DNA from: Klebsiella pneumoniae
Lineage (GTDB): Bacteria; Myxococcota_A; UBA796; GCA-2862545
Direction: 5' to 3'
Length of the DNA: 64,000 bases
NCBI GenBank assembly: GCA_945861065.1
Contig: CAMASI010000009.1
Span: 1 to 64,000, forward strand
The position numbers were made by a program, and so were the translations under genes. This document shows, in pieces, positions 1 through 64,000 of this stretch. How positions within the stretch are numbered: the first letter of the stretch is position 1; each line of letters starts with the position of its first letter. The notes below the pieces were generated by a model. The model was given only the letters and a program-made list of their open reading frames with translations, did no database searches and was not told the origin of the DNA.

Positions 1-117
1 CGAACGAACCGTCCCAATGGACTGCGCGACTGGACGTGGTGTGCGCTTTCAGGTGAAGCGCTCGACTACGCTGCCGCGGCGAATTGTCTAGGTGCCAGGC
101 TAATAGCTAACGGCTAA
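1..117 (+). CDS. 3' end of a gene cut by the window edge; hypothetical
   Basis: Frame 1 is open from the first base to a TAA at 115-117 and would give 38 residues ending CLGARLIANG. The stretch is Trp- and Ala-rich (DWTWCALSGEALDYAAAANC). The ending faintly recalls the GxRLA ending of formylglycine-generating-enzyme/sulfatase-modifying domains, but this is too short to assign. It lies 61 bp upstream of bpt on the same strand. It could be chance read-through in GC-rich DNA. Confidence 0.3.
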   Translation, partial: RTNRPNGLRDWTWCALSGEALDYAAAANCLGARLIANG

Positions 118-140
118 TCGCTAACGGCTGCGCTTGTTTA

Positions 141-172
141 AGGTCTAGCCCAACCTCATCGGTGTTAGACCT
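141..172. repeat. Small inverted repeat upstream of bpt
   Basis: AGGTCTA at 141-147 is the exact reverse complement of TAGACCT at 166-172, separated by 18 bases, and ends 6 bases before the bpt start. Just upstream (106-129) GCTAACGGCT occurs twice. No U-run follows the stem, so this is not a classical terminator. It could be an operator or chance. Confidence 0.35.
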
Positions 173-178
173 AGCCCG

Positions 179-877
179 ATGCAGAAGCTGGTTTATGACG
201 GTTTGCAGCGCTGCCCGTACCTCCCGGGGCAGGTGGCGCGCTTGCCCCTGTACCGTCAGTTGGTCGCGCTGGGTCCGGACCTGCTCGACGAACGGCTCGC
301 TCAAGCCGAGCGAAGGGTGGGCAACTGTACGTACCGACCGAGCTGTCCGACTTGTTCCGCTTGCGAGGGTTTGAGAGTTCCGGTCGCCGAGTTCAATAAC
401 ACCCGGTCGCAGCGTCGGGTGTTGGGGCGCTGCGGGAACGTCACGGTTGACATTGGGCCAGCGGACATCAGTGACGAACGGCTCGGGCTTTTTGACCGCC
501 ACAAACGCGGGCGAGGATTGAGCGAAGAGGGTGAGCCCCTACGCGACAATTCTGAGTACGACGGGTGGTTAGTGCGCAGTTGCGCGTTCACCATCGAAAT
601 GCGCTACCGGATCGAGGGCAAGTTGGTCGGAGTCGGCGTGGTGGACGTAGGCCGAAAGGCCCTGAGCAGCGTCTATTTCTACTTCGAGCCCACGCAGGAA
701 ATCTCTCGACTTTCGCTAGGTGTTTTCAGTGTCCTTCAGGAGATCAAGCTCTGCCAACAGACGGGGCGAGACTACCTGTATTTGGGCCTTTTTGTCGCGG
801 ATTGCAGGCACCTTGCCTATAAGGCAGATTTCGTGCCGCATGAGCGCTTACAGGGGGGCGTTTGGAGACGGACGTAG
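179..877 (+). CDS. bpt: Aspartate/glutamate leucyltransferase (arginyl-transferase family)
   Basis: This 232-residue cytoplasmic enzyme should move an amino acid from an aminoacyl-tRNA to the N-terminus of proteins, which marks them for degradation through the N-end rule. Family hallmarks are visible: an N-terminal CPYLPGQ, the Cys cluster CTYRPSCPTCSAC near residues 49-62, NNTRSQRR just after it, an EMRYRIEGKLVGVGVVDVG core strand pair and a C-terminal YLYLGLFV..C..LAYKADF block. Its length matches bacterial Bpt. The ATG at 179 is the only start that keeps the N-terminal Cys motif. The 3' end overlaps the next gene by 16 bp, so the two are probably cotranscribed. No clpS partner is next to it. 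The leucyl versus arginyl donor cannot be told from sequence alone. Confidence 0.9.
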   Translation: MQKLVYDGLQRCPYLPGQVARLPLYRQLVALGPDLLDERLAQAERRVGNCTYRPSCPTCSACEGLRVPVAEFNNTRSQRRVLGRCGNVTVDIGPADISDERLGLFDRHKRGRGLSEEGEPLRDNSEYDGWLVRSCAFTIEMRYRIEGKLVGVGVVDVGRKALSSVYFYFEPTQEISRLSLGVFSVLQEIKLCQQTGRDYLYLGLFVADCRHLAYKADFVPHERLQGGVWRRT

Positions 878-1194
878 CGCATCGGATCTCGATGCTGGAA
901 GGCCGAATTCGAGCGTTTCCGATGGATCGGTTCGCCAGGTACGCATTGGCGCTCGAGCAGGGTAAACTCGGCGATTTTGTACAGGCGGAATTGGGGTTGC
1001 GGGCTGTCGTGCGGGATTGGCCGACCGCCGGGGCGGCGTGGTTGCAGCTGGGGCAGCTCTTGATCCGGATGGAACGCCTCGATTCAGCGCGGGAGGCCTT
1101 CACGGACGGACTTGGTTCGCTGGAAGGCGTGGACTCGGCGGAGGCGCGTCGAGGTCGTCGCGAGCTGCAAGATGCCCTCGAAGAGATGTCGTGA
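862..1194 (+). CDS. Small TPR-like protein
   Basis: This 110-residue soluble protein has about two helix-turn-helix TPR-like units. Signs are RYALALEQGKLGDFVQAE and AAWLQLGQLLIRMERLDSAREAF, with the alternating A/L/G/Y spacing typical of tetratricopeptide repeats, which bind partner proteins. The start chosen is TTG at 862 because a GGGGGG tract lies just upstream; ATG at 892 is the alternative. It overlaps bpt upstream by 16 bp and the hydroxylase downstream by 4 bp (GTGA), so translation of the three is likely coupled. The partner and function are unknown. Confidence 0.75.
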   Translation: METDVAHRISMLEGRIRAFPMDRFARYALALEQGKLGDFVQAELGLRAVVRDWPTAGAAWLQLGQLLIRMERLDSAREAFTDGLGSLEGVDSAEARRGRRELQDALEEMS

Positions 1195-2285
1195 CCCTAG
1201 ACCCGGTCGCGCTTGCGATCCCATTATTTGTCGCTTTTATTCTGGCGGAAGCGTTGTGGGCGTACCGTCAGGGGTCGAACACTGTTGGCTTCGAAGACGC
1301 CGTAGCCGCGCTGGCCACTGGCATTTGTCAACGGGCGTTGTTGTTGGTCGTCGGTGCGGCGCTCCTTGTTCCTTACGCGGTGCTCGCTGAGCACGCTCCG
1401 GTTGTGTTGCCGTTTTGGGCGCAGGTGCTCGTCGCCATTTTCGGTGTGGATTTCGCCTACTATTTGTGGCATCGATGGACCCACGAGTCCAATCTTGGGT
1501 GGGCGACCCATGTCGTTCACCACCAGAGCGAACACTACAACCTCGCGGTGGCGCTTCGGCAGAGCCTGACCGAGCCGTTTACGTCCTTTCCGTTCTACCT
1601 GCCGCTTGCGCTTATGGGCGTGGGCGTCGAGGTGTTCGCGGCGGTCGCTGCCGTCAACCTGTTGTACCAGTTTTTCCTTCATACCGAGGCGGTCAGGCGT
1701 TTGGGAGTCTTGGAGACGGTGTTGAACACACCGTCGCACCACCGTGTACATCACGGAATTAACCGAGTTTATCTCGACAAGAACTATGCTGGGATGTTCA
1801 TTATTTGGGATCGGTGGTTGGGTACCTTCGAGCCTGAGCGTGATCGTGTCGTGTATGGGACCCTCAAACCAGCCCAGACTTTCGAGCCGTTGTGGGCGAA
1901 TCTCCAGTGGTTTGTTGTGGTCGGAGCGATGGCCCGTCAGGTGGGTCCGCGGGTTTGGCTTCGTTCTCCGGCCTGGCAGCCGCCTGGCGCACCAGACATC
2001 GTACCGGAGCACGTGATCGCGTCGCGATTGCCGTATGCGCCGGAAGGGTCAAAAGGGTACCGACTCGCGGTGGTCGCCCAGGTCGGTGTGGTCGCAACGC
2101 TGCTCTGTGTGGCCATGCTGACGGAAGGCGTCCTCACGACTGCGCAACGGGGTGTTGTTGCGATTTTTCTCGTTATTCCGTGCGTAGCCTGGGGAGATCT
2201 GTTCGAGGGGCGAAGACGGCACCGACTTCTTCAGGTTGTGTGGGTCTCTGGCCTGCCCTTGCTCGGTTTCTGGCTAGCCGGGTAG
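1191..2285 (+). CDS. Fatty acid hydroxylase / sterol desaturase family membrane protein
   Basis: This 364-residue integral membrane di-iron oxygenase carries the family His clusters: HRWTH at about residue 94, HVVHHQSEH at about 107 and HHRVHHG at about 183, followed by YLDKNYAGMFIIWDRWLGTF. Hydrophobic segments flank the clusters at the N-terminus and a further pair lies at the C-terminus (about 290-360). The family inserts oxygen or double bonds into lipids; the HHRVHH...NYAG form is closest to the alkylglycerol-monooxygenase-like branch, so an ether lipid or fatty acid substrate is a reasonable guess. I chose GTG at 1191, which overlaps the stop of the TPR gene; the frame stays open further upstream but that part is antisense-like Gly/Arg-rich sequence. 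The last 12 bp overlap the convergent prepilin peptidase gene. Confidence 0.88.
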   Translation: MTLDPVALAIPLFVAFILAEALWAYRQGSNTVGFEDAVAALATGICQRALLLVVGAALLVPYAVLAEHAPVVLPFWAQVLVAIFGVDFAYYLWHRWTHESNLGWATHVVHHQSEHYNLAVALRQSLTEPFTSFPFYLPLALMGVGVEVFAAVAAVNLLYQFFLHTEAVRRLGVLETVLNTPSHHRVHHGINRVYLDKNYAGMFIIWDRWLGTFEPERDRVVYGTLKPAQTFEPLWANLQWFVVVGAMARQVGPRVWLRSPAWQPPGAPDIVPEHVIASRLPYAPEGSKGYRLAVVAQVGVVATLLCVAMLTEGVLTTAQRGVVAIFLVIPCVAWGDLFEGRRRHRLLQVVWVSGLPLLGFWLAG

Positions 2286-3104
2286 CCAACGACTCCAGGT
2301 TGGCAGGACCGCCCTGACGATGTGGTCGCCGTACAGAATCCACAAAAGCGCGGCGGCGCCCAGGGACGGACCAAATGGCAGCAAGCTTCGCCTGCCGGCG
2401 AGGGCCCATTGCCCGATCCCGACGATGGAACCAAGGATAGAACCCAACTGCACCACGAAGAGGAGCCCCGGAAATAGCCCGACCCAAGCGCCAAGTGCGG
2501 CCACGAACTTGACGTCGCCAAAGCCAAGCGCCTCACGTCCCGTGACCCGGCGCGCCGTCCATGCAATGACGCCGAAGCTGGCGCCACCCACGGCTGCGCC
2601 GAGCACCGCCTGGTGCCAACTCACCCGGCCCCACCCCTGGTAGTCGAGTGCCTGTAGTGCGAGTGCCAGGCCGATGCCGACAGGGATGGAGGCCACGGTG
2701 GTTTCGTTGGGCAACAAACGATGTCGCACGTCGATGAGCGAAGCGATGACGAGGGATACCGCGAAACCCGTGAAGCCCAACCAGGCTAGGGCGCTACCTG
2801 CGTCGGGAACGCCCGAAGGGACAAAACGCCGCCACGTCAGCCAAGCGAGAAGTCCGCAGAGTAGTTCGACGAGGGGGTACCGCACGCTGATGGGCGCGGC
2901 GCAAGCGCGGCACCGCGCGCGGAGCCAAAGCCACGAAACGACGGGGATATTGTCCAGCGGCCGGACCGGCGCTCGGCAAGATGGGCAATGAGACCCCGGC
3001 CAAACCACTGAGCGGTCCGCCGGAAGTCGATGAATCACGACGTTCGCGAAGCTCCCGAGTGCGAGGCCGACCGCCGCAGCGAGGACGGCCAAGGCTGCGG
3101 TCAT
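2274..3104 (-). CDS. pilD: Type IV prepilin peptidase / N-methyltransferase
   Basis: This 276-residue polytopic inner-membrane aspartic protease (A24 family) should cleave leader peptides of type IV pilins and pseudopilins and methylate the new N-terminus. The N-terminal FANVVIHRLP block is followed by a cytoplasmic zinc site made of two CxxC pairs (CPSC and CRAC). The two catalytic aspartates are in DVRHRLLPNE and in GFGDVKF. About seven or eight hydrophobic segments fit the family. The ATG at 3104 has a GGGAGG-type ribosome site. It stands alone here, away from pilus genes, as is common, and diverges from the arylsulfotransferase gene (63 bp apart). Confidence 0.93.
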   Translation of the reverse strand: MTAALAVLAAAVGLALGSFANVVIHRLPADRSVVWPGSHCPSCRAPVRPLDNIPVVSWLWLRARCRACAAPISVRYPLVELLCGLLAWLTWRRFVPSGVPDAGSALAWLGFTGFAVSLVIASLIDVRHRLLPNETTVASIPVGIGLALALQALDYQGWGRVSWHQAVLGAAVGGASFGVIAWTARRVTGREALGFGDVKFVAALGAWVGLFPGLLFVVQLGSILGSIVGIGQWALAGRRSLLPFGPSLGAAALLWILYGDHIVRAVLPTWSRWLPG

Positions 3105-3167
3105 GCCCTCGCCTCCCCTGCCGCCCTAACGCGCAAGGGACGCGAGTTACACCCGCATGGGGGTCCG

Positions 3168-4808
3168 ATGAGGTGGAAACCGGCCATCGTATTGCTGTGT
3201 GCCATCGCCTGCGGGGACAAGGTCCCAGCGGAAACCGCGGATACGGAAACCGACCCGCCCGCCGGAGACTGCGGGGTTCTCGCCTCCGCAGTCGTGTCGG
3301 AGCGAGCCGACACCCCGCTTGCGATGACCTTCACAGCAACGACTTCGGTGGCGACGACTGTTGCGGTGTCGTGGACGAATGAGGACCACACCCACACCGT
3401 GTCCGTCGACTTTTCCGAGGCCACGGACCATCGGCACACCCTGCTCGGGTTCCGGCCCGGGCAAGGGTACACGGTGACGATGTCCTTTAGCGGCGCGAGT
3501 TGCGCGTCCGAAGCCACGGTCGAGATCAATACGGAGGCCCTTCCTCCTTATTTCCCGAAGATTGAGCTTGTCGTAGAAGCGTCCGCTACCGTAGCCCCTG
3601 GCGAGACGTTGGTGGCGATGCGAACCCCTGCAAACGTTTTTCCCGGGCCTGCTGAAATCACCGCGGTAATCGATTTTGAGGGGAATATCGTTTGGTGGAA
3701 GGACGTGCTTGGATTCAACCAGGATGCGCTCGAACGGGAGTCCGGCCTGCTACTAACGTTGAATGGCACGGGTGAGGAAGCGCAAGGTTTTGAGTGGAAA
3801 TGGTCCGGGGAAATGACGAGGTCCTGGAGCGTCGATCCCAACATCGCTCCGCCAGGGATCGTTGTCGACGCCGCGTCGGGTAGACGTTTCCACCATGATT
3901 TTGCGATCGTCGCCGGAGCGTCGGAATTTGTCGCTTTGATGCGCTACGACTTGCCCGTGCAGAATTGGCCGGCCGACTATGAAGACGAGTCTGTCAAGGC
4001 GGACGCGGTGATCGCAGACGATGTGTTCGTTCACTTCAGCGAAGCGGGCGCGATTCTGTCTGAGACGCTGCTGAGCGACCTCCTCCCGGTCACACGAATC
4101 GGCTACGATTCTTTGGAAACCGTAGACGACGGTTGGAAAGATTGGGCGCACGCCAATGCCATTGAGATGGACCTGGATGGCCACATTATCGCGAGCCTTC
4201 GACACTTGGACTGTGTGATCAAATTTGACCCGGTGACGAAAAAGCTGGACTGGATTCTGGGTAATCACGACAACTGGCCAGCCGAATACCTCCCCTACCT
4301 TCTTGAACCCAGCGGGCCTGATTTCCGTTGGGCGTACCATCAACACGGCTCGGGCCGGAATCGGCTCGATCCGGCCGTGGTGTCGGTCACGATGTTCGAC
4401 AACGGCAACTGGCAGGCGAGTCCGTTCACTGGGGATCCAATCGACACGAGCCCGCGATCTAGGCTCGTGCAGTTCACGATCGACGAGGACGCGATGACGG
4501 TGACCCAGGACTGGTCCTACGAAGAGACGGAAGTGGGGCCGTTGTACAGCTTGGCGGTGGGTGAGCACGACGTGTTGGACAACGGGAATTCGCTCGGGAC
4601 TTTTGGCTTTCTGACCGGTGACAAGGACGGGACGAACGTTGAGAAAGGCTGGGGCGCGGACTCGGCCCGGATCATCGAATTGGACCCGGTTTCAGGCCGA
4701 GAACAGTGGCACATTCACCTGTATTCGGAAGGCGCAGACAACCCCGATGGATGGACCGCCTACCGATCTCATCGAATTGCGGCGGTGACGGGCCGGAAAG
4801 TGGAGTAG
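3168..4808 (+). CDS. Arylsulfotransferase-like secreted lipoprotein
   Basis: This 546-residue protein starts with a lipoprotein signal peptide (MRWKPAIVLLCAIAC) and an Asp/Thr tether. A beta-sandwich-like segment of about 100 residues follows. The rest resembles the six-bladed propeller of PAPS-independent arylsulfotransferases: EGNIVWWKD, HHDFAIV, HANAIEMDLDGHIIASLRH, IKFDPVTKKLDWILGNHDNW and AYHQHG. Those His residues correspond to the active-site blades where a sulfo-His forms in the family. It may transfer sulfate between phenolic compounds outside the cytoplasm. ATG 3168 has GGGGG four bases upstream; the longer open frame before it lies antisense to pilD. A 10-bp gap to the next gene suggests a transcript with the two following propeller proteins. 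Confidence 0.82.
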   Translation: MRWKPAIVLLCAIACGDKVPAETADTETDPPAGDCGVLASAVVSERADTPLAMTFTATTSVATTVAVSWTNEDHTHTVSVDFSEATDHRHTLLGFRPGQGYTVTMSFSGASCASEATVEINTEALPPYFPKIELVVEASATVAPGETLVAMRTPANVFPGPAEITAVIDFEGNIVWWKDVLGFNQDALERESGLLLTLNGTGEEAQGFEWKWSGEMTRSWSVDPNIAPPGIVVDAASGRRFHHDFAIVAGASEFVALMRYDLPVQNWPADYEDESVKADAVIADDVFVHFSEAGAILSETLLSDLLPVTRIGYDSLETVDDGWKDWAHANAIEMDLDGHIIASLRHLDCVIKFDPVTKKLDWILGNHDNWPAEYLPYLLEPSGPDFRWAYHQHGSGRNRLDPAVVSVTMFDNGNWQASPFTGDPIDTSPRSRLVQFTIDEDAMTVTQDWSYEETEVGPLYSLAVGEHDVLDNGNSLGTFGFLTGDKDGTNVEKGWGADSARIIELDPVSGREQWHIHLYSEGADNPDGWTAYRSHRIAAVTGRKVE

Positions 4809-4818
4809 ACTACGAACT

Positions 4819-7017
4819 GTGAGGTCGCGCGTGTGGAGTGCGATGTTGTGGTTTGGGGGTTGCCCGAGCGCGCCCGAAGCTGACTCGGGGGTGGCTTTTG
4901 GCACGGCACCTGAGACCGATTGTGTGGACGGGATCGACAACAACGGGAACGGCCGTCCGGATTGTGCCGATGAGGCGTGTGTCGCGGCCTGCGATGCCGA
5001 TGGCGACGGCTTCTTTGGATTGAGTTTTGGCGGAGACGACTGCGACGACTCCCGAGCGACCTCGTTTCCCAGGGCACCCGAGGTGTGCAACGGGTTCGAT
5101 GACGACTGTGATGGGTTTGCCGACGATCAGGACGTGAGCCTGGATGGATCGACCCGCAGCGAGTGGCATCCGGATCTCGATGCCGACGGTTTCGGGGCGA
5201 AGTTGGATTGGGTGACGTCCTGCGAGGCGCCCTACGGCTACCTGGGAGACGCGTCCGACTGCGATGACACGCTGACGATCGTGTCTCCGACGGCTGGTGA
5301 GGTTTGTGACGGGCTAGACAACGACTGTGACGGTCTGTACGATGACGATGACGCCTCGCTGGACTTGGCAAGCCTGACGACCTGGTACGCCGACGTGGAC
5401 GGCGACGGTCGGGGTGACACGTTGGTGTGGTTGGTTACCTGCTTCGCTCCTGCCGGGTACATCGCATTTCCTGGTGACTGTGACGATCATAACCCGCTGC
5501 TACCAGGCCAATTCTGGGAAGACGTGGATGAAGACGGCGTAGGTGCGGGCGTGCCCGACCCGGACGTTTCTTGCATGCCGCCCGCCGCCGGTTGGGTGCC
5601 CTTCATTGGGGACCCGGATTGTGACGATTCCGATCCGAGTATTTCTCCGGCGGCACAGGATGTATGTACGAATGATATTGATGAAAACTGCGACGGACAA
5701 ATCGTCCTTTGCGGTTTGGAAGGGGAGTGGGATTTGGACGAGGCTGGGGCCATCGTCAACCCGGGGGTGGGTGAACAGCTCCTTGGCAGGGACCTTTCAG
5801 GTGGCTTAGACATCGGTGGCACCCCCGCGCCCGACTTGGTCGTTGCTTCCCAGGATTTCGTGGCCTTTATGGATGCCACGGAAATCCTCGGTAAGTTTGA
5901 TACCGCGGTGGCGTTTGGCCGGCTCCTTGGCGAGCCTGGCGATGACTTCGGGACGGCGTTCAACCTTTCGGGTGATGTGGATGGCGATGGCGTTTTTGAC
6001 GTGTTTGTCGGTGGGCCAGGTGACGCCGATGGTGGCGTGAATGCGGGTGCCGTTTGGCTCGCACTGGGGCCGGTTGTCGGCGAATTAGGGATCGAGGCTT
6101 GGGCGGCTTCCAAATGGCACGGCCCGGCCTCGGAGACCCAGCTTGGCGCGCATTCGGGTTTCGGCAAGCTGAATTTGGACAACAAACGCGATTTCGTGCT
6201 CGGCGGTCCTGGGTATGATGACGGAACCGGTGTCGTCGGCGGCCTTTGGATTACGGATTACGACGCGGCCGTGGTTGCCAACGTGGACGACGTTAGGACT
6301 GCGAAAATCGTCGGAGATACCTACGATTCTGGGGTAGGTCTCGAATTCGTTGTTCTGGGTGATCGGAGTGGTGACGGGCTGGACGAGCTGGCGGTAGCGG
6401 CGCCCGGCCACGATGGCGCGGCCGTCAACGCTGGATTGGTGGCCTTGTTCTACGGCCCGATTTTCGGAGACCTGACCCTGAACGATGCGTGGGTGAATAT
6501 TCGGGGTGCCGGCGAAAATATGAGATTCGGTACTGCGATCAGCAGCCCTGGAGATTTGGACGGCGATGGCAGCCCAGACCTTTTGGCAGGCGGTGCGGAA
6601 GCCGGCTCTGGCGACGGCGGGGCGTGGGGGTGGTTCTTCCCTTTGCTGGATGACTCCGTGCTTGACGCCGCGCTGGTACTGACCGGCAGCGGCGCGCTTG
6701 GCGCTGGGGCAGCGCTGAACATCCGCGATCTCGATGGCGACGGAAGCGACGACGTCGTCGTTGGCAATGATCCGAACCAGTCTACAGAAGCGTCTCGGGG
6801 TCATGTCTGGGTGATTTATGGGCCGATGTCGGGGAGCGTCGATTTGGAGACGGAATCCGGCGCAGTGTTTCGAGGTGCAATCGAAGGTGACGAAGCCAGC
6901 GTGACGACCGTGGTGGATGACATCGATGGCGATGGGTATCCAGAACTGTTGATCGGAGGGCCTGGCGCCAATAAGAACGCGGGCGCTGCCTACATTCTTG
7001 GAGGCGGCCCGCTGTGA
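4819..7017 (+). CDS. Lipoprotein with MopE-type repeats fused to an FG-GAP propeller
   Basis: This 732-residue exported protein has two parts. After a short lipoprotein leader (about 15 residues, FGGC lipobox) residues about 35-300 hold roughly four MopE-type units, each a DxDxDG calcium-like loop plus CDD...APEVCNGFDDDCDG. Residues about 310-730 hold six integrin-like FG-GAP repeats (for example GDVDGDGVFDVFVGGPGD), which should fold as a calcium-binding beta-propeller. Such proteins sit on the outer surface; no enzyme motif is visible. The GTG at 4819 is used; GTG 4831 and ATG 4843 are alternatives. The stop overlaps the next gene by GTGA. Confidence 0.82.
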   Translation: MRSRVWSAMLWFGGCPSAPEADSGVAFGTAPETDCVDGIDNNGNGRPDCADEACVAACDADGDGFFGLSFGGDDCDDSRATSFPRAPEVCNGFDDDCDGFADDQDVSLDGSTRSEWHPDLDADGFGAKLDWVTSCEAPYGYLGDASDCDDTLTIVSPTAGEVCDGLDNDCDGLYDDDDASLDLASLTTWYADVDGDGRGDTLVWLVTCFAPAGYIAFPGDCDDHNPLLPGQFWEDVDEDGVGAGVPDPDVSCMPPAAGWVPFIGDPDCDDSDPSISPAAQDVCTNDIDENCDGQIVLCGLEGEWDLDEAGAIVNPGVGEQLLGRDLSGGLDIGGTPAPDLVVASQDFVAFMDATEILGKFDTAVAFGRLLGEPGDDFGTAFNLSGDVDGDGVFDVFVGGPGDADGGVNAGAVWLALGPVVGELGIEAWAASKWHGPASETQLGAHSGFGKLNLDNKRDFVLGGPGYDDGTGVVGGLWITDYDAAVVANVDDVRTAKIVGDTYDSGVGLEFVVLGDRSGDGLDELAVAAPGHDGAAVNAGLVALFYGPIFGDLTLNDAWVNIRGAGENMRFGTAISSPGDLDGDGSPDLLAGGAEAGSGDGGAWGWFFPLLDDSVLDAALVLTGSGALGAGAALNIRDLDGDGSDDVVVGNDPNQSTEASRGHVWVIYGPMSGSVDLETESGAVFRGAIEGDEASVTTVVDDIDGDGYPELLIGGPGANKNAGAAYILGGGPL

Positions 7018-8432
7018 GTTTTGGCCTATTGTTTCTGGTCGCTTGCGCTGGCGGTCCTGTCGAGTCGGACGTGGCAGCAACCGACACCGCGAGCGACACG
7101 GAACCCGTTGGGCGTCCCCCGCCGCCTTTGGTCGTGGGAACGTGGCCCGTCGCTGTCGTCGCCGAGACTGTGGTTGCGGAAGGGGAGGTCGGCGGTCAAT
7201 TAGGAAGCACTGTTGCGGTGGGCGACCTCGACGGCGACGGGTTCGTGGACCTGGTCGCGGGTGCACGGGGTGCGTCGCCAGGCGGTGTGGTGTACGTCGC
7301 GCCAGGACCTATCCGGGGTTCGACTTGGCTGGCTCCTTCGCTCACGGCAAAGGTGACGTCGGTGGCCAGTGGCGGTTTCGTCGGAAGCGGTGTGTGGCTC
7401 GGAGACGTGGACGCGGACGGGGGCGCAGATTTGTTGGTGTCGGCGCCCGGTCTGCAGGTCAATTCGGGACGTGTGGCGAAATTCGGCTCGGTGACTTCGG
7501 CGGTCGACTTTGGTGTGGACGCGGATTGGGAAGTGACTGGAAATGCGGAGGACCGACTCGGGACCGACTTGTCCATCGTTCCGGACGTTGATGGCGACGC
7601 AGTCGCGGACCTGCTGGTTGGGGCGCCGGGCTGCGGGATCGGTTGTAGCAGCGGTGTAGCGTGGCTCGTATTGGGGCCTGTGCTGACGTCCGTGGCGCTT
7701 GACGAGAGTACCGCCCAGATTTTTGGCGAGCTTGGTGACGCTGTCGGCACCAGTGTGTCGGGTCTCGGGGATGTGGACGGAGACGGGATCGGAGAGATCG
7801 CCGTCGGGGCGCCGGGGGACACCGTGTATGACGTCGACTCCGGTTCCGTGGGCGTGTTCTTTGGACCGATTCTGGGGGCGCCCCGACTCGATGTGGCCGG
7901 CGCGCGCTTTGTCGGTGGGGCCAGCGGCGAACAGGTAGGTGTGGGGTTGGCGGGACCCACGGACGGGGATGGGGATGGGCACGCGGACCTGCTCTTCGGG
8001 GCGCCCGGGGTGGTCACAGGCGGGGCCGTGTACCTGGCAACCGCTCCGTTTAGTGGGATCGTTTTCGCGCCGACTGCGACATTCAGGGTGTTGCCCGTGG
8101 CGGTAGACGAGGGTCTGGGTGCGGTGCTTACGTCCGTAGACCTGGACGCCGATGGGGCCACGGACGTGATCGTTGGTCTGCCCAAAGGCGACGTTGTCGG
8201 CGGTGACGATGGCGCGGTTGCGGTGCTCTTTGGACCACTTCAGGGCGTTCGCGCTTGGAACACGGCGGACCTATTGTTGACCGGAAGTACCGCTGCGGAC
8301 GAAGTGGGTCTGGCGGTTTTGGCGGCTGATCTCGACGGTGACGCCCTTCCAGAATTGGTGGTGGGCGCGTCCCTTGGTGGGAGCGAATTGGGCACCGGGG
8401 CGCTATTTGCGGTCCCCGGCGGCGTCAGGTGA
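7014..8432 (+). CDS. FG-GAP (integrin-alpha-like) repeat lipoprotein
   Basis: This 472-residue protein has a lipobox at LLFLVAC and an Asp/Thr-rich tether (ATDTASDTE). The rest is seven FG-GAP repeats, each with a DxDGDG calcium loop and an ending like LLVGAPG, which matches a complete seven-bladed propeller. It has no MopE units, unlike its upstream neighbour, and the two are translationally coupled (GTGA), suggesting a recent split or duplication within one operon. It is probably a surface adhesion or scaffold protein. The last 8 bp overlap the convergent aminotransferase gene. Confidence 0.83.
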   Translation: MSFGLLFLVACAGGPVESDVAATDTASDTEPVGRPPPPLVVGTWPVAVVAETVVAEGEVGGQLGSTVAVGDLDGDGFVDLVAGARGASPGGVVYVAPGPIRGSTWLAPSLTAKVTSVASGGFVGSGVWLGDVDADGGADLLVSAPGLQVNSGRVAKFGSVTSAVDFGVDADWEVTGNAEDRLGTDLSIVPDVDGDAVADLLVGAPGCGIGCSSGVAWLVLGPVLTSVALDESTAQIFGELGDAVGTSVSGLGDVDGDGIGEIAVGAPGDTVYDVDSGSVGVFFGPILGAPRLDVAGARFVGGASGEQVGVGLAGPTDGDGDGHADLLFGAPGVVTGGAVYLATAPFSGIVFAPTATFRVLPVAVDEGLGAVLTSVDLDADGATDVIVGLPKGDVVGGDDGAVAVLFGPLQGVRAWNTADLLLTGSTAADEVGLAVLAADLDGDALPELVVGASLGGSELGTGALFAVPGGVR

Positions 8433-9483
8433 TCATCGCCGCGATGACCCGGTCAACGTCCTCATCCGTCAGCCCCCCGTGGCAGGGAATCGAAAGAAAG
8501 TGTGCTGCTTTGTCATCCGCGATCGGCGTTGGTCGTGGGCGGATCACATGCGCGAGCGCAGGCTGGCGAGTCAGGCTCAAGGGATAGAGCGGTGCGCTGT
8601 CTATGCCGGCTTCGTCCAATCGTTTGCGAGTGGCGTCGCGTCGGGGGACGTCGAGCACGTATTGGGGGACCGGGTTTCCGCTGTCGCGCCGAAGGGGCCG
8701 AAAGTCGGCCAGGGCGTTGTCGTAGCGTCGGGCGATCGTCTGGCGTCGGTTGATGTCGGCCGCCATGCCATGGAGCCGACCGAGCAAGATTGCGGCTTGA
8801 ACTGCATCCAATCGCGAGTTGCGGCCGACGGCGTCTTCGTCGATCGCGTGGTGGAGATGGACGTCCACGAGGCCGTGATTCCCGAGCGCCCGAATCGCCG
8901 CCAGTCGTTCGATGTCGTCGGACACAACGAAACCAGCGTCCCCTGACGCCCCCCAAATCTTTGTTGGGTAGCAGGACACCGCGCCCAACTTTGCGTGCCC
9001 GACGGGTGGGTCTGCGCCAGCCGCTTGGGCTAGGTCGTCTACCGACGGCATGTCTGCGAGCACGTCGGTCACGGCGTTGCCGAACAGGTGAACGGGAATG
9101 ATGGCTCGGGTGTGTGGGCCGACTGCGCTTGCGGCGTCTCGCATGTCGATGAGCCCGCGCTCGTCCACGTCCACAGGAACGGGAATCGCGCCGATGGCGA
9201 CGACGGCGCCCGCCGTTGCGAAGAAGGTCAGCGCCGGCACGAGCACCTCGTCTCCCGGGCGCACCCCTGTGGCGATGAGCGCAAGCATCAAGGCGTCCGT
9301 TCCGCTGTTCACGCCGACGGCTCCCCTGCGCCGAAACAGCCTCGCCGCTGCCGTCTCCGCGTCCGCGACGACCGGACCTCCGATCAGGCGCCCGGATCGA
9401 AGTACCTGTACGACGGCTGCCTCCACCAGCTCACCATCCAAACGATGCCGGGCGCGCGGATCTGCCAGGCAAATTCGGTTCAC
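8425..9483 (-). CDS. DegT/DnrJ/EryC1/StrS-type sugar aminotransferase
   Basis: This 352-residue PLP enzyme should transaminate a keto group on a nucleotide-linked sugar during surface polysaccharide or antibiotic sugar synthesis. Visible family motifs are GVNSGTDALMLAL for phosphate binding, EVLVPALTFFATAGAV, PVDVDE, DLAQAAGA, and SCYPTKIWGASGDAG, in which Lys about 175 should be the PLP lysine. GTG at 9483 overlaps the stop of the upstream lipoprotein gene. The sugar is unknown; no other sugar-nucleotide genes are nearby, so it probably serves a pathway encoded elsewhere. Confidence 0.88.
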   Translation of the reverse strand: MNRICLADPRARHRLDGELVEAAVVQVLRSGRLIGGPVVADAETAAARLFRRRGAVGVNSGTDALMLALIATGVRPGDEVLVPALTFFATAGAVVAIGAIPVPVDVDERGLIDMRDAASAVGPHTRAIIPVHLFGNAVTDVLADMPSVDDLAQAAGADPPVGHAKLGAVSCYPTKIWGASGDAGFVVSDDIERLAAIRALGNHGLVDVHLHHAIDEDAVGRNSRLDAVQAAILLGRLHGMAADINRRQTIARRYDNALADFRPLRRDSGNPVPQYVLDVPRRDATRKRLDEAGIDSAPLYPLSLTRQPALAHVIRPRPTPIADDKAAHFLSIPCHGGLTDEDVDRVIAAMIT

Positions 9484-10079
9484 GGGCAGGGGGACACCGC
9501 GTCCAGGACAAGCACGAAGTCCTCAAATCCCACGTCGGGGCAACTTGATGCCGTAAATCGTCCGCTCCAAGAGTCATTCAGGTCGAAATCGCCGACGACG
9601 GTTGATTCGTCGGGTTCTTCCAGAAGTCGGGCGTTGCCGGTCGGGTCTTGCGCGGATGTGTCGGCGGTGACGTCGGGGAAACGTGCGCCTTCTACGTCTT
9701 CTGGCCACTCGGATTCTTCGATCGCGTAGGCCGAGGCGGTCCACAGGTGCCCTGAGCCTGGGGGCGGCAGGAAGACGTCCAGGTCGTCGGACGGCGCGTA
9801 GTCGCCCACTCGTTGGTCGGACCAGCTCCGCCAGTACAGCAACGTCGCATGGGCTGCCCCCTCTCGGCACAACGCTGCGGCCGTCTGGTCCGGCAGGGTG
9901 GTGGAACCGAAAAATGAGCAGGGAATGTCTCCGTTCGACAGCGCGACGACCGTCCATTCGCCGGTTGGAACGCCGCCGCGGATGAACCAAGCGGATCGAA
10001 TCGGTTCGAATCCAATGGGTGTCTGCATCATGTTGGGGGCGGAACACGCCGCAAGCCCCGGAAGCAACATCCACCGCAT
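9480..10079 (-). CDS. Hypothetical lipoprotein
   Basis: This 199-residue protein begins MRWMLLPGLAAC, a clear lipoprotein leader, so it should be anchored in an envelope membrane. The mature part contains several Cys (PCSFFG, ALCREG, SSCPDVGFEDF, SPCP) that could form disulfides, and ends in a beta-strand-like FVLVLDAV. I recognise no family. ATG at 10079 has GAGG four bases upstream; the frame stays open further upstream but there it is the antisense of the repeat protein. It is coupled by GTGA to the aminotransferase gene and diverges from the WXXGXW gene. Confidence 0.7.
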   Translation of the reverse strand: MRWMLLPGLAACSAPNMMQTPIGFEPIRSAWFIRGGVPTGEWTVVALSNGDIPCSFFGSTTLPDQTAAALCREGAAHATLLYWRSWSDQRVGDYAPSDDLDVFLPPPGSGHLWTASAYAIEESEWPEDVEGARFPDVTADTSAQDPTGNARLLEEPDESTVVGDFDLNDSWSGRFTASSCPDVGFEDFVLVLDAVSPCP

Positions 10080-10155
10080 GGCGCCTCGTAACTGCGGAAG
10101 CGAGGCCGGATCGAATAGAGGACCCCTGTCAAGCGTTTGGTCCTTTGGAGGCCCC

Positions 10156-11595
10156 ATGCGATCATGGCTTTTGGGATTTGCGCTCGCTTCGTTGCCGTTG
10201 ATGGGTGACGTGGCGTACGGGGCTCGGACTGTGAAGTCTTCGAAGGGCGCAAAGGTGCCGAAGACCTCGCAACCCACTAGGTCGGTGGCGAAGAAGGCGG
10301 CGCCAGCGCCGAAGGCACCGGCCCCTGCCCGAACCCCAACACAAGCGCCGAAGGCCTCCCCGGCTCCCGCGCCTAGGGTGTCTCCAGCGCCTAGAACTTC
10401 TCCGGCACCCGCACCCAGACCTTCGGCTGCGCCTGCGCCCAGTGGGGTTCCGCGCACCGCGACTGTGCAGGGTCTTCCGGCAGGTGCGCCGATCGCGGCG
10501 CCGGGCGCAGCGCGAATGGGCGCCCCTGCCGCACGAGTCGCAACGCCTGGCGTGGCGGGTGGAACCCAACGGTCGATGGTGGTCACCCACACAGGGCGAG
10601 GCGGGTCGGTCACCGCTGTGCACACGGGGACCGGTCACACCGTCGTTAGCAACCGACCCTACACCGGTCGCGTTTCAGGCGTGGCGGCGAGTCGATCCAG
10701 CGATCATCGCTTCGGCCGTCCGCTGGTGACCCATGTCGGTACGTCGCGCTACGCACACTTCGGCGTACCGCATCACCACCATTACCACGGCTGGTACTCT
10801 GGGTGGTACGTACATCCCTGGTACCGCTGGAACCACGCGACGACGCTTGTCGTCAGTTTTGGGTTCCCCGTCTACGCTTGGTCGAATGTGTGGATTCCCC
10901 CGTCGCGCGCCGGGTGGCTGTGGGTGCCGGGGGGTTGGGCCTATGGCGGCTATTGGGCACCCGGGTATTGGGCACCGATGGCGCCGATTCCAGTTGGGTA
11001 TGTGTACGCGCCGGGTTGGTGGGAGCGCGACGTCTACGTCGAAGGTCACTACCGGGTCTCCGATCGTTCGGGCTGGGACTGGGTGGACGGCTTCTACCTG
11101 GAGGACGGCACCTACGTGCGCGGCTATTGGCAGCCGACCTCGGGTGCGCCGGATGGCTACGCGTGGGAGCCTGGCTTCTACGACGGCGAGTCTTGGATTG
11201 ACGGCTTCTGGCGCCCTGAGTTTCGGGACGGCTACGCCTGGACAGAGGCCTACTTTGACGGCGACGGTGTGTTTCGCTCTGGGTACTGGATGCCCACGGA
11301 ACAAAGGCCGGGCTTTGTCTGGGTACCCGGGTGGTTCGACGGCAACGAATGGGTCGCCGGATACTGGATCACCGAGGCAGAATACGGAGATGGGGAACCA
11401 GGGGACTGGGAGCCCGAAGAGGGCTGGGACGCTGGTTGGGGTGAGCCCCCGGCGGGTTCCGCCGCTACCAAACCCGTGGCGCCGACAAAGCCAACTGTTC
11501 CTGTGAAACCGTCGGTGCGGCCCACCCCGGCCCAGGGGGATTCGGAAGACGTGAACGACCGGCCCCTGGCGTTGCCGGTAGAACCACCCGCCTGA
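10156..11595 (+). CDS. Secreted Trp/Tyr-rich WXXGXW-like repeat protein
   Basis: This 479-residue protein has a Sec signal peptide (about 22 residues, cleavage after AYG) and a 120-residue Ala/Pro/Lys/Thr-rich stalk. A His-rich patch (HHHHYHGWYSGWYVHPWYRWNH) follows. Residues about 235-420 are repeats of WVPG.W..GYW and Y.WEPGFYDGESWIDGFW type, recalling the WXXGXW repeat family found in periplasmic and surface proteins of unknown role. The tail is acidic and then Lys/Pro-rich. ATG 10156 is preceded by GGAGG. It might bind carbohydrate through its aromatic surface, but that is a guess. Confidence 0.75.
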   Translation: MRSWLLGFALASLPLMGDVAYGARTVKSSKGAKVPKTSQPTRSVAKKAAPAPKAPAPARTPTQAPKASPAPAPRVSPAPRTSPAPAPRPSAAPAPSGVPRTATVQGLPAGAPIAAPGAARMGAPAARVATPGVAGGTQRSMVVTHTGRGGSVTAVHTGTGHTVVSNRPYTGRVSGVAASRSSDHRFGRPLVTHVGTSRYAHFGVPHHHHYHGWYSGWYVHPWYRWNHATTLVVSFGFPVYAWSNVWIPPSRAGWLWVPGGWAYGGYWAPGYWAPMAPIPVGYVYAPGWWERDVYVEGHYRVSDRSGWDWVDGFYLEDGTYVRGYWQPTSGAPDGYAWEPGFYDGESWIDGFWRPEFRDGYAWTEAYFDGDGVFRSGYWMPTEQRPGFVWVPGWFDGNEWVAGYWITEAEYGDGEPGDWEPEEGWDAGWGEPPAGSAATKPVAPTKPTVPVKPSVRPTPAQGDSEDVNDRPLALPVEPPA

Positions 11596-12213
11596 TCAGT
11601 CCGTCTCGCCGTCGTCCAGCGCCCGTTGCCAGAGGTGTTTCGCCAGCGTGCGCTCGTCCGGGCGCAGTTTGGCGACGTCGCCGAGGCGCCGGGCGCGTTC
11701 CGCGAGAGGACGAAGACAAAGCGCAGCGGCGACACTCACATTGAGGGACTGGGTGAACCCGAACATAGGCAGCGTGACGACGCCCTTCGCCGCGGAGCGA
11801 GCGACGTCGGATACGCCCACCCACTCAGCGCCCATCCACAAACAGATGGGTCGATCCAGCGGAACCTCTTCGGGCGGTACGCCGTTGGCGTCGAGATCCG
11901 CGATCCACACGTCGTAGCCCTCAGTGTCGAGGCTCGTCAGTGCGGCCTCGGCGTCGTCGTGGGCTCGCTGCTCAACCCACTGGGACGTGCCTCGGGAGGC
12001 TCGCCACGCCGGGTCCCCTTTCAGACCGACCCAATGGACCGTATGGATTCCGAATGCGTCGCACGAGCGAAGGATGGCGCCGGCGTTGTGCCGCTGGTGC
12101 ACGGCCTCCAACGCGCACCGGACGTGGCGGATTCGGCCGTCAAGAACGGTGTCGAACCGGCGGAGCAAGGCGTCGCGGGGCACGTCGCCTGGATAACGCG
12201 CAGCGTATGGCAC
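11596..12213 (-). CDS. trmH: tRNA (guanosine-2'-O-)-methyltransferase (SpoU/TrmH family)
   Basis: This protein of about 205 residues is a trefoil-knot SAM-dependent methyltransferase that should methylate the 2'-OH of G18 in tRNA. The three SPOUT motifs are present: HQRHNAGAILRSCDAFGI (motif 1), LWMGAEWVGVSD (motif 2) and LPMFGFTQSLNVSVAAAL (motif 3). The GTG start at 12213 overlaps the 5' end of the divergent yhbY gene by 7 bp; the in-frame GTG at 12183 (VPRDALLRRF) would avoid this and is a good alternative. The stop lies one base from the end of the convergent repeat-protein gene. Confidence 0.9.
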   Translation of the reverse strand: MPYAARYPGDVPRDALLRRFDTVLDGRIRHVRCALEAVHQRHNAGAILRSCDAFGIHTVHWVGLKGDPAWRASRGTSQWVEQRAHDDAEAALTSLDTEGYDVWIADLDANGVPPEEVPLDRPICLWMGAEWVGVSDVARSAAKGVVTLPMFGFTQSLNVSVAAALCLRPLAERARRLGDVAKLRPDERTLAKHLWQRALDDGETD

Positions 12214-12488
12214 TTACCCCTCGTCAAGCGGCTGATTTTCGCGCCCGTGCGCATGCCCTGAAGCCGGTCGTTCTCGTCGGTGGGAACGGGCTCACAGAGG
12301 CGGTGGTGCTTGCCACGGATGCCGCGCTGCAGGACCATGAGCTGATCAAGGTCAAATGGCACGAGCCTACGCGCGATCGGCTAAAACAAGAAGTCTCGCA
12401 ACTCGCTGCAGGCACGCAAAGCGATCTGGCCGGCCTCATCGGGCACACGGCAATCTTGTGGCGGAAACGGAAGCGCAAAGCCGACTGA
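12207..12488 (+). CDS. yhbY: YhbY-family RNA-binding protein (CRM domain)
   Basis: This 93-residue protein is a single CRS1/YhbY (CRM) domain. It starts LTPRQAADFRARAHALKPVVLVGGNGLTEA with the conserved GxxG RNA-binding loop (GNGL), followed by HELIKVKWHE and an ending TAILWRKRK. Family members associate with pre-50S ribosomal particles and help ribosome assembly. Pairing with a divergent tRNA methyltransferase fits an RNA-metabolism locus. The ATG at 12207 gives the family-typical N-terminus. Confidence 0.88.
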   Translation: MALTPRQAADFRARAHALKPVVLVGGNGLTEAVVLATDAALQDHELIKVKWHEPTRDRLKQEVSQLAAGTQSDLAGLIGHTAILWRKRKRKAD

Positions 12489-12505
12489 CAGCGGCGGGCA
12501 AGCGC
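12488..12505 (+). repeat. 18-bp intergenic repeat, copy 1
   Basis: ACAGCGGCGGGCAAGCGC directly follows the yhbY stop. The same 18 bases occur at 52709-52726 just after the Kelch-like gene. Both copies are at gene 3' ends on the plus strand. Confidence 0.6.
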
Positions 12506-12534
12506 GTTGATCCGTTGTCCCTGGCTGCGCTCCT

Positions 12535-12556
12535 CGGTCCTCCGGACCGGGTCCGG
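12535..12556. repeat. Overlapping GC-rich hairpins between yhbY and the AIM24 gene
   Basis: CGGTCC/GGACCG (12535-12540 with 12544-12549, loop TCC) and CCGGACC/GGTCCGG (12542-12548 with 12550-12556, loop G) share an arm, so only one can form at a time. The 140-bp gap between the convergent genes holds nothing else clear. It may act as a bidirectional terminator, although no T-run follows. Confidence 0.45.
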
Positions 12557-12628
12557 GCGATGCAGCCCGCTCCCTTCGGTGCTCGCTGGCGCTCCTAGGC
12601 TCAACACACTTGCGCACCGCTGCGACGG

Positions 12629-13303
12629 TCAGCCGCGTTTCGGACGAACCCGCCGAAAGGGATGCAAAAATCCGGCCAACGTCGGCGCGCTGCGGGTTTG
12701 GAACCAGACGCGGCCTTTCCCACGGAAGGACACGACTAGTCCCTCACCGGACAAGAACGTGGCTTTCCAGCCGCCAACGCGCTCCACGTTCCATTCCAGC
12801 GTTTCGTCGAACGCGACCACGTGGGAAGTGTCTACGCGCCAGGACCCATCCACGGTGCGCTCTTCGATCGCGCCGTAGCTGCACAACCACGCCGTGCCCT
12901 CGCCTCCGACCCGCAACAGGACAAGGCCCTCGCCTGACAACCAGCCCTTGGCGCCGCCCCATTTGGCGTCGAGCGTGACCCCCTTGGTGCTCGCCATCCA
13001 GCCGCCGCGCTGGACGACAATCGACCGGCCGTCCACGGGCACTGCGACGATGTCGCCCGGCATCGGTGGGGCGAGGTGGAGATCCGCCGGGGTGGTGCCC
13101 GCTGCCCACGTCACTTGGAACACACTTTCGCCAGCAATCGCTCTTTTGGCCGCGCCGAAAATACCGCCGGGGATATTCGTCGTGGGTTTGAGTGATGCCG
13201 AAGAGGCCATCATTGCGCCGGGTTCCGCCACGAGTGCTTCGCCCGGCTCTAGGTGGACTACGAGTGACGCATAGTCGGGGCGATTTCGAATGTCGGTGTT
13301 CAT
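12629..13303 (-). CDS. AIM24-family protein (third of three)
   Basis: This 224-residue protein belongs to the AIM24/TIGR00266 family of beta-sandwich proteins with no known enzymatic activity. Typical segments are LEPGEALVAEPGAMMA near the N-terminus, GESVFQVTW, LAPPMPGDIVAVPVDG, IVVQRGGWMASTKGVTL, GLVLLRVGGEGTAWLCSYGAIE, VDTSHVVAFDETLEW and GEGLVVSFRGKGRVWFQTR. It lacks a signal peptide, so it is probably cytoplasmic or membrane-peripheral. Its start shares one base with the stop of the preceding paralogue (TGATG), so translation is coupled. Confidence 0.85.
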   Translation of the reverse strand: MNTDIRNRPDYASLVVHLEPGEALVAEPGAMMASSASLKPTTNIPGGIFGAAKRAIAGESVFQVTWAAGTTPADLHLAPPMPGDIVAVPVDGRSIVVQRGGWMASTKGVTLDAKWGGAKGWLSGEGLVLLRVGGEGTAWLCSYGAIEERTVDGSWRVDTSHVVAFDETLEWNVERVGGWKATFLSGEGLVVSFRGKGRVWFQTRSAPTLAGFLHPFRRVRPKRG

Positions 13304-13992
13304 CAGCCGTTCCGCATCGGGAGCAAGGAAGTCATGGCACTGCCGAACGCAGTGGGATTGCGCGTCTGGAGCCAGAGCCGCCCTTTTCCTTCAAATGCGC
13401 AAACCAAACCCTCGCCGCCAAAAATAAAGGAGAAAAGGCCACCGCCGAACGGCCGCACTTTGTAGGTGAGCGAACTCTCAAAGGCGACGATGTGGCCAGT
13501 GTCCACGATGAATCGTCCGTCTACGTCCACGTGACGGATGGCCCCAAAGGCGTGGATCGCCAGCGGACCCGTTCCTGTGGCCTTGAGTAGGAGTAGCCCC
13601 TGGCCGGAGAAGAAACCCCGAGCGCCTTGCCAGGAGGCGTCGAGGCTGACGGTGGGGGGCGAACAGACCCAGGCGCCGCTTTGCACGACGATAGGCGCAC
13701 CCTCCAGGTGCAGGATTTCCATGTCGCCGATGTGGGCAGGCGCGAAACACACCGTACCGCCGCGAACTGATTTGTAGGTGTTCCGCAGGAGCGATTCGCC
13801 CGTTGCGAGCCGCTTGAGCCCGCCGAGGATGCCGCCGAGGATGCCCTTGCCGGCAAGACCGGTGGAGGTGTCGATCGCGACGTCGCCGTCCATCGCGATC
13901 ATCGAACCCGGTTCGCCTTGGACCGAATCGCCCGCCTCTAGGTGTGCGATGGCCATGGCGTACGCGGGTCGGTGGGACAGTTCGATCTTCAT
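13303..13992 (-). CDS. AIM24-family protein (second of three)
   Basis: This 229-residue paralogue of its neighbours has the same block order: AIAHLEAGDSVQGEPGSMIAM, GESLLRNTYKS, CFAPAHIGDMEILHLEG, IVVQSGAWVCS, GLLLLKATGTGPLAIHAFGAI, VDTGHIVAFESSLTY and GEGLVCAFEGKGRLWLQTRN. A Gly-rich insert (GLAGKGILGGILGGLKR) near residue 50 may pack against a membrane. ATG 13992 gives the family start; the longer open frame upstream is in the coding region of the first paralogue. Two bases separate it from the upstream stop. Confidence 0.85.
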   Translation of the reverse strand: MKIELSHRPAYAMAIAHLEAGDSVQGEPGSMIAMDGDVAIDTSTGLAGKGILGGILGGLKRLATGESLLRNTYKSVRGGTVCFAPAHIGDMEILHLEGAPIVVQSGAWVCSPPTVSLDASWQGARGFFSGQGLLLLKATGTGPLAIHAFGAIRHVDVDGRFIVDTGHIVAFESSLTYKVRPFGGGLFSFIFGGEGLVCAFEGKGRLWLQTRNPTAFGSAMTSLLPMRNG

Positions 13993-13994
13993 CG

Positions 13995-14690
13995 TCAGCC
14001 CGGAAACAGTGGGGTCAGCCAACCGACGAGCGCCGACGTATTGCGAGTTTGCATATAGATTCTGCCTTTCCCCTTGAACGCCAACACGAGGCCTTCTCCG
14101 CTGGTAACGGAGCTGACCCAACCTCCCGCCTTGCGGAGCGTATGCGTCAACTTGCCTTGCCAACCGACCACGTGGCCGCTGTCGACCACCCACTCGCCAT
14201 CGATATCGACGGATTCGATGGCGCCATAAGCGTTGATGATGACTTCGCCGGGTCCGGAACAGCGGACGAAGAAGGGATTCTCTCGCGCGAATAGTGCCGA
14301 AAACCCGCCCCATTGGAGCGACAGCCCCACCGATTTACTGGCGGCCATCCAAGAACCGGCCTGCACCGTGAGCGACTCGCCCTTTTCAAGGGACATGTGC
14401 ACGACGTCGCCGACGAAGGCAGGTGCGATGAACACTCGCTGTCCAGCTTTCTTCGCCTTGAACTCGTTCACGAATACGCTTTCGCCCGTTAGATAACGGC
14501 GAACCAGCGCAAAGAACGCGGCGGAAAGCATCGAGCCCAGGCCCCCGTTGGAACCGTGGAACCCCGGGCTTGCCAGGATGTCCGCGTCCATCGCGACCAT
14601 TGCACCGGATTCCGCCACCAGCGCGTCGCCCAAGTCGAGGGTGACGATCGCGAGCGCATACGACGGTTTGTGTTCAACCTCGACGTTCAT
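13995..14690 (-). CDS. AIM24-family protein (first of three)
   Basis: This 231-residue protein is the promoter-proximal member of the tandem set. It has ALAIVTLDLGDALVAESGAMVAMDAD, a Gly/Ala-rich insert (GGLGSMLSAAFFALVRR), GESVFVNEF, FIAPAFVGDVVHMSLEKGE, LTVQAGSWMAASKSVGL, VIINAYGAIESVDIDGEWVVDSGHVVG and GEGLVLAFKGKGRIYMQTRN. ATG 14690 lies 25 bp from the divergent phosphatase gene start, so a shared promoter must overlap the two coding starts or lie inside one of them. Confidence 0.85.
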   Translation of the reverse strand: MNVEVEHKPSYALAIVTLDLGDALVAESGAMVAMDADILASPGFHGSNGGLGSMLSAAFFALVRRYLTGESVFVNEFKAKKAGQRVFIAPAFVGDVVHMSLEKGESLTVQAGSWMAASKSVGLSLQWGGFSALFARENPFFVRCSGPGEVIINAYGAIESVDIDGEWVVDSGHVVGWQGKLTHTLRKAGGWVSSVTSGEGLVLAFKGKGRIYMQTRNTSALVGWLTPLFPG

Positions 14691-14715
14691 GGACAACGCG
14701 AGTAACCCATCCGGC

Positions 14716-16188
14716 ATGCTGCACCTGTTGCTTGCGTGTGGAGAGGCCCCAACGGTGGCGCCCCCGGCCCCTCCGCCGCCCGTGGCAGCGGGCGTCGTGC
14801 TCCTGGTGGTCGTCGACCAATTGCCCGCCTGGGTACTTGATGGTCCTGTGCGAGGGCAGCTGCACGACGGGCTCGGACGATTGATCGGGAAAGCCGCCAA
14901 GACCGGCACCGGCCGCTATGCGCACGTGTCGACCTATACGTGTTCAGGGCATTCTACGCTTGCTACAGGCGCTTCCCCTGCGATCCATGGAATCGTCAAC
15001 AACCGTTGGCTGGTTTCTCGTTCGGATGCCGGACCGACCGAGTGCCTCGAAGCCGAAACCGGCTTGCTTGCGCCCACGTTGGCGGCCGGTGTTCGGTCGG
15101 CTGGGGGATCGGCCTACAGCTTGGCGCTCAAGGACCGCGGCGCGCTTCCGCTCGGCGGTGGTCCTGAATTTTCCGGCGCGCTGAGTTGCAAGGACAGTGT
15201 TTGTTCCATGGTCGCCGCACCGGGGGCGCTAGCGACGGTCTTGGCGACAATCAACGCGGGAACCTACCTGTCTCGGGTGTGGCCCATGCCACCTCCCGAC
15301 AGAACTGAACTTTGGCGTGGCATCGCTGACCTGCAACCGTGGGAAGAGCCCCTCGATGACGGCAAAGATCCGGCGGTATTCCCTCATGGTGGCGGTGCGT
15401 CGTCGCCCGGGGGCGGCGACCTGCTGGTTGACAGTGCTTTGGCGGTCGTGGAGTCGTTGAAGCTGGGTCAAGGGACGCACCGTGACCTTCTGGCTGTCAG
15501 TTTCAGCCAAATCGACCTGATTGGCCATGCGACCACAGGCAAAAGCTGGGAGTACCTCGATGCGCTGGTTGCGTTGGACGCGAGCCTTGGGCGCTTGATC
15601 GATGGCCTCACGGCACGAAATTACCCGGTGACGGTCGTACTCACGGCGGACCACGGGGCCGTCGAAACGCCGAAGGGCTGGTTGGACGTGGACCAGGTCG
15701 GCAAGGTCGCCACGGAGGCCTGGACGGGCTGCGGTGGGGTCGGCGAGGTTCGTTACGAACAACCGTTCGTGTACTGGCCGGATGGGGCGGGCGATCGGCC
15801 TTGTGCGCTGTCGAGGGCTAGGACCGCGCTCTCGGCGTTGCGCGACGGGGAACAGCCCCTTGTGGCGGACATCGTGGACACGTCTGCGCCGTCGGGTCCG
15901 TATGCATCCCAAGTGCGCGAGACCGTGTTCGCAGCTCGCTCGGGAGACGCATTGGTGGTGCTCGCAGAGGGCGCGGTCCTGTACCGGGGAACCACGGACC
16001 GGCGGGGCACGACGCATGGGACCCCGCATCGGTATGACACCGACGTACCCTTTGGTGCCTGGGGCGCAGGCGTGACACCCGGCCGCCTGAGCGACACGGT
16101 GGATCAGAGGCGGATTGCGCCGACGTTGGCGCTGCTGCTTGGCGTGCCGCCTCCGACAGGGGCTTCGCTGCCCGCCATCGTCTTGTAG
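14716..16188 (+). CDS. PafA-like alkaline phosphatase-superfamily lipoprotein
   Basis: This 490-residue protein has a very short lipoprotein leader (MLHLLLAC) and then the alkaline phosphatase / type I phosphodiesterase fold. Metal and nucleophile motifs are VVDQLPAW (first Asp), YTCSGHSTLATGASPAIHGIVNN (the Thr before CSGH is in the PafA nucleophile position), LKDRGALPLG, SFSQIDLIGHATTGKSWEYLDAL (Asp and His) and LTADHGAVE (Asp-His). It should hydrolyse phosphate monoesters outside the cytoplasm. ATG 14716 puts the leader at the N-terminus; ATG 14689 would add nine polar residues before it. The gene diverges from the AIM24 operon. Confidence 0.85.
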   Translation: MLHLLLACGEAPTVAPPAPPPPVAAGVVLLVVVDQLPAWVLDGPVRGQLHDGLGRLIGKAAKTGTGRYAHVSTYTCSGHSTLATGASPAIHGIVNNRWLVSRSDAGPTECLEAETGLLAPTLAAGVRSAGGSAYSLALKDRGALPLGGGPEFSGALSCKDSVCSMVAAPGALATVLATINAGTYLSRVWPMPPPDRTELWRGIADLQPWEEPLDDGKDPAVFPHGGGASSPGGGDLLVDSALAVVESLKLGQGTHRDLLAVSFSQIDLIGHATTGKSWEYLDALVALDASLGRLIDGLTARNYPVTVVLTADHGAVETPKGWLDVDQVGKVATEAWTGCGGVGEVRYEQPFVYWPDGAGDRPCALSRARTALSALRDGEQPLVADIVDTSAPSGPYASQVRETVFAARSGDALVVLAEGAVLYRGTTDRRGTTHGTPHRYDTDVPFGAWGAGVTPGRLSDTVDQRRIAPTLALLLGVPPPTGASLPAIVL

Positions 16189-16240
16189 GTCGGCTCGTCG
16201 GGCGTCCTTGCCGAGATACCCGCCGCGCCCTGGGGGTACG

Positions 16241-18556
16241 TTGCCGTCGCGCCTCGCGCTGATCATCACCATGGCCGCGACGAGTTTCGTACTTGTGCTG
16301 CTTGAACTTGTTTTGACGCGGCTATTCGCGGTCATCTTGTTCGCGTCCTTTGCGCACTTGGCTTTGGGCCTGGCGCTCCTCGGAATCTCGCTAGGTGCGC
16401 TTGCCCAGCACCTTTGGCCGAACCTCGTACCCACCGAACGCGTTGGCGACCGGCTCGCAGCATGGCTCGTCGCGCTCGGAGCGAGCACAGTCGGTAGCGT
16501 GGTGCTCGCGTTGTTGCTGCCGGTGACCGTGCAGTCCGCTGAACCGCCTCGGGACTACGGCGAGCGTTCGGCGATTGCGTGGGACCTCGTGGACCCTGTA
16601 TGGTTTGTGGTGCTTTTGCCGGTACTCGTCGTTCCTTTTGCCATCGGCGGCTTGCTCTTCGCAGGTGTATTTCAGCGATTCCGCGACCAAATTGGTCGGC
16701 TGTACGCGGCCGATCTCGCAGGTGGCGCGATGGGTGCAGTGGCGTTCATCCCGTTCCTTGCTTGGCTTCCGGCACCGGATTTGGTCTGGCCCGCGGCGGG
16801 CCTTGCTTTTTTCGCGGCCTCTTGGGTGGCCAAGGGTCCTCGCGAGCAGCTCGTGAGCGTTTTTGCGGCCGTCGCCATGATCGCCGCCACGGTCGTCGCA
16901 TTCAACCAAGAAGATGGGCTACTGCGGGTACGTTATTCCGCGGGCTACAGCGAAGACAACGTTTCCTGGTCGGTTTGGACGCCCCTGACCAGGATTGCAG
17001 TGCATGAGGATGCCCGGGGAACCTACCTTCTCCTCGACAACAGCTCCGCGAGTGAGGTGGTGCTCGACGAAGCCGCCCGAGATCGAAAAGCGACGGAATT
17101 GAATCGTAGTCTCGTGTATCAACTGCATGATCCGCCCGCCCAGGTGGCGATTCTGGCGGCGTCAGCGGGACCTGAGGTCGCTGTTGCGCAAAAGTTCGGA
17201 TTCACGGGAATCCAGGCCATCGATATTGCGCCGCAGATCGGCGACATCGTGGCAGATCGCTTTCGGAGCTCCGCAATCAATCCGTTCCGATACGGAGACA
17301 CCGTTCGAGTCATGTCGGACGGGCGCGCTGCCATCCACGGAAGCCCCCTTCAGTACGACATCATCCAGATGGTCCACGCGAATTTACACTCGTCTGCGGG
17401 CCTGCTCGCAAATGCCTGGTCGAGCAACCTGCTTGAAACGAAAGAGGCTTTTGGCGATTATCTTGACCATCTGAAACCCGATGGCACGCTTTCGTTCGCG
17501 CGTGGCCCGAGGACCACGTCGGTGGCCCGCTCCGTAGCCGCGGCGCTGGCGGAGCGCGGTGTCGCCGACCCGGGACCCCACGTGATTTATGTCAGCGGGC
17601 CCGCCACGGTGATGTTGGTGAAGGCGCGCCCATGGCGTGCCGAGGAGGTGGCTCGCGTACGCGCCATCGTGGCCATGCAACCCAAACAATTCATCGCATT
17701 TGATCCGCTCGTACCAGATCGCAAGTTCGCCCACCAGATGTTCGTCACGCCCCCGCTGATGACGGATGATCGGCCGTATATGGAGGGTCCTGGCGACGTG
17801 TGGCGGGGGTTGGCGTACGCCTTGTCCCCCCGCTCGGGCCTGGTGGGCGGGGAGGTTCCGCCATTGACGATCGTGTACCACACGATCGCTCTCCAGGGGC
17901 TCTGCGTGTTGGCAGTAGGCTTGTTGTTGTTCATCTTGGGCGCCCGTGGACGAGACGCCAATGCACTTCGCCAGGTGCGGGCACTGCCAGCCGGATTGCT
18001 GTACGCGGCAGGGATTGGCTACGGGTATCTGGCGATTGAAACGATTCTCATTCACGAGCTGGTATTGTTTGTTGGGCATCCTACTTACGCTGTTACGGCC
18101 GTTGTCGGTGCGATGTTGTTCGGGTCCGGGCTGGGGAGCGTGGCTGCGGGTTGGGTGCCAGAAGACCGCGTGGATGCGGTTCGAAACGGTGTGTTAGTTG
18201 CGATCATTGCAGTGGCAGCGCTCCATGGCTTCGGCGGTTCTGCCTTGCTCGAGCGTACCTTGCTTCAGGGCGCGCTGGTGTCGCGCATCGGTGGCGTGGT
18301 CCTACTCCTGTTGCCGCTCGGCTTCCTGATGGGATTTCCCTGGCCCCTTTTCGTTCGCAGCTTGGGGCCCGCGGCCGGAGGTCTCGTCCCATGGGCGTGG
18401 GCGGTGAACGGTTGGACGAGCGTGCTTGCCAGCATCGCGACGGTCGTGATCAGCCGAGCTTGGGGATACCATTCGGCCTATGCGGTAGCGCTGGTCGGCT
18501 ACGTGTTGGCGGGTGCCGCGGGTTTGGCGTTGCGTCGAATGGACCGTGTCGGATAA
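16241..18556 (+). CDS. Membrane protein with spermidine-synthase-like domain
   Basis: This 771-residue protein has about eight transmembrane segments, then a soluble Rossmann domain of about 300 residues resembling polyamine aminopropyltransferases, then about six more membrane segments. The SAM-like loop is AILAASAGPEVAVAQ followed by IQAIDIAP, and further on are VMSDGRAAIHGSPLQYDIIQM and LKPDGTLSFARG. Where active enzymes have an acidic D-x-x-D stretch after the YDVI strand, this one reads IIQMVHAN, so aminopropyl transfer is doubtful. TTG 16241 (GGGGG just upstream) or ATG 16271 are likely starts; the open frame before that overlaps the phosphatase gene. Substrate unknown. Confidence 0.72.
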   Translation: MPSRLALIITMAATSFVLVLLELVLTRLFAVILFASFAHLALGLALLGISLGALAQHLWPNLVPTERVGDRLAAWLVALGASTVGSVVLALLLPVTVQSAEPPRDYGERSAIAWDLVDPVWFVVLLPVLVVPFAIGGLLFAGVFQRFRDQIGRLYAADLAGGAMGAVAFIPFLAWLPAPDLVWPAAGLAFFAASWVAKGPREQLVSVFAAVAMIAATVVAFNQEDGLLRVRYSAGYSEDNVSWSVWTPLTRIAVHEDARGTYLLLDNSSASEVVLDEAARDRKATELNRSLVYQLHDPPAQVAILAASAGPEVAVAQKFGFTGIQAIDIAPQIGDIVADRFRSSAINPFRYGDTVRVMSDGRAAIHGSPLQYDIIQMVHANLHSSAGLLANAWSSNLLETKEAFGDYLDHLKPDGTLSFARGPRTTSVARSVAAALAERGVADPGPHVIYVSGPATVMLVKARPWRAEEVARVRAIVAMQPKQFIAFDPLVPDRKFAHQMFVTPPLMTDDRPYMEGPGDVWRGLAYALSPRSGLVGGEVPPLTIVYHTIALQGLCVLAVGLLLFILGARGRDANALRQVRALPAGLLYAAGIGYGYLAIETILIHELVLFVGHPTYAVTAVVGAMLFGSGLGSVAAGWVPEDRVDAVRNGVLVAIIAVAALHGFGGSALLERTLLQGALVSRIGGVVLLLLPLGFLMGFPWPLFVRSLGPAAGGLVPWAWAVNGWTSVLASIATVVISRAWGYHSAYAVALVGYVLAGAAGLALRRMDRVG

Positions 18557-18639
18557 GGCGACTGGGCCACAGATCTTGTTCCGGCGAGGTCGCAAATGGG
18601 CCCATTCGGACTATGGCTACGCGTCGGTTCGGGGGCCCC

Positions 18640-21600
18640 ATGAAAAAGTCGCGATTTCAACAAATTGGCCACCTGCTTGCGGTAATCAGCGTCGCCTTCT
18701 TTCTTGCGTGTACCCGGGCCCCGAAACCTCCCACCGATGTCGCGGACGCTGCTCCAGCCGAGATCATCGCGGCACACACCTCTGGGCTCGTATCCCGGCA
18801 TTCCCCAATCCAGCTTAGGTTCGTTGGCGAGGCCGTTCCGGAAGAATCTGTGGGTGTGGCCCTCGCCGCGTCCCACTTGTTTTTCACGCCGCTTGTTCCG
18901 GGAAACGCGGTTTGGACGTCCACTCAAGTCCTCGAATTCACGCCGGACGGCGATCTTGTGGCGGGAAAACGCTATGAGGTCATTGTCGATCTGCCTGCTT
19001 TGTTACCGCAGATCCCGGGCCTCAAGGCGTTCGCGTTTGACTTTGGGGTGGCCGTTCCGGATTTCTCACTGGCGGCTGTCGGCCTGGAAGCCGACTCCTC
19101 GGATGGTGCGACGCAGCGGTGGCGTGCGCGGATTGAGCTGGCGGACGTGGCCGAAAACAGTCTGGTTGAGACGATGATCAAGGCCCGTCATGGCGAGGTC
19201 ACGCTGGCGCTGGCGTGGACGCATGAGGGCCTAGCGCACAGCTTCGTGGCCTCTGGCATCGTCCGCTCCGAAGCGAGCAGTACGCTCCTGGTCGAGGTGG
19301 ACGGTACGGCCATCGGCGTCGCGCGTTCAGAACAGACCACCGTGGTGGTCCCAGGGCTGAATCAGTTTCTGGTGTCGTCCATTCAACCCGTGATGGGTGG
19401 CGAGCGCCTGATCGAGATTCGTTTCTCGGACCCACTCGACGAGCGTCAGGACCTCCGTGGTCTCGTTCGGGTGGTTGGGAGGACCGACACACGTGTCGAC
19501 CGCGACGGAAGCGTCGTTCGGCTCTACGCAACCGGAAATTGGAACAGTACGGAGCAGGTACAAATCTCGGGCGTCAGGAATGCGCGAGGCTATTCGCTGA
19601 CGGCAGCGATCGATCAAGTGGTGAGCTTCGAGCCAATCAAACCCCAAGTTCGTTTTGTCGGAAGCGGGGTCATTTTGCCGACGAGCGCGGAGCTGACCGT
19701 ACCGCTGGAGGTCGTAAATGTCCGCGCTATCGAAGTCGAAGCTACCCGGGTGTATGAAGAGAACGTACCGCAGTTTCTACAGGTCAACGACCTAGATGGA
19801 AACGAAGAACTGCGGCGCGTAGGCGCGGTCGTGTGGCGCCAACGGGTGGAGATAGCGCCCCAACCAGGCCAGTCGAACCGTTGGGTCCGCGTGGGCCTCG
19901 ACCTCACGTCTCTCGTCCAACGTTTTCCAGCAGGGCTGTATCGCCTCCACGTTCGTTTTGATCGCCCCGACATCGTGTGGGAATGCGGTACGTCGAGTTG
20001 GGACGTTGCGGAGAAGAGACCAGAGCGTCCCTGGGATTCGTTGGGCGCGGATGGCAGCTTTTGGGATATGTGGACAGGGGGAGAAGATGGCGAGGAATGG
20101 GCATGGAGTGAGCGGGACGATCCATGTGAAAAATCGTATTACACGGATTTTGGTTGGAATAACCATGGGCAAACCGCTAGCCGTAATGTGATTGTTTCGG
20201 ACGTTGGCTTGCTTGCGCGGCAGGGGGTAGGAGGCGCGGTGGACATCGTTGCTACCGATCTCCGCTCGAGTGAGCCGTTGGCTGGAACGGACATTCAGCT
20301 GCTGGACTACCAGCTGCAGGGCATCGGCAAGGGAATCACAGACGCCCGCGGCATGCTGCGTCTCACCACCGAGGACGAGTTTCCTTTCGCCATTGTCGCA
20401 CACCACGGGGGCCAGGCGTCGTGGCTTCGCCTCGACCGCGGCCAGGCGCGTGCGATGTCGCACTTTGACGTGGGCGGGTCGGACGTCAAGCAGGGCCTCA
20501 AGGGGTTCCTGTACGGCGAGCGCGGCGTGTGGCGGCCGGGCGATCCGATGCATTTGAACTTCGTGCTCTTCGATGCCACGGATCGCATTCCGGACGCCCA
20601 TCCGCTCGATTTCCAGCTTCGAAATCCACTGGGCCAGGTGGTCGAGACCCAAACGGTCACAGAGTCGGTCGATGGTTTTTACGCGATTCACGCGCAAACC
20701 GCGGGGGACGCGCCGACGGGTCGGTATACCGCTTCGGTCCGTGTCGGTGGCGCTGTTTTTCAGAAACAGTTGCGCGTGGAAGCGGTGATTCCGAATCGGC
20801 TCAAGATCGAATTGGCCCTTCCGCCAACTGGCGTTCGTGCGCCGAATCTTGAGGTGCAAAGCACGCTAGCGTCCAGGTGGCTTCACGGTGCGATTGCGCA
20901 GGGGCTCCGCGCCGATATCGAGGTGCAACTTAGCCCACGCCAGACGCAGTTTGCAACGTTTTCTGATTTCCAATTCGACGACCCGATGGCGACGTTTTCC
21001 GCGGAACCAGAATTGGTCTGGGAAGGGAGTCTCGACGATGAGGGAAAGGCTGCTGTCGCCGCGACAATCCATGCCCCACCCTCGCCTGGGCTGTTGACCG
21101 CTACCTTGCGTACGCGCGTATTTGAGCCGAGCGGTGCGGCCAGTGTGGACGAGGCCTCGGTCAGCGTTTCTCCCTACGAGCGGTATATCGGCGTCGCCCT
21201 TCCAAAAGGAGACAAGGCGCGCGGGATGTTGCTGACAGACACGAAGCACACGGTTCGTGTGGTTTCTGTGGACGCTGACGGAAAGCCTGTCGGGAGTGGG
21301 AAGGTCAAATTATCCCTGCGTAAACTGCAATGGCGTTGGTGGTGGGAACAGGGCGAGGACAGCGACGCACAGTTCAGCGAAGGGGAGAGCCAGCACGAAC
21401 TTGCCTCGGGGTTGATCGATTTGGTGGACGGTCAGGGAAATTGGGAATTCGAAGTCCGCTACCCGGAGTGGGGTCGCTACGTCGTCACCGCAACGGACGA
21501 CAAGGAAGGCGGGCACACGACCGGAAAAATCGTGTACATCGATTGGCCCGGTTGGGCTGGGCGTGCGGAAAAAGACCAGGCCGGTGGGGCGAGCGTGCTC

Positions 21601-24180
21601 AGCCTGACGGCAGATCACGGCAGCGTAGAGGTCGGCAAGCCGGTGACGTTGACCTTTCCGATGCCCAAGGGCGCGAGGGCGCTTGTCAGTCTTGAGAGCG
21701 GGACACGGGTCGTCCAGACAGATTGGGTGCCACCTAGCGATGGCGGGACAGGAACCTTCACGTTTGTCGCAACGCCGGAAATGACGCCGAACGTGTATGC
21801 CAATGTCACCGTGCTTCAGCCCCACCAGAATACGGCGAACGATGCCCCGATGCGGATGTACGCGACCACGCCTATTCTCGTATTCGACCCGGAAACCAAA
21901 CTCGCTCCCCACATTACGACTTCGGATTCGTGGGAGCCCTCGTCGCTGGCTCTGGTGTCTGTGAATGAAGAGCACGGGCGAGCCATGACCTACACCCTCG
22001 CCGTAGTCGACGAGGGCCTTCTTGGCCTCACGCGCTTCGAAACGCCCAATCCATGGGACACGTTTTATGCTCGGGAAGCGTTGGGAGTTCGTACCTGGGA
22101 TATCTACGGTGCAGTCGTGGGCGCCACGGGTGGCACAATTGAGCAAATGCTGGCAATTGGCGGTGACGGGGAAGGTCAGTCCAACAAAAGGCCCAAGGCG
22201 CAGCGCTTCAAACCTGTGGTTTGGGTGGGTGGTCCCTACCGCCTGGAGGCCGGTGCGACCGACCGGCGAGAGATTCCGATTCCGCAGTATGTCGGCGAAG
22301 TGCGCGTCATGGTGGTGGCCGGACGTGGCGGAGCTTTCGGTACCGCGTCCCAAACAGTTCCCGTGAGGACCTCCTTGATGGCGCTGGCGACGCTACCGCG
22401 GGTGTTGGGGCCGAGTGAGTCGGTGGAATTGCCCGTCTCCATCTTTGCCAACGATCCAAAGGTCAAATCCGTGACCGTCTCGGTGACGACGGAGGGACCG
22501 ATCTCGCTTGTAGACTCAGGGCCCAAGACGCTACGGTTTCCGGCCGCGGGCGAGCAGATGGTGTCGTTCCGGATTCGCGTTGCGGACGGCCTGGGTGTGG
22601 GCAAGGTCACGGTCAAAGCGACCGGCGGTGGGGAAACAAGCGAGCAGACCCTCGAAGTTGATGTCCGCCATCCGGGCTCCCCGGTCACCCGCACGTCCAA
22701 AGGGACGGTCCCATCGAAGGGGACTTGGAGCACGAACCTCGGCAGCCTCGGGCTTGTTGGCTCCAATTCGTTAAGCATCGAAATCAGTCGCGTGCCGCCG
22801 TTGGGTCTCGACCACAGGTTGGACGCGCTGATCCGCTACCCCCATGGGTGCGTGGAGCAAACCACCTCGGCTGCCTTCCCGCAGGTCGCGCTTGACCGGC
22901 TGCTTGAGCTGACGCCTGGGGAAGCTGCGGACGTGGCCAAACACGTGAAGGCGGCGATTTCCAAGCTTAGATCGTTTCAGAATACCGACGGCAGTTTTGG
23001 CTATTGGCCCGGAGAGCCTGCGAACAGTTGGAGCACGACGTATGTGGGCCACTTTCTCCTCGAGGCGGAACGGGCCGGCTACCCCCTGCCTAGCGGCATG
23101 CGGGCGTCCTGGGCGCGCTATCAACGCGATCAGGCCGAACGATGGACGCGGTCGTTTGAGGGTGCCGACCTCGATCAGGCTTACCGTCTGTACACGCTCG
23201 CCCTCTCGGGAAATCCAGAGGTAGGCGCGATGAACCGCCTGCGCGAGTCTGTGCTGAGCCCGCCTGCCCGGTGGCGACTTGCGGCCGCGTGGTCCCTTGC
23301 GGGGCAAGCTTCAACTGCGCGTGAGGTGGCCAGTTCGGCAACCTTGGACGTGCGCACGACGCGCGAGTTGTCGGGAACGCTGGCTTCTCCAATGCGGGAC
23401 CGCGCGCTCATTCTTGAGTCACTGATTCTGCTCGGGGATTTGGGCCGCGCGACGACGCTCGCAGCGACGCTGTCCAACGACCTGGTGTCCGACGACGTCC
23501 TGTCCACTCAGGAGACAGCCTTTGCGTTGGTCGCGATGTCGCGATTCGGCGACGTTGGCGCTGGCCCTGGAGAGACAAAGGCGACCTGGTCGATGGCGGG
23601 CGGACCTGCGTCTGCCGTCACGAGTTCGCGGGTGGTCGCTCGTGTGTTGGTAGATGCCGCGCAAATCAAAGCGGGAAAACTGGTGGTGACAAGTTCGTCC
23701 GGAGGGCCGCTCTTCGTCACTACGACGCTCCGAGGATTGATGGAGCCTGGGACCGACGATTCCATTTCCCGGGGCATCGAATTGACGGTGGATTACCAAA
23801 CTCTGGAGGGTGTCCCTTTGTTGGCGGATTCGTTGGAACAAGGCCAGAATTTCGTGGCGCATATCACATTAACGAATCGAAGTGGCAGGAGGCTCGAAGA
23901 GCTGGCGTTGACCGAGATCGTTGCGTCAGGTTGGGAGATCGCCGGTGCTTCGCCGGGAAAGGGCGATGGGTACCAATACAGAGATGTGCGAGACGACCGG
24001 GTGTATACCTACCTCGACCTCGAAGCCGACGCGGTTTTCGAGACGTCGATTCCGCTGACGGCGGCCTATCTAGGCCATTATTATCTGCCGTCGGTTTCCG
24101 TTGAGACCATGTACGACCCGACGATTACGGCTCGTGTCAAGGGGCAGTGGGTCGACGTGGTGCAGCAGCGCATCAATTGA
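18640..24180 (+). CDS. Bacterial alpha-2-macroglobulin lipoprotein (YfhM-like)
   Basis: This 1846-residue envelope protein traps foreign proteases. It has a lipoprotein leader ending VAFFLAC and a long series of macroglobulin beta-domains. A GVWRPGDPMHLNFVLFD block sits near residue 630 and the MG7-like YTLAVVDEGLLGLTRFETPNPWD near 1120. The thioester motif CVEQ is intact at about residues 1404-1407 (context RYPHGCVEQTTSAAFPQ). A helical thioester domain follows (NTDGSFGYWPGEP, then repeated helices) and a C-terminal receptor-like domain. ATG 18640 follows GGGGG; upstream open frame is ignored because it overlaps the previous gene. Only 14 bp separate it from pbpC, the classical pairing in which the inhibitor and cell-wall repair enzyme work together after attack. 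Confidence 0.93.
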   Translation: MKKSRFQQIGHLLAVISVAFFLACTRAPKPPTDVADAAPAEIIAAHTSGLVSRHSPIQLRFVGEAVPEESVGVALAASHLFFTPLVPGNAVWTSTQVLEFTPDGDLVAGKRYEVIVDLPALLPQIPGLKAFAFDFGVAVPDFSLAAVGLEADSSDGATQRWRARIELADVAENSLVETMIKARHGEVTLALAWTHEGLAHSFVASGIVRSEASSTLLVEVDGTAIGVARSEQTTVVVPGLNQFLVSSIQPVMGGERLIEIRFSDPLDERQDLRGLVRVVGRTDTRVDRDGSVVRLYATGNWNSTEQVQISGVRNARGYSLTAAIDQVVSFEPIKPQVRFVGSGVILPTSAELTVPLEVVNVRAIEVEATRVYEENVPQFLQVNDLDGNEELRRVGAVVWRQRVEIAPQPGQSNRWVRVGLDLTSLVQRFPAGLYRLHVRFDRPDIVWECGTSSWDVAEKRPERPWDSLGADGSFWDMWTGGEDGEEWAWSERDDPCEKSYYTDFGWNNHGQTASRNVIVSDVGLLARQGVGGAVDIVATDLRSSEPLAGTDIQLLDYQLQGIGKGITDARGMLRLTTEDEFPFAIVAHHGGQASWLRLDRGQARAMSHFDVGGSDVKQGLKGFLYGERGVWRPGDPMHLNFVLFDATDRIPDAHPLDFQLRNPLGQVVETQTVTESVDGFYAIHAQTAGDAPTGRYTASVRVGGAVFQKQLRVEAVIPNRLKIELALPPTGVRAPNLEVQSTLASRWLHGAIAQGLRADIEVQLSPRQTQFATFSDFQFDDPMATFSAEPELVWEGSLDDEGKAAVAATIHAPPSPGLLTATLRTRVFEPSGAASVDEASVSVSPYERYIGVALPKGDKARGMLLTDTKHTVRVVSVDADGKPVGSGKVKLSLRKLQWRWWWEQGEDSDAQFSEGESQHELASGLIDLVDGQGNWEFEVRYPEWGRYVVTATDDKEGGHTTGKIVYIDWPGWAGRAEKDQAGGASVLSLTADHGSVEVGKPVTLTFPMPKGARALVSLESGTRVVQTDWVPPSDGGTGTFTFVATPEMTPNVYANVTVLQPHQNTANDAPMRMYATTPILVFDPETKLAPHITTSDSWEPSSLALVSVNEEHGRAMTYTLAVVDEGLLGLTRFETPNPWDTFYAREALGVRTWDIYGAVVGATGGTIEQMLAIGGDGEGQSNKRPKAQRFKPVVWVGGPYRLEAGATDRREIPIPQYVGEVRVMVVAGRGGAFGTASQTVPVRTSLMALATLPRVLGPSESVELPVSIFANDPKVKSVTVSVTTEGPISLVDSGPKTLRFPAAGEQMVSFRIRVADGLGVGKVTVKATGGGETSEQTLEVDVRHPGSPVTRTSKGTVPSKGTWSTNLGSLGLVGSNSLSIEISRVPPLGLDHRLDALIRYPHGCVEQTTSAAFPQVALDRLLELTPGEAADVAKHVKAAISKLRSFQNTDGSFGYWPGEPANSWSTTYVGHFLLEAERAGYPLPSGMRASWARYQRDQAERWTRSFEGADLDQAYRLYTLALSGNPEVGAMNRLRESVLSPPARWRLAAAWSLAGQASTAREVASSATLDVRTTRELSGTLASPMRDRALILESLILLGDLGRATTLAATLSNDLVSDDVLSTQETAFALVAMSRFGDVGAGPGETKATWSMAGGPASAVTSSRVVARVLVDAAQIKAGKLVVTSSSGGPLFVTTTLRGLMEPGTDDSISRGIELTVDYQTLEGVPLLADSLEQGQNFVAHITLTNRSGRRLEELALTEIVASGWEIAGASPGKGDGYQYRDVRDDRVYTYLDLEADAVFETSIPLTAAYLGHYYLPSVSVETMYDPTITARVKGQWVDVVQQRIN

Positions 24181-24194
24181 GGCGCAGCCGGCGA

Positions 24195-26477
24195 ATGAAG
24201 TTTCTTGGGGTCGCCGTCCTCGCACTCACCGTTGCGTTCTTGTGCGTGCCCGTCGTTCAACCGGCTGGGCCGGAATCCTCGGTGTTGATCGACAGAGACG
24301 GAGAGCTGTTGGCGGCGAGGGTCGCCGCGGACGAACAATGGCGTTTTGGCGCGCCGAGAGCGCTCCCAGCGCCGTACATTGCAGCGGTGGTCGCCTATGA
24401 AGACCGGCGGTTCTGGTGGCATCCGGGCGTCGATCCGATCGCGCTGATTCGGGCCTCCGTCAGCAATTTGGCGGCGGGCCGGGTGGTCAGCGGCGCGAGT
24501 ACCGTCACGATGCAAGTGGTGCGACTTGCGCGCCACCAGCGGCAGCGGACATTCGCCGAAAAGGCGGTGGAGGCCGTCCTGGCAGTTCGCCTCGAATTGG
24601 CTCGATCGAAATCGGAAATCCTCGTCTTGTACGCAGCCAGCGCGCCATTTGGAGGAAACACCGTTGGTTTGGAGGCGGCGACCTTCCGGTTGTTTGGCCA
24701 TACCCCGGAAAGCCTGAGCTGGGCGGAGGCCGCGACGCTAGCCGTTTTGCCTAAGAATCCTGCGCTCGTGCATCCCGGGAGAAACAGGGCCACGCTTCGC
24801 GCCCGCAGGGACGAGCTGCTCCACACCCTGCACCAACGAGGCGAGTTGTCGGAGGCGGATTTGGTCGCGGCCCTTGCTGAGGCGCTGCCGGAGGTAGCCC
24901 GTCGGGTCCCACTCGATGCACCTCATCTGCTGGACGCATCTCGGGAAGGCCGGACAACGACGACGCTCGATGGCGATTTGCAAAGGCGAGCGGCCCAAAT
25001 CGTAGAAAATCACATTTCTGGGTTGCGTGGAAACGGCATTCACAACGCCGCGGCGATCATGGTCGACCTGCCCACCGGCGAAGTGCTTGCGTATATAGGA
25101 AATGTCCGACCTGACCCACAGGCCGCCCACGGAGAGCATGTGGATATCAACCGGTCGCCGCGATCGACCGGAAGTCTCCTAAAACCATTCCTGTACGCCT
25201 CGATGCTCGAGTCTGGCGAATTGCTCCCGAGCGAGCTGGTGCCCGATGTGCCCACGAGGTTTGCGGGTTTTTCTCCTGAGAATTTCGACCATAGTTACGA
25301 AGGCGCGGTTCCCGCATCCAGTGCGCTCGCACGTTCTCGCAACGTTCCCGCAGTGTGGATGTTGCGCGACCATACTGTCGATCGATTTTTCGGGCGGCTG
25401 AAGACCCTGGGCTTGACGACGTTGTTTCGACCGGCCTCTGATTACGGGTTGGCGCTGATTGTAGGCGGTGCCGAAGGAACGTTGTGGGACCTCGTCAGCG
25501 CTTACCGCGACCTCGCGCTTTCCGCGGCACCCGGCGAAACGCGGATTCCTCCGGCGATGCATTGGCGCCGTCCGGAACAGGCCCTGCCGCTGCGCGATCG
25601 CCCGTTGAAGGCGGGCGCAGCCTGGCTCACCCTGCAAGCGCTCGTCGAGGTCAACAGACCCGGTGCCGACGCAGCTTGGCGAGACTTCGAGGGCAGCGAA
25701 CGGGTCGCGTGGAAAACAGGCACGAGTTTTGGATTTCGCGACGCGCTTGCGATCGGCGTCACGCCGCAGACGGCAATCGGGGTTTGGGTCGGGAATGCGG
25801 ACGGGGAAGGTCGTCCAGGTCTCACCGGCACGCAGGCCGCAGCGCCATTGTTGTTTGACCTCTTCGGTCTTCGCCGCGGCGGCGCGTTTTTTGGCCGACC
25901 GGACGAAGAACTCGCGGAGGTTAGAGTCTGTGCACTTAGCGGTCAGATCGCGGGCGCAAACTGTGAGAGCGCACGGATGGAGAGCGTCGAGCGTACCGGT
26001 GCCCAAGGGAAGTTGTGTCGTTACTGCCAACGAATTCACACCAATGCTGAGGGCACCGAGCGTTTCCATGCGGGATGCGCCCCACTCACAGAGCTCCACG
26101 CCCAAACCCGTTTTGTTCTGCCACCGGGCATGGAGCATTGGTACGCGAAACGGCATGCTTCCTATGAGCCTCTTCCGCCCTGGGGCGCAGGTTGCAGTCC
26201 GGGCGCAGACGACAATCCGCTTGCGGTGACTTCACCGGCAAATGATACCATCATTTATGTTCCAACTGAGGTGGATGGAACGCGGGGCCGGGTTGTGGTG
26301 TCCGCAACACACCGCGACCCCTTGGCCGCGGTCTTTTGGCACCTCGATGGCAACTTTCTGTCCGTGTCCACCGCGCCGCACCAATTGTCCCTCGATCCAG
26401 AACCTGGACTTCATTGGGTCACAGTGGTTGACGCAGCGGGTCACCGGAACACACTTCAGTTCTCAATTCGACGCTGA
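24195..26477 (+). CDS. pbpC: Penicillin-binding protein 1C (class A PBP)
   Basis: This 760-residue bifunctional peptidoglycan synthase is anchored by an N-terminal membrane segment. The glycosyltransferase-51 domain shows YEDRRFWWHPGVD with the catalytic Glu at about residue 69, then GASTVTMQVVRL and ILVLYAASAPFGGNTVG. The transpeptidase shows SLLK at about 327-330, SRN near 383 and KTGTSFGFRDA at about 507. A C-terminal Cys-bearing linker (CALSGQIAGANC, LCRYCQRIH) and a BiPBP_C-like beta domain complete the PBP1C layout. It follows the macroglobulin gene with a 14-bp gap; ATG 24195 gives the membrane segment at once. Confidence 0.94.
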   Translation: MKFLGVAVLALTVAFLCVPVVQPAGPESSVLIDRDGELLAARVAADEQWRFGAPRALPAPYIAAVVAYEDRRFWWHPGVDPIALIRASVSNLAAGRVVSGASTVTMQVVRLARHQRQRTFAEKAVEAVLAVRLELARSKSEILVLYAASAPFGGNTVGLEAATFRLFGHTPESLSWAEAATLAVLPKNPALVHPGRNRATLRARRDELLHTLHQRGELSEADLVAALAEALPEVARRVPLDAPHLLDASREGRTTTTLDGDLQRRAAQIVENHISGLRGNGIHNAAAIMVDLPTGEVLAYIGNVRPDPQAAHGEHVDINRSPRSTGSLLKPFLYASMLESGELLPSELVPDVPTRFAGFSPENFDHSYEGAVPASSALARSRNVPAVWMLRDHTVDRFFGRLKTLGLTTLFRPASDYGLALIVGGAEGTLWDLVSAYRDLALSAAPGETRIPPAMHWRRPEQALPLRDRPLKAGAAWLTLQALVEVNRPGADAAWRDFEGSERVAWKTGTSFGFRDALAIGVTPQTAIGVWVGNADGEGRPGLTGTQAAAPLLFDLFGLRRGGAFFGRPDEELAEVRVCALSGQIAGANCESARMESVERTGAQGKLCRYCQRIHTNAEGTERFHAGCAPLTELHAQTRFVLPPGMEHWYAKRHASYEPLPPWGAGCSPGADDNPLAVTSPANDTIIYVPTEVDGTRGRVVVSATHRDPLAAVFWHLDGNFLSVSTAPHQLSLDPEPGLHWVTVVDAAGHRNTLQFSIRR

Positions 26478-26524
26478 TCGCAGCCGCGGGGGCAGCGCGG
26501 TTAGGCGGCGGCCCCGGAGTGTCG

Positions 26525-27175
26525 ATGCTTGAGATCTTCCAACACAGTCAGTTCTTATACGGCGTGGCTGTCTGTGCCGTCGTGGCGTTGTTGATCGCCG
26601 GAGAGCGCGCGTTTTTTCTCGGCTTTCGGGCCCACATCGCACCCGAGCCGTTTTTCGCGCAGGTACAGCGGCTGGTGCTCGAAGGGCGAATCGATCAAGC
26701 GGTCCGATACTGCGCAGCGGAGCCCTATGCCCCACTCGCAAACGTGGTGAGGGCCGCGCTCCTGCATGCGGATGCGAGCCGTGAAGACATGGCACTTGCG
26801 GTGGAGCAGGCGGCGCTTGATGCGGTTCCCGCGGTGCAGCGTCGGGTGGCCTACCTGGCGACCATCGCCAACGTCGTGACGTTGATCGGCCTGTTGGGCA
26901 CGATCTACGGCTTGATTACGGCCTTTGACGCTGTGTCGGGAGCGAATCCGGAAGAAAAGCAGAACCTGTTGGCGCACGGCATTGCGATCGCCATGTACAC
27001 GACAGCTGGCGGTATTGCCGTAGCGATCCCCTGTCTGATCGCCTACGCGATGCTCGTTCAGCGTGGAAACGCCATCCTTGACGACACGGACCGGTTCGGC
27101 ACGCGTATGCTGCTGCTGCTGCGCGCCCGTTCGGCTCAGGTCCCCGAACCAGCGCCTGGGGTCGCCCAGCCGTGA
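26525..27175 (+). CDS. ExbB/TolQ/MotA-family proton channel protein
   Basis: This 216-residue inner-membrane protein has the family layout: one N-terminal membrane helix (about residues 12-32), a cytoplasmic loop with helices, then two C-terminal helices. The conserved blocks are LATIANVVTLIGLLGTIYGLITAF and MYTTAGGIAVAIPCLIAYAML. With ExbD it forms a proton-driven motor that energises outer-membrane or wall-linked processes. ATG 26525 is preferred over GTG 26519 because GGAG ends six bases before it. It lies 47 bp after pbpC and overlaps the first exbD by GTGA. Confidence 0.9.
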   Translation: MLEIFQHSQFLYGVAVCAVVALLIAGERAFFLGFRAHIAPEPFFAQVQRLVLEGRIDQAVRYCAAEPYAPLANVVRAALLHADASREDMALAVEQAALDAVPAVQRRVAYLATIANVVTLIGLLGTIYGLITAFDAVSGANPEEKQNLLAHGIAIAMYTTAGGIAVAIPCLIAYAMLVQRGNAILDDTDRFGTRMLLLLRARSAQVPEPAPGVAQP

Positions 27176-27639
27176 GGACAAGCCGCCGGCCGTTCGTGGA
27201 AGAGCCCTCGCTGAACCTGATCCCGATGTTGGATATGGTCTCGCTGCTCATCCAAATGTTGTTGCTCAACGCGCACTTCGGGTCGATCGTCGTGCTTCCA
27301 ACTGCGCTTGGGCGACAAACGGCCGACGCTGCGAAGACGCTTGGTTTGACCGTTTCGGTTTCCCCATCGGGCTTCGACGTTTCTTGGGCCGAAGCTGGCG
27401 AACGTTCGTCGCGCGGTCTTCGGTGTGCGGGCGGGACCTGCGAAGGCCCGGAGTCTTACGATGCCAAAGGGTTGGCTGGCCTCGCGGCCGAAATCAAGAA
27501 GAAAAACCCAGAGGAAACTGCGGTCCAATTGTTAGTACATCCCGATGTAGCGTTCGAATGCATGGCTGTGGCGATGGACGCAACGCGGGGGCGGACGGGC
27601 AACCTTTTCCCAGACGTCGTGTTGGGAACGACGCCATGA
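27172..27639 (+). CDS. ExbD/TolR-like protein, first copy
   Basis: This 155-residue protein has a short cytoplasmic N-terminus, one membrane helix carrying the motor Asp (NLIPMLDMVSLLIQMLLLN) and a periplasmic domain. That domain has an unusual Cys pair (LRCAGGTC) and the FECMAVAMDATRG helix in the place where TolR has its later helix. It overlaps the ExbB-like gene by GTGA and the next exbD by ATGA, so the three should be made in fixed ratio. Confidence 0.85.
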   Translation: MRTSRRPFVEEPSLNLIPMLDMVSLLIQMLLLNAHFGSIVVLPTALGRQTADAAKTLGLTVSVSPSGFDVSWAEAGERSSRGLRCAGGTCEGPESYDAKGLAGLAAEIKKKNPEETAVQLLVHPDVAFECMAVAMDATRGRTGNLFPDVVLGTTP

Positions 27640-28157
27640 AACAAAGCCCATTTGCAAAAATGCGGAAACGAAGACATCAGCTGCCAGCACCCGAGTTGGC
27701 GCTCGCGGCGATGGTGGACATGATGATCAACATTCTGATCTTCTTGCTGTTCTTGTACGGTTCGGACCCGCTTTCGGTGCCATTATCCGATGAAATGCAG
27801 CTTGCACCGACCGACGCCAGCGAACAGGCGGAGGCCATTTCCGTGCCGGTTGTTGTGTCGACGAAGACCGTTTGGGTTGCGGACAAACCGATCCTTCGGC
27901 TGACTGAAAGGGGCGGCAAGGTCGCGTTGCCTGAGGGAAGCTTGCGTGACGGCGCCTTGCCGGAGCTCATTGTGTCAATCCGGGAAGGAATCGCCGCGAG
28001 GGTCGCGGCGGACGCGGAGGCGTCGACGGAACTGGTCATCCAGACCGATCGAAGAATCCCGTGGTCGGTGCTTGGCCCTGTAGTACGCAGCGGCGCGCTC
28101 GCTGGGGCAGACAGCTACCGGTTTATCGCCCGAGGGACGGGCCCCGACGCCAACTGA
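27636..28157 (+). CDS. ExbD/TolR-like protein, second copy
   Basis: This 173-residue protein has a basic N-terminus (KMRKRRHQ), a membrane helix with the conserved Asp (AAMVDMMINILIFLLFL) and a periplasmic TolR-like fold. That fold has STKTVWVADKPILRL and TELVIQTDRRIPWSVLGPVVRSGALAG, which matches the family ending better than the first copy does. Two different ExbD partners with one ExbB suggest a heteromeric stator. ATG 27636 overlaps the preceding stop; the stop is one base from the convergent cyclase gene. Confidence 0.88.
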   Translation: MKQSPFAKMRKRRHQLPAPELALAAMVDMMINILIFLLFLYGSDPLSVPLSDEMQLAPTDASEQAEAISVPVVVSTKTVWVADKPILRLTERGGKVALPEGSLRDGALPELIVSIREGIAARVAADAEASTELVIQTDRRIPWSVLGPVVRSGALAGADSYRFIARGTGPDAN

Positions 28158-28158
28158 T

Positions 28159-29373
28159 TTAGGTCGGAGGGAACGGAGCGAACGTTCGTACCCGTTCGGT
28201 CCGGCCGCGGAGGGTGAGGGGTTCCAATGGCGTCCAGCCGAGGGCGCGGTCGCCGATGCAGGCTGTGGTCGCTTCGGTCACAAGTAACGGCACGCCGGTG
28301 GATTGCGTCATGGCCTCGACGCGGGACGCGACGTTCACGTTGTCTCCCACGATGGTGTATTCGCGACGGTGTTTCGACCCAATGTGCCCGAGCACGACGA
28401 CGCCCGTATGGACGCCGATTCCGACTCTCACGGGCGACTCGCGCCGGGCCACGCGGCCCTCGTTGTGCTTTCGAAGGTCCTCAAGCATGGCAAACGCACA
28501 ATCTACCGCACGAACCGGGTGGTCAGGTTGGTCTAAGGGTGCGCCGAAGTAGGCGAGCAGCCCATCTCCCATGAATTTGTCTAGGGTTCCGCCGTGCGCG
28601 AAGATGACCTCGACCATGCGCCCGTGATGGTCATCGAGGAATCGAATCACTTCTTCTGGGCCCAACTGCTCGGCCATGGCGGTGAACCCGCGGATGTCGC
28701 AGAACAGGATGGTGACCTGACGGCTTTCCGCCTCTTCCAGCCCCGTGTCCACAAGCCGACGAGCGACCTCGGGCGAAAAGTAGCGCTGCATCCGGTCTAC
28801 GGTCACGCGGTCTTTGCCTACGCGCTCGGAAAGCGCAATCATCCGCCGAATCGCGTGCGTGGCGCCGATAGCAAACACCACAAGCACGATGGCCGACCCG
28901 CCGTAGACGCCCAGGTCTGCGTCCACGGTCAGGTCGACGGACCAGACCATGAGAACCGCCATCCCGCACCAGGCCCACAACACCCGCTCATCCCAAGTCA
29001 GCATCGCCATGAGGCCGATGAGCAAACAGATGGCGACGGCGTTGTAGGCCATTGCTACCGGGGACGAGGCGAGCGGAATGCTCGCGCCGAGTATGATTCT
29101 GACCATCCAAATGTCGAAGAACGCGGGACCCAGCGCTGACGCGAGGTCTCCGGGCAACCAGCGTGTCGCGGCACTGAGGCAAAACGCTACGCCCAAATAG
29201 GCGACGAGCAGGGGCCACTGAACGACGAAAAAGTCGTCATGGACCGGACCGAATGCCAAGATCAGCGCGAGGCCTAACCACGCTCCGATCCCGATGACCC
29301 TCAGGTGATTGAGACGCCGCGCGCCGCTGGCGCGTTCTTCGGCCACAAACCTGTCCAACTCGGAAGGGCGCAC
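28159..29373 (-). CDS. Membrane-bound class III adenylate/guanylate cyclase
   Basis: This 404-residue protein has about six transmembrane helices (residues 25-180), a short linker helix ([15 protein letters not shown]) and a cyclase catalytic domain. The two metal Asp are in [11 protein letters not shown] and [13 protein letters not shown]. The purine-selecting and transition-state residues lie in [19 protein letters not shown], where the Asp argues for ATP and the Asn/Arg pair is intact, so it should make cAMP. The linker is the signal-coupling helix seen in many bacterial membrane cyclases. GTG 29373 diverges from the ABC gene 65 bp away. Confidence 0.9.
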
Positions 29374-29438
29374 GCTTGTCAGCTAAGGCGGAGGTCGGGC
29401 GACTGCTAGCCCGCGCCCAGAGTGGATAGCGCGGTCGG

Positions 29439-30941
29439 GTGTCGGAACCGCTCCTTCGAATCGACGGGCTGAACGTGCGCTGGGCGTCGGGTGCAGTTGT
29501 GCTCAGCGACGTCAAGTTGCACGTTAAAGCGGGAAAGGTGACCGCGCTGCTCGGGTCCTCCGGCGCGGGTAAGAGCACACTCGTCCGGGCGGTGCTTGGC
29601 TTGATTCCGGCAAGCGCTTCCGTGACGGGCAGTTTCGAGTGGAAGGGCAAGCCGATTCGCGACCCGGCGACGCTTCGCGGACGCGAGATCGGGCTGGTCT
29701 ACGCTGAACCGCTGGACGCGCTTCTTCCGCGGCAGACAGTGCAAGACCACGTCGCTGAAGTGGTCTCGTTTCATCGCGGTTTGCCTTGGCCAGAGGCCGT
29801 TGCTCAGGCCAAAACGCGGCTGGCCGACGTTGGCTTTCCGGCTGAGTTGGCCGAGCGGCTGCCTCACCAGCTGTCCGGCGGGCAGCGGCAGCGCGTGTTG
29901 TTGGCGGGTGCCCTCGCCGCGGATCCGCAGTTGCTCTTGGCCGACGAGCCTACGGCGTCGCTGGATCCGGCGAGCGCGAGGGCCGTCCTGGCGCATCTCC
30001 GTGATCGAACCGTTGCAAACAACGCTGCCGTGTTGTGGATTTGCCACGACTCGTTGCTTGTCAAGCAATTTGCCGACCGATTTGCCGTCCTTCATGACGG
30101 TCGAATCGTAGAGGAGGACGCTGTCGAGCGGTTTGCGGGCCCCGAATCCCCGCGGTCGTTCGTAGGGTGGAAGGCGGGGGCAGACCTGGGCGTCGCCCGT
30201 CCGAAAGCCGCGGGCGCCCCATTGTTGACCGTCAGCCATCTCACAGTGGACCACCCAGCGCCTAAAGGGTCGACAATTGCGGTGAAGCCGGTGCGCGCGG
30301 TTCACGACGTGTCTTTCGCGCTTCCCGAGGGGGGAACCCTTGGCGTGACGGGGGCGAGTGGCAGCGGCAAGAGCACGCTGTGTCGCGCATTGTTGAGGCT
30401 CATTTCGCCCACCCACGGACAGATGCGGCTTGGCGACCTCGATTGGGGCACGATTTCCGGTGAAACGCTGCGTAAGGCCCGCCGTCGCGTGCAACTGGTC
30501 CAGCAGGACCCGGGCAGCGCGCTGACGCCGTTTCGCACCGTCGGAAGTGTGCTTGTTGAGGCGATGGCGGCTCACGGCCTGTTCAGCCCGCCCGACAGGA
30601 CAAAACGTGCGCTGACGTTGCTGCAGGAAGTCGGGCTCGACGCCGACACGGCAGCGCGTTTGCCCAACACCTTGTCGGCCGGGCAGAAGCAACGGGTTTC
30701 GCTCGCTCGTGCGCTTGCGGTTGATCCGGATCTGCTGGTGCTCGACGAATGGACAAGCGCACTCGACGCCGAGGTCGCCGCGATTCTGATCCATCATCTG
30801 CGCGATCTCGGTGCCGCCCGGGGCCTTGCGCTCATCGTCGTCTCGCACGATCCGGCTGTCATTCGCGCAACATGTGATCGTGTGATCGTCCTGGACGCGG
30901 GGCGCGTAGTAGGGGAGCGGCAGTTGGAGTGTCCCACTTGA
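29439..30941 (+). CDS. Tandem-ATPase ABC protein (oligopeptide-transporter type)
   Basis: This 500-residue cytoplasmic protein has two complete nucleotide-binding domains. The first has Walker A GSSGAGKST (about 34-42), signature LSGGQRQR and Walker B LLLADEPTASLD. The second has GASGSGKST (about 304-312), signature LSAGQKQR and LLVLDEWTSALD. Arrangement and motifs match fused DppD-DppF/YejF-like importer ATPases. No permease or binding-protein gene is beside it, so it must pair with proteins encoded elsewhere or have another role. The 3' end overlaps the cyclase gene by 13 bp, indicating one transcript. Confidence 0.85.
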   Translation: MSEPLLRIDGLNVRWASGAVVLSDVKLHVKAGKVTALLGSSGAGKSTLVRAVLGLIPASASVTGSFEWKGKPIRDPATLRGREIGLVYAEPLDALLPRQTVQDHVAEVVSFHRGLPWPEAVAQAKTRLADVGFPAELAERLPHQLSGGQRQRVLLAGALAADPQLLLADEPTASLDPASARAVLAHLRDRTVANNAAVLWICHDSLLVKQFADRFAVLHDGRIVEEDAVERFAGPESPRSFVGWKAGADLGVARPKAAGAPLLTVSHLTVDHPAPKGSTIAVKPVRAVHDVSFALPEGGTLGVTGASGSGKSTLCRALLRLISPTHGQMRLGDLDWGTISGETLRKARRRVQLVQQDPGSALTPFRTVGSVLVEAMAAHGLFSPPDRTKRALTLLQEVGLDADTAARLPNTLSAGQKQRVSLARALAVDPDLLVLDEWTSALDAEVAAILIHHLRDLGAARGLALIVVSHDPAVIRATCDRVIVLDAGRVVGERQLECPT

Positions 30942-32710
30942 GCGGCATCGCTGTGCGTGGAAGGCCAGCCAATGCGTCAGCAGCATGGGCCCTTGTCGGT
31001 GACACCGACGGCATGAATCGAACCGCTGGCAACGGGATCGTGCACGACCTGCGTATGGAGCCGGATGGTGCGGGAGGGTTGCGCGTTGTGGGTGCCATGG
31101 AAGGTCCGCTCGGCACCCGAATGCCTTTTGAGGAGGATGAGAGTAGCTGGGTGTCAGGCCGCTTCTTTCGCCAGGGGCGGCGTTTTGAGGGGCCGATCGT
31201 TCGGCGCAGCCTGTACGAGGCCGTGCTTGAACCCACCTCGGACGGTGCTGTCCCGAGGCTTACCCTCGATTTGGAGCCGTCCAACGCGCTGGCCATTCCC
31301 GCCGTCGCCCTTAGGCTTCGTCAGATCGCGGCTCGGTGGCAACGTGCGGTGGACGACCTGCCGCCCCCTGGTGGCGCGCCTGTACCTTCGATCCGCAATT
31401 TGCCTCCGCTCGCCCGAGACTCCTGGGAACGGTGGAGTCGAATCGTCGCCGCCGAAGTCGCCGACGCAACTTGGCAACACCTTTGTACCGCCTCGATTCT
31501 CGACCTTCAGCGGATGCGTCCGTGGTCGCTCGCGGATCGGTGGGCGCTGCCTCGGACAGAGGTCCTGTCGGGTTTGCTTCGTGGTGTTGAAGCCGGGATG
31601 GTGGAGTTGTATTGGTCCGTCCGATGCGGACGTTGCCACGGCCAGGTGGCCGCTACCAAGGTGCTTTCCGACGTCGCTGACCATGCCGCGTGCCCATCCT
31701 GTCGAATCGGCTTCGAGGTCGACCTCGGCACCAATGTCGAGGTCATGTTCGCCCCGCACCCCGGTATCGTTCCTCGCGTGAATGAGACGTTTTGCACCTT
31801 GTTCCCGGTAGGGGCCCCTGAGATTCACGGTGCATTCGTGATGCCGCCGGGTGCGTCGATCGACGAGACTCTGGCGCTTGGCCCCGGACGCTGGCGGATT
31901 GGTTCAGGCGGCGAAGGGGCCGATGTGGACGTCACGGTTGCTCCTGGGGGCACGGACCAGGTGGAATGGACGCCCGAGGCCCGTGGCGCCGTCGTGCTGG
32001 CGCCTGGAAAACAGCGCCTTCAGGCCTCGAATCCGAGTGGCGCGCGTCACCGACTGCAGGTCATCCGCGAGGCGCCTGACACCGAAGACCGAGTGGTCGC
32101 CGCGACACTGACGACACTTCCGGAATTCCGGCGCCGGATGTCGCACCAGGTCTTGTCGCCAGACACCCGCGTTTCCAGCCGCCGCGTTGCGCTGATTTTC
32201 ACGGACCTTTCGGGTTCGACGGCGCTGTACGATGCGCTCGGAGACGCGCTCGCGTGGGCCATGGTTCGCGATCACTTCGCGCTGTTGCGAAGCGCCATAG
32301 AAGACCACGGCGGCCATGTGGTCAAGACGGCCGGCGACGCGGTGATGGCGGCCTTCGACAACGCGCTGCCTGCGCTCCAAGCTGGTGTGCGCATGCAGCG
32401 CGACTTTTCGGCTTGGGTCGGCACGAGAGGGTTGCCTGAACCTGTGGGCCTCAAGGTTGGGGTGCATGTGGGACCCGCGCTCGTTGTCCATAGCGACGCT
32501 TGGGGGCTGGATTGGTTCGGGCAGACCGTGAATATTGCGGCTCGCGTCCAGGGTACCGCTGTAGGCGGTGAGGTCGTTTGGAGCGACGAAGTTCGGGAGG
32601 CGCCTGGCGTATCAGCGTGGCTAGAGGCCAACGACATCAGGCCTGGCTCGACCACTGCCAGCCTCAAGGGCGTCGCGGAGGCAAGACTTTTGTGGCGGTG
32701 GGCGCCCTAG
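30929..32710 (+). CDS. Class III adenylate cyclase with DUF5939-like sensor region
   Basis: This 593-residue soluble protein has its cyclase domain at about residues 410-590: LIFTDLSGSTALYDALGD with the first metal Asp, HGGHVVKTAGDAVMAAF with the second, and WFGQTVNIAARVQ with the Asn/Arg pair. Ahead lie an AraC-like helical stretch, a four-Cys zinc-ribbon-like motif (CGRCHGQ...CPSCRIGFEVD, about residues 232-262), and beta-rich segments matching the DUF5939 type of cyclase partner region. It lacks membrane helices. GTG 30929 has GGAG just upstream and lies inside the ABC gene. The pair suggests that ATP-driven transport or its signal feeds cAMP output. Confidence 0.82.
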   Translation: MSHLSGIAVRGRPANASAAWALVGDTDGMNRTAGNGIVHDLRMEPDGAGGLRVVGAMEGPLGTRMPFEEDESSWVSGRFFRQGRRFEGPIVRRSLYEAVLEPTSDGAVPRLTLDLEPSNALAIPAVALRLRQIAARWQRAVDDLPPPGGAPVPSIRNLPPLARDSWERWSRIVAAEVADATWQHLCTASILDLQRMRPWSLADRWALPRTEVLSGLLRGVEAGMVELYWSVRCGRCHGQVAATKVLSDVADHAACPSCRIGFEVDLGTNVEVMFAPHPGIVPRVNETFCTLFPVGAPEIHGAFVMPPGASIDETLALGPGRWRIGSGGEGADVDVTVAPGGTDQVEWTPEARGAVVLAPGKQRLQASNPSGARHRLQVIREAPDTEDRVVAATLTTLPEFRRRMSHQVLSPDTRVSSRRVALIFTDLSGSTALYDALGDALAWAMVRDHFALLRSAIEDHGGHVVKTAGDAVMAAFDNALPALQAGVRMQRDFSAWVGTRGLPEPVGLKVGVHVGPALVVHSDAWGLDWFGQTVNIAARVQGTAVGGEVVWSDEVREAPGVSAWLEANDIRPGSTTASLKGVAEARLLWRWAP

Positions 32711-32769
32711 ACGCGTTTCTAGTTGCCTTGTCGTCGGCAAGGCACGATATTCGGCGGGCGGAGGAGAGC

Positions 32770-34051
32770 GTGTCATCCATCCTGTTGGGGCTGACGTTGG
32801 GGGCCTGTGGACCCAAGGATGGGTCTGCAGACACCACGGACTTGCCGGGCGCTACGCATGTCGCGACGGACGCGTTGTGGGATCCTCAAGCGGTTCCCGT
32901 GTTTCACTTGGAATTTGCCGATCCGAATTGGCGTGACACGCTGTGGGGCCTTGTCGTCGAAGATGACTGCCTGGACCGCGTTTATTTGCAGATGAGTTTG
33001 GTATTCGACAACCCCCTGACCGGAGAGTCGGAACAATGGGATGACGTTGGAAATCCGGTATCGCGGGCATAGCGCGCTAGATGGCCTTGAGGCGGATACC
33101 CGTGTGGGATTCAAGATGTCATTTAACGAATTCGTTTCCGGTCGCCGATTTCAGGACATGAAAAAGCTGAATCTAATGGGTACCGAAGGGGACGCATCTC
33201 TCCTGCGGGAGACTGTCGCCTACAGTCTTCTCGCAAAGATGGGTGTCGCGGCGCCATTTGTGAACTATGCCGAGGTCTACGCCGACGGTGAGTTTCTCGG
33301 CGTTTTCCCGTTGACGGAAGAGCCCGACGACGAACCGTTTCTTGAAAAACATTTCAGCGACGACACCGGCCACTTGTACCGGGTAGGTGGATACTGCGGC
33401 GGCAAAGGCACCTTTGAATATAAGGACGAGGACCCGCTGTCGTACTCAGAAACGTACGAACCGCGGGCAGATACGCTCCCGGAGCACCTTCTCGAGGATC
33501 TGGTACCGCTCACAAAATGTGTCGCCGAGATCGAGGATGCGGCCTTTGAGGCGTGCGTGGATACATGGGTCGATGTCGACTCGTTCTTTACGCTGGCGGC
33601 CGCCGACATCCTGTTTCCGGACGTCGATGGCATGATGGGGAACGGGCAGAATTTCATGATGTACCGGGATCCGGCGATAGACAAATTTGTATTCTATGCG
33701 TGGGACAAGGACCAGGCGCTTTCTACCTACAACCTCGTCGAGGACTGGTCGATCTACCGGGTCTATCCTCCTTGGGGTGAGAGTTTTTATTCGTTGCTCG
33801 GTAGTCGACTTATTGAGCTTCGGCGCCAGACTTACTGCGACAAGCTCCTTGAAGTCGCCGATTATTATGACCCGGATGTGCTCTTGCCCGAGATTGACGC
33901 CTTGGCGAAGTTCCTGGGGCCACGTGTCGAAGCGGACCCCTTCTTGGATGCAGACGACTGGTCCTATGGTGTGGAAGACGTAGTGGAAATCGTCGCCGAC
34001 CGCCACGAATCGGTGGTCGCGCTCGCCACGGTTTGCGCGCCAGCTCCTTAA
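32770..34051 (+). pseudogene. CotH-type protein kinase lipoprotein, frameshifted
   Basis: Two open frames together make one CotH-family (Fam20-like atypical kinase) protein. The first, from GTG 32770 (GGAGGAGAG just upstream), gives a lipoprotein leader SSILLGLTLGAC, an Asp/Thr tether and a beta domain ending EQWDDVG. It then runs into a stop at 33070-33072. The second frame resumes with IRYRGHSALDG at about 33052. Removing one A from the AAA at 33051-33053 restores WDDVGIRYRGHSA, the usual CotH block. Later motifs are intact: FNEF.SGRRFQDMKKLNL, LRETVAYSLLAKMG, NFMMYRDP and FVFYAWDKDQA. It lies between the cyclase and the glycosyltransferase genes. Whether the shift is real or an error is open. 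Confidence 0.8.
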
Positions 34052-34109
34052 GAACTGAAATCGTCCACAGTTGGGCCGATCCGTACACTATTCTCGCGCC
34101 GAGGGAACG

Positions 34110-36776
34110 ATGGGGATTCTAGTCAAGAGCGAGGCATCAGGACTGACCGCCGCCAAGATGGTTGGCGCAGCAGTCACTGTTGCCGCGTTCTTGGCCTGGG
34201 TGTTCGTGGACCTGACACCGCCCGTGCAGCTCGGCGCCGGCTTGGTACTTGCCGCGGCGGGCATCTGCTCTTTGCAGATGCGTCCTCGGCGCCGCGTCGT
34301 GCTCGCGGTTCTGTCCGTGGCTGTGTCGACCCGGTACATCGTCTGGCGCGCCACGGAGAGCCTTGGGGGTGAAAGCACCGTTGACGCGCTTGCTGCGGGT
34401 CTTCTGTTTGCGGCGGAGCTGTTTGCCTTTGCGAGTTTGCTGGGGGGGTTATTTCAGACGGCGGCCTTCAAGCGAAGACGCCCGATTCCGCTGACGGACA
34501 AGGACCCTGCCAGTCTGCCGACCGTGGACGTGTACATCCCCACCTACAACGAATCCGTGGACGTGGTTCGAGCGACCGCCATTGGCGCAATGGCGATTGA
34601 TTACGCGCGCAAATCGGTATGGATTCTCGACGACGGCAGGCGCGAGTCGATGCGCATTCTCGCGCAGGAACTCGGCTGTGGGTACCTCATTCGTCCGGAC
34701 AACAAGGGGGCGAAGGCCGGGAATCTAAACGCCGCGCTCACGCACACGAGTGGCGAACTGATCGCCATTTTCGATGCTGATCACGTGCCGACCCGCGGCT
34801 TTCTGCAGGCGACGGTGGGCTTCTTCCTGCAGGATCCGAAACTCGCATTGGTGCAGACGCCGCATCATTTCGTGAACGCCGATCCCTTCGAGCGAAACCT
34901 GCACCTGGACGGACGTGTTCCGCCGGAACAACACTTCTTTTATCACACAATCCAGGTCGGAAACGATTTCTGGAACTCGGCTTTCTTTTGTGGCTCCTGC
35001 GCGCTGCTCTCGAGAAAGGCCTTGCTAGAGGTGGGCGGCGTTCCAACGGATACCGTCACCGAAGACGCAGCGTGCTCGTTGCAAATGCACGCCCGTGGAT
35101 GGAACTCGGCCTACCTGGACGTGCCGCTCGCCGCTGGCTTGGCCACCGAAAGCTTCGGGGCGCATGTCATCCAGCGCATGCGCTGGGCTCGGGGAATGGC
35201 CCAGATTTTCCGGCTTCACAATCCGCTATTTCACCCTGGACTTACCTGGCCACAGCGGATCAACTACGCGTGCGCCAGCTGGCACTTCTTCGGCGGCGCC
35301 ATGCGCGTCGTCTTTCTGGTCGCGGCACCCGCCTATTTGATTTTCGACGTTCACCCCGTGTCTGCGGACGTTTGGGAACTCGCCTGCTACGCGGTTCCGC
35401 ACCTCATCCTGATTTGGACCGGCGGTGCAGACGCGCATCGAAACACACGCCATAGTTTCTGGTCGGAGGTGTATGAAATTGCGGTCGCGCCCTACACGGC
35501 CGCCGTGGTCGTCGTGGCGCTGGTAGCGCCCAAGCGGGGCGTGTTCCGCGTCACGGCCAAAGGTGAGGTCAATGACGCACTCACCTATGACCTGTCGATG
35601 GCGTTTCCGGTGCTCGGTTTGTTGGCGATGACCGTGCTCTCTCTTGGGATGATGCCCTCGAAGATGGCGAACAACCCTGGGGAGATTGCGACGATCGCGA
35701 TGGCGTCGTTGTGGTGCGTGTACAACCTGTTCATGCTCGTCGCGGCTGCGACGGTGGCGCTAGAGAGGCCGCAGCGGCGCACGGCACACCGCATCAAACG
35801 GTCCATCCCGCTCACGTTTTCCACGGATGAAGGAACGAGCCGGGGTCGTTCCATAGATTTGAGCCTGACCGGGGGCGCCCTTGAGCTCATCGGCACGCCC
35901 GCTCCAGGACCGATTCGTGTGCATCTCGTCGGAATGCCTGCCAGTCTGGTGCTCCAAGGGGAAATCATTCATTCGCGCGCTACGCCGATGGGTGTCATCG
36001 CCGGCGTACGATGGACGGGTCTGGACACGGAGGCGCACCGTGCATTGGTCTCGGCGATCTACGCGGACACCGACGGTTGGATGGAGGATCGATTTGCGCA
36101 CGATCGGCCCTTTGCGTCCATGCTTTCCGTCGTCGCCGCGCCAATTCGTGCCTTGTTGCGGGGCCCGGCCTGGGGCGCAACGTCGTCGGCGCGCACCGAA
36201 GGCCTCGTTCCTGAGACGCGAAAAGCCGCTTGTTTTGGTTGCGGGGCCATCGCGGGCCACGTGCTAGGCCGCTGCGAACGATGTGGCGAGGTCGTGCCAT
36301 TTCTGACGGCCGAACCCGCGGAGATGCGCTGGGTACGGCCTCCTGAGGGGCGGAAGCGCTTCGTCTACCCGGCCGTACTGACAGGCGCTGGGCTACTCGC
36401 GACGGTGTTGCTGTCTCCGTTGCTCGAACGGGATGGCCATGTTCGCGTGGACTACGTCACGAGAACCGTCCAGCTGCGAGAGGCTGAGGTGGAGATCGCC
36501 GGCTTGGCCGACGAGCTGCGGGCGCGCGCGCAACTCAGCGGCGCGAGTCCGAGTGACTGGACCCTTCGCCTCGCGTCCCTTCGTACGCGTCATGGACTGG
36601 ATGGGGCCCGTGCCCGATGGGCCGATGTGGCAAATGCGGAGCTCCTGCTGCGAAGCGCGACGCTTTCCTTGGACTCGGCCGCCGTAGAACTCGGTGATTC
36701 CGTGCGGCTCGAGGCCCGACTCGGCGGAATTTCGACTACACTGCGCCAAGCGCGCACCAGCCTGGAGGGTGCGTGA
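34110..36776 (+). CDS. Cellulose-synthase-like glycosyltransferase 2 with PilZ and zinc ribbon
   Basis: This 888-residue inner-membrane protein should polymerise and export a beta-linked glycan. Membrane helices 1-4 precede the GT2 core: VYIPTYNESVDVV, VWILDDGRRE, NNAALTHTSG-like KGAKAGNLNAAL, IFDADHVP at about residue 220, TVTEDAACSL at about 317 and the QxxRW motif QRMRW at about 355. More helices follow, then a PilZ domain (about 555-660) with RTAHR and DLSLTGG, the c-di-GMP-binding signature. Unusual is the tail: a four-Cys zinc ribbon (CFGCG...CERCG, about 707-724), a further membrane helix (about 751-772) and a long periplasmic helical, coiled-coil-like end. No bcsB, bcsC or bcsZ lies beside it. 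ATG 34110 follows GAGGGA. Confidence 0.86.
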   Translation: MGILVKSEASGLTAAKMVGAAVTVAAFLAWVFVDLTPPVQLGAGLVLAAAGICSLQMRPRRRVVLAVLSVAVSTRYIVWRATESLGGESTVDALAAGLLFAAELFAFASLLGGLFQTAAFKRRRPIPLTDKDPASLPTVDVYIPTYNESVDVVRATAIGAMAIDYARKSVWILDDGRRESMRILAQELGCGYLIRPDNKGAKAGNLNAALTHTSGELIAIFDADHVPTRGFLQATVGFFLQDPKLALVQTPHHFVNADPFERNLHLDGRVPPEQHFFYHTIQVGNDFWNSAFFCGSCALLSRKALLEVGGVPTDTVTEDAACSLQMHARGWNSAYLDVPLAAGLATESFGAHVIQRMRWARGMAQIFRLHNPLFHPGLTWPQRINYACASWHFFGGAMRVVFLVAAPAYLIFDVHPVSADVWELACYAVPHLILIWTGGADAHRNTRHSFWSEVYEIAVAPYTAAVVVVALVAPKRGVFRVTAKGEVNDALTYDLSMAFPVLGLLAMTVLSLGMMPSKMANNPGEIATIAMASLWCVYNLFMLVAAATVALERPQRRTAHRIKRSIPLTFSTDEGTSRGRSIDLSLTGGALELIGTPAPGPIRVHLVGMPASLVLQGEIIHSRATPMGVIAGVRWTGLDTEAHRALVSAIYADTDGWMEDRFAHDRPFASMLSVVAAPIRALLRGPAWGATSSARTEGLVPETRKAACFGCGAIAGHVLGRCERCGEVVPFLTAEPAEMRWVRPPEGRKRFVYPAVLTGAGLLATVLLSPLLERDGHVRVDYVTRTVQLREAEVEIAGLADELRARAQLSGASPSDWTLRLASLRTRHGLDGARARWADVANAELLLRSATLSLDSAAVELGDSVRLEARLGGISTTLRQARTSLEGA

Positions 36777-37654
36777 GGCCCCATTTTTACCCCCACATGA
36801 CTGTTTACGCCCTATTCTGCTCGTTTTCCGCGATCGCCTCACCGGCGGGCGCAGCGTCGAATCCCGCTGTGTCGGGTCCCGTCGCTGCGGCCGATAGCCC
36901 TGTCCCCGAAACGGGCGTGACCTCGCTCGGGTTCGGAACGGAGTTGCACGCAAAGAACGACCTGCTCTTGCAAGGTGTTCACGCGATTGCGGCCCAGGGC
37001 GCCGGCATGAACATGATGATCAACCAGATGCCCCAAGAGGTTTTCGACTGCGAATTCCGCGGCAACAACGCCTCCGACCGCGGCGCAGGCCTCATGCTGA
37101 AGAAGAATCCTTTCACGGTTACGATTCGCCACACTTGGATGGAAGGGAATATTGCGAAATATGGCGCGGGGATTTACGCACACTCGCCCGTTGTGATGGA
37201 AAATAGCGTGGTCATCGACAATACGGCAACGACGGGCGGTGGCGGCATTTACGCGCGCGAGTTCGGCGGGACCCTTTCGAATCTCGTCCTGGACGGGAAC
37301 TCATCGCCGTCGGGTGCCGGGCTCAAGTTCGACGCGTGGGCGGGAACGGCGCGGAATCTGTCGATCACGAGCAACCTCGACGGGAAAGGCGTGCACGCAG
37401 TGGGCGTCCTGCCCGTGTCGTTCAAGTACAACGACGTGTGGAACAACCTCGGTGGCAATTACAATACCACGATGGGCGACCGCACCGGAATCGACGGCAA
37501 TATCAAAGTCGATCCGTTGTACGTCTCGTTGACCGACTTCCATTTGTTGGGCGGGAGTCCGCTGATCAATGCGGGTGACCCAACCTTGCTCGACGCGAAT
37601 GGCACAGTGTCGGATATTGGTGCGTACGGCGGGCCGCAGGGGTCAGGCTGGTGA
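36773..37654 (+). CDS. Secreted right-handed beta-helix protein
   Basis: This 293-residue exported protein has a signal peptide (about residues 1-28, ending SPAGAA). Repeated short strands of the type FRGNNASDRGAGLML, MEGNIAKYGAGIYAH and VIDNTATTGGGGIYA follow, as in polymorphic-outer-membrane-protein or pectate-lyase-like beta-helices. The end, HLLGGSPLINAGDP...SDIGAYGGP, is the common choice-of-anchor ending of such helices. It overlaps the glycosyltransferase gene by GTGA, so it may modify, cleave or bind the exported glycan. No catalytic residues could be assigned. Confidence 0.78.
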   Translation: MRPHFYPHMTVYALFCSFSAIASPAGAASNPAVSGPVAAADSPVPETGVTSLGFGTELHAKNDLLLQGVHAIAAQGAGMNMMINQMPQEVFDCEFRGNNASDRGAGLMLKKNPFTVTIRHTWMEGNIAKYGAGIYAHSPVVMENSVVIDNTATTGGGGIYAREFGGTLSNLVLDGNSSPSGAGLKFDAWAGTARNLSITSNLDGKGVHAVGVLPVSFKYNDVWNNLGGNYNTTMGDRTGIDGNIKVDPLYVSLTDFHLLGGSPLINAGDPTLLDANGTVSDIGAYGGPQGSGW

Positions 37655-37998
37655 AAAGCGATCTGTTCGCGCTTCACGCGGTAGTCGACATGGGCGCCGC
37701 CTTCTGAAAACGTGATTTTCTCGACGAGGCGGTCCAGCGCTTCTCGGCGTTCGTCGAGGGGGCGGTTGCTCCACGCCTCCAACACCGCAGCGCGGAACTT
37801 CGCCGGGTCCATCCGTTCGGGGGTCGGTACCGCCTTGCGCTCCGAGAGGTTGGCGAGGCGCAATGTGAGGAACTCCCGGCGAGTGATAAGCGGGGCGTCG
37901 ATCGCCTTGGCGTCCTCGGCAATGAGGATGTCATCGGCAACCTGGAGGCCGACGCGAACGCCTTCGCCTGCCCACACTGCGAAACTCGGATGGTCCAC
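37650..37998 (-). pseudogene. Possible serine-recombinase C-terminal remnant
   Basis: A minus-strand open stretch encodes a segment ending RPLDERREALDRLVEKI and HVDYRVK, preceded by LITRREFLTLRLANLSERKA. This pattern resembles the coiled end of large serine recombinases. Start, catalytic Ser domain and zinc ribbon are missing, and the reading frame fuses into the antisense of the beta-helix gene. I judge it a decayed fragment. Confidence is low because no search was possible. Confidence 0.35.
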
Positions 37999-38106
37999 GC
38001 CGTCGTGCAGGGTGTGTGTGCGACGTCCCGAGTCCTCGCGAGCCTAGCCAGACCGTCGCGCCAACCACGTCTCGTAAGGGCAAGAGGACCACCTCCTGCG
38101 CCCTGA
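37960..38106 (+). pseudogene. Possible IS91-type transposase C-terminal remnant
   Basis: On the plus strand a frame ending at TGA 38104-38106 reads FACPHCETRMVHAVVQGVC, then ATSRVLASLARP and a tail ARGPPPAP. IS91/IS801-like transposases end in a CPxCGGRM zinc knuckle, an xxIxxILxxLGLP helix and a Pro-rich tail, so this looks like the last 48 residues of one. It overlaps the recombinase-like scrap on the other strand, and no upstream catalytic part is present. Confidence 0.35.
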
Positions 38107-38213
38107 CGCCGCCCTTGGGGCCCTACACCGCGTGGCAACGCCGGGTGCGCCCTGCGCGTTCGTGCGCCCGCACGCACGCACAGATGCGACACAGCGCCGC
38201 TGTCAGCATGGCA

Positions 38214-38310
38214 AGCAAGCCTGGGGAAAAGGGCTTACCGATCACCGGCGTGCCGTTGCTAGCAAGCCTCGGGGAAAAGGGTGGACCGGTCACCGGCATG
38301 CCGGTGAACG
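38214..38310. repeat. Two tandem imperfect repeats of about 47 bp
   Basis: Copy 1 (38214-38260) starts AGCAAGCCTGGGGAAAAGGG and copy 2 (38261 on) starts AGCAAGCCTCGGGGAAAAGG. Both continue with ACCGATCACCGGCGTGCCG or ACCGGTCACCGGCATGCCG. They differ by one base insertion and a few substitutions. Confidence 0.75.
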
Positions 38311-38326
38311 AGGTCGCCCGGTGACC
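38290..38326. repeat. Competing perfect palindromes
   Basis: TCACCGGCATGCCGGTGA at 38290-38307 is an 18-base perfect palindrome. GGTCACCGG (38288-38296) can instead pair with CCGGTGACC (38318-38326). The two folds exclude each other, as in switch-like or attenuator structures, but no adjacent gene start makes regulation evident. Confidence 0.65.
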
Positions 38327-38386
38327 ATCGTCGCGAGCGAAGTCGATTCGCCCGCCGGACGAGAAGCGGGGTGCAACGTGAGGAAA

Positions 38387-38405
38387 GCCGTACCCATGGT
38401 ACGGC
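38387..38405. repeat. Perfect 8-bp hairpin
   Basis: GCCGTACC at 38387-38394 pairs with GGTACGGC at 38398-38405 around a CAT loop. It lies inside the segment bounded by the inverted repeats, followed by a GGGG/CCCC-rich hairpin-prone stretch. Confidence 0.65.
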
Positions 38406-38485
38406 GACCGATCGTGGGGTCCCCGCGACGAAGTCCCGCGGGATGAAGCGACAAGCGCAGCAGATGGGCATTTCCCCGAGGCTTG

Positions 38486-39120
38486 CTAGGCCAGCAATCG
38501 GTCCACAAGATGGTCGCGAAACGCGAGGAGGTCGCTCGAATCGTAGCCATCGGCCTTGGCGAGCGCGCCCACATTCAGCGTTCGAAGCACCCAGGCCAAG
38601 TCGGGTGGCGAAAAGCCCCCATCCTTTCTGCTGACCAGGCCGAGCGCGGCCACGAGGTCCTCGCCCGCGTCGACGAGTACCTTCACGTCGACCAGAACGC
38701 GGATCTCCCAACGAGAGTAGAGCGCACAGAGCTTGTTCACCAGGAGTTCTGCGCGGCAGTCCACCAGAATTTCGGTCGTGCCGAGCACGTGGCGTTCCGG
38801 GGGGAACACGTTCGGTACCGACTCGGCCACGAGGTCCACCAGGACCACGTCGCCATCCAACTCCACCCGGATTCGGCAAAAGGCAGGCGCCAGCTGAAGG
38901 AAATCGACGGACATTCCCAGTGCCCGCACGCCGCGATGGCGCCCTCGGGGAGGCGCCCGAGCGCATCGAGTCCGTGAAAGAAGAGGTCTAGTTCTTTTGT
39001 GCGTCTATGCGCAAAGTGGAAACCGGCGAGCGCGCTCCCGCCCGTGAGGGTCCAACGGGGCACCAGGCCGGCGAGCGCTATCAGCACGCGCGACTGCGGT
39101 TCCGACAGGCTACCCGGCAC
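38486..39120 (-). pseudogene. AbiEii-type nucleotidyltransferase toxin gene, frameshifted
   Basis: Read right to left, GTG 39120 gives LSEPQSRVLIALAG, WTLTGGSALAGFHFAHRRTKELDLFF and LPEGAIAA; the TGGxALxxFH...RxTxDLDLF core is the nucleotidyltransferase motif of AbiEii/AbiGii toxins. At about 38929 the frame shifts. The new frame continues RALGMSVDFLQLAPAF, VVLVDLVAE, EILVDCRAELLVNKLCALYSR, RKDGGFSPPDLAWVLR and ends FRDHLVDRLLA. Adding one base restores AALRALGMSVDF. Just upstream, another frame ends NRRAFWDWLLPELERRAG at TAG 39110-39112; it may be the tail of a partner gene or a further lost N-terminus. The gene diverges from the Phd/VapC pair. Confidence 0.68.
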
Positions 39121-39228
39121 GCCGCTCGAGCTCCGGAAGCAGCCAGTCCCAGAACGCCCGCCGATTGCCGAGGTAGGGTCGCACGCGGCGAACCGCCCAT
39201 CCCAGGGCCTGTAGTTGACGGGGTGGAC

Positions 39229-39504
39229 ATGCCTGACTACCATGTGGTCATGATCTCCGTAGGCACCGCTGACCTCAAGGCCCACCTGAGCGAGCATCTC
39301 CAAGCCGTCCGCCGTGGCGAGACCATCGTTGTGCTCGACCGCCGAAAGCCCATTGCTCGGATCGTTCCCGTTGGCGCCGCTGGGCTCGAGCTCGTGATCC
39401 GCCCGGCGCTCGGCGCCCTCCAGGACGTTCCGCTTCTTGGACCCAGCCGGTCGGCTGTCGACGTCCTGGAACAACTTCGCGCGGAGCGCGCGGAGCGCTT
39501 GTGA
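39229..39504 (+). CDS. Phd/YefM-type antitoxin
   Basis: This 91-residue protein has the Phd/VapB pattern near the N-terminus: ISVGTADLKAHLSEHLQAVRRGETIVVLDRRKPIARIVP, a DNA-binding fold that represses its own operon. A C-terminal tail (about residues 55-91) should wrap the toxin. ATG 39229 (GGGG just upstream) or ATG 39250 are possible starts; the long open frame upstream lies antisense to the AbiEii-like gene. It overlaps the toxin gene by 4 bp (GTGA). Confidence 0.85.
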   Translation: MPDYHVVMISVGTADLKAHLSEHLQAVRRGETIVVLDRRKPIARIVPVGAAGLELVIRPALGALQDVPLLGPSRSAVDVLEQLRAERAERL

Positions 39505-39917
39505 TCGCGTACGTCGACGCTTCCGTTCTCCTTCGGGTCGTCCTGTCCCAGCCCGATCGCTTGCCCGAGTGGTCCACGATCCAGCAGGCCGTCACGAGCG
39601 CGCTCACGGAGGTCGAATGCCTGCGCACGCTCGATCGACGCCTTCGACAGGGGCTTCTCGATCCAGAGGACCTGGCGGATCGCCGTGGGCTGGTACTTCG
39701 GCTCCTGGAGCGTATGGACCGCGTAGACGTGTCCCCCGCCGTGCTTCGCAGGGCCGCGGATCCGTTTCCAACACCGCTAGGGACGCTCGATGCCATCCAT
39801 CTCGCAACGGCGGTCCTGTGGCGCGAGGGGCGCTCCCAGGCGCCCGTGGTCGTTACGCACGATGGGCAACTCGCAACAGCCGCTCGTGCGACGGGTTTCG
39901 CGACTGCGGGGGCGTGA
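39501..39917 (+). CDS. VapC-type PIN-domain toxin
   Basis: This 138-residue ribonuclease has the PIN acidic residues in order: YVDASVLLR (Asp), ALTEVECLRTL (Glu), LDAIHLATAVLW (Asp) and VVTHDGQLATAA (Asp). Family members cut tRNA or rRNA when freed from antitoxin. GTG 39501 overlaps the antitoxin stop, the normal type II arrangement. It is intact, unlike the adjacent AbiEii-like gene. Confidence 0.88.
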   Translation: MIAYVDASVLLRVVLSQPDRLPEWSTIQQAVTSALTEVECLRTLDRRLRQGLLDPEDLADRRGLVLRLLERMDRVDVSPAVLRRAADPFPTPLGTLDAIHLATAVLWREGRSQAPVVVTHDGQLATAARATGFATAGA

Positions 39918-39966
39918 GTCTCGTAGTTGGGTGTCCGAAAACGCCGGGAGTCTGCTAGCATGAGCC

Positions 39967-42900
39967 ATGCTCGGCTTCTTGCTCCTGGCTACGACCCCAG
40001 CTGCCGCCCAGGACATCATGGTTTGCTACGCGGACCTTTACCAATGGGACGTGGAGGCGCACCTCTTGGCCTCCGGCATGTTCACCAAGGTGACCATGAC
40101 CGATTGCCGATTCACCACCCCCACCCTCGCCACGATGCTGACCTACGACGGCATCCTCGTGTATTCGAACTACGCGTTCTCGAACGCCACGACGCTCGGC
40201 GATCGGCTTGCGGACTACGTGGACGTGGGGGGCGGCGTGGTGCACGCTGCCTTTTCCAACGTTTTCGGCGGCACGCTTGAGGGTCGCTGGAACACCGGCA
40301 ACTACAAGGCCTTCTCGTACGGCAACAACACCTCCGGAACATTGCGCTCCATCGTCCCGATCGATGCGCTGCATCCCATCCTGGCGGGAATCTGGAAGCC
40401 GGTCGTTACCTTCAATGGCGGTTCCTCGACGTACCACGGCACGCCCTGCACCAAGACCGCGGGTGCCACGCTCGTAGCCAATTGGTCCGACGGGTCTGCG
40501 CTGGTGTCGGAACACGTGCCGAGCGGCGTCGGCGCGGTCGTCGGCCTCAACTTCTTTCCGGCGTCATCGGTAGCGCGCGGCGACTTCTGGACCGATTCGA
40601 CCGATGGCGAGGCCCTGCTCGTCAACAGCTTGCTGTGGGTCACCGACGTAGACAAGGACCTCGACGGGTTTTCGGTCGGCGGCGGTGGCGATTGCGACGA
40701 CTTGGACCCTACCATCAACCCGGACGCGGCCGAGGACTGCTCGGATACCCTGGACAACGACTGCGATGCCACGATCGACTGCGCAGACCTCGACTGTGTC
40801 GGCCTGTCCGCCTGCGACGAGGTCTGCGATGACGGTACCGACGAAGATTTCGATGGGCTGATCGATTGCGATGACCCCGACTGCATCACCGATTTCGCCT
40901 GCATCGAACATTGCGACGATGGGCTGGACGACGACTACGACGGCCTGATCGACTGCGCTGACCCGGATTGTATCGGCGACCCGAACTGCGTCGAAGTGTG
41001 CGGCGACGGGCTTGACAACGACTTTGACGGCCTGAAGGACTGCGCCGACGGAGATTGTTTCGGGGATCCCGCGTGCGTGGAAGACTGCGACAATGGCATC
41101 GACGACGACTTTGATGGCCACAAAGACTGCGCGGACGCCGATTGCGCTGGCGACCCCTTCTGCGCCGAGGTTTGCGACGACGGGTTCGACAACGACCTAG
41201 ATGGACAGACCGACTGCACCGATTCGGACTGCTGGGAAGAAGCCTTCTGTTGCGACGACGATCTGGACGGCTTCCTCGACAGTGAGGGTAGCTGTGGCGG
41301 CGCCGATTGTGACGACCACGCCTTTGATGTGGGCGACCTCGACGGCGACCTCGTGCCCAACACGTGCGACAACTGCTTGTCCACCGTCAACCTCGATCAG
41401 GCCGACAGCGATGGCGACGGCGCGGGCAATGTGTGCGACGCCTGCCCCGGCTTCGACGATGAGTTGGACCTCGAAGGGGACAACATTCCAGATGGATGCG
41501 ACAACTGCCCGGAGGTGACCAACCCGGCGCAAGCCGACGGCGATCTGGACGGTGCTGGCGACGTGTGCGACCTTTGCCCCGGTATCGATGACGGAATCGA
41601 CGACGATGGCGACGCAGCCCCCGATGGGTGCGACAACTGTTTCGACCTGTTCAATCCAGGCCAGGAGGACGACGACGGCGACGGCTTCGGCGACGATTGC
41701 GACACGTGTGCAGGTTTCCCAGACAGTGAGGATCTGGACGCCGACCTCGTCGCCGACGGCTGCGACACCTGCCCGCTCGACTTCGACCCGCTCCAAGAGG
41801 ACGAAGACGCCGACACGGTCGGTGACTTTTGCGACAACTGCCCGGGCGAAGACGACCGAATTGATGCCGATGGCGACTCGTTCCCCGACGCGTGCGACAA
41901 CTGCCCCTTCGCCAGCAACCCGCTGCAGAAGGACACCGATCTGGACGGCGTCGGCAACAACTGCGATGCCTGCCCTGGGTTTGACGATGCCGACGACGCG
42001 GATGTGGACTTGGTGCCCGACGGCTGCGATCTGTGCCCCTTGGTCGCCGATCCGGACCAGTTTGACACCGATCTGGACGGCGCGGGCGACGCTTGCGACG
42101 TGTGCGAGGGCGGAGACGACTTTATCGACGGCGATGTCGATACGGTTCCCGATGCCTGCGACAACTGCGAAGACGACGTCAACGAGGACCAGTCCGACGC
42201 AGACGGCGACGGTTTCGGCGACGTGTGCGACAGCTGCGCGGAGGGCGACGACACGGTCGATTCCGACGACGACGACATCGCCGACGCCTGCGACAACTGC
42301 CCCGTCAACCGCAACCCCAGCCAGAAGGACGACGACGTAGACACTGTCGGCAATGCCTGCGATGTGTGTGAAGGCGGCGACGACTTGCTGGACGTCGATA
42401 CCGATCTGGTGCCCGATGCCTGCGACCTGTGCCCGGACGTGGCCGACGACCAGACCGACACCGACTTCGACGCAGTCGGCGACGCCTGCGATCTGTGCCC
42501 CGGCGAGGACGATGGCGACGACGTCGACGGAGACTTAGCGCCGGACGCTTGCGATGTGTGCCCGGACCACTTCGACCCCGACCAACTCGATGCCGACTTC
42601 GACACCATTGGCGACGTGTGCGACAGTTGTGAAGGTCAGGACGACACGCTGGACGCCGATGCCGATGATGTGCCTGACGGCTGCGACGGGTGTGACGATG
42701 TGCCCGATCCGGACCAGGCCGATCTGGACGTGGACGCCGTGGGCGACGCCTGCGACAACTGCCCGCTCGACGTCAATCTGGACCAGGCCGACGCCGACGG
42801 CGACGTGGTGGGCGACGTGTGCGATCTCTGCGATGGCGGCGATGACCGGCTCGATGTGGACGCGGACCTTGTCCCCGATGCTTGCGACAACTGCCCGTTG

Positions 42901-45900
42901 GACCCCAACGAAGACCAGGCGGACGGCGACGGGGACGGCGCTGGCGACACCTGCGACACGTGCCCGGATGGGGACGATTCGGCAGATGCCGACCTCGATC
43001 TGGTCGCAGATGCTTGCGACAACTGCCCGATCGACGTCAATGCGGACCAGCAGGACGACGATGGGGACGGCGTCGGCGACCCCTGCGACGTGTGCGGTGG
43101 ATTCGATGACTTCGACGATGTGGACGTCGATGGAACGCCGGAAGGCTGCGACAACTGCCCCGGTGTGACCAACGACCAAGCGGACGCCGACAGCGATTTC
43201 GTGGGCGATGTTTGCGACCAGTGCGCGGACTTCGACGACCTCGACGACTTCGACGTGGACGCGGTTCCTGACGGCTGCGACAACTGCATCGACGTGGCGA
43301 ACGACCAAGCCGACCTCGACCTCGACACGGTCGGCGACGCCTGCGACCAATGCCCCGGGTCCGATGATCTGGCCGACGTCGACGTGGACTCTGCGCCGGA
43401 CGATTGCGACCTGTGCCCAGACGTGCCCGACGACCAATCCGACGCCGATTCCGACTTCGTGGGCGACGCTTGCGACTTGTGCGACGGCTTCGACGATGCG
43501 GCGGACGACGACCTCGACACCGTCGCCGATGGGTGCGACAACTGCCTTGGTGTCTTCAACGACCAGTCTGACGCCGACTTCGACGGCGCGGGCGATGCTT
43601 GCGACGTGTGTCCCGACGGTGACGACTTCCTCGACACCGATGGCGACGGCGTTCCGAACGCCTGCGACGCCTGTGACGGTGACCTGAGCGATGACGACGG
43701 CGATACCGTGGCCAACGCCTGCGACGCCTGTCCCGGCTTCGACGACTTCGACGACGCCGATGGCGACACGGTGGCCGAGGGCTGCGACGCCTGCCCGGGG
43801 CTGGCAGACGACCAGGCCGACGACGATGGCGACAGTGTGGGCGACGTGTGCGAAGCCTGTCCCGGCTCCGACGATCTCGATGATGTGGACGCCGATGGGG
43901 TGGCCGAGGGCTGCGACAACTGCCCGGGTTTGGACAACGATCAGGCCGACACCGACGTCGACGGCGTGGGCGACGCCTGCGACGACTGTATCGGAACGCT
44001 CGACGATGCCGATAGCGATGGCGCTGCCGATGCGTGCGACAACTGCGTGAGCGTGGCCAACGACACCCAGGCTGACGAGGACGGGGACGGAGCGGGCGAC
44101 GCCTGCGATTCCTGTCCCACACTGTTCGACGACGGCGCAGACCTCGATGGAGACAGCACCGCCGACAATTGCGACGTGTGCCCGACGTTGGGATGTGCCT
44201 CCGCCTGTGGCGACGTCGATAGCGACGGGGATGTGGACATCGCCGACCAGGCGCTGCTGTCCACCAAGATCCTGACCGGCATTGTGGTGCCGTCGTATTG
44301 CCAAGCCTTGGCGGGCGACGTCAACGGCGATGGGTCGCTGTCGGCCTCCGATGTTGTCGTGTTGACCGACGCGATATTGGCGGGTGGGCCACTGTCCTGC
44401 CGCGAGCAGCAGGCCGACACCGATGCCGACACGTTTGGCGACGAATGCGATCTGTGTGCGGGTGGGGACGACCGGTTGGACGCGGATGCAGATGGGTCGC
44501 CGGACGATTGTGACCTGTGCCCGTCGGGTGTGGACACCGAAGACGTAGACGGGGACATGGTTCCCGACGCCTGCGATGTGTGCGACGGCTTCGATGACTT
44601 CGACGATGTGGACGCCGATGGTTCACCCGATGGCTGCGACGATTGTGACGGGCCGCTCGCCGACGGCGACGTGGATGGCGTGGCGGACGCCTGCGACACG
44701 TGCCCAGGGCTCTTCGACCCGGGTCAAGCGGATCGGGACGGCGACGGTGCCGGTGACCCCTGCGACGGCTGCCCGGACGCCGGTTGCGCCGAGTTGTGCG
44801 GGGACGCCGACCTCGATGGCGACGTGGATGTTGCCGATGCCTCGATGCTGTCGATCAAGCTGCTGACGGGCGTGGTCGTGCCCACGGCGTGTCAGAGCAA
44901 GGCAGCGGACGTGGACGGCGACGGTGCATTGTCGGTCGCGGATGTGGACGTGCTCGCCGACTTCCTGGTTGTGGGCACGCCGCTCGCGTGTCGCGACAGC
45001 CAGTCCGACCTTGATGCCGACAGCGTGGCCGACGACTGCGACGTCTGTGTGGGTGGCGATGATCGGGTCGAAGGGGATGGCGATGGCGTGCCCAACGATT
45101 GCGACGCGTGCGATGGCGGCGACGACCGGCTCGACGACGACGCCGACGGGTTCCCGGACGATTGCGACAGCTGTCCGGGCTTCGACGACGCGGTGGACGA
45201 CGACGGCGACGGCGTGGCCGACGGTTGTGACGATTGTGGCCCGCTCAGCCCCGACACGGACTTCGACGGGGTCGCAGATGCCTGCGATGTGTGCGTAGGT
45301 GGCGATGACCTCGTCGAAACCGACGGTGACGGCGTGCCTGACGATTGCGACCTATGCCCTGACGAAGACGACACGGTGGATGCAGATACCGACAGCGTTC
45401 CCGACGGGTGCGACCTGTGCGACGGCTTCGACGATCTCGAAGACGCCGACCTCGACACGAACCCGGACGCTTGCGACCCGTGTCCGGCTGAACCCGACGA
45501 AGCGGACGACGATTCCGACGGCGCGTGGACCTGCATTGATTGCGACGATGGCGATTCCGCGCTCAACCCCGACGACGTGGACAGCGACGGGTATTCGACC
45601 TGCGACGGCGACTGCGCAGACGGCCTGTCGGCCATCCATCCCGGTGCGGCGGAGGTGCCCAACGGCATCGACGACAACTGCAACGGGCTGACCGACGAAG
45701 GCGGGGACGCGGACGGCGACGGGTACACCGTGGCGGGCGGCGATTGCAACGACCTGGACCCGGCGGTTCATCCCGGTGCCGAGGAGGTGTGCAACGGCGC
45801 GGACGACGACTGCGATCTGGTCATCGACGAGGGCACGGAGTGTGTCGACGACGACGGCGATGGGTACTGCGAAGGCCCGTTGTGCACCGACGACACGCTT

Positions 45901-46704
45901 CCGGGCGACTGCGGCGACAACGATCTGTCGATCTACCCAGGCGCGTTCGAGGACCTGTCCAACGGCGTGGACGACGATTGTGACGGAGAGGTGGACAACG
46001 GCACCCCGGATGCGGACGGCGATGGTTGGGGCGACGAGGTGGACTGCGACCCGCTGGACCCGACGGTGTACCCTGGGGCGCCCGAACTGCTCGATGGCCT
46101 CGATAACGACTGTGACGGGCTCATCGACGAAGGCACCGACGTGGTGGACGATGATGAAGACGGGTTCACGGAAGAGGCCGGCGACTGCGACGATGGCGAT
46201 GAAACCGTCAATCCGGCTGCGCCGGATTTGCCCAACGGTCGAGATGACGATTGTGACGGCCTGATCGACGAAGACACGACGTTGTCGGACGATGACGGCG
46301 ACGGGCTCAGCGAAAACGACGGGGATTGTGACGACGGAAATGCCGACGCACACCCCGGAGGTGTCGAGGTGCTTGACGGTGCGGACAACGACTGCGACGG
46401 CCTGATCGACGAGGACTTGGACGACCTGGACTTGGACGGTTGGACCGTGTTGGGCGGGGATTGTGACGACAATGACGGCTGGGTCAACCCCGGACGTGCC
46501 GAACTGTGCCTGGACGGGGTCGACAACAACTGCGATGGCGCGGTGGACGAGACTTGCGCCGACACGGCCGAAGCCCTGGACTCCAAATCGACGGGCACCT
46601 GCGGCTGCGGCGATTCCAGCGGCGATTCCGGCGGCGACACGGGCGCCGCCTGGTTGTGGGTAGGCCTACCCTTGCTGTGGCGGCAACGGCGGCGCCCCGC
46701 GTAG
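39967..46704 (+). CDS. Giant Asp-rich calcium-binding repeat surface protein
   Basis: This 2245-residue exported protein has a signal peptide ([15 protein letters not shown]) and a flavodoxin/ThuA-like N-terminal domain (about 20-225: [27 protein letters not shown]). One MopE-like unit and about six CxDGxDNDxDGxxDCxDxDC units follow (to about 425). Several dozen thrombospondin-type-3-like repeats fill about 430-1840 (CDNCP...DQxDxDxDxxGDxCDxC). Two dockerin-like modules interrupt them at about 1414-1478 and 1611-1676. MopE-type repeats (about 1845-2205) and a C-terminal anchor [33 protein letters not shown] close it. It should bind many calcium ions at the cell surface. No enzyme motif was seen. 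Confidence 0.87.
41360..45480 (+). repeat. Coding tandem array of thrombospondin-type-3-like repeats
   Basis: Short units of roughly 60-130 bp with GAC/GAT-rich codons and TGCGAC signatures repeat through most of the giant gene. Long antisense open frames over this stretch are a by-product of the biased codons. Such arrays can expand or contract and are easy to misassemble. Confidence 0.75.
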
Positions 46705-46777
46705 GGCGGCACGGGGGTAGCGATTGACAGGCCCGCCCCGGGCGTGCGGTGGTTAGGCCGCTTGCCGGAGGATTGTC

Positions 46778-48289
46778 ATGCGCAACACGGCGCTCTGCGG
46801 TCTGGTCATCGGCTGTACCCCTGCCGCGTCTGACGGCGACACCGGTGCCCCAGCGGACATCGAGGTCAGCCCGCTGTCCATTCAGTTTCCGGGTCTAGTT
46901 CCGGGCGCGTCTGACACACGTTCGTTCTCCATAACCAACGGGGGCGACGATTCCCTAGACGTGGACGACCTGGTGTTGGAAGGCGAGGCGTTCGCGTTGT
47001 CGCAGGTGGCTGGCACAACACTCGCCCCAGGTGAGGCCGTCTACATCGACGTGACCTACACCGCCGGCACAACGGGAACCATCGGCTCGGTCACGGTGAA
47101 CAGCACCGACGAAGATGAGCGCACCATCGTCGTGGCACTTTCCGGCGACGCAGACGTGCCCGACATCGCCTTCGAACCCGCTTTCCCAGAGGTGAGCGCC
47201 TTTGTGCCTTGCGATGGCGTTGAGGGTGTGGGTCTACGCAACGATGGCGGTTCCGATCTAGTCGTCGATTCGATTCTCTGGGAAGGGGATCCGGCCATCA
47301 CATTCAACGGCCTGCCCCCACTCCCGTTGACGCTTGCGGCCGGAGATTCAGCCAATTTCGAGTTGTGGCTTGACGGTTCCACCGAGGGGAATTCCGAAGG
47401 GTCGATTCGTCTGATCTCGAATGACCCGGAAGGTGACCTCGTGGTCTCAGTCACTGGCGATACGAGCTATGCGACCACCGTTACCGACAGCTTCCTGGTG
47501 CCTGCCGACGCGGCGGTGGACATCATCGTGTTGGTGGATACGAGCCCATCGATGGGCCTGAGTTCCGCTGAACTCGGGGCTGAATTTAGCGATTTCATCA
47601 TGGTGATCAATGCCGTCACTGCTGGGTGGCGGTTGGGTGTGGTGAACTCGCTGGACGGTTGTTTCAACCAAGGGGTACTCAGTCCTGATGTGCCGGACTA
47701 TCAGGAATTATTCAATACGGCGGTGACGACCTTTGAACCGCACATTCTGCAGGAGAGCCTGCTTCTCCTGGCCGACGTTGCGCTGGAAGACACGGGTCCT
47801 GGCCTGTGCAACGACCAATTCTTGCGTCTAGGCGGGTTACTCCATATCATTGTGGTGTCCGACGAACGTGACCTCTCGCCCGGTTATTGGCTAAACTGGG
47901 TCGAGGGCTATCGGCAGTATGTGGCTGCACCAGAACTGCTCACGGTGAGCGGTGTGGTCAATGTGTACAATACCTGCGGCAGCTTGAATGGCGCCTCGGG
48001 TTACCTGGAAGCAATTGCCGAAACGGGCGGTGTCACACTCGATATCTGTGATTCGGGCTGGGGATCTCAAATTGACCAACTGGCCGATGCCTCATTGCAA
48101 GCGCTGACACACTATCCGTTATCGGATTTGCCGGATCCGCAGAGCCTGGTCGTGCGGGTGGACGGTGTGGGCGTCACATCGGGCTGGATTTACGACGAAG
48201 TAGAAAACGAGGTCGTCTTCGAAGAAGTTCTGTTTGATGGAGGCGAACTGATCGAGATCACGTTCGGCGTTCCTTCGGCGTGTGAGTGA
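46778..48289 (+). CDS. vWA-domain lipoprotein with choice-of-anchor N-terminal domains
   Basis: This 503-residue lipoprotein (leader NTALCGLVIGC) has two immunoglobulin-like choice-of-anchor D domains (about 28-225; IQFPGLVPGASDTRSFSITNGG, VNSTDEDERTIVVALSGDA). A von Willebrand A domain (about 245-440) begins IIVLVDTSPSMG, so the DxSxS metal-binding MIDAS site is intact. Cys pairs (DGCFN, GLCND, NTCGS, DICDS) suggest disulfides. It ends with a short beta module (GWIYDEVENEVVFEEV...IEITFG). It is probably a surface adhesin or protein-interaction subunit. ATG 46778 has GGAGGA upstream. Confidence 0.83.
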   Translation: MRNTALCGLVIGCTPAASDGDTGAPADIEVSPLSIQFPGLVPGASDTRSFSITNGGDDSLDVDDLVLEGEAFALSQVAGTTLAPGEAVYIDVTYTAGTTGTIGSVTVNSTDEDERTIVVALSGDADVPDIAFEPAFPEVSAFVPCDGVEGVGLRNDGGSDLVVDSILWEGDPAITFNGLPPLPLTLAAGDSANFELWLDGSTEGNSEGSIRLISNDPEGDLVVSVTGDTSYATTVTDSFLVPADAAVDIIVLVDTSPSMGLSSAELGAEFSDFIMVINAVTAGWRLGVVNSLDGCFNQGVLSPDVPDYQELFNTAVTTFEPHILQESLLLLADVALEDTGPGLCNDQFLRLGGLLHIIVVSDERDLSPGYWLNWVEGYRQYVAAPELLTVSGVVNVYNTCGSLNGASGYLEAIAETGGVTLDICDSGWGSQIDQLADASLQALTHYPLSDLPDPQSLVVRVDGVGVTSGWIYDEVENEVVFEEVLFDGGELIEITFGVPSACE

Positions 48290-48301
48290 CCCTGTTTTTT
48301 T

Positions 48302-48306
48302 GGAGG
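48302..48306 (+). promoter_or_regulatory. Ribosome-binding site fixing the start of the interrupted MopE-like gene
   Basis: GGAGG stands five bases before ATG 48312, whose product begins with a plausible signal peptide. This supports 48312, not the GTG at 48441, as the true start of the following gene. Confidence 0.7.
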
Positions 48307-48311
48307 TCGCG

Positions 48312-51290
48312 ATGTCTGTCCTTGGTTTATTTTGGCCGGTGACCGCGCTTGCGGGCATGCGAATTGGCGACGATGGGGATCTTCAGCTCACGATCAATGA
48401 CGCAGGGGGGTGGTGTAATTAGGCCAACGAGTGCCTGCGCGTGCCCACTGTCCTCGGTGACATGGAAATCATTTTTCCCGGCACTCCGTGGCAGGACACG
48501 GCGGTGCAGTACACGCGGGCTGCGGGAGGCATCGTTGCTGAAAATGCCAACTGGAGCGTCTTGTTGGGCTGGTCGGCAATTCTTGAGGACAGGTCGACGG
48601 CAGATCAGTTCGAGGCCTGGGCGGCGTGGAGAGTCGACGACCTCAGCATCGAGCAGAGCACGCGTTGGGTGCCGGGGAGTTCCGTCGTTGAGTTCCAATG
48701 GACATTCACGAACGATGGTGTTGACCCCATTAGCGATATTTTATTGGTGCACGCCTTTGACCCTGACACCGACTGGCTGTTGACGTCGTCCTTCGATACA
48801 CTGTGCAATACGGCCGACGGATATGCTTCGTCGCAGGGTTTGTACGTGCCCACGACAATGGCGTACGGCGTGTGTGACCGCATCAACCAGGATGTGGGTC
48901 ATACCAATCCCTGGGCGACAGTACCGACCGCGGTGTATGTGGATTTCGACGGCGACCCTGTCGACGCGGCTATGCATCTCCGCACCTTTGTCGCGGCCCT
49001 TGATCCGTTGGAAAGTGTCGGGGCCACAGGGTTCCTCTTATGGGGTGATGCTGCGGTTGCTCGTGAGGCCTGGGAGGTGGCATTTGGGGCGACCTGTTGT
49101 GCGGACCCTGACGTGGACTTGGATGGCTACGACGACCTGTTGTGTGGCGGCGACGACTGCGCGCCGACGGATCCGTCCCGGTCTCCTGCGGCCGTCGAGA
49201 CCTGCGACCATGTCGACGAGGATTGTGACGGCTCGGAGGTCGGGGCCGTGGATGGCACGCTGCAATTCTACGATGGAGATGGGGATGGGGATGGTGCGGG
49301 CCCCGGCGAATTGGTGTGCCCTTGGGAGCCTAGGTGGGTAGCGACGGACACGGATTGCGACGATACCGACAACGGTATCTCCAGCTTAAGCGTTGAATTG
49401 TGTAACGGCGTGGATGATGATTGCGACGGTTTGGTGGATGAAGCCGGTGCTATGGACATCCCGTGGTCTACCGACGCGGACGGGGATGGGTTTGGCAGCA
49501 GAGTCGGTTCCGTGCTTGCCTGTCTTTCCCCTGGCGCAGGATTTGTGCCCGACGATACGGACTGTAACGACGGGGACGCGGCGATCCTACCGGGTGCGAT
49601 CGAAGTTTGCGACGATGTCGATCAGGACTGCAACGGGCTTCGCGACGATGGAATCGCTACGTTTCCGATTTGGCTCGACGGGGATGCAGATGGCTACGGG
49701 GATCAAGCCATTCCTACCTTCGATTGTGCCGTTCCGGTAGGTTGGACTGCGGTGGGTGGGGATTGTTCGGATATCGATGCGGCGATTCACCCCGATCGCG
49801 ATGAGAGCTGCAACCTGATTGACGATGATTGTGATTTGGCGGTGGATGAGCCGCCTGTCGTGGGCGGCGGCGGTGCGTACGCAGATTGGGACCTCGACGG
49901 GCACGGCGATCCAGCGGCGCCTATTGACGCTTGCGGGCCTGGACCTGGGGTGTCCCTGTTGGCGGACGATTGCGACGACACCAATTTCAGCGTTTATCCG
50001 GGTGCTCTGGAAACCTGCGACGGCGAGGATGAGGACTGCAACGGGATTGTCGATGATGGATTCGGGATTGTGGACGCATTTATCGACGCCGACGGCGACG
50101 GTTTTGGTGACGCTCCGATTGCGGCGTGTGCGTTAGGCGTGGGCATTGTGGCCGTCGATGGAGATTGTGACGATTTGGACGTAAATACGTACCCGGGTGC
50201 CACCGAAATCTGTGACCTCGCGGACAACGATTGTAATGGAATCGCAGATGATGCTGGCGTCGTTACAGCTTGGACCGACGCAGATTTGGACGGATTTGGA
50301 GACGCCTTATTGCCCGTTCTGATGCCGGTCTGTGAAGTGGGTGCTGGCACGAGCCTTGATGCGACGGACTGCGACGATTCGGACGCCTCTGTGTTCCCAG
50401 GTGCGGACGAGACTTGTGATGGCGTCGACAACGATTGCAACTTGGCAGTGGACGACGAGGCCATGGACGCGACGACCTGGTACCCGGACGCGGACGGCGA
50501 CGGAATCGGACCTGACGAGGGCGCTGTTCTGGCGTGCGAGTCGCCCGTCGGGTCCGTTTCATCGTCGGGCGACTGCAATGACGACGATGCGGACCTGTTC
50601 CCCGGCAACCCTGAGCGCTGCGACGACGCCGATCAGGACTGCGACGAAGAGGTGGATGAGGACCCAATCGATCCGGGATTCTGGTATGTAGACGGGGACG
50701 GCGATGGCTATGGTGCCGAAACCTCCGTGGTGATTGCGTGTGACGCACCCGTAGGAACTGTGGCCCAAGGGGGTGATTGTGAGGATGGGGATCCGGCCCT
50801 CAACCCGGGCACCGACGAACACTGTGACGACGTGGACGAGGATTGCAACGTGCTAGTCGATGATGATCCAGTGGATGGGGCGACCTGGTACGACGACGTC
50901 GACGGAGATGGGTTTGGCGACCCCGCATCGGCGGGAACGGCCTGTTCTCAGCCCGCGGGAACCGTTGCCGACGGTACGGATTGCGACGACGGTGACGCGA
51001 ACGCTTGGCCGGGCGCGCCGGGTTGGAGCGACGACTGCGAGCCGCTGGGTGGAACGGGGGGCAGCGGTGCTACCGCCGGTTCCGGCGGGTCCGGGGGAAC
51101 CGGCGCGACGGGAGGAGGGACAGGCGGGACAGGTGCTACGACGGGCACGGGAGCGGGAAGCGGTCTCCAAGGTGAAGAGGCGGACCCGTCAGGATGCAGT
51201 TGCGACGGGAGTTCGGGCGGACGCTCCGGCGCATGGATGCTGCTGGGAGCGCTCGGCTGGCTCGGTCGCCGAAACCGGCGCGGAACCTGA
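48312..51290 (+). pseudogene. MopE-repeat surface protein with in-frame TAG
   Basis: From ATG 48312 the frame encodes a signal peptide (MSVLGLFWPVTALAG) and 21 more residues, then TAG at 48420-48422. The same frame continues open to 51290 for over 950 codons, so one gene appears split by a nonsense codon. Without the upstream part the body has no export signal although it is clearly extracellular. The body has a beta domain (about 50-260), then ten MopE-type units (DxDGDGFGD...TDCDDxDxxxxPGAxExCDGxDxDC) and a 40-residue Gly/Thr/Ser/Ala linker. The C-terminal anchor is CSCDGSSGGRSGAWMLLGALGWLGRRNRR. GTG 48441 could restart translation, but without a leader. Confidence 0.75.
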
Positions 51291-51314
51291 GCGGCGGATT
51301 GGCCCTGGCCCAAC

Positions 51315-51629
51315 CTACTCGATTTCGTAGTGGACATGCACTTCCGAGCCCACGGGCGGGGCGACGCCCACCACGTCGACGCGCTGTTCCGCGGGATCGT
51401 ACACAAAGCCATCGGGGGCCAGGTCCGTTCGCTCCGCTTCCAGGAGCCACCACACATGGATGCTGTCGGCGACGGCGGCGTACGAAAGCACAAAGCTCGA
51501 TGTGGCCGGGGACGCTAGCGCCCATCCCGCGATGTCCGAAATGCACGTTGTCCAGTCGAACCCGCAGAGCAACCGCATGCGAAGCCCCGGTACAGTTGGC
51601 CATGGCTGGACCGTCCTGAGGTTAGCCAC
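51315..51629 (-). pseudogene. C-terminal fragment of a vWA-lipoprotein-like gene
   Basis: This 104-codon frame ends DGFVYDPAEQRVDVVGV and PPVGSEVHVHYE. The same pattern (aromatic-x-YD, hydrophobic strand, GxxVxVxY) ends the intact vWA lipoprotein encoded at 46778-48289. The N-terminal half is not a leader and the vWA domain is absent. The start (GTG 51629) sits against the divergent Kelch gene. I take it as a remnant, though a short real protein cannot be excluded. Confidence 0.42.
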
Positions 51630-51644
51630 GGTCCGGAGGTGGCC

Positions 51645-52700
51645 ATGTCTCTGATCGTTTGGGTGCTGGCTTGTGGCGGAGGCGACGAAGGATCCACGAC
51701 TGACGCCGTAGACACAGACCCTGGCGTGACGGAGACACCTGGTGGCGGCACGCTACCCGACGGGGTTGTATGTGCTCCCGAAAACGTGGACGAGTGGATC
51801 TGGGGCACGCCAATTCGGGAGCCGTTGGCGTCGATGGCCTTTGCCGGCATCGCTGGGCAGGTGTATGTTCTCGGCGGCCGCACGGAAACGGCCGTGTCGG
51901 ATTTTGCGCTGCGCGGCGAGTTTGTGGAGGGTGCGCTGGACTGGTCGCCCACCACGTCCTTGCCGTCGCCCGTGGAAGAACCGGCCTCCGTTGTCGTGGA
52001 GGGTCGGTTGTATGTCATCGGTGGAGATGATGGAACCGAGAATTGGGACACGATTTGGTCCGCAGTTTCCGACGAATTGGGGGAGCTGTCCGTGTGGAGA
52101 GAAGAAACGCCCCTTCCTGTGCCAACGCGTTCTGCTTCGGTCATTTCGGCAGTGGGGCGCCTGTATGTGGCCGGTGGGTACGCGGGCGGTGGGTTGGGCG
52201 ACTTGACGGACGCGGTGTGGTCAACTCCCGTCGGCGCGGATGGCGTTGTGGGGCCGTGGCGAGAGGAGTCCGCCCTGACGGAGCCCAGTTCGGGCGTGGC
52301 GTTGGGGCTCGGCGCTGCCGGGCTCGTCGCGGTGGGCGGGTTGTTAGGCACGGCAATTACCAATCTCGCATTCGAAGCGGAGGTCGGCGCGGACGGTGTT
52401 CTAGGCAAGTGGAAAGAAGCGGGATTGTATTCGGATTCGGTGGCCTCCGTGGGTTTACAGTTTGGGGATGACCTCATCCTGTTAGGAGGCATCGCGGCCA
52501 ACGGACAGTCAAGCAATCGGGGCAGTTCTGCGGACCTTTCGGGGGGGTGGCCGTTGGCGTTGCTGGCCATTCAACCGCTACCCGCGCCCCGCTCGGCCCA
52601 CGCTTTCATGTTTGCGGGGGACTCGCTGGTGGTTGCAGGTGGCCTGAATCAGGTCGGGGTGCCATTCAATGACGTACGCGTTGGATTGTTCTGCAAATAG
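51645..52700 (+). CDS. Kelch-like beta-propeller lipoprotein
   Basis: This 351-residue protein has a lipoprotein leader (SLIVWVLAC) and a Gly/Asp/Thr tether. Repeats of the form GQVYVLGG, GRLYVIGGDDG, GRLYVAGGYAGGG, GLVAVGGLLG, DDLILLGGIA and DSLVVAGGLN give about six Kelch blades. Cys near residue 47 and at the C-terminus (FCK) may close the ring. It is probably a surface protein with a binding role. ATG 51645 follows GGAGG at six bases. Confidence 0.82.
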   Translation: MSLIVWVLACGGGDEGSTTDAVDTDPGVTETPGGGTLPDGVVCAPENVDEWIWGTPIREPLASMAFAGIAGQVYVLGGRTETAVSDFALRGEFVEGALDWSPTTSLPSPVEEPASVVVEGRLYVIGGDDGTENWDTIWSAVSDELGELSVWREETPLPVPTRSASVISAVGRLYVAGGYAGGGLGDLTDAVWSTPVGADGVVGPWREESALTEPSSGVALGLGAAGLVAVGGLLGTAITNLAFEAEVGADGVLGKWKEAGLYSDSVASVGLQFGDDLILLGGIAANGQSSNRGSSADLSGGWPLALLAIQPLPAPRSAHAFMFAGDSLVVAGGLNQVGVPFNDVRVGLFCK

Positions 52701-52708
52701 GACGACGC

Positions 52709-52726
52709 ACAGCGGCGGGCAAGCGC
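52709..52726 (+). repeat. 18-bp intergenic repeat, copy 2
   Basis: This is identical to bases 12488-12505. It lies 8 bases after the Kelch-like gene stop, in a 33-bp gap before the convergent metallophosphoesterase gene. Confidence 0.6.
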
Positions 52727-52733
52727 TGTCAGG

Positions 52734-53630
52734 TCACCGGCCTGTTGCGAACGCACCCCCCTCTTCCGGCCGAAACCCGTTTCCGTCATAATGGAATCGT
52801 TCGATTGCGCCGAGTTTGCCGTCCGTTACGTCGTAGACGGCCATGGCTGCGCACCGTTGCACCTCCGGGCGATAGGCGTACCCCGATGAGCCGCAGTTGA
52901 GCAGCGGGACGCGGACGTCGCCCAGGTCGACGTCGACGCGGTATCCTCGGTGCTCGTGGCCGCTGAGGATGGCGAGCGGTCGTTTGCGCGCCTTGCGAAG
53001 CACCTCAATCACGGCTGCCGCATTTCGGAGCCCGTGGTCCCAGCCATCGTACAGTGCGCCTTGTCGGTCCAGCAGCGGGTAATGCACACACAGGACGACG
53101 TCTCTTGATTCCAAGTCCGGCGAATTGAGCGCGTGTGACAGTCCGATCAGTTGGTCGGCAGGCAAGATTCCATGCGCATGAAGGCCCGTGGGCTGATTGG
53201 GATCGAGCCCGAGTACCGTGAGACTGCCTATTTCCAGGCGCGTGACGGGGCCGGTTCCGCCCATCCATACATCGAAATGTTTTCTGATCCGGTCGGAGTT
53301 ATGGGCGCCGTGCGTATAGCGGTCATGGTTTCCAGGAATCACAAACGTTGGCGTCGTGGAAAGCACCGGATCGAGCGCGGCACGAGCGGTTGCAAATTCA
53401 CTGTCGAGCGATGTCGATGTCAGGTCTCCCGTCAGGCAGACGAGGTCGGGTTTCAGGTCGGTGAGGTGCTGGACCAAAGCCGCTTGCACGGTTCTCGAAA
53501 AATGATTCTTCCGCCTCCGAAAAATCAGGTTCGCCGTTCCAATGAGACGCTTGGGCGACCGCAGCAACTCGCTGGTGGTCGCCGGTTCATACCAATGAAT
53601 GTCTGTGGCGTGCGCGATCCTCACGCTCAA
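52734..53630 (-). CDS. Calcineurin-like metallophosphoesterase
   Basis: This 298-residue soluble protein has all di-metal motifs in order: ATDIHW (DxH), TGDLTS, GNHDRY, CVHYPL and SGHEHRGY. The family hydrolyses phosphoesters of nucleotides, lipids or proteins; the substrate is unknown. The start TTG 53630 overlaps the stop of the upstream protease gene (TTGA); GTG 53624 is an alternative. It has no signal peptide, unlike the two genes before it. Confidence 0.88.
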   Translation of the reverse strand: MSVRIAHATDIHWYEPATTSELLRSPKRLIGTANLIFRRRKNHFSRTVQAALVQHLTDLKPDLVCLTGDLTSTSLDSEFATARAALDPVLSTTPTFVIPGNHDRYTHGAHNSDRIRKHFDVWMGGTGPVTRLEIGSLTVLGLDPNQPTGLHAHGILPADQLIGLSHALNSPDLESRDVVLCVHYPLLDRQGALYDGWDHGLRNAAAVIEVLRKARKRPLAILSGHEHRGYRVDVDLGDVRVPLLNCGSSGYAYRPEVQRCAAMAVYDVTDGKLGAIERFHYDGNGFRPEEGGAFATGR

Positions 53631-54736
53631 AGCACTGGCGTATAGCGGTTCATTACCCCAGCCTGATCGGGTGTGTATTCGTTTTGGGGCTCACAGCCGC
53701 CGTCTCCGTAATAGTCGCAAATTGGATATGGATACATGTTGTTGTGCCCAATCGCGATCTCACAATCCACGTAATCCACGCAGTCGTCGGTATCTGCGAG
53801 CGCGTCCCAGGCAGAAAGACCGAACTCTACAGGGTGGAACAAACCGGTGAAATGGCCCGCTTCGTGCGCCATTGTTTCGCCCATCAATGCCGCCTCGCCG
53901 TCATCCACCGTCCCGTTCGCACCTGCGTGTGCGAGCCAGGAAATGACCACATATGTCATGCGCGTTGGGGCGACGGAACCCGGAATACCGCCGGCGATGC
54001 CGAAGGTGCCGGTCTTTCCGTTGATGTCTTCCCCGATGACCATCAATAGCGCCTCTGGCGGCTTGAGTTCGGCAACGGGAATCAGATCTTCGGACCCACT
54101 GTCGGCAAATCCCAGACTCGGATCGAGCTCGGAGCTGGCATAACTTTCGACCAAAGTAAGCCCGGCATCGGCCCACACGGTGCGCCAGTGTTCGATGGCT
54201 AAGGCGACGCCGTCCACGATGTCTTGGTCCTCGTCGATACCATCGGCCCACGTGATTTGAACTTTGACGTCGCCACGTGAGAAGTCTGCATCCTTCTTGC
54301 GCTGCACGGTGATGTCCATTTTCGTACTTGGGGCATAATAGCCGCTGGAGTCAAGCGTCGCGAGTTCGAATACCCAAGCCCCTTTGCGGAGAGGTCCGTC
54401 CTCTGCCCGGATGGGCCAGTTGGCCGCAGTGGCGGTGTTGAAGCCAAAGATCGCGTAGGTCAGCGAATATGGGGTGTAGTACCAATCGTCCCACTTGAGC
54501 ACCGGGTTGCCGTCGGGGTCGAGAATACGCTCCAATGACACATGTTGGTCGCTTTCTCCTGTGATGAGCAGGCCCGTCGTGTCGGCGTCCACATCGACCT
54601 TGACCTTGAGGAGTCCGGCGTTGTTCGACGTGTCCTTGAAGGTTTCGGTGGAGAAGTCGCCTGTTCCCAACAGGATGTCGGGTAGGTCATCAAGGACGTC
54701 GCAGCCCACGAGCAGAAGCAGAGTGGAAACGGTCAT
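53627..54736 (-). CDS. Metzincin-type zinc metalloprotease lipoprotein
   Basis: This 369-residue lipoprotein (leader TVSTLLLLVGC) has the extended zinc motif HEAGHFTGLFH and, about 60 residues on, a Met-turn-like GVMNRY, both typical of metzincins such as the pappalysin/M43 group. A beta-rich N-terminal half (about 25-160) probably forms a carbohydrate-binding-like or pre-peptidase-like domain. Cys-rich DDCVDYVDCE and ICDYYGDGGC lie between motif and turn. It overlaps both neighbours by 4 bp. It should degrade extracellular or envelope proteins. Confidence 0.82.
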   Translation of the reverse strand: MTVSTLLLLVGCDVLDDLPDILLGTGDFSTETFKDTSNNAGLLKVKVDVDADTTGLLITGESDQHVSLERILDPDGNPVLKWDDWYYTPYSLTYAIFGFNTATAANWPIRAEDGPLRKGAWVFELATLDSSGYYAPSTKMDITVQRKKDADFSRGDVKVQITWADGIDEDQDIVDGVALAIEHWRTVWADAGLTLVESYASSELDPSLGFADSGSEDLIPVAELKPPEALLMVIGEDINGKTGTFGIAGGIPGSVAPTRMTYVVISWLAHAGANGTVDDGEAALMGETMAHEAGHFTGLFHPVEFGLSAWDALADTDDCVDYVDCEIAIGHNNMYPYPICDYYGDGGCEPQNEYTPDQAGVMNRYTPVL

Positions 54737-55176
54737 GGCGCCACCACCGCGCGTACGGCCGCAGAGGTCGCCCGCTCGATTCTACGCTTCGCTGAGGTTG
54801 GATTGGGGCCCGCGGTCATTGCGCGTTGGGCGAGCGAGATGGCCATGGGCTCAGGAAGCACGTCCAGGCGACCCAGCACGAGAATACCGAGTCCGCGGCG
54901 TTCGGGGTCCACGACCCAAGCGTCGAGGTCGGCGGCCGCTTCCACGGCATGACCGGTCACCAGGCAATCGGCAGCCCGCATGGCGACCCAGGGAGGGTTC
55001 TGAGCGTGGTCGACCAATTCCCGCAGGAGGGCGACGCTGTCGGTGGCTAGTGCCTCGACCGCGGCACAGTCAAAGGCCCCGTCGCGGGCGCTGAGCGCGC
55101 GTGCGGCGTCCACAAATGCGGGGGATGGCACCCAGGACTCCTGGCCAAACGCGAGGGAAACTACAAAGACCCACAT
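54733..55176 (-). CDS. Small exported hypothetical protein
   Basis: This 147-residue protein starts WVFVVSLAFGQES, a short signal peptide. The mature part is Ala-rich and helical, with repeated helix pairs reminiscent of HEAT-like folds, and two Cys (FDCAAVE, AADCLV) that may pair. I recognise no family. It has a strong AGGAGG ribosome site, starts 47 bp after the PUFA synthase gene and overlaps the protease gene by ATGA. Confidence 0.65.
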   Translation of the reverse strand: MWVFVVSLAFGQESWVPSPAFVDAARALSARDGAFDCAAVEALATDSVALLRELVDHAQNPPWVAMRAADCLVTGHAVEAAADLDAWVVDPERRGLGILVLGRLDVLPEPMAISLAQRAMTAGPNPTSAKRRIERATSAAVRAVVAP

Positions 55177-55223
55177 GACGCCTCCTGTTTCGTTCTAGCC
55201 GAAGGACGGTCGCCGCGCGCGGG

Positions 55224-58200
55224 TCATTCAGTGCGGCCAATCCTCGCGCGCAGGTGCGTGTACCATTCGGAGCCTTCGTGACCGAGCAGGGTGCGTGTGC
55301 CCTCCGAGGGCGAGGAGAGTTCGGCGAGGATGCAGTACAGAACTGCGTCCTCTTCGCTCACGCCGGTCCGTTTTGCGTGGCGTTTGACCCGTTCGGCGAA
55401 GTTGGGGTCGGGCGCGTGAGGGGCCTCCTCTTGCGCCGAGGGTCCAAGGCCGTTGATGCCGTTGATGACGGCGTCCTTCCGTTGCTTGTAGGGGAGGGCG
55501 GCGAGGAATTTGGGTTCGAGCGGCGCTCCGATGAAGATGTCCTGCTGGCCCATGCCGAGGGGAAACTCGATTCGGGTGTTGAGCGGTTCGATCGGGAGGG
55601 CGCCGGCGAAGCGGACCGGAACGATCGGTGCGCCCACCTCCAACGCCATGTCGATGAAAGCGCCGCTCAGTTTCTGCACGGGCGTGCGACAGGACAGAGA
55701 GCGGGTGCCCTCCACATGAACCATGACGTTCCGGGGCCGACGCGCGACCATCTCGGTTGCCAGCCGCTGCACGAGGACGGGCAGGCTCTCGCGGTCGTCG
55801 CGGTCAAAAAAGGTGATGACCTCCGGATCGGTCACGCCTGGGTAGCTGAAGCAGTCGCGAATCAGGGTACCGAGCCAACTCGTTCGGTGCTCGGCTTTCG
55901 CGACGGTCACGGTGGGGGCGTCGGCCAGTCCGCTGGCGACGATGCTGAAGAGTAGCGACTCGACGCCGACCTGATGATTCGCCAGGAAGAGCAGGCTTCG
56001 GCCTTTGACGGCGGCGAGTCCGGCTGGGTCGGTGACGACGACGCGGCGCACGAAGCGTTGGATGAGCCCGTAGTACAGGTCCTCTACTGGCCAGGGACCG
56101 ATTCCGAACCACCGGTCCCAGAAGGCCCGAACGGTTGTCAGATCCAGGGACGGTTCTCCCATCACGGTGACGCCGTCTCCTCGCTCGATGTGCAACACGC
56201 ACGGATTGAGCGGGAACTGTGGCGACCTCGCCACGCCGTCGATGACGTCGATCGTGGAGGGATGCACCGACAGACGCGCGGCCAGGTGGTCTTTCGCAGC
56301 GACCTCGACGAGGGGGTCGGCGGTGACGCGCCAGGCCGCGGCGACAGTGCCTGGCAGCCAGTCCACGCCACGCAGGGTGTGGGGCGTGAGGTGGGTGGAC
56401 GGTCCGTCCGGCGTGGAGAGCGCCATCCCAGGAACAAAAGTCGCATCGCGCAGGAATGCCGCGCGGTCTTTCGGCGGGGCCGAGCCGATGGAGCCCTTGG
56501 GCACCAGCACTTCGATCAGTTCCAACTCCAGCAGCACGCGGCCATCCGCTCGGGCCTGGATTCCCACAGCCACGGTGCGGGCGTCGGGCCGCGGGCGGGG
56601 GATGGCGACGACCTCGATGCGCCCTGAGGCCGGGAAGGGCTCGAAGCGCCGTAGCGATATGATGTGGAGCGGGTAGCCAGCGAGGTCGGCGCCGACGTCG
56701 GGGAACCACCGATGGAAGGCGTCGTGGGGCACGACATGGGTGAGGGCGTCGAGCAGGCCAGCACCCCATGCTCCGGCCGGCCAGGAACCGCGCTCCGGGT
56801 CCAGAATTGCTACGCCACCGGCGGAACCCAGGCGGAACGCCACGCCAAATTGGAGTGCCGGGCCGTGGAAGAGCCGACCCTCGGCGTAGGGATCGGGCAC
56901 GGGCGCTGCGTCGGGAAGGGGCCAGGGCGCGGGTGTGAGGGCGGGCTCACGAACCAGTGTCCCGCTGGCGATGGGCTCCCAGCGGGAGAGCGTTGGGTCG
57001 GGCGCCTCACGCCACGCCGATAGGGTGGCCGCCGCGCCGTCGACGTGGGTGCGCACACGCGCCGGGAGGGTCAGCCAGCGGTTCACGCGAACGTCTGTGA
57101 GCCCACTCACACCGGGTCCGCCGGCGCTGATGAGTCGATCCGCCATGTCCATGGCAGGCAACGCCGCGACGGTCCAGGTTGGGCGATGATCGCCCAACCA
57201 GGGGGAGGTGGCGGGGTCGAGCGTCTCATCGGGCGGCGGTGCGCCTGCCACGACCCGCATCGCCATGCCTTCGGCGCTGTAGATCCGCAGGCCGTCGACC
57301 CACAAGTACCCGTCGGCGACCGCGGTGATTCCGGACTCGTCGTGGCGGACCTCCACGATATGAAGATCGACCGTCACCGTTTTGTTCCTCGGCACGACCT
57401 GGCCGCGGTACTTCCACTTCAGCCGCGTCTCGATGCCGACCGGCTCGAATCGCGGATGTGCGATGCCCTGCCACAGGCCCGTTTCGATCATGTAGACCTG
57501 CAGCGCCTGGAGCATGGCTTCGAGGCCCAGGGACCCGGGTTGCACGGGGTCGCTGAAGAAGTGGGCCTTGAAGAACCATTCGGTCGGGTCCACGTCCTTC
57601 GTGCAGCGGATCCGTCCGAGGCCTTTCTTACCGCCAGTCGGCCACAGCCCCGTGACCCGATCGATCATCAGCAACATCGGTTTCGCCAGCGCGGGGGCGC
57701 CGGGTCGGTGCGGGAGCGGCTTGAGCGCGAGCAGGTCACCGGGCTCGGCGAGTTCGGCCCGCTCGGCGTCAGACGGCGGCATGCCGACCTGGTTCGCGAG
57801 GGACTCTCGGGAGAAGAAGCCGAAGACGGTCTTGAGTGTGTAGACCTCGACGTCGCCCACGAAGCAGCGCACGTCAAAGCCCTCGACGATCATCCCGCCC
57901 GCCTTCGACACCGCCGTGAGCTTCGCCACCGTGCGCAGCGTCCCGGTGGTGGGGAAGAGTTCGGTGTGCAAGACGCCGTCGCCGTCGAGGTTCCGGAAGA
58001 ACAGATCGTGTTCGACGTCGAGTGCCGACCCCACGTATACGGCGAGCCATCCACAGGGCTGCAGCGCGGCCTCCAGCAAGACGGCGAACGGCATGGTGCG
58101 GTTGCCGTTCTCGTCGAAATACCATTCGCTCGACGGAATATCGTATTCCAATTCCACGAGCGCGCCGGGCTTGACGTCGCCCATTCGGCCTTCGATGCGG

Positions 58201-61200
58201 AGAACCCGCGACATGAAGTGGTACGGCGGGCCTGGAAGTCGTGCGCAATGGCGGCCCTGGTCGTATTTGCCGAATTGCGGGCCAAAAGCCGCAGAAGGCT
58301 TGCCCCAGGCGCAGGCGATCAGGCTTGCATAATCGAAGGGGAAGCCATCGACGACGGCTACGGGCTTGGGCTCGACGTAGCTGGCGAGCAGTTCCGGACG
58401 ACTGGAAATGGGGAAATCGCATACCAGGCGCAGGCCCACACGACGGGCGTGGAAGGCCTTGCGTCCGTCGACCGTGCACAGGAAATCGGCCCACAAGACG
58501 GGATTGTCGCCGTCTTCGAAACCGTCGATGAAAACCTCGTACACCAGTTGACGCGAGGTGGGGGTGGCCTGACCGCGGCAGCGCAGCGGGTAGGCGACGT
58601 CAGGCACGATTTCGAATCGGTAGCCGTCCCGCAGCGGGGTCACGCCGAGCGAGGTCATATAAAAGGCGAGGGCCTGCAAACAGCCCTCGAACATGAGGGT
58701 GCCCGGCATGCAGGGGTCGCCCTTGAAATGGCCGGGGAAGAACCAATCGTCGGGCGAGAAGTCCTGGGTCGCGCGTAGGTAACCTCTGCCCCATGGACCT
58801 CCTGTGGGGTCAAGCACGTCGATGTTGTGCAAGAACAACATGGGCGGGCCACTGATCCGCGGCGTGCGTACGTGGGTAGCCAGACGCTCGTAGCCGGGAC
58901 CGAAGGTGGTGAAGGCGTCGCCGCGGGCGAAGGCCTCGATCGCAGCGCGGTCGAACGCCTGACGGGTGCAGGAAATCCGCGGCGGATCCACACGGGCAGC
59001 GGGCGTGTGTTCACCTTCTTCGGGCGTCCACAGGATTCCCTTGCTGTCGTCGAGTTCGGCGTCGGTGAAAAATCCAGCCTGACCCTGCCGAACCTGGAGA
59101 CGCAGGTTTCCGTGTTGGTCCTTGCAGTCGTAATGGAAGAAAAACAGACGGACGGCGCCGTGGTTGGCGTGGCCGTCGACATGGATTTCATACTTCAGCG
59201 TGGTGCCGGGCGTGGGCAAGCCGGTCCGGTAGGTCAGTTCGCAACCGAGCAGGCGGTAGACGCGCTCGCCTCGGTTGTGGAAGTCTACGCCGAGCCAGGA
59301 GATCAGGAGTAGGTCGGCCTGTCCGGATTCGATGAGAATCCCGGCGGGCATTGCGCCGTCGTGCAGGTACCAGGAGTCTGGCAGGACGTCGGTTTCCGTG
59401 AAGATTCGACCGAGGCCCATGCTGCCGGGCTTCGCGTCGATGCCCGTCACCCGATCGGCGAGAAGCAAGGGCGGTTCGGGCATGCGTACCTGACGCGGGA
59501 AGCCGTCTTGGCGTTCGAATAACGTGCCAAAAACGCGGCTTATTTTGTCCGAGGCTAAGATTTCCAGATCGCCACGGGTGTATTTTGGACCGGGGAGGCC
59601 GGAGATCGGGGCGCTGGGCGGAGGGGGGAGGGGTTTGAGCGGGAGCGGAGCAGCTGGCGGCAGGCGACTCGGTGTTGGAGGCGCGGCTGTTGTGAACGCT
59701 GCGGCCTGACCGGGCACGCCGCGGAGCAGGACCTGGACTTGTGCCGCGCGGAGGCGCATGAAGCCTTCGTGGGCCACCGCCTGCGAGGCGAGGAAGGCCT
59801 GGTGCGCGGCCGACATCTGGCGCACGGCGGCGGCGACCGCAGCAGCGGTCCCTGAGGCATGTTGGGTGGCTACAGCGGGGAGCGACCTGGGCGCGGGCGG
59901 CGTCGGGGCCAGTTGGGCGGATGGGGCGACTTCCGCCTGCCACCAGGTTGGGTCGTCGGCGGTGTCGGTGAACCCCGCCGTGCCTTGGGCGTCCGAACTT
60001 TGTAGGGCGGGAGCGAGGGGTAGCGGGTCGGCACCCGGGGGCGCAAACACGACCTCGGACCGGTGGGCGACGACGTCGACGGGGTCGGTGGGTGCCGGTC
60101 GTTCGATCGGGCGGGCTGGGCCCACGCGCACGGTCACGGCGTCGGCGATGTCCCCGTAGGCAGCCACGTGCACGGTGGTGCTCGTGTTCACCGGGTCCGC
60201 GACGATAGCGGCCGCCACATACACGAGCCCGCTTGCCGCATGGGAATGGCCGAGGGAGGCTGTGAGCGCGTCGCCCACGGTCCTCTGGTGCGCCCCGGGC
60301 GCGTCCGCCAACGTCGCCAGAATGGGTGTCCCAGCCTTGATGGCGTCGTCTGCCCGTTGGAGCACCAGCAGGACCGCCGCGTCACCCGGTCGATGTCTGT
60401 CGGCGGGCAACAGCGCCGACGCAGCGACCGCGTGGCCGACTTCGTCGCACAGATCCGCGGCGCCCACGAGCGCGACGTCCACCTCGCCGTTGGCCAGCGC
60501 ACGCCTCGCCAGTTCCAGCGCCACCAGGCCAGACCGCTCCTCACTCGACACGGTGAAGCCTGGGCCGGCGGCGTCGAATTGACTGGAAATCCGGTTGGCC
60601 GGAATATTGGGCATATGGCCCACGACGCCAGCAGAATCTAGCGGCTGCATCGCGGCATCCCTGGCCGCTGTGAGCCCGTTGGCTTCCGTGTTCTCAGCGA
60701 GGCGCCAGCGCAATCCGTAGCGTGCGATCTCGGAGTCCGTGCCCATCCCGATCCACACGCCCGTGCGCTCACGGGGCAGGTTTGCGTCTCCGATGGCTTC
60801 GAAGGCAGCTTCCAACAGGCGGGTTTGCTGGCCGAGCGCACGTTGCAGGTCGCGGGGTGGGAAGCGCAGGCGGCTGAGCGGGAGACGAGCGACGTCGGCG
60901 CGACCCACCGGACGGTCGCCGCGCAGGACGGCGGCAAAGTCGGCCACCCCATGGCCGTCGCCCACCGCGGCCCCGAGCCCCGTCACTGCGACAGAGACGC
61001 GCGCGGTCGGCGCGGCGTCGAGCGGGATGGAAGCGTCGTCTTCTGACACGATGAGGTGGGCGTTGTTCCCGCCGAAACCGAAGGCGTCAAGTGCGGCGAT
61101 TCGCGGCCCCTCCGACGGCCAGGGTTCGGCGGCGCGGATGAGGCGAAGCGGGCCACCGGCCAGCGCGGGGTGTGGGTCGTCCACGTGCAGCGTGGGTGGG

Positions 61201-62330
61201 CGGGTCTTGTGCCGTAGGGCGCCGAGCACCTTGAGCAGGCCTGCGCTTCCAGCGGCGGTGATGAGGTGGCCCAGGTTGCCTTTGAGCGAGCCGATCGGCA
61301 CGTCCTTGGCCTGGCCGAAGACCGCGGCGAGACTTGCGGCTTCCACGCCGTCGCCGATGGAAGTTCCAGTGGCGTGGCACTCCACGAGACCGACGTCGCG
61401 CGGATCGAGGCCGCTCCGGCTCCAGGCAATGCGCATCGCGCGCACCTGGCCTTCCGACATGGGGACGAGCAGGCCCTTGCCCCGTCCATCGTTGGCGAGA
61501 CCGGCGCCGCGCAACACGCCATGGATGGTGAGCCCGCGTTCACGGGCGTCGGCGAGGCGCATGAGTGCGACCACAGCGGCGCCTTCCGCCGGAACGAGCC
61601 CATCAGCCTGGCGATGGAAGGGGCGGCTTCGGCCCGTCGGAGACAGCGCCGACAGGGCCTGGAAACCGACGTGTAGGAACAGGTCGTCCGCCCGATTGAC
61701 GCCGCCCGCGAGCACGAGGTCGGCCTTCCGGTCGTGAAGCAGGTCGGCGGCGAGGGAAAGGCTTGTGAGGCCCGAAGCACAGGCTGCGTCGATAGCGAAG
61801 CGGGTGCCCAACACACCGAGCGCCGCCCCGAGCAAATGCACCGGAAAGCCGGACTGGAAACGATTGCGCGGGTCGATGTGAGGGAGGCTCACACCGTTGC
61901 GCGCGGACCAGATGTGTTCGACGTACGCGCTGTGGCGGTCGGTCGGGTAGCCCAGGTTGCCGATGATGGCGGCGGTGCGTTCCGGTGCGGCCCGGGTGCC
62001 GGCGTCGGTCAGCGCCTGATGGGCGGCGTACAGCAGCAGGTGGAAGAGCGGGTCGAGGCCGTCGAGGGTTTCGTCGGGCACGCCAAAGGGTTTTGTGGCG
62101 CGCAGCGCGGAGAAGGCGGCATCAAAGCCGTGGACGATACCGGCGACGTCGGTGGCGGCGCGGTCGGGGCCTTCGCCGATGGCGTGCTGTGGCGACAAAC
62201 GCCAACGTCCAGGCACGCCAGGTCCGAGCAGATCGACACCGGCGACGCAGTTTTCCCACAAGGCTTCGGGCATGAGCGCACCGGGAAGGGCGCATCCGCG
62301 GCCGACAATGGCGATCGGTTCGAAGGACAC
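55224..62330 (-). CDS. pfaC: PUFA synthase subunit with KS, CLF, dehydratases and acyltransferase (PfaC-like)
   Basis: This 2368-residue iterative synthase makes long polyunsaturated fatty acids with its partner subunits. Order: ketosynthase with Cys about 184 (DAACASGL), ECHATGTSIGD and KGNLGH; a chain-length-factor copy (about 450-740) in which the Cys site reads SSEERSGL; an Ala-rich linker (about 820-870). Four hot-dog FabA-like units (about 925-1700) follow, with FFPGHFKGDPCMPGTL near 1195 and WFFKAHFFSDPVQPGSL near 1585. A PKS-type dehydratase-like region (LFHGPALQF near 1813) and a terminal acyltransferase (NHQVGVES near 2115, HVEGTRS near 2206) complete it. Start GTG 62330 follows GGGAGAG; 10 bp separate it from the pfaA-like gene. 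No malonyl-transferase or ACP is in this subunit. Confidence 0.88.
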   Translation of the reverse strand: MSFEPIAIVGRGCALPGALMPEALWENCVAGVDLLGPGVPGRWRLSPQHAIGEGPDRAATDVAGIVHGFDAAFSALRATKPFGVPDETLDGLDPLFHLLLYAAHQALTDAGTRAAPERTAAIIGNLGYPTDRHSAYVEHIWSARNGVSLPHIDPRNRFQSGFPVHLLGAALGVLGTRFAIDAACASGLTSLSLAADLLHDRKADLVLAGGVNRADDLFLHVGFQALSALSPTGRSRPFHRQADGLVPAEGAAVVALMRLADARERGLTIHGVLRGAGLANDGRGKGLLVPMSEGQVRAMRIAWSRSGLDPRDVGLVECHATGTSIGDGVEAASLAAVFGQAKDVPIGSLKGNLGHLITAAGSAGLLKVLGALRHKTRPPTLHVDDPHPALAGGPLRLIRAAEPWPSEGPRIAALDAFGFGGNNAHLIVSEDDASIPLDAAPTARVSVAVTGLGAAVGDGHGVADFAAVLRGDRPVGRADVARLPLSRLRFPPRDLQRALGQQTRLLEAAFEAIGDANLPRERTGVWIGMGTDSEIARYGLRWRLAENTEANGLTAARDAAMQPLDSAGVVGHMPNIPANRISSQFDAAGPGFTVSSEERSGLVALELARRALANGEVDVALVGAADLCDEVGHAVAASALLPADRHRPGDAAVLLVLQRADDAIKAGTPILATLADAPGAHQRTVGDALTASLGHSHAASGLVYVAAAIVADPVNTSTTVHVAAYGDIADAVTVRVGPARPIERPAPTDPVDVVAHRSEVVFAPPGADPLPLAPALQSSDAQGTAGFTDTADDPTWWQAEVAPSAQLAPTPPAPRSLPAVATQHASGTAAAVAAAVRQMSAAHQAFLASQAVAHEGFMRLRAAQVQVLLRGVPGQAAAFTTAAPPTPSRLPPAAPLPLKPLPPPPSAPISGLPGPKYTRGDLEILASDKISRVFGTLFERQDGFPRQVRMPEPPLLLADRVTGIDAKPGSMGLGRIFTETDVLPDSWYLHDGAMPAGILIESGQADLLLISWLGVDFHNRGERVYRLLGCELTYRTGLPTPGTTLKYEIHVDGHANHGAVRLFFFHYDCKDQHGNLRLQVRQGQAGFFTDAELDDSKGILWTPEEGEHTPAARVDPPRISCTRQAFDRAAIEAFARGDAFTTFGPGYERLATHVRTPRISGPPMLFLHNIDVLDPTGGPWGRGYLRATQDFSPDDWFFPGHFKGDPCMPGTLMFEGCLQALAFYMTSLGVTPLRDGYRFEIVPDVAYPLRCRGQATPTSRQLVYEVFIDGFEDGDNPVLWADFLCTVDGRKAFHARRVGLRLVCDFPISSRPELLASYVEPKPVAVVDGFPFDYASLIACAWGKPSAAFGPQFGKYDQGRHCARLPGPPYHFMSRVLRIEGRMGDVKPGALVELEYDIPSSEWYFDENGNRTMPFAVLLEAALQPCGWLAVYVGSALDVEHDLFFRNLDGDGVLHTELFPTTGTLRTVAKLTAVSKAGGMIVEGFDVRCFVGDVEVYTLKTVFGFFSRESLANQVGMPPSDAERAELAEPGDLLALKPLPHRPGAPALAKPMLLMIDRVTGLWPTGGKKGLGRIRCTKDVDPTEWFFKAHFFSDPVQPGSLGLEAMLQALQVYMIETGLWQGIAHPRFEPVGIETRLKWKYRGQVVPRNKTVTVDLHIVEVRHDESGITAVADGYLWVDGLRIYSAEGMAMRVVAGAPPPDETLDPATSPWLGDHRPTWTVAALPAMDMADRLISAGGPGVSGLTDVRVNRWLTLPARVRTHVDGAAATLSAWREAPDPTLSRWEPIASGTLVREPALTPAPWPLPDAAPVPDPYAEGRLFHGPALQFGVAFRLGSAGGVAILDPERGSWPAGAWGAGLLDALTHVVPHDAFHRWFPDVGADLAGYPLHIISLRRFEPFPASGRIEVVAIPRPRPDARTVAVGIQARADGRVLLELELIEVLVPKGSIGSAPPKDRAAFLRDATFVPGMALSTPDGPSTHLTPHTLRGVDWLPGTVAAAWRVTADPLVEVAAKDHLAARLSVHPSTIDVIDGVARSPQFPLNPCVLHIERGDGVTVMGEPSLDLTTVRAFWDRWFGIGPWPVEDLYYGLIQRFVRRVVVTDPAGLAAVKGRSLLFLANHQVGVESLLFSIVASGLADAPTVTVAKAEHRTSWLGTLIRDCFSYPGVTDPEVITFFDRDDRESLPVLVQRLATEMVARRPRNVMVHVEGTRSLSCRTPVQKLSGAFIDMALEVGAPIVPVRFAGALPIEPLNTRIEFPLGMGQQDIFIGAPLEPKFLAALPYKQRKDAVINGINGLGPSAQEEAPHAPDPNFAERVKRHAKRTGVSEEDAVLYCILAELSSPSEGTRTLLGHEGSEWYTHLRARIGRTE

Positions 62331-62340
62331 GGCTCTCCCG

Positions 62341-64000
62341 TCAGGCGTCGGCGACGACTTCGCCGGGGCGGAGGATCAGCTCGACGCCGCGCAACTCGGA
62401 ATGAATCCGGCCTGCAGCGTCGGTGAAACGGACGTCGGCCACCGCGCGGTCGCGTGACTTCTTCGTGCCTGTGAGCACGGCGGTCAGCGGGCCGTCTGCG
62501 GGCCCGTCCACGTAGCGATGCACCGACGCCACAGACATCGGAAGCGTGGCGCCACCGAGCACTTCGCGACCCCACAGGAGCGCGAGTTGCAGGCCGCCAT
62601 CGACCGCCGCGGGATCGGACTGCCAGGGTTCGTCGGCCCACCCCAAGGCGCGCAGCCCCACCACCGTGGCGGAGATGCCTTCCGGGCCTACACCATGCAG
62701 GTCGCGAATGACGTGGAAATCGGGGCCGTGAAAGAGGACATGCCCGTCGTACACGGTGTCGCGGGCCCACGGACCGAGCGCGGGAGGGTGCGCCTTGGCC
62801 GGCGCTTTGGCCGGTGCGTCGCCGAAGTTCGCGGCCGCCGTGTAGTGCAAGGCGCCGTCGGCACCACGCAGTTCGAGCGAGGCCGTGTCGCCGGTCCCGG
62901 CCACCCGCACGGTCAGCCAGTCGCCGCCGTTTTCGAAGCCCTTGAGCTTGACGCCGCGCTTGACGGCCACGTTGGTGAGTTGGAGCAGGGCGCGGTCGGG
63001 ACGGGCCGCTTGGGCGGCACGCGCGAACCACTCGACGACAAGTGCGACAGGCACGACGGGCACGCCCGCGATGCAATGCGACGCGAGGTAGCTGTGGCTG
63101 TCGCGGTTGGCATGCACGCCAACGGCGAGCGCGCGGTCGCCGTGCAGGGCGATGGCGCCGAGGGTGGGCGCTGCGCCGAGCACGACTTCGGTGACAGGTG
63201 AGCCATCGGCCGCTTCGGCGACGAGGGCGTTGGCGCCTGCGTCGAGCGGGATGAGCGGAACGCCGAGCGAGGCGAAATGGGCTTCGAGCGCGGGCGTGAC
63301 CATGCCCCCCTTCCATGGGCCCCAGCCGAGTGCGCGCACAATGGCCTGCGGGCGGCGCTTCGCTTCGGCGGCCGCCACCTTGTTGAGTACCTCGTTGGCC
63401 GTGCTGTACGCGACCTGGCCGGCGTTTCCTGCCCGTCCAGCCACCGAAGAGAACAGGAGCACGAGACTCAGGTCGTCGTCGCGGGTGGCGTCGAGCAGCA
63501 CGCGAAGGCCGCCGACCTTGGTGCCGAGCACGGTGCGCCATTGCGCCAGCGTCTGTTCGGCGATGGTCTTGTCGGCGAGCACGCCAGCACCATGCACCAA
63601 GCCGCGAATTCGCCCGAGGTCACGCACGGTGCGGAGCGCGTTTCGGACGGCGGTGTTGTCGCCCACGTCCACCGCCATGTAGGTCGCTTTGCCCCCGGCG
63701 GCGTCGATAGCGGCGAGGGTGCTGCGGACTTCGCGCCCGGCGAGAACGGCGTCGGCCGCGCGGCGCAGGTCGGCGGGCTTGACGGCATCCCCCCGCGCTT
63801 TGGCATCCGAGAGAAGGGCTTTCTGCAGCGCGGCGCCGTCGGTGGCGGACCGCAAATTCGCGGGCTCGTCGCTCAGGGGCGTGCGCCCGAGAAGCACGAA
63901 ATGGGCTTGGGTGGCTGCGGCCAAGGCGATCATGGTCGCCGCGGTCACGCCGCGCGCGCCGCCGGACACCACCACCACGTCGCCCTTGCCGACGCGCTGG
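62341..64000 (-). CDS. pfaA: PUFA synthase subunit, C-terminal part: ketoreductase and dehydratase (PfaA-like), partial
   Basis: The last about 553 codons of a larger multidomain enzyme run in from the right edge. A short-chain ketoreductase has VVVVSGGARGVTAA for NADPH, VDVGDNTAVRNAL, GLVHGAGVLADKTI, and the catalytic SSVAGRAGNAGQVAYSTANE (Ser, Tyr). A product-template/PKS dehydratase-like domain follows, with SHCIAGVPVVPVALV (candidate His) and HVLFHGPDFHVIRDL. KR followed by a PS-DH at the C-terminus is the end of PfaA in known Pfa synthases; the ketosynthase, acyltransferase and ACP domains should be outside the window. The enoyl reductase PfaD is not in this window either. Confidence 0.85.
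   Translation of the reverse strand, partial: QRVGKGDVVVVSGGARGVTAATMIALAAATQAHFVLLGRTPLSDEPANLRSATDGAALQKALLSDAKARGDAVKPADLRRAADAVLAGREVRSTLAAIDAAGGKATYMAVDVGDNTAVRNALRTVRDLGRIRGLVHGAGVLADKTIAEQTLAQWRTVLGTKVGGLRVLLDATRDDDLSLVLLFSSVAGRAGNAGQVAYSTANEVLNKVAAAEAKRRPQAIVRALGWGPWKGGMVTPALEAHFASLGVPLIPLDAGANALVAEAADGSPVTEVVLGAAPTLGAIALHGDRALAVGVHANRDSHSYLASHCIAGVPVVPVALVVEWFARAAQAARPDRALLQLTNVAVKRGVKLKGFENGGDWLTVRVAGTGDTASLELRGADGALHYTAAANFGDAPAKAPAKAHPPALGPWARDTVYDGHVLFHGPDFHVIRDLHGVGPEGISATVVGLRALGWADEPWQSDPAAVDGGLQLALLWGREVLGGATLPMSVASVHRYVDGPADGPLTAVLTGTKKSRDRAVADVRFTDAAGRIHSELRGVELILRPGEVVADA

Follow-up and report, generated by a model that had tools for sequence, protein, structure and literature searches.

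A BcsA cellulose synthase with a lineage-specific tail, in what is probably the remnant of a bcs operon in a Myxococcota_A genome

Organization of the locus

The window, i.e. the whole stretch of 64,000 nucleotides analysed here (positions 1 to 64,000 of contig CAMASI010000009.1, assembly GCA_945861065.1), contains a gene for a tailed BcsA preceded by a CotH-family gene and followed by an ORF of composite appearance and by repeated DNA. The features are given below with window coordinates, strand and the evidence for each.

32770-33051, plus strand: 5' part of cotH, with a lipoprotein-like N terminus (48% identity to the CotH of the same-genus genome G001), in the ORF 32578-33072
33041-34051, plus strand: rest of cotH, CotH kinase family (PF08757, E 8e-36, 124 bits; orthologue search)
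34110-36776, plus strand: bcsA, UDP-forming cellulose synthase catalytic subunit with a C-terminal tail (TIGR03030, PDB 7lby, motifs, structure match)
35772-36062, plus strand: PilZ domain with the c-di-GMP motifs RRTAHR and DLSLTG (PF07238, E 6e-9; motif scan)
36231-36284, plus strand: zinc-ribbon motif CxxC-x10-CxxC, CFGCGAIAGHVLGRCERC (motif scan)
36351-36431, plus strand: extra membrane helix within the tail (helix 54-80 as predicted by the model of the tail; hydropathy peak)
36453-36770, plus strand: predicted periplasmic four-helix bundle of the tail, ~105 residues (AlphaFold model, mean pLDDT 83)
36773-36991, plus strand: bcsB remnant of ~73 codons from the 5' end, beginning with the ancestral 4 bp shared with bcsA (bcsB match, N-terminal profile)
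36992-37654, plus strand: partial beta-helix protein, continuing the reading frame of the bcsB stump (PF13229; larger paralogues in the genome)
37950-38170, minus strand: repeat with a relationship to the C terminus of ISCR/IS91-like transposases (95% copy on another contig of the same genome, G000:C81)
38259-38490, no strand assigned: multi-copy MITE-like element with the terminal inverted repeat CTAGCAAGCCTCGGGGAAA (genome copies; inverted ends)

Further upstream, the window contains two class III adenylate/guanylate cyclase genes, at 28159-29373 (minus strand) and 30929-32710, one of which has a DUF5939 domain.

The window encodes an apparently ordinary BcsA with an additional C-terminal tail

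The product of the ORF at 34110-36776 is 888 residues long and contains GT2 and PilZ domains as assessed by Pfam. Its initial annotation as a cellulose-synthase-like GT2 with a c-di-GMP-binding PilZ domain is borne out by Pfam, by TIGR03030 and by a PDB match. Indeed, residues 17-681 align with Escherichia coli BcsA (PDB 7lby) with an E value of 2e-146, and the top matches of the predicted structure are the BcsA proteins of E. coli and Rhodobacter sphaeroides. Scanning for motifs identified LDDG, FDADH, FFCGS, TVTED and QRMRW, together with the gating loop FRVTAKG. The GT2 catalytic motifs, the FxVTxKG gating loop and QxxRW are kept across 10 aligned relatives, and the C-terminal PilZ domain displays both RxxxR and DxSxxG. 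Against the NCBIfam model TIGR03030, the window BcsA scores 685 bits, i.e. 14 bits below the curated cut-off of 699; its homologue in G001 scores 695, and a close homologue from G049 clears the cut-off with 754. Judged by its sequence, the ORF encodes an ordinary BcsA cellulose synthase, with its catalytic, gating and c-di-GMP motifs intact.

A candidate second synthase in the window genome, a PilZ protein on another contig (G000:C30), was rejected, as it is a PilZ-methyltransferase protein and not a BcsA. This protein (L033:8182-10920) has 912 residues, with PilZ at its N terminus and a methyltransferase domain at its C terminus, and its gene is followed by one for a histidine kinase.

The window BcsA extends beyond the part shared with its characterized homologues. 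An extra CxxC...CxxC ribbon, also reported in the initial annotation, is indeed present at 36231-36284, and the further membrane helix and periplasmic helical tail described there hold as predictions of an AlphaFold model and of hydropathy. Searches with Pfam, NCBIfam and PDB profiles yielded no known family for the tail, the matches being at most weak ones to zinc ribbons and helical proteins. No description of a BcsA with a ribbon and a periplasmic bundle was found in the open papers searched.

The tail is conserved in the order to which the window genome belongs

We surveyed 58 near relatives and 379 genomes of the phylum, using BcsA and a profile of the tail as queries. Strong BcsA matches were found in 25 genomes of the window's order, and all 25 have the tail in or beside BcsA; its absence from all homologues had been named beforehand as a refutation of the initial proposal, and on this point the proposal stands. 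In some families (e.g. in G001, G042, G037, G023 and G048) the tail is fused to BcsA, and in family f2 (e.g. in G035, G038, G041, G052 and G053) it is mostly a separate ORF of ~200 residues located between bcsA and bcsB. Outside this order but within the class, one BcsA locus (L112) has a similar separate ORF, with a tail match of 47 bits. No tail-like ORF was found at four BcsA loci elsewhere in the phylum (L113-L116) or at two loci from Acidobacteria records (L070 and L071), an absence that is not firm farther afield, since only eight candidates per genome were scored when the phylum was searched with the tail profile, and L112 escaped that search.

Of 25 aligned tails, 23 show the ribbon pattern; it is also missing from the fused tail of an additional BcsA in G303 (L111). 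Because the pattern is missing in two aligned tails and in L111, the constant part of the tail is the membrane helix together with the helical domain, and the ribbon may be dispensable. Taken together, these findings show that the tail is real, more than a product of chance, and lineage-specific.

Bcs partners are missing from the window genome assembly and present in relatives

The initial annotation stated that BcsB, BcsC and BcsZ are lacking. This is correct both beside bcsA and in the whole assembly, a draft of 147 contigs with an estimated completeness of 91%, but relatives do have these partners. In the window genome assembly, there was no match to the BcsB family (PF03170), no match to BcsC better than E 0.06, and no BcsZ or GH8 protein. 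When the same-genus BcsB was used as the query against this genome, it matched one short piece, 36875-36991, and nothing else. What is left falls short of a Bcs secretion system (bcsABZC operon), with bcsB reduced to a stump and bcsZ and bcsC missing. Among the 19 loci examined in relatives, which were annotated with a simple ORF caller and tblastn rather than a trained gene finder, bcsB lies beside bcsA in every case, bcsC is likewise present in all 19 and bcsZ in 17, the gene order being bcsA-(tail)-bcsB-bcsZ-bcsC. A complete bcs operon is carried by G001, the same-genus genome (public record SXOB01000019.1). Bcs types with the markers BcsD, BcsE, BcsG and BcsK are as defined previously (PMC11470070).

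The gene following bcsA, at 36773-37654, had been read as an independent beta-helix gene overlapping bcsA by GTGA. The overlap stands, but the independence does not, since residues ~1-73 correspond to the start of bcsB. The 4-bp overlap with the bcsA stop is that of bcsB in G001, G037 and G048. In addition, a BcsB N-terminal profile made from 19 relatives scores 22 bits against the first 80 residues, as compared to 5.1 bits for the best of 2000 shuffles, and the match ends at residue 73. The beta-helix part resembles other, larger proteins in the window genome, and the ORF ends just past the motif DIGAYGG, which three paralogues extend well beyond, one of them into a C-terminal anchor. The ORF at 36773-37654 thus has the make-up of a chimera, in which the start of bcsB is joined to a fragment of an unrelated exported beta-helix protein. 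The predicted conservation of a beta-helix partner in this neighbourhood fails, because relatives have bcsB at that position.

Beyond the chimera, the copy of the repeat 37950-38170 on G000:C81 overlaps an ORF whose product resembles an ISCR transposase (E 1e-15), and the MITE-like element at 38259-38490 occurs in many full or partial copies in the window genome, several of them at contig ends. This sequence is what rearrangement near mobile elements leaves. A reading by eye of the minus strand at 37655-37945 as the C terminus of a serine recombinase was not supported by Pfam, NCBIfam or plasmid searches. In the segment 38486-39917, the minus strand contains remnants resembling AbiEii, and there is also a Phd/PIN toxin-antitoxin pair that looks intact. 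Farther along, 39967-46704 encodes a protein of 2245 residues with thrombospondin type 3 repeats and dockerin-like segments.

A CotH-family gene is linked to bcs in the window's order

As initially annotated, a CotH-family gene lies just upstream of bcsA, but a frame shift of one base near 33051 breaks it in two. When aligned with the intact copy of G001, the window cotH jumps from frame +1 to frame +2, which is due to either a mutation or a sequence error. The CotH Pfam domain is present in this frameshifted gene. CotH-family genes are strongly expanded in these genomes, with 12 to 32 copies each in the 13 genomes counted (G000, G001, G026, G035, G038, G041, G043, G049, G051-G053, G316 and G324), so adjacency of bcsA and a CotH gene would in itself mean little. 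Nevertheless, a search of 11 other genomes found one clear orthologue of the window CotH in 9 of them (251-422 bits, with the next best paralogues at ≤91 bits). In six of these nine relatives (G001, G324, G052, G049, G041 and G038) it lies inside the bcs locus, so this neighbour is conserved beyond the window genome. In G026, G043, G035 and G053 a different CotH gene comes after bcsC. These gene orders indicate that the CotH-bcs link is genuine in the window's order. We found no description of a bcs-linked CotH gene in the open papers searched.

At seven loci of relatives (L035, L037, L039, L040, L042, L043 and L044) a related gene is found upstream of bcsA and divergent from it; the one that was scanned (L040:6778-8319, minus strand) encodes a Ser/Thr protein kinase with a PEGA domain.

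Discussion

We consider it likely that a standard bcsA-B-Z-C operon for cellulose synthesis and secretion, in a form specific to the window's order and its near kin, once occupied this locus, and that what is seen now is its rearranged remnant. As suggested by its conserved motifs and the known mechanism of BcsA, the enzyme would polymerise glucose from UDP-glucose under PilZ/c-di-GMP control and thread the chain through the inner membrane. To this the lineage adds a subunit or domain whose predicted parts are a zinc ribbon in the cytosol, a ninth membrane helix and a four-helix bundle in the periplasm. It is always placed between BcsA and bcsB, whether as a fusion to BcsA or as a gene of its own, and a CotH-family kinase gene is a frequent member of the locus. 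In canonical systems, BcsC exports the cellulose chain and BcsZ trims it. In the assembly of the window genome, bcsB past its first ~73 codons, bcsZ and bcsC are gone, and the stump is joined in frame to a beta-helix fragment near mobile-element repeats. BcsA and BcsB together form the catalytic core (Omadjela 2013, cited in PMC11470070). Because this core needs BcsB, the window BcsA is probably an orphan unable to make or export cellulose.

The loss of partners could instead be an artefact of assembly, given a draft of 147 contigs with incomplete coverage of the genome. The organism would then have an intact bcsABZC operon, and the beta-helix and repeat region, unrelated to it, would have been attached to the start of bcsB by the assembler. 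Such a misassembly would fit with the fragmentation of the draft, the recurrence of both repeats (37950-38170 and 38259-38490) at other contig ends, and the complete operon in a genome of the same genus. On the other hand, repeated DNA was looked for at the junction near 36992 and none was found, which speaks against a repeat-driven event; the remainder of bcsB, bcsZ and bcsC is on no other contig, and cotH is independently frameshifted. We thus regard misassembly as rather unlikely, albeit a serious contender, and biological decay as the better-favoured cause of the loss. Far less probable, indeed very improbable, is the initial proposal of an undescribed glycan secretion and modification system made up of the tailed GT2-PilZ protein, the beta-helix protein and CotH without Bcs partners. 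Although the three ORFs are neighbours, with an overlap between two of them, and the CotH linkage is kept in relatives, these relatives have bcsB there, mostly followed by bcsZ, and bcsC as well, and the beta-helix ORF holds the start of bcsB and stops where its paralogues continue. The neighbourhood survey speaks against such a system; the partners were lost, or mis-assembled away, in this one genome.

As to the tail, an interaction with BcsA is suggested by its occurrence either as a fusion or as a separate gene. Since the gene order is the same in both arrangements, and since the tail has parts on each side of the membrane, it may be a Bcs subunit or adaptor. The most likely of its possible roles, put forward tentatively, is that of a membrane adaptor through which BcsA would be connected with the BcsB/BcsC path in the periplasm. 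A more speculative version, to which we give slightly less credence, is that the tail protein is an undescribed and needed Bcs subunit of the whole order, which would couple the cytosolic PilZ side of BcsA to the periplasmic BcsB/BcsC channel, while a CotH kinase dedicated to the system would act either on the machinery itself or on what it makes. The periplasmic bundle might also be a ligand sensor like the four-helix domains of chemoreceptors and NarQ, tuning BcsA to an external signal, which we deem improbable. It does resemble the sensor domains of PcaY, Tar and NarQ with Z scores of ~9-10 (up to 10.4), but such scores are within chance for helical bundles, and a Foldseek search for a known fold of the tail gave no match with E ≤0.001. 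A TarH match was obtained for one of 17 tails (E 8e-4). Moreover, sensor bundles usually lie between two membrane helices, whereas that of the tail follows a single one.

Returning to the reading of a degraded or rearranged bcs operon, it removes a false lead, since the synthase "without partners" belongs to an operon that was either broken or mis-assembled. What merits further attention is the conserved tail, a candidate Bcs subunit, and the bcs-linked CotH gene is likewise of note.

Comparison with known systems

The window BcsA is like the BcsA of E. coli and R. sphaeroides (TIGR03030; PDB 7lby, 9b8v and 4p00) in its GT2 core, membrane helices, gating loop and PilZ domain with its motifs, and shares the same fold over ~690 residues. 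It differs from both by the addition of the C-terminal ribbon, ninth membrane helix and periplasmic bundle, and from E. coli BcsA also by the lack of an N-terminal domain. In Zymomonas, a part is likewise fused to BcsA, but there it is BcsB and the fusion explains the apparent loss of a partner (PMC7112194), whereas the fused tail of the window BcsA does not match BcsB, which relatives have in addition to the tail. One of the loci from elsewhere in the phylum, L116 (G332:C425), has its BcsA within a 1820-residue open frame, which may be a fusion of BcsA and BcsB as in Zymomonas.

The relatives share the gene order of the bcsABZC operon, from which the lineage departs by an extra tail gene or domain between bcsA and bcsB and by the linked cotH, and the window genome further by its bcsB stump and its missing bcsZ and bcsC. 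For CotH too there are parallels, as CotH-family genes are linked to exopolysaccharide synthase genes both in Gram-positive bacteria, where they adjoin pel operons (PMC7112168), and in a zetaproteobacterial stalk-forming cluster (PMC8250860). The pel loci also have polyphosphate polymerase and DUF4956 genes (PMC7112168), whereas in the lineage of the window the link is to bcs.

Follow-up and report, generated by a model that had tools for sequence, protein, structure and literature searches.

The question raised by this locus is why a gene that appears to encode an exported surface protein should carry an in-frame stop at its 37th codon. The gene lies on the forward strand of the window, the whole 64,000-nt stretch of DNA that was analysed. 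A GGAGG ribosome-binding site, read directly at 48302–48306, stands 5 nt upstream of an ATG at 48312, and the 36 codons that follow (MSVLGLFWPVTALAG... to ...GGWCN in translation) end at TAG 48420–48422, after which the same frame stays open up to TGA 51288–51290. On the basis of sequence, profile and alignment, the stretch 48312–48419 holds the start, a leader and the first ∼20 residues of an N-terminal domain; the leader has a signal-peptide-like appearance and is without a positively charged n-region. The remainder of this β-rich domain, which belongs to an unnamed family, was delimited by profile search at 48423–49103, and the first in-frame GTG past the TAG lies within it at 48441–48443, leaving 949 codons to the end of the frame. 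The earlier note had described a ribosome site, ATG, leader and MopE-repeat body in one frame broken by a single TAG, and both the sequence and its translation bear this out.

The gene immediately upstream (46778–48289, also on the forward strand; stop TGA 48287–48289) encodes 503 amino acids with a choice-of-anchor D/HYDIN-like Ig domain at its N-terminal start. Since it ends only 22 nt 5′ of ATG 48312, the two genes are probably co-transcribed. No promoter or terminator patterns were found in 48200–48600. Matches to this upstream gene at E ≤ 1e-5 occur in all 21 genomes of the family, including relatives in the same-genus genome G001 with a best identity of 47%. By hand count, two of the 150 matches listed contain an internal stop, TAA in the first case and TAG in the second, and both of these matches come from genome G012.

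Whether the leader and the body form one gene was judged from several lines of evidence. With a profile built from homologues, the window being excluded, the 36 residues before the TAG alone scored 4.0 bits and the downstream part about 122 bits, and the two joined scored 131.6 bits, a value matched by none of 1000 shuffled leaders and by one of 1000 random open 36-codon stretches of the window. When the 78.9-kb contig was scanned for codon usage, TAG 48420 ranked first among the 481 stop codons with scorable open flanks. Twelve other high-ranked stops were checked, and 11 of them are regarded as lying in shadow frames because an opposite-strand open frame of at least 343 codons covers them; at the twelfth (39779) the covering frame is 237 codons long, and the longest competing frame at TAG 48420 is 146 codons. 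Taken together, the profile scores, the shuffles, the codon-usage rank and the competing-frame check indicate that the leader and the MopE-repeat body belong to one gene.

The TAG does not mark the border of the signal peptide. It falls ∼20 codons into the conserved β-rich domain that comes after the leader, and homology is continuous across it; the wording that the TAG 'separates' leader and body is therefore inexact, the single broken frame being upheld and the position at a border not. For the alignment, 42 distinct homologous frames were taken from the fetched loci, 39 of which cover the N-terminal part, and at the TAG column these carry Ser (12), Ala (5), Pro (5), Gly (4), Gln (4), Thr (2), Tyr (2), Arg (2), Asp (2) and His (1). 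The column is variable, so that no special residue is kept there. The earlier note had proposed such an alignment as a check, and it shows sense codons at this position and homologues that extend through the leader, the best relatives being ∼30% identical. As the 39 frames had been cut at stops beforehand, they are unable to show a stop at this column, and the independent test is provided by searches in which stops are read. Furthermore, the distance from a conserved Trp to the motif PG[ST]P[WF] is 21 in this gene, as in the homologous loci L003 and L005 (range 18 to 26 and commonest value 22 in the 26 aligned rows with the pattern), and therefore no insertion, deletion or frameshift needs to be assumed. 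On this reading of the sequence, one single-base substitution would suffice to place TAG at codon 37.

Among the 71 genomes of the class, 41 have the N-terminal domain (motifs DxGxWN, YPGTPW and DPDQD; 48312–49103 in the window), and a profile search of 377 genomes sampled from the phylum found it in 45. In several loci that were read, it stands directly ahead of MopE-type repeats. Neither profile search matched it in G001, and no relative was seen there among frames of at least 120 codons downstream of the relatives of the upstream gene. A search of named genomes, from which records of the window's own genome were possibly omitted, returned three distant relatives of 27–28% identity, all from MAG records assigned to Deltaproteobacteria or Proteobacteria; the types of protein encoded suggest that the window itself comes from the Myxococcota. 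An AlphaFold2 model of the read-through domain, calculated with four alignment rows, was β-rich with a mean pLDDT of 54.2 and values below 50 for residues 1–61; this model is poor and thus uninformative on the TAG site.

The body (49104–51190) consists of MopE-type repeats, for which Pfam gives eight stretches of the putative metal-binding motif PF11617 with a score of 221.2 bits, and of a Gly/Thr-rich linker read directly from the sequence. This repeat is the sole part shared with MopE-type proteins, whereas for the N-terminal domain neither of the two parts searched against Pfam gave a match. The C-terminal segment (51191–51290, stop included) carries, by eye, a Cys motif, a hydrophobic stretch and an Arg-rich tail, and together with the N-terminal leader it resembles the MYXO-CTERM surface proteins as presented in the part of PMC11980579 drawn on here; unlike these, the 949-residue protein matches no NCBIfam model at E 0.1. 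Further upstream in the window, 39967–46704 encodes a 2245-residue thrombospondin-3/dockerin-type protein that ends in TAG and whose score against the cohesion protein model MtsC, 113.8 bits, stays below the cut-off of 350.

Decoding of TAG as an amino acid in this bacterium finds no support. Release factor RF1 is present (463.7 bits versus a cut-off of 423.25), and the 18 Pfam-supported genes of the window end in TAG (5), TGA (11) and TAA (2); judged from these genes, TAG functions as a terminator in this bacterium. Genome-wide reassignment of TAG was rejected in view of RF1 and of the ordinary genes terminated by TAG. No tRNA with a CUA anticodon (CTA in the gene) was found among the 43 tRNA matches of this genome, all of which were read, the assembly being 91.35% complete. 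The genome G027, in which a relative of the gene also bears a TAG, gave 39 tRNA matches, one of them weak and uncalled by ARAGORN, and the called ones include no CTA anticodon at ∼87% completeness; because the genomes are only ∼91% and ∼87% complete, loss of a tRNA from the data is possible. A suppressor tRNA for TAG was accordingly found in neither genome. Pyrrolysine at the TAG was rejected as well, as none of 58 genomes passed the cut-off for PylS (TIGR02367; best 32 bits versus 178) in a search in which one of 14 control genomes did. The likeness to pyrrolysine or suppressor-tRNA recoding thus lies in the in-frame TAG, and the difference is that neither PylS nor a CUA tRNA turned up in the searches for them.

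In this study, an ordinary nonsense allele, arisen recently through a single-base change, is considered the best explanation and the probable one. On this view, the gene would specify a MopE-repeat surface protein that is secreted, anchored at its C-terminus and fitted with the conserved β-rich domain at its N-terminus, and a single-base change would have placed TAG at one of the variable positions in the latter. RF1 should then end translation at codon 37 and release a 36-residue peptide. Full-length protein would come from basal read-through alone, and function would probably be lost. The change is likely to be recent because the 949 codons from GTG 48441 are still open, with the repeats and the anchor intact, and we infer that TAG is genuinely present in the population. 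Against this explanation, a fully intact downstream frame is also compatible with continued use of the gene, an assembly error would yield an identical sequence, and the 100 nt past the TAG have a rather good predicted fold, which a read-through signal might also show.

Broken members of the family were looked for by searches in which domain matches were kept with stops read through and counted. The 71 genomes of the class gave 56 domain rows, two of which contain one TAG each, and the 377 genomes gave 62 rows from 61 genes in 45 genomes; two of these rows contain a single TAG, and TGA or TAA occurs in no row. These two TAG-bearing rows are this gene and the relative in G027, a genome of another family, whose TAG occupies another position of the domain; no other row among the 62 has a stop at the same place as codon 37. 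The G027 frame (L127, contig C121), which contains VGGANWDT, has this single in-frame TAG of its own and ends in TGA. In a further locus (L011, contig C265 of genome G040), a frameshift immediately past the DPDQD motif breaks a member of the domain family, its two rows being one gene. Broken domain genes therefore number at least three of 61, two by TAG and one by frameshift, frameshifts being counted within the matched part. Seven loci with short MopE-type frames were also inspected; one is frameshifted, and the rest were judged by eye to be separate genes. The frameshifted one (L078; contig C7 of the window's genome, G000, ∼30.1–30.6 kb, minus strand) is a MopE-type gene that changes frame, and its sequence identifies it as frameshifted or mis-assembled. 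A preference for TAG among the stops of the domain family was considered and rejected; both stops are TAG, but TAG accounts for 0.41–0.46 of the possible single-base nonsense changes in the gene, which is chance-like.

The nonsense alleles treated in PMC7918605 resemble this case in having a single in-frame stop, an otherwise intact frame and homologues with sense codons. According to the part of that paper drawn on here, those alleles are common to at least two species, whereas the stop described here was seen in a single genome.

The alternative that survives best, although we regard it as less likely, is that the TAG entered a draft, metagenome-style consensus through a base error or from a minority strain and that the gene is intact in living cells. 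The assembly is a 147-contig draft of the completeness given above, the three named relatives are MAGs, the broken members in such assemblies have their lesions at unrelated positions, and the remainder of the gene is intact. However, stops were found inside none of the 52 ABC-transporter matches of the window's genome and inside none of the 150 MopE repeats scored there (435 candidates seen), and substitution errors are therefore not common in this genome. Seven loci with short MopE-type frames were also inspected; one is frameshifted, and the rest were judged by eye to be separate genes. The frameshifted one (L078; contig C7 of the window's genome, G000, ∼30.1–30.6 kb, minus strand) is a MopE-type gene that changes frame, and its sequence identifies it as frameshifted or mis-assembled. 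Among the options listed in the earlier note, a sequencing error and a nonsense mutation are thus the two that are best supported.

A leaky or programmed amber read-through, in which the TAG would throttle the amount of surface protein and ribosomes would pass it at a useful rate, is very doubtful. In its favour, 949 codons are open past the TAG, the variable column at codon 37 should tolerate many amino acids, and a predicted RNA fold starts 10 nt past the TAG. The 100 nt after the TAG gave folding z values of −2.4 and −2.1 in two runs, while the 101-nt stretch across the TAG gave 0.07; on a grid of 64 windows spread over the gene, z averaged 0.14 and was −2.15 at its lowest, and the predicted fold is suggestive at best as a read-through signal. 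In-frame stops are widespread in bacterial genes according to the part of PMC7918605 drawn on here, and many are under apparent purifying selection, with dN/dS below 1; the same part describes them as mostly short-lived, seldom outlasting the time scale of polymorphism within populations. No stop at the same place was found in homologues, the best of which are ∼30% identical, and the G027 TAG lies elsewhere in the domain; RF1, the TAG-terminated ordinary genes and the failure to find a CUA tRNA in this genome or G027, or PylS, also count against read-through. In Escherichia coli, read-through follows the order TGA > TAG > TAA (PMC11126739), which does not place TAG first. A more specific form of this proposal, a leaky gate at which a near-cognate tRNA would read the TAG in a few ribosomes with the help of the downstream fold, so that few cells or molecules would carry the anchored protein, is slightly more doubtful again. 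Basal read-through is possible for any such allele, with no sign of a programme here, and the earlier suggestion of programmed amber read-through finds no support in the release factor, tRNA and homologue data.

Restart at GTG 48441, giving a leaderless 949-residue protein with a role of its own, is highly improbable. The GTG lies only 18 nt past the TAG and would be within reach of a terminating ribosome; however, no convincing ribosome site was seen by eye upstream of it, and the product would be without an export signal and the first part of the conserved domain, yet would keep the C-terminal anchor. The aligned homologues run through the leader and the TAG site, and a start at the GTG alone therefore makes little sense, in agreement with the judgement of the earlier note.

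Least credible of all is the phase-variable switch that had also been put forward, since, although a G6 tract (48405–48410) ends 9 nt 5′ of the TAG, no direct or inverted repeats of at least 12 bases were found in 48250–48700 in a search that omits runs of 1–3-base units, and, read by hand, a slip of the tract in either direction fails to join the leader with the body, the frame reached by loss of one G terminating at 48783 and that reached by gain of one G stopping immediately.

A recent nonsense allele, or else a base error in the draft assembly, is thus the likeliest reading of this locus, with the former preferred. One practical consequence is that automatic gene prediction will probably give a leaderless 949-residue protein here. 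If read-through were nevertheless true, the gene would illustrate how a stop codon can gate the display of a surface protein in bacteria. For the class as a whole, the N-terminal domain interrupted by the TAG represents a recurrent secreted module that has no Pfam name in the parts scanned.
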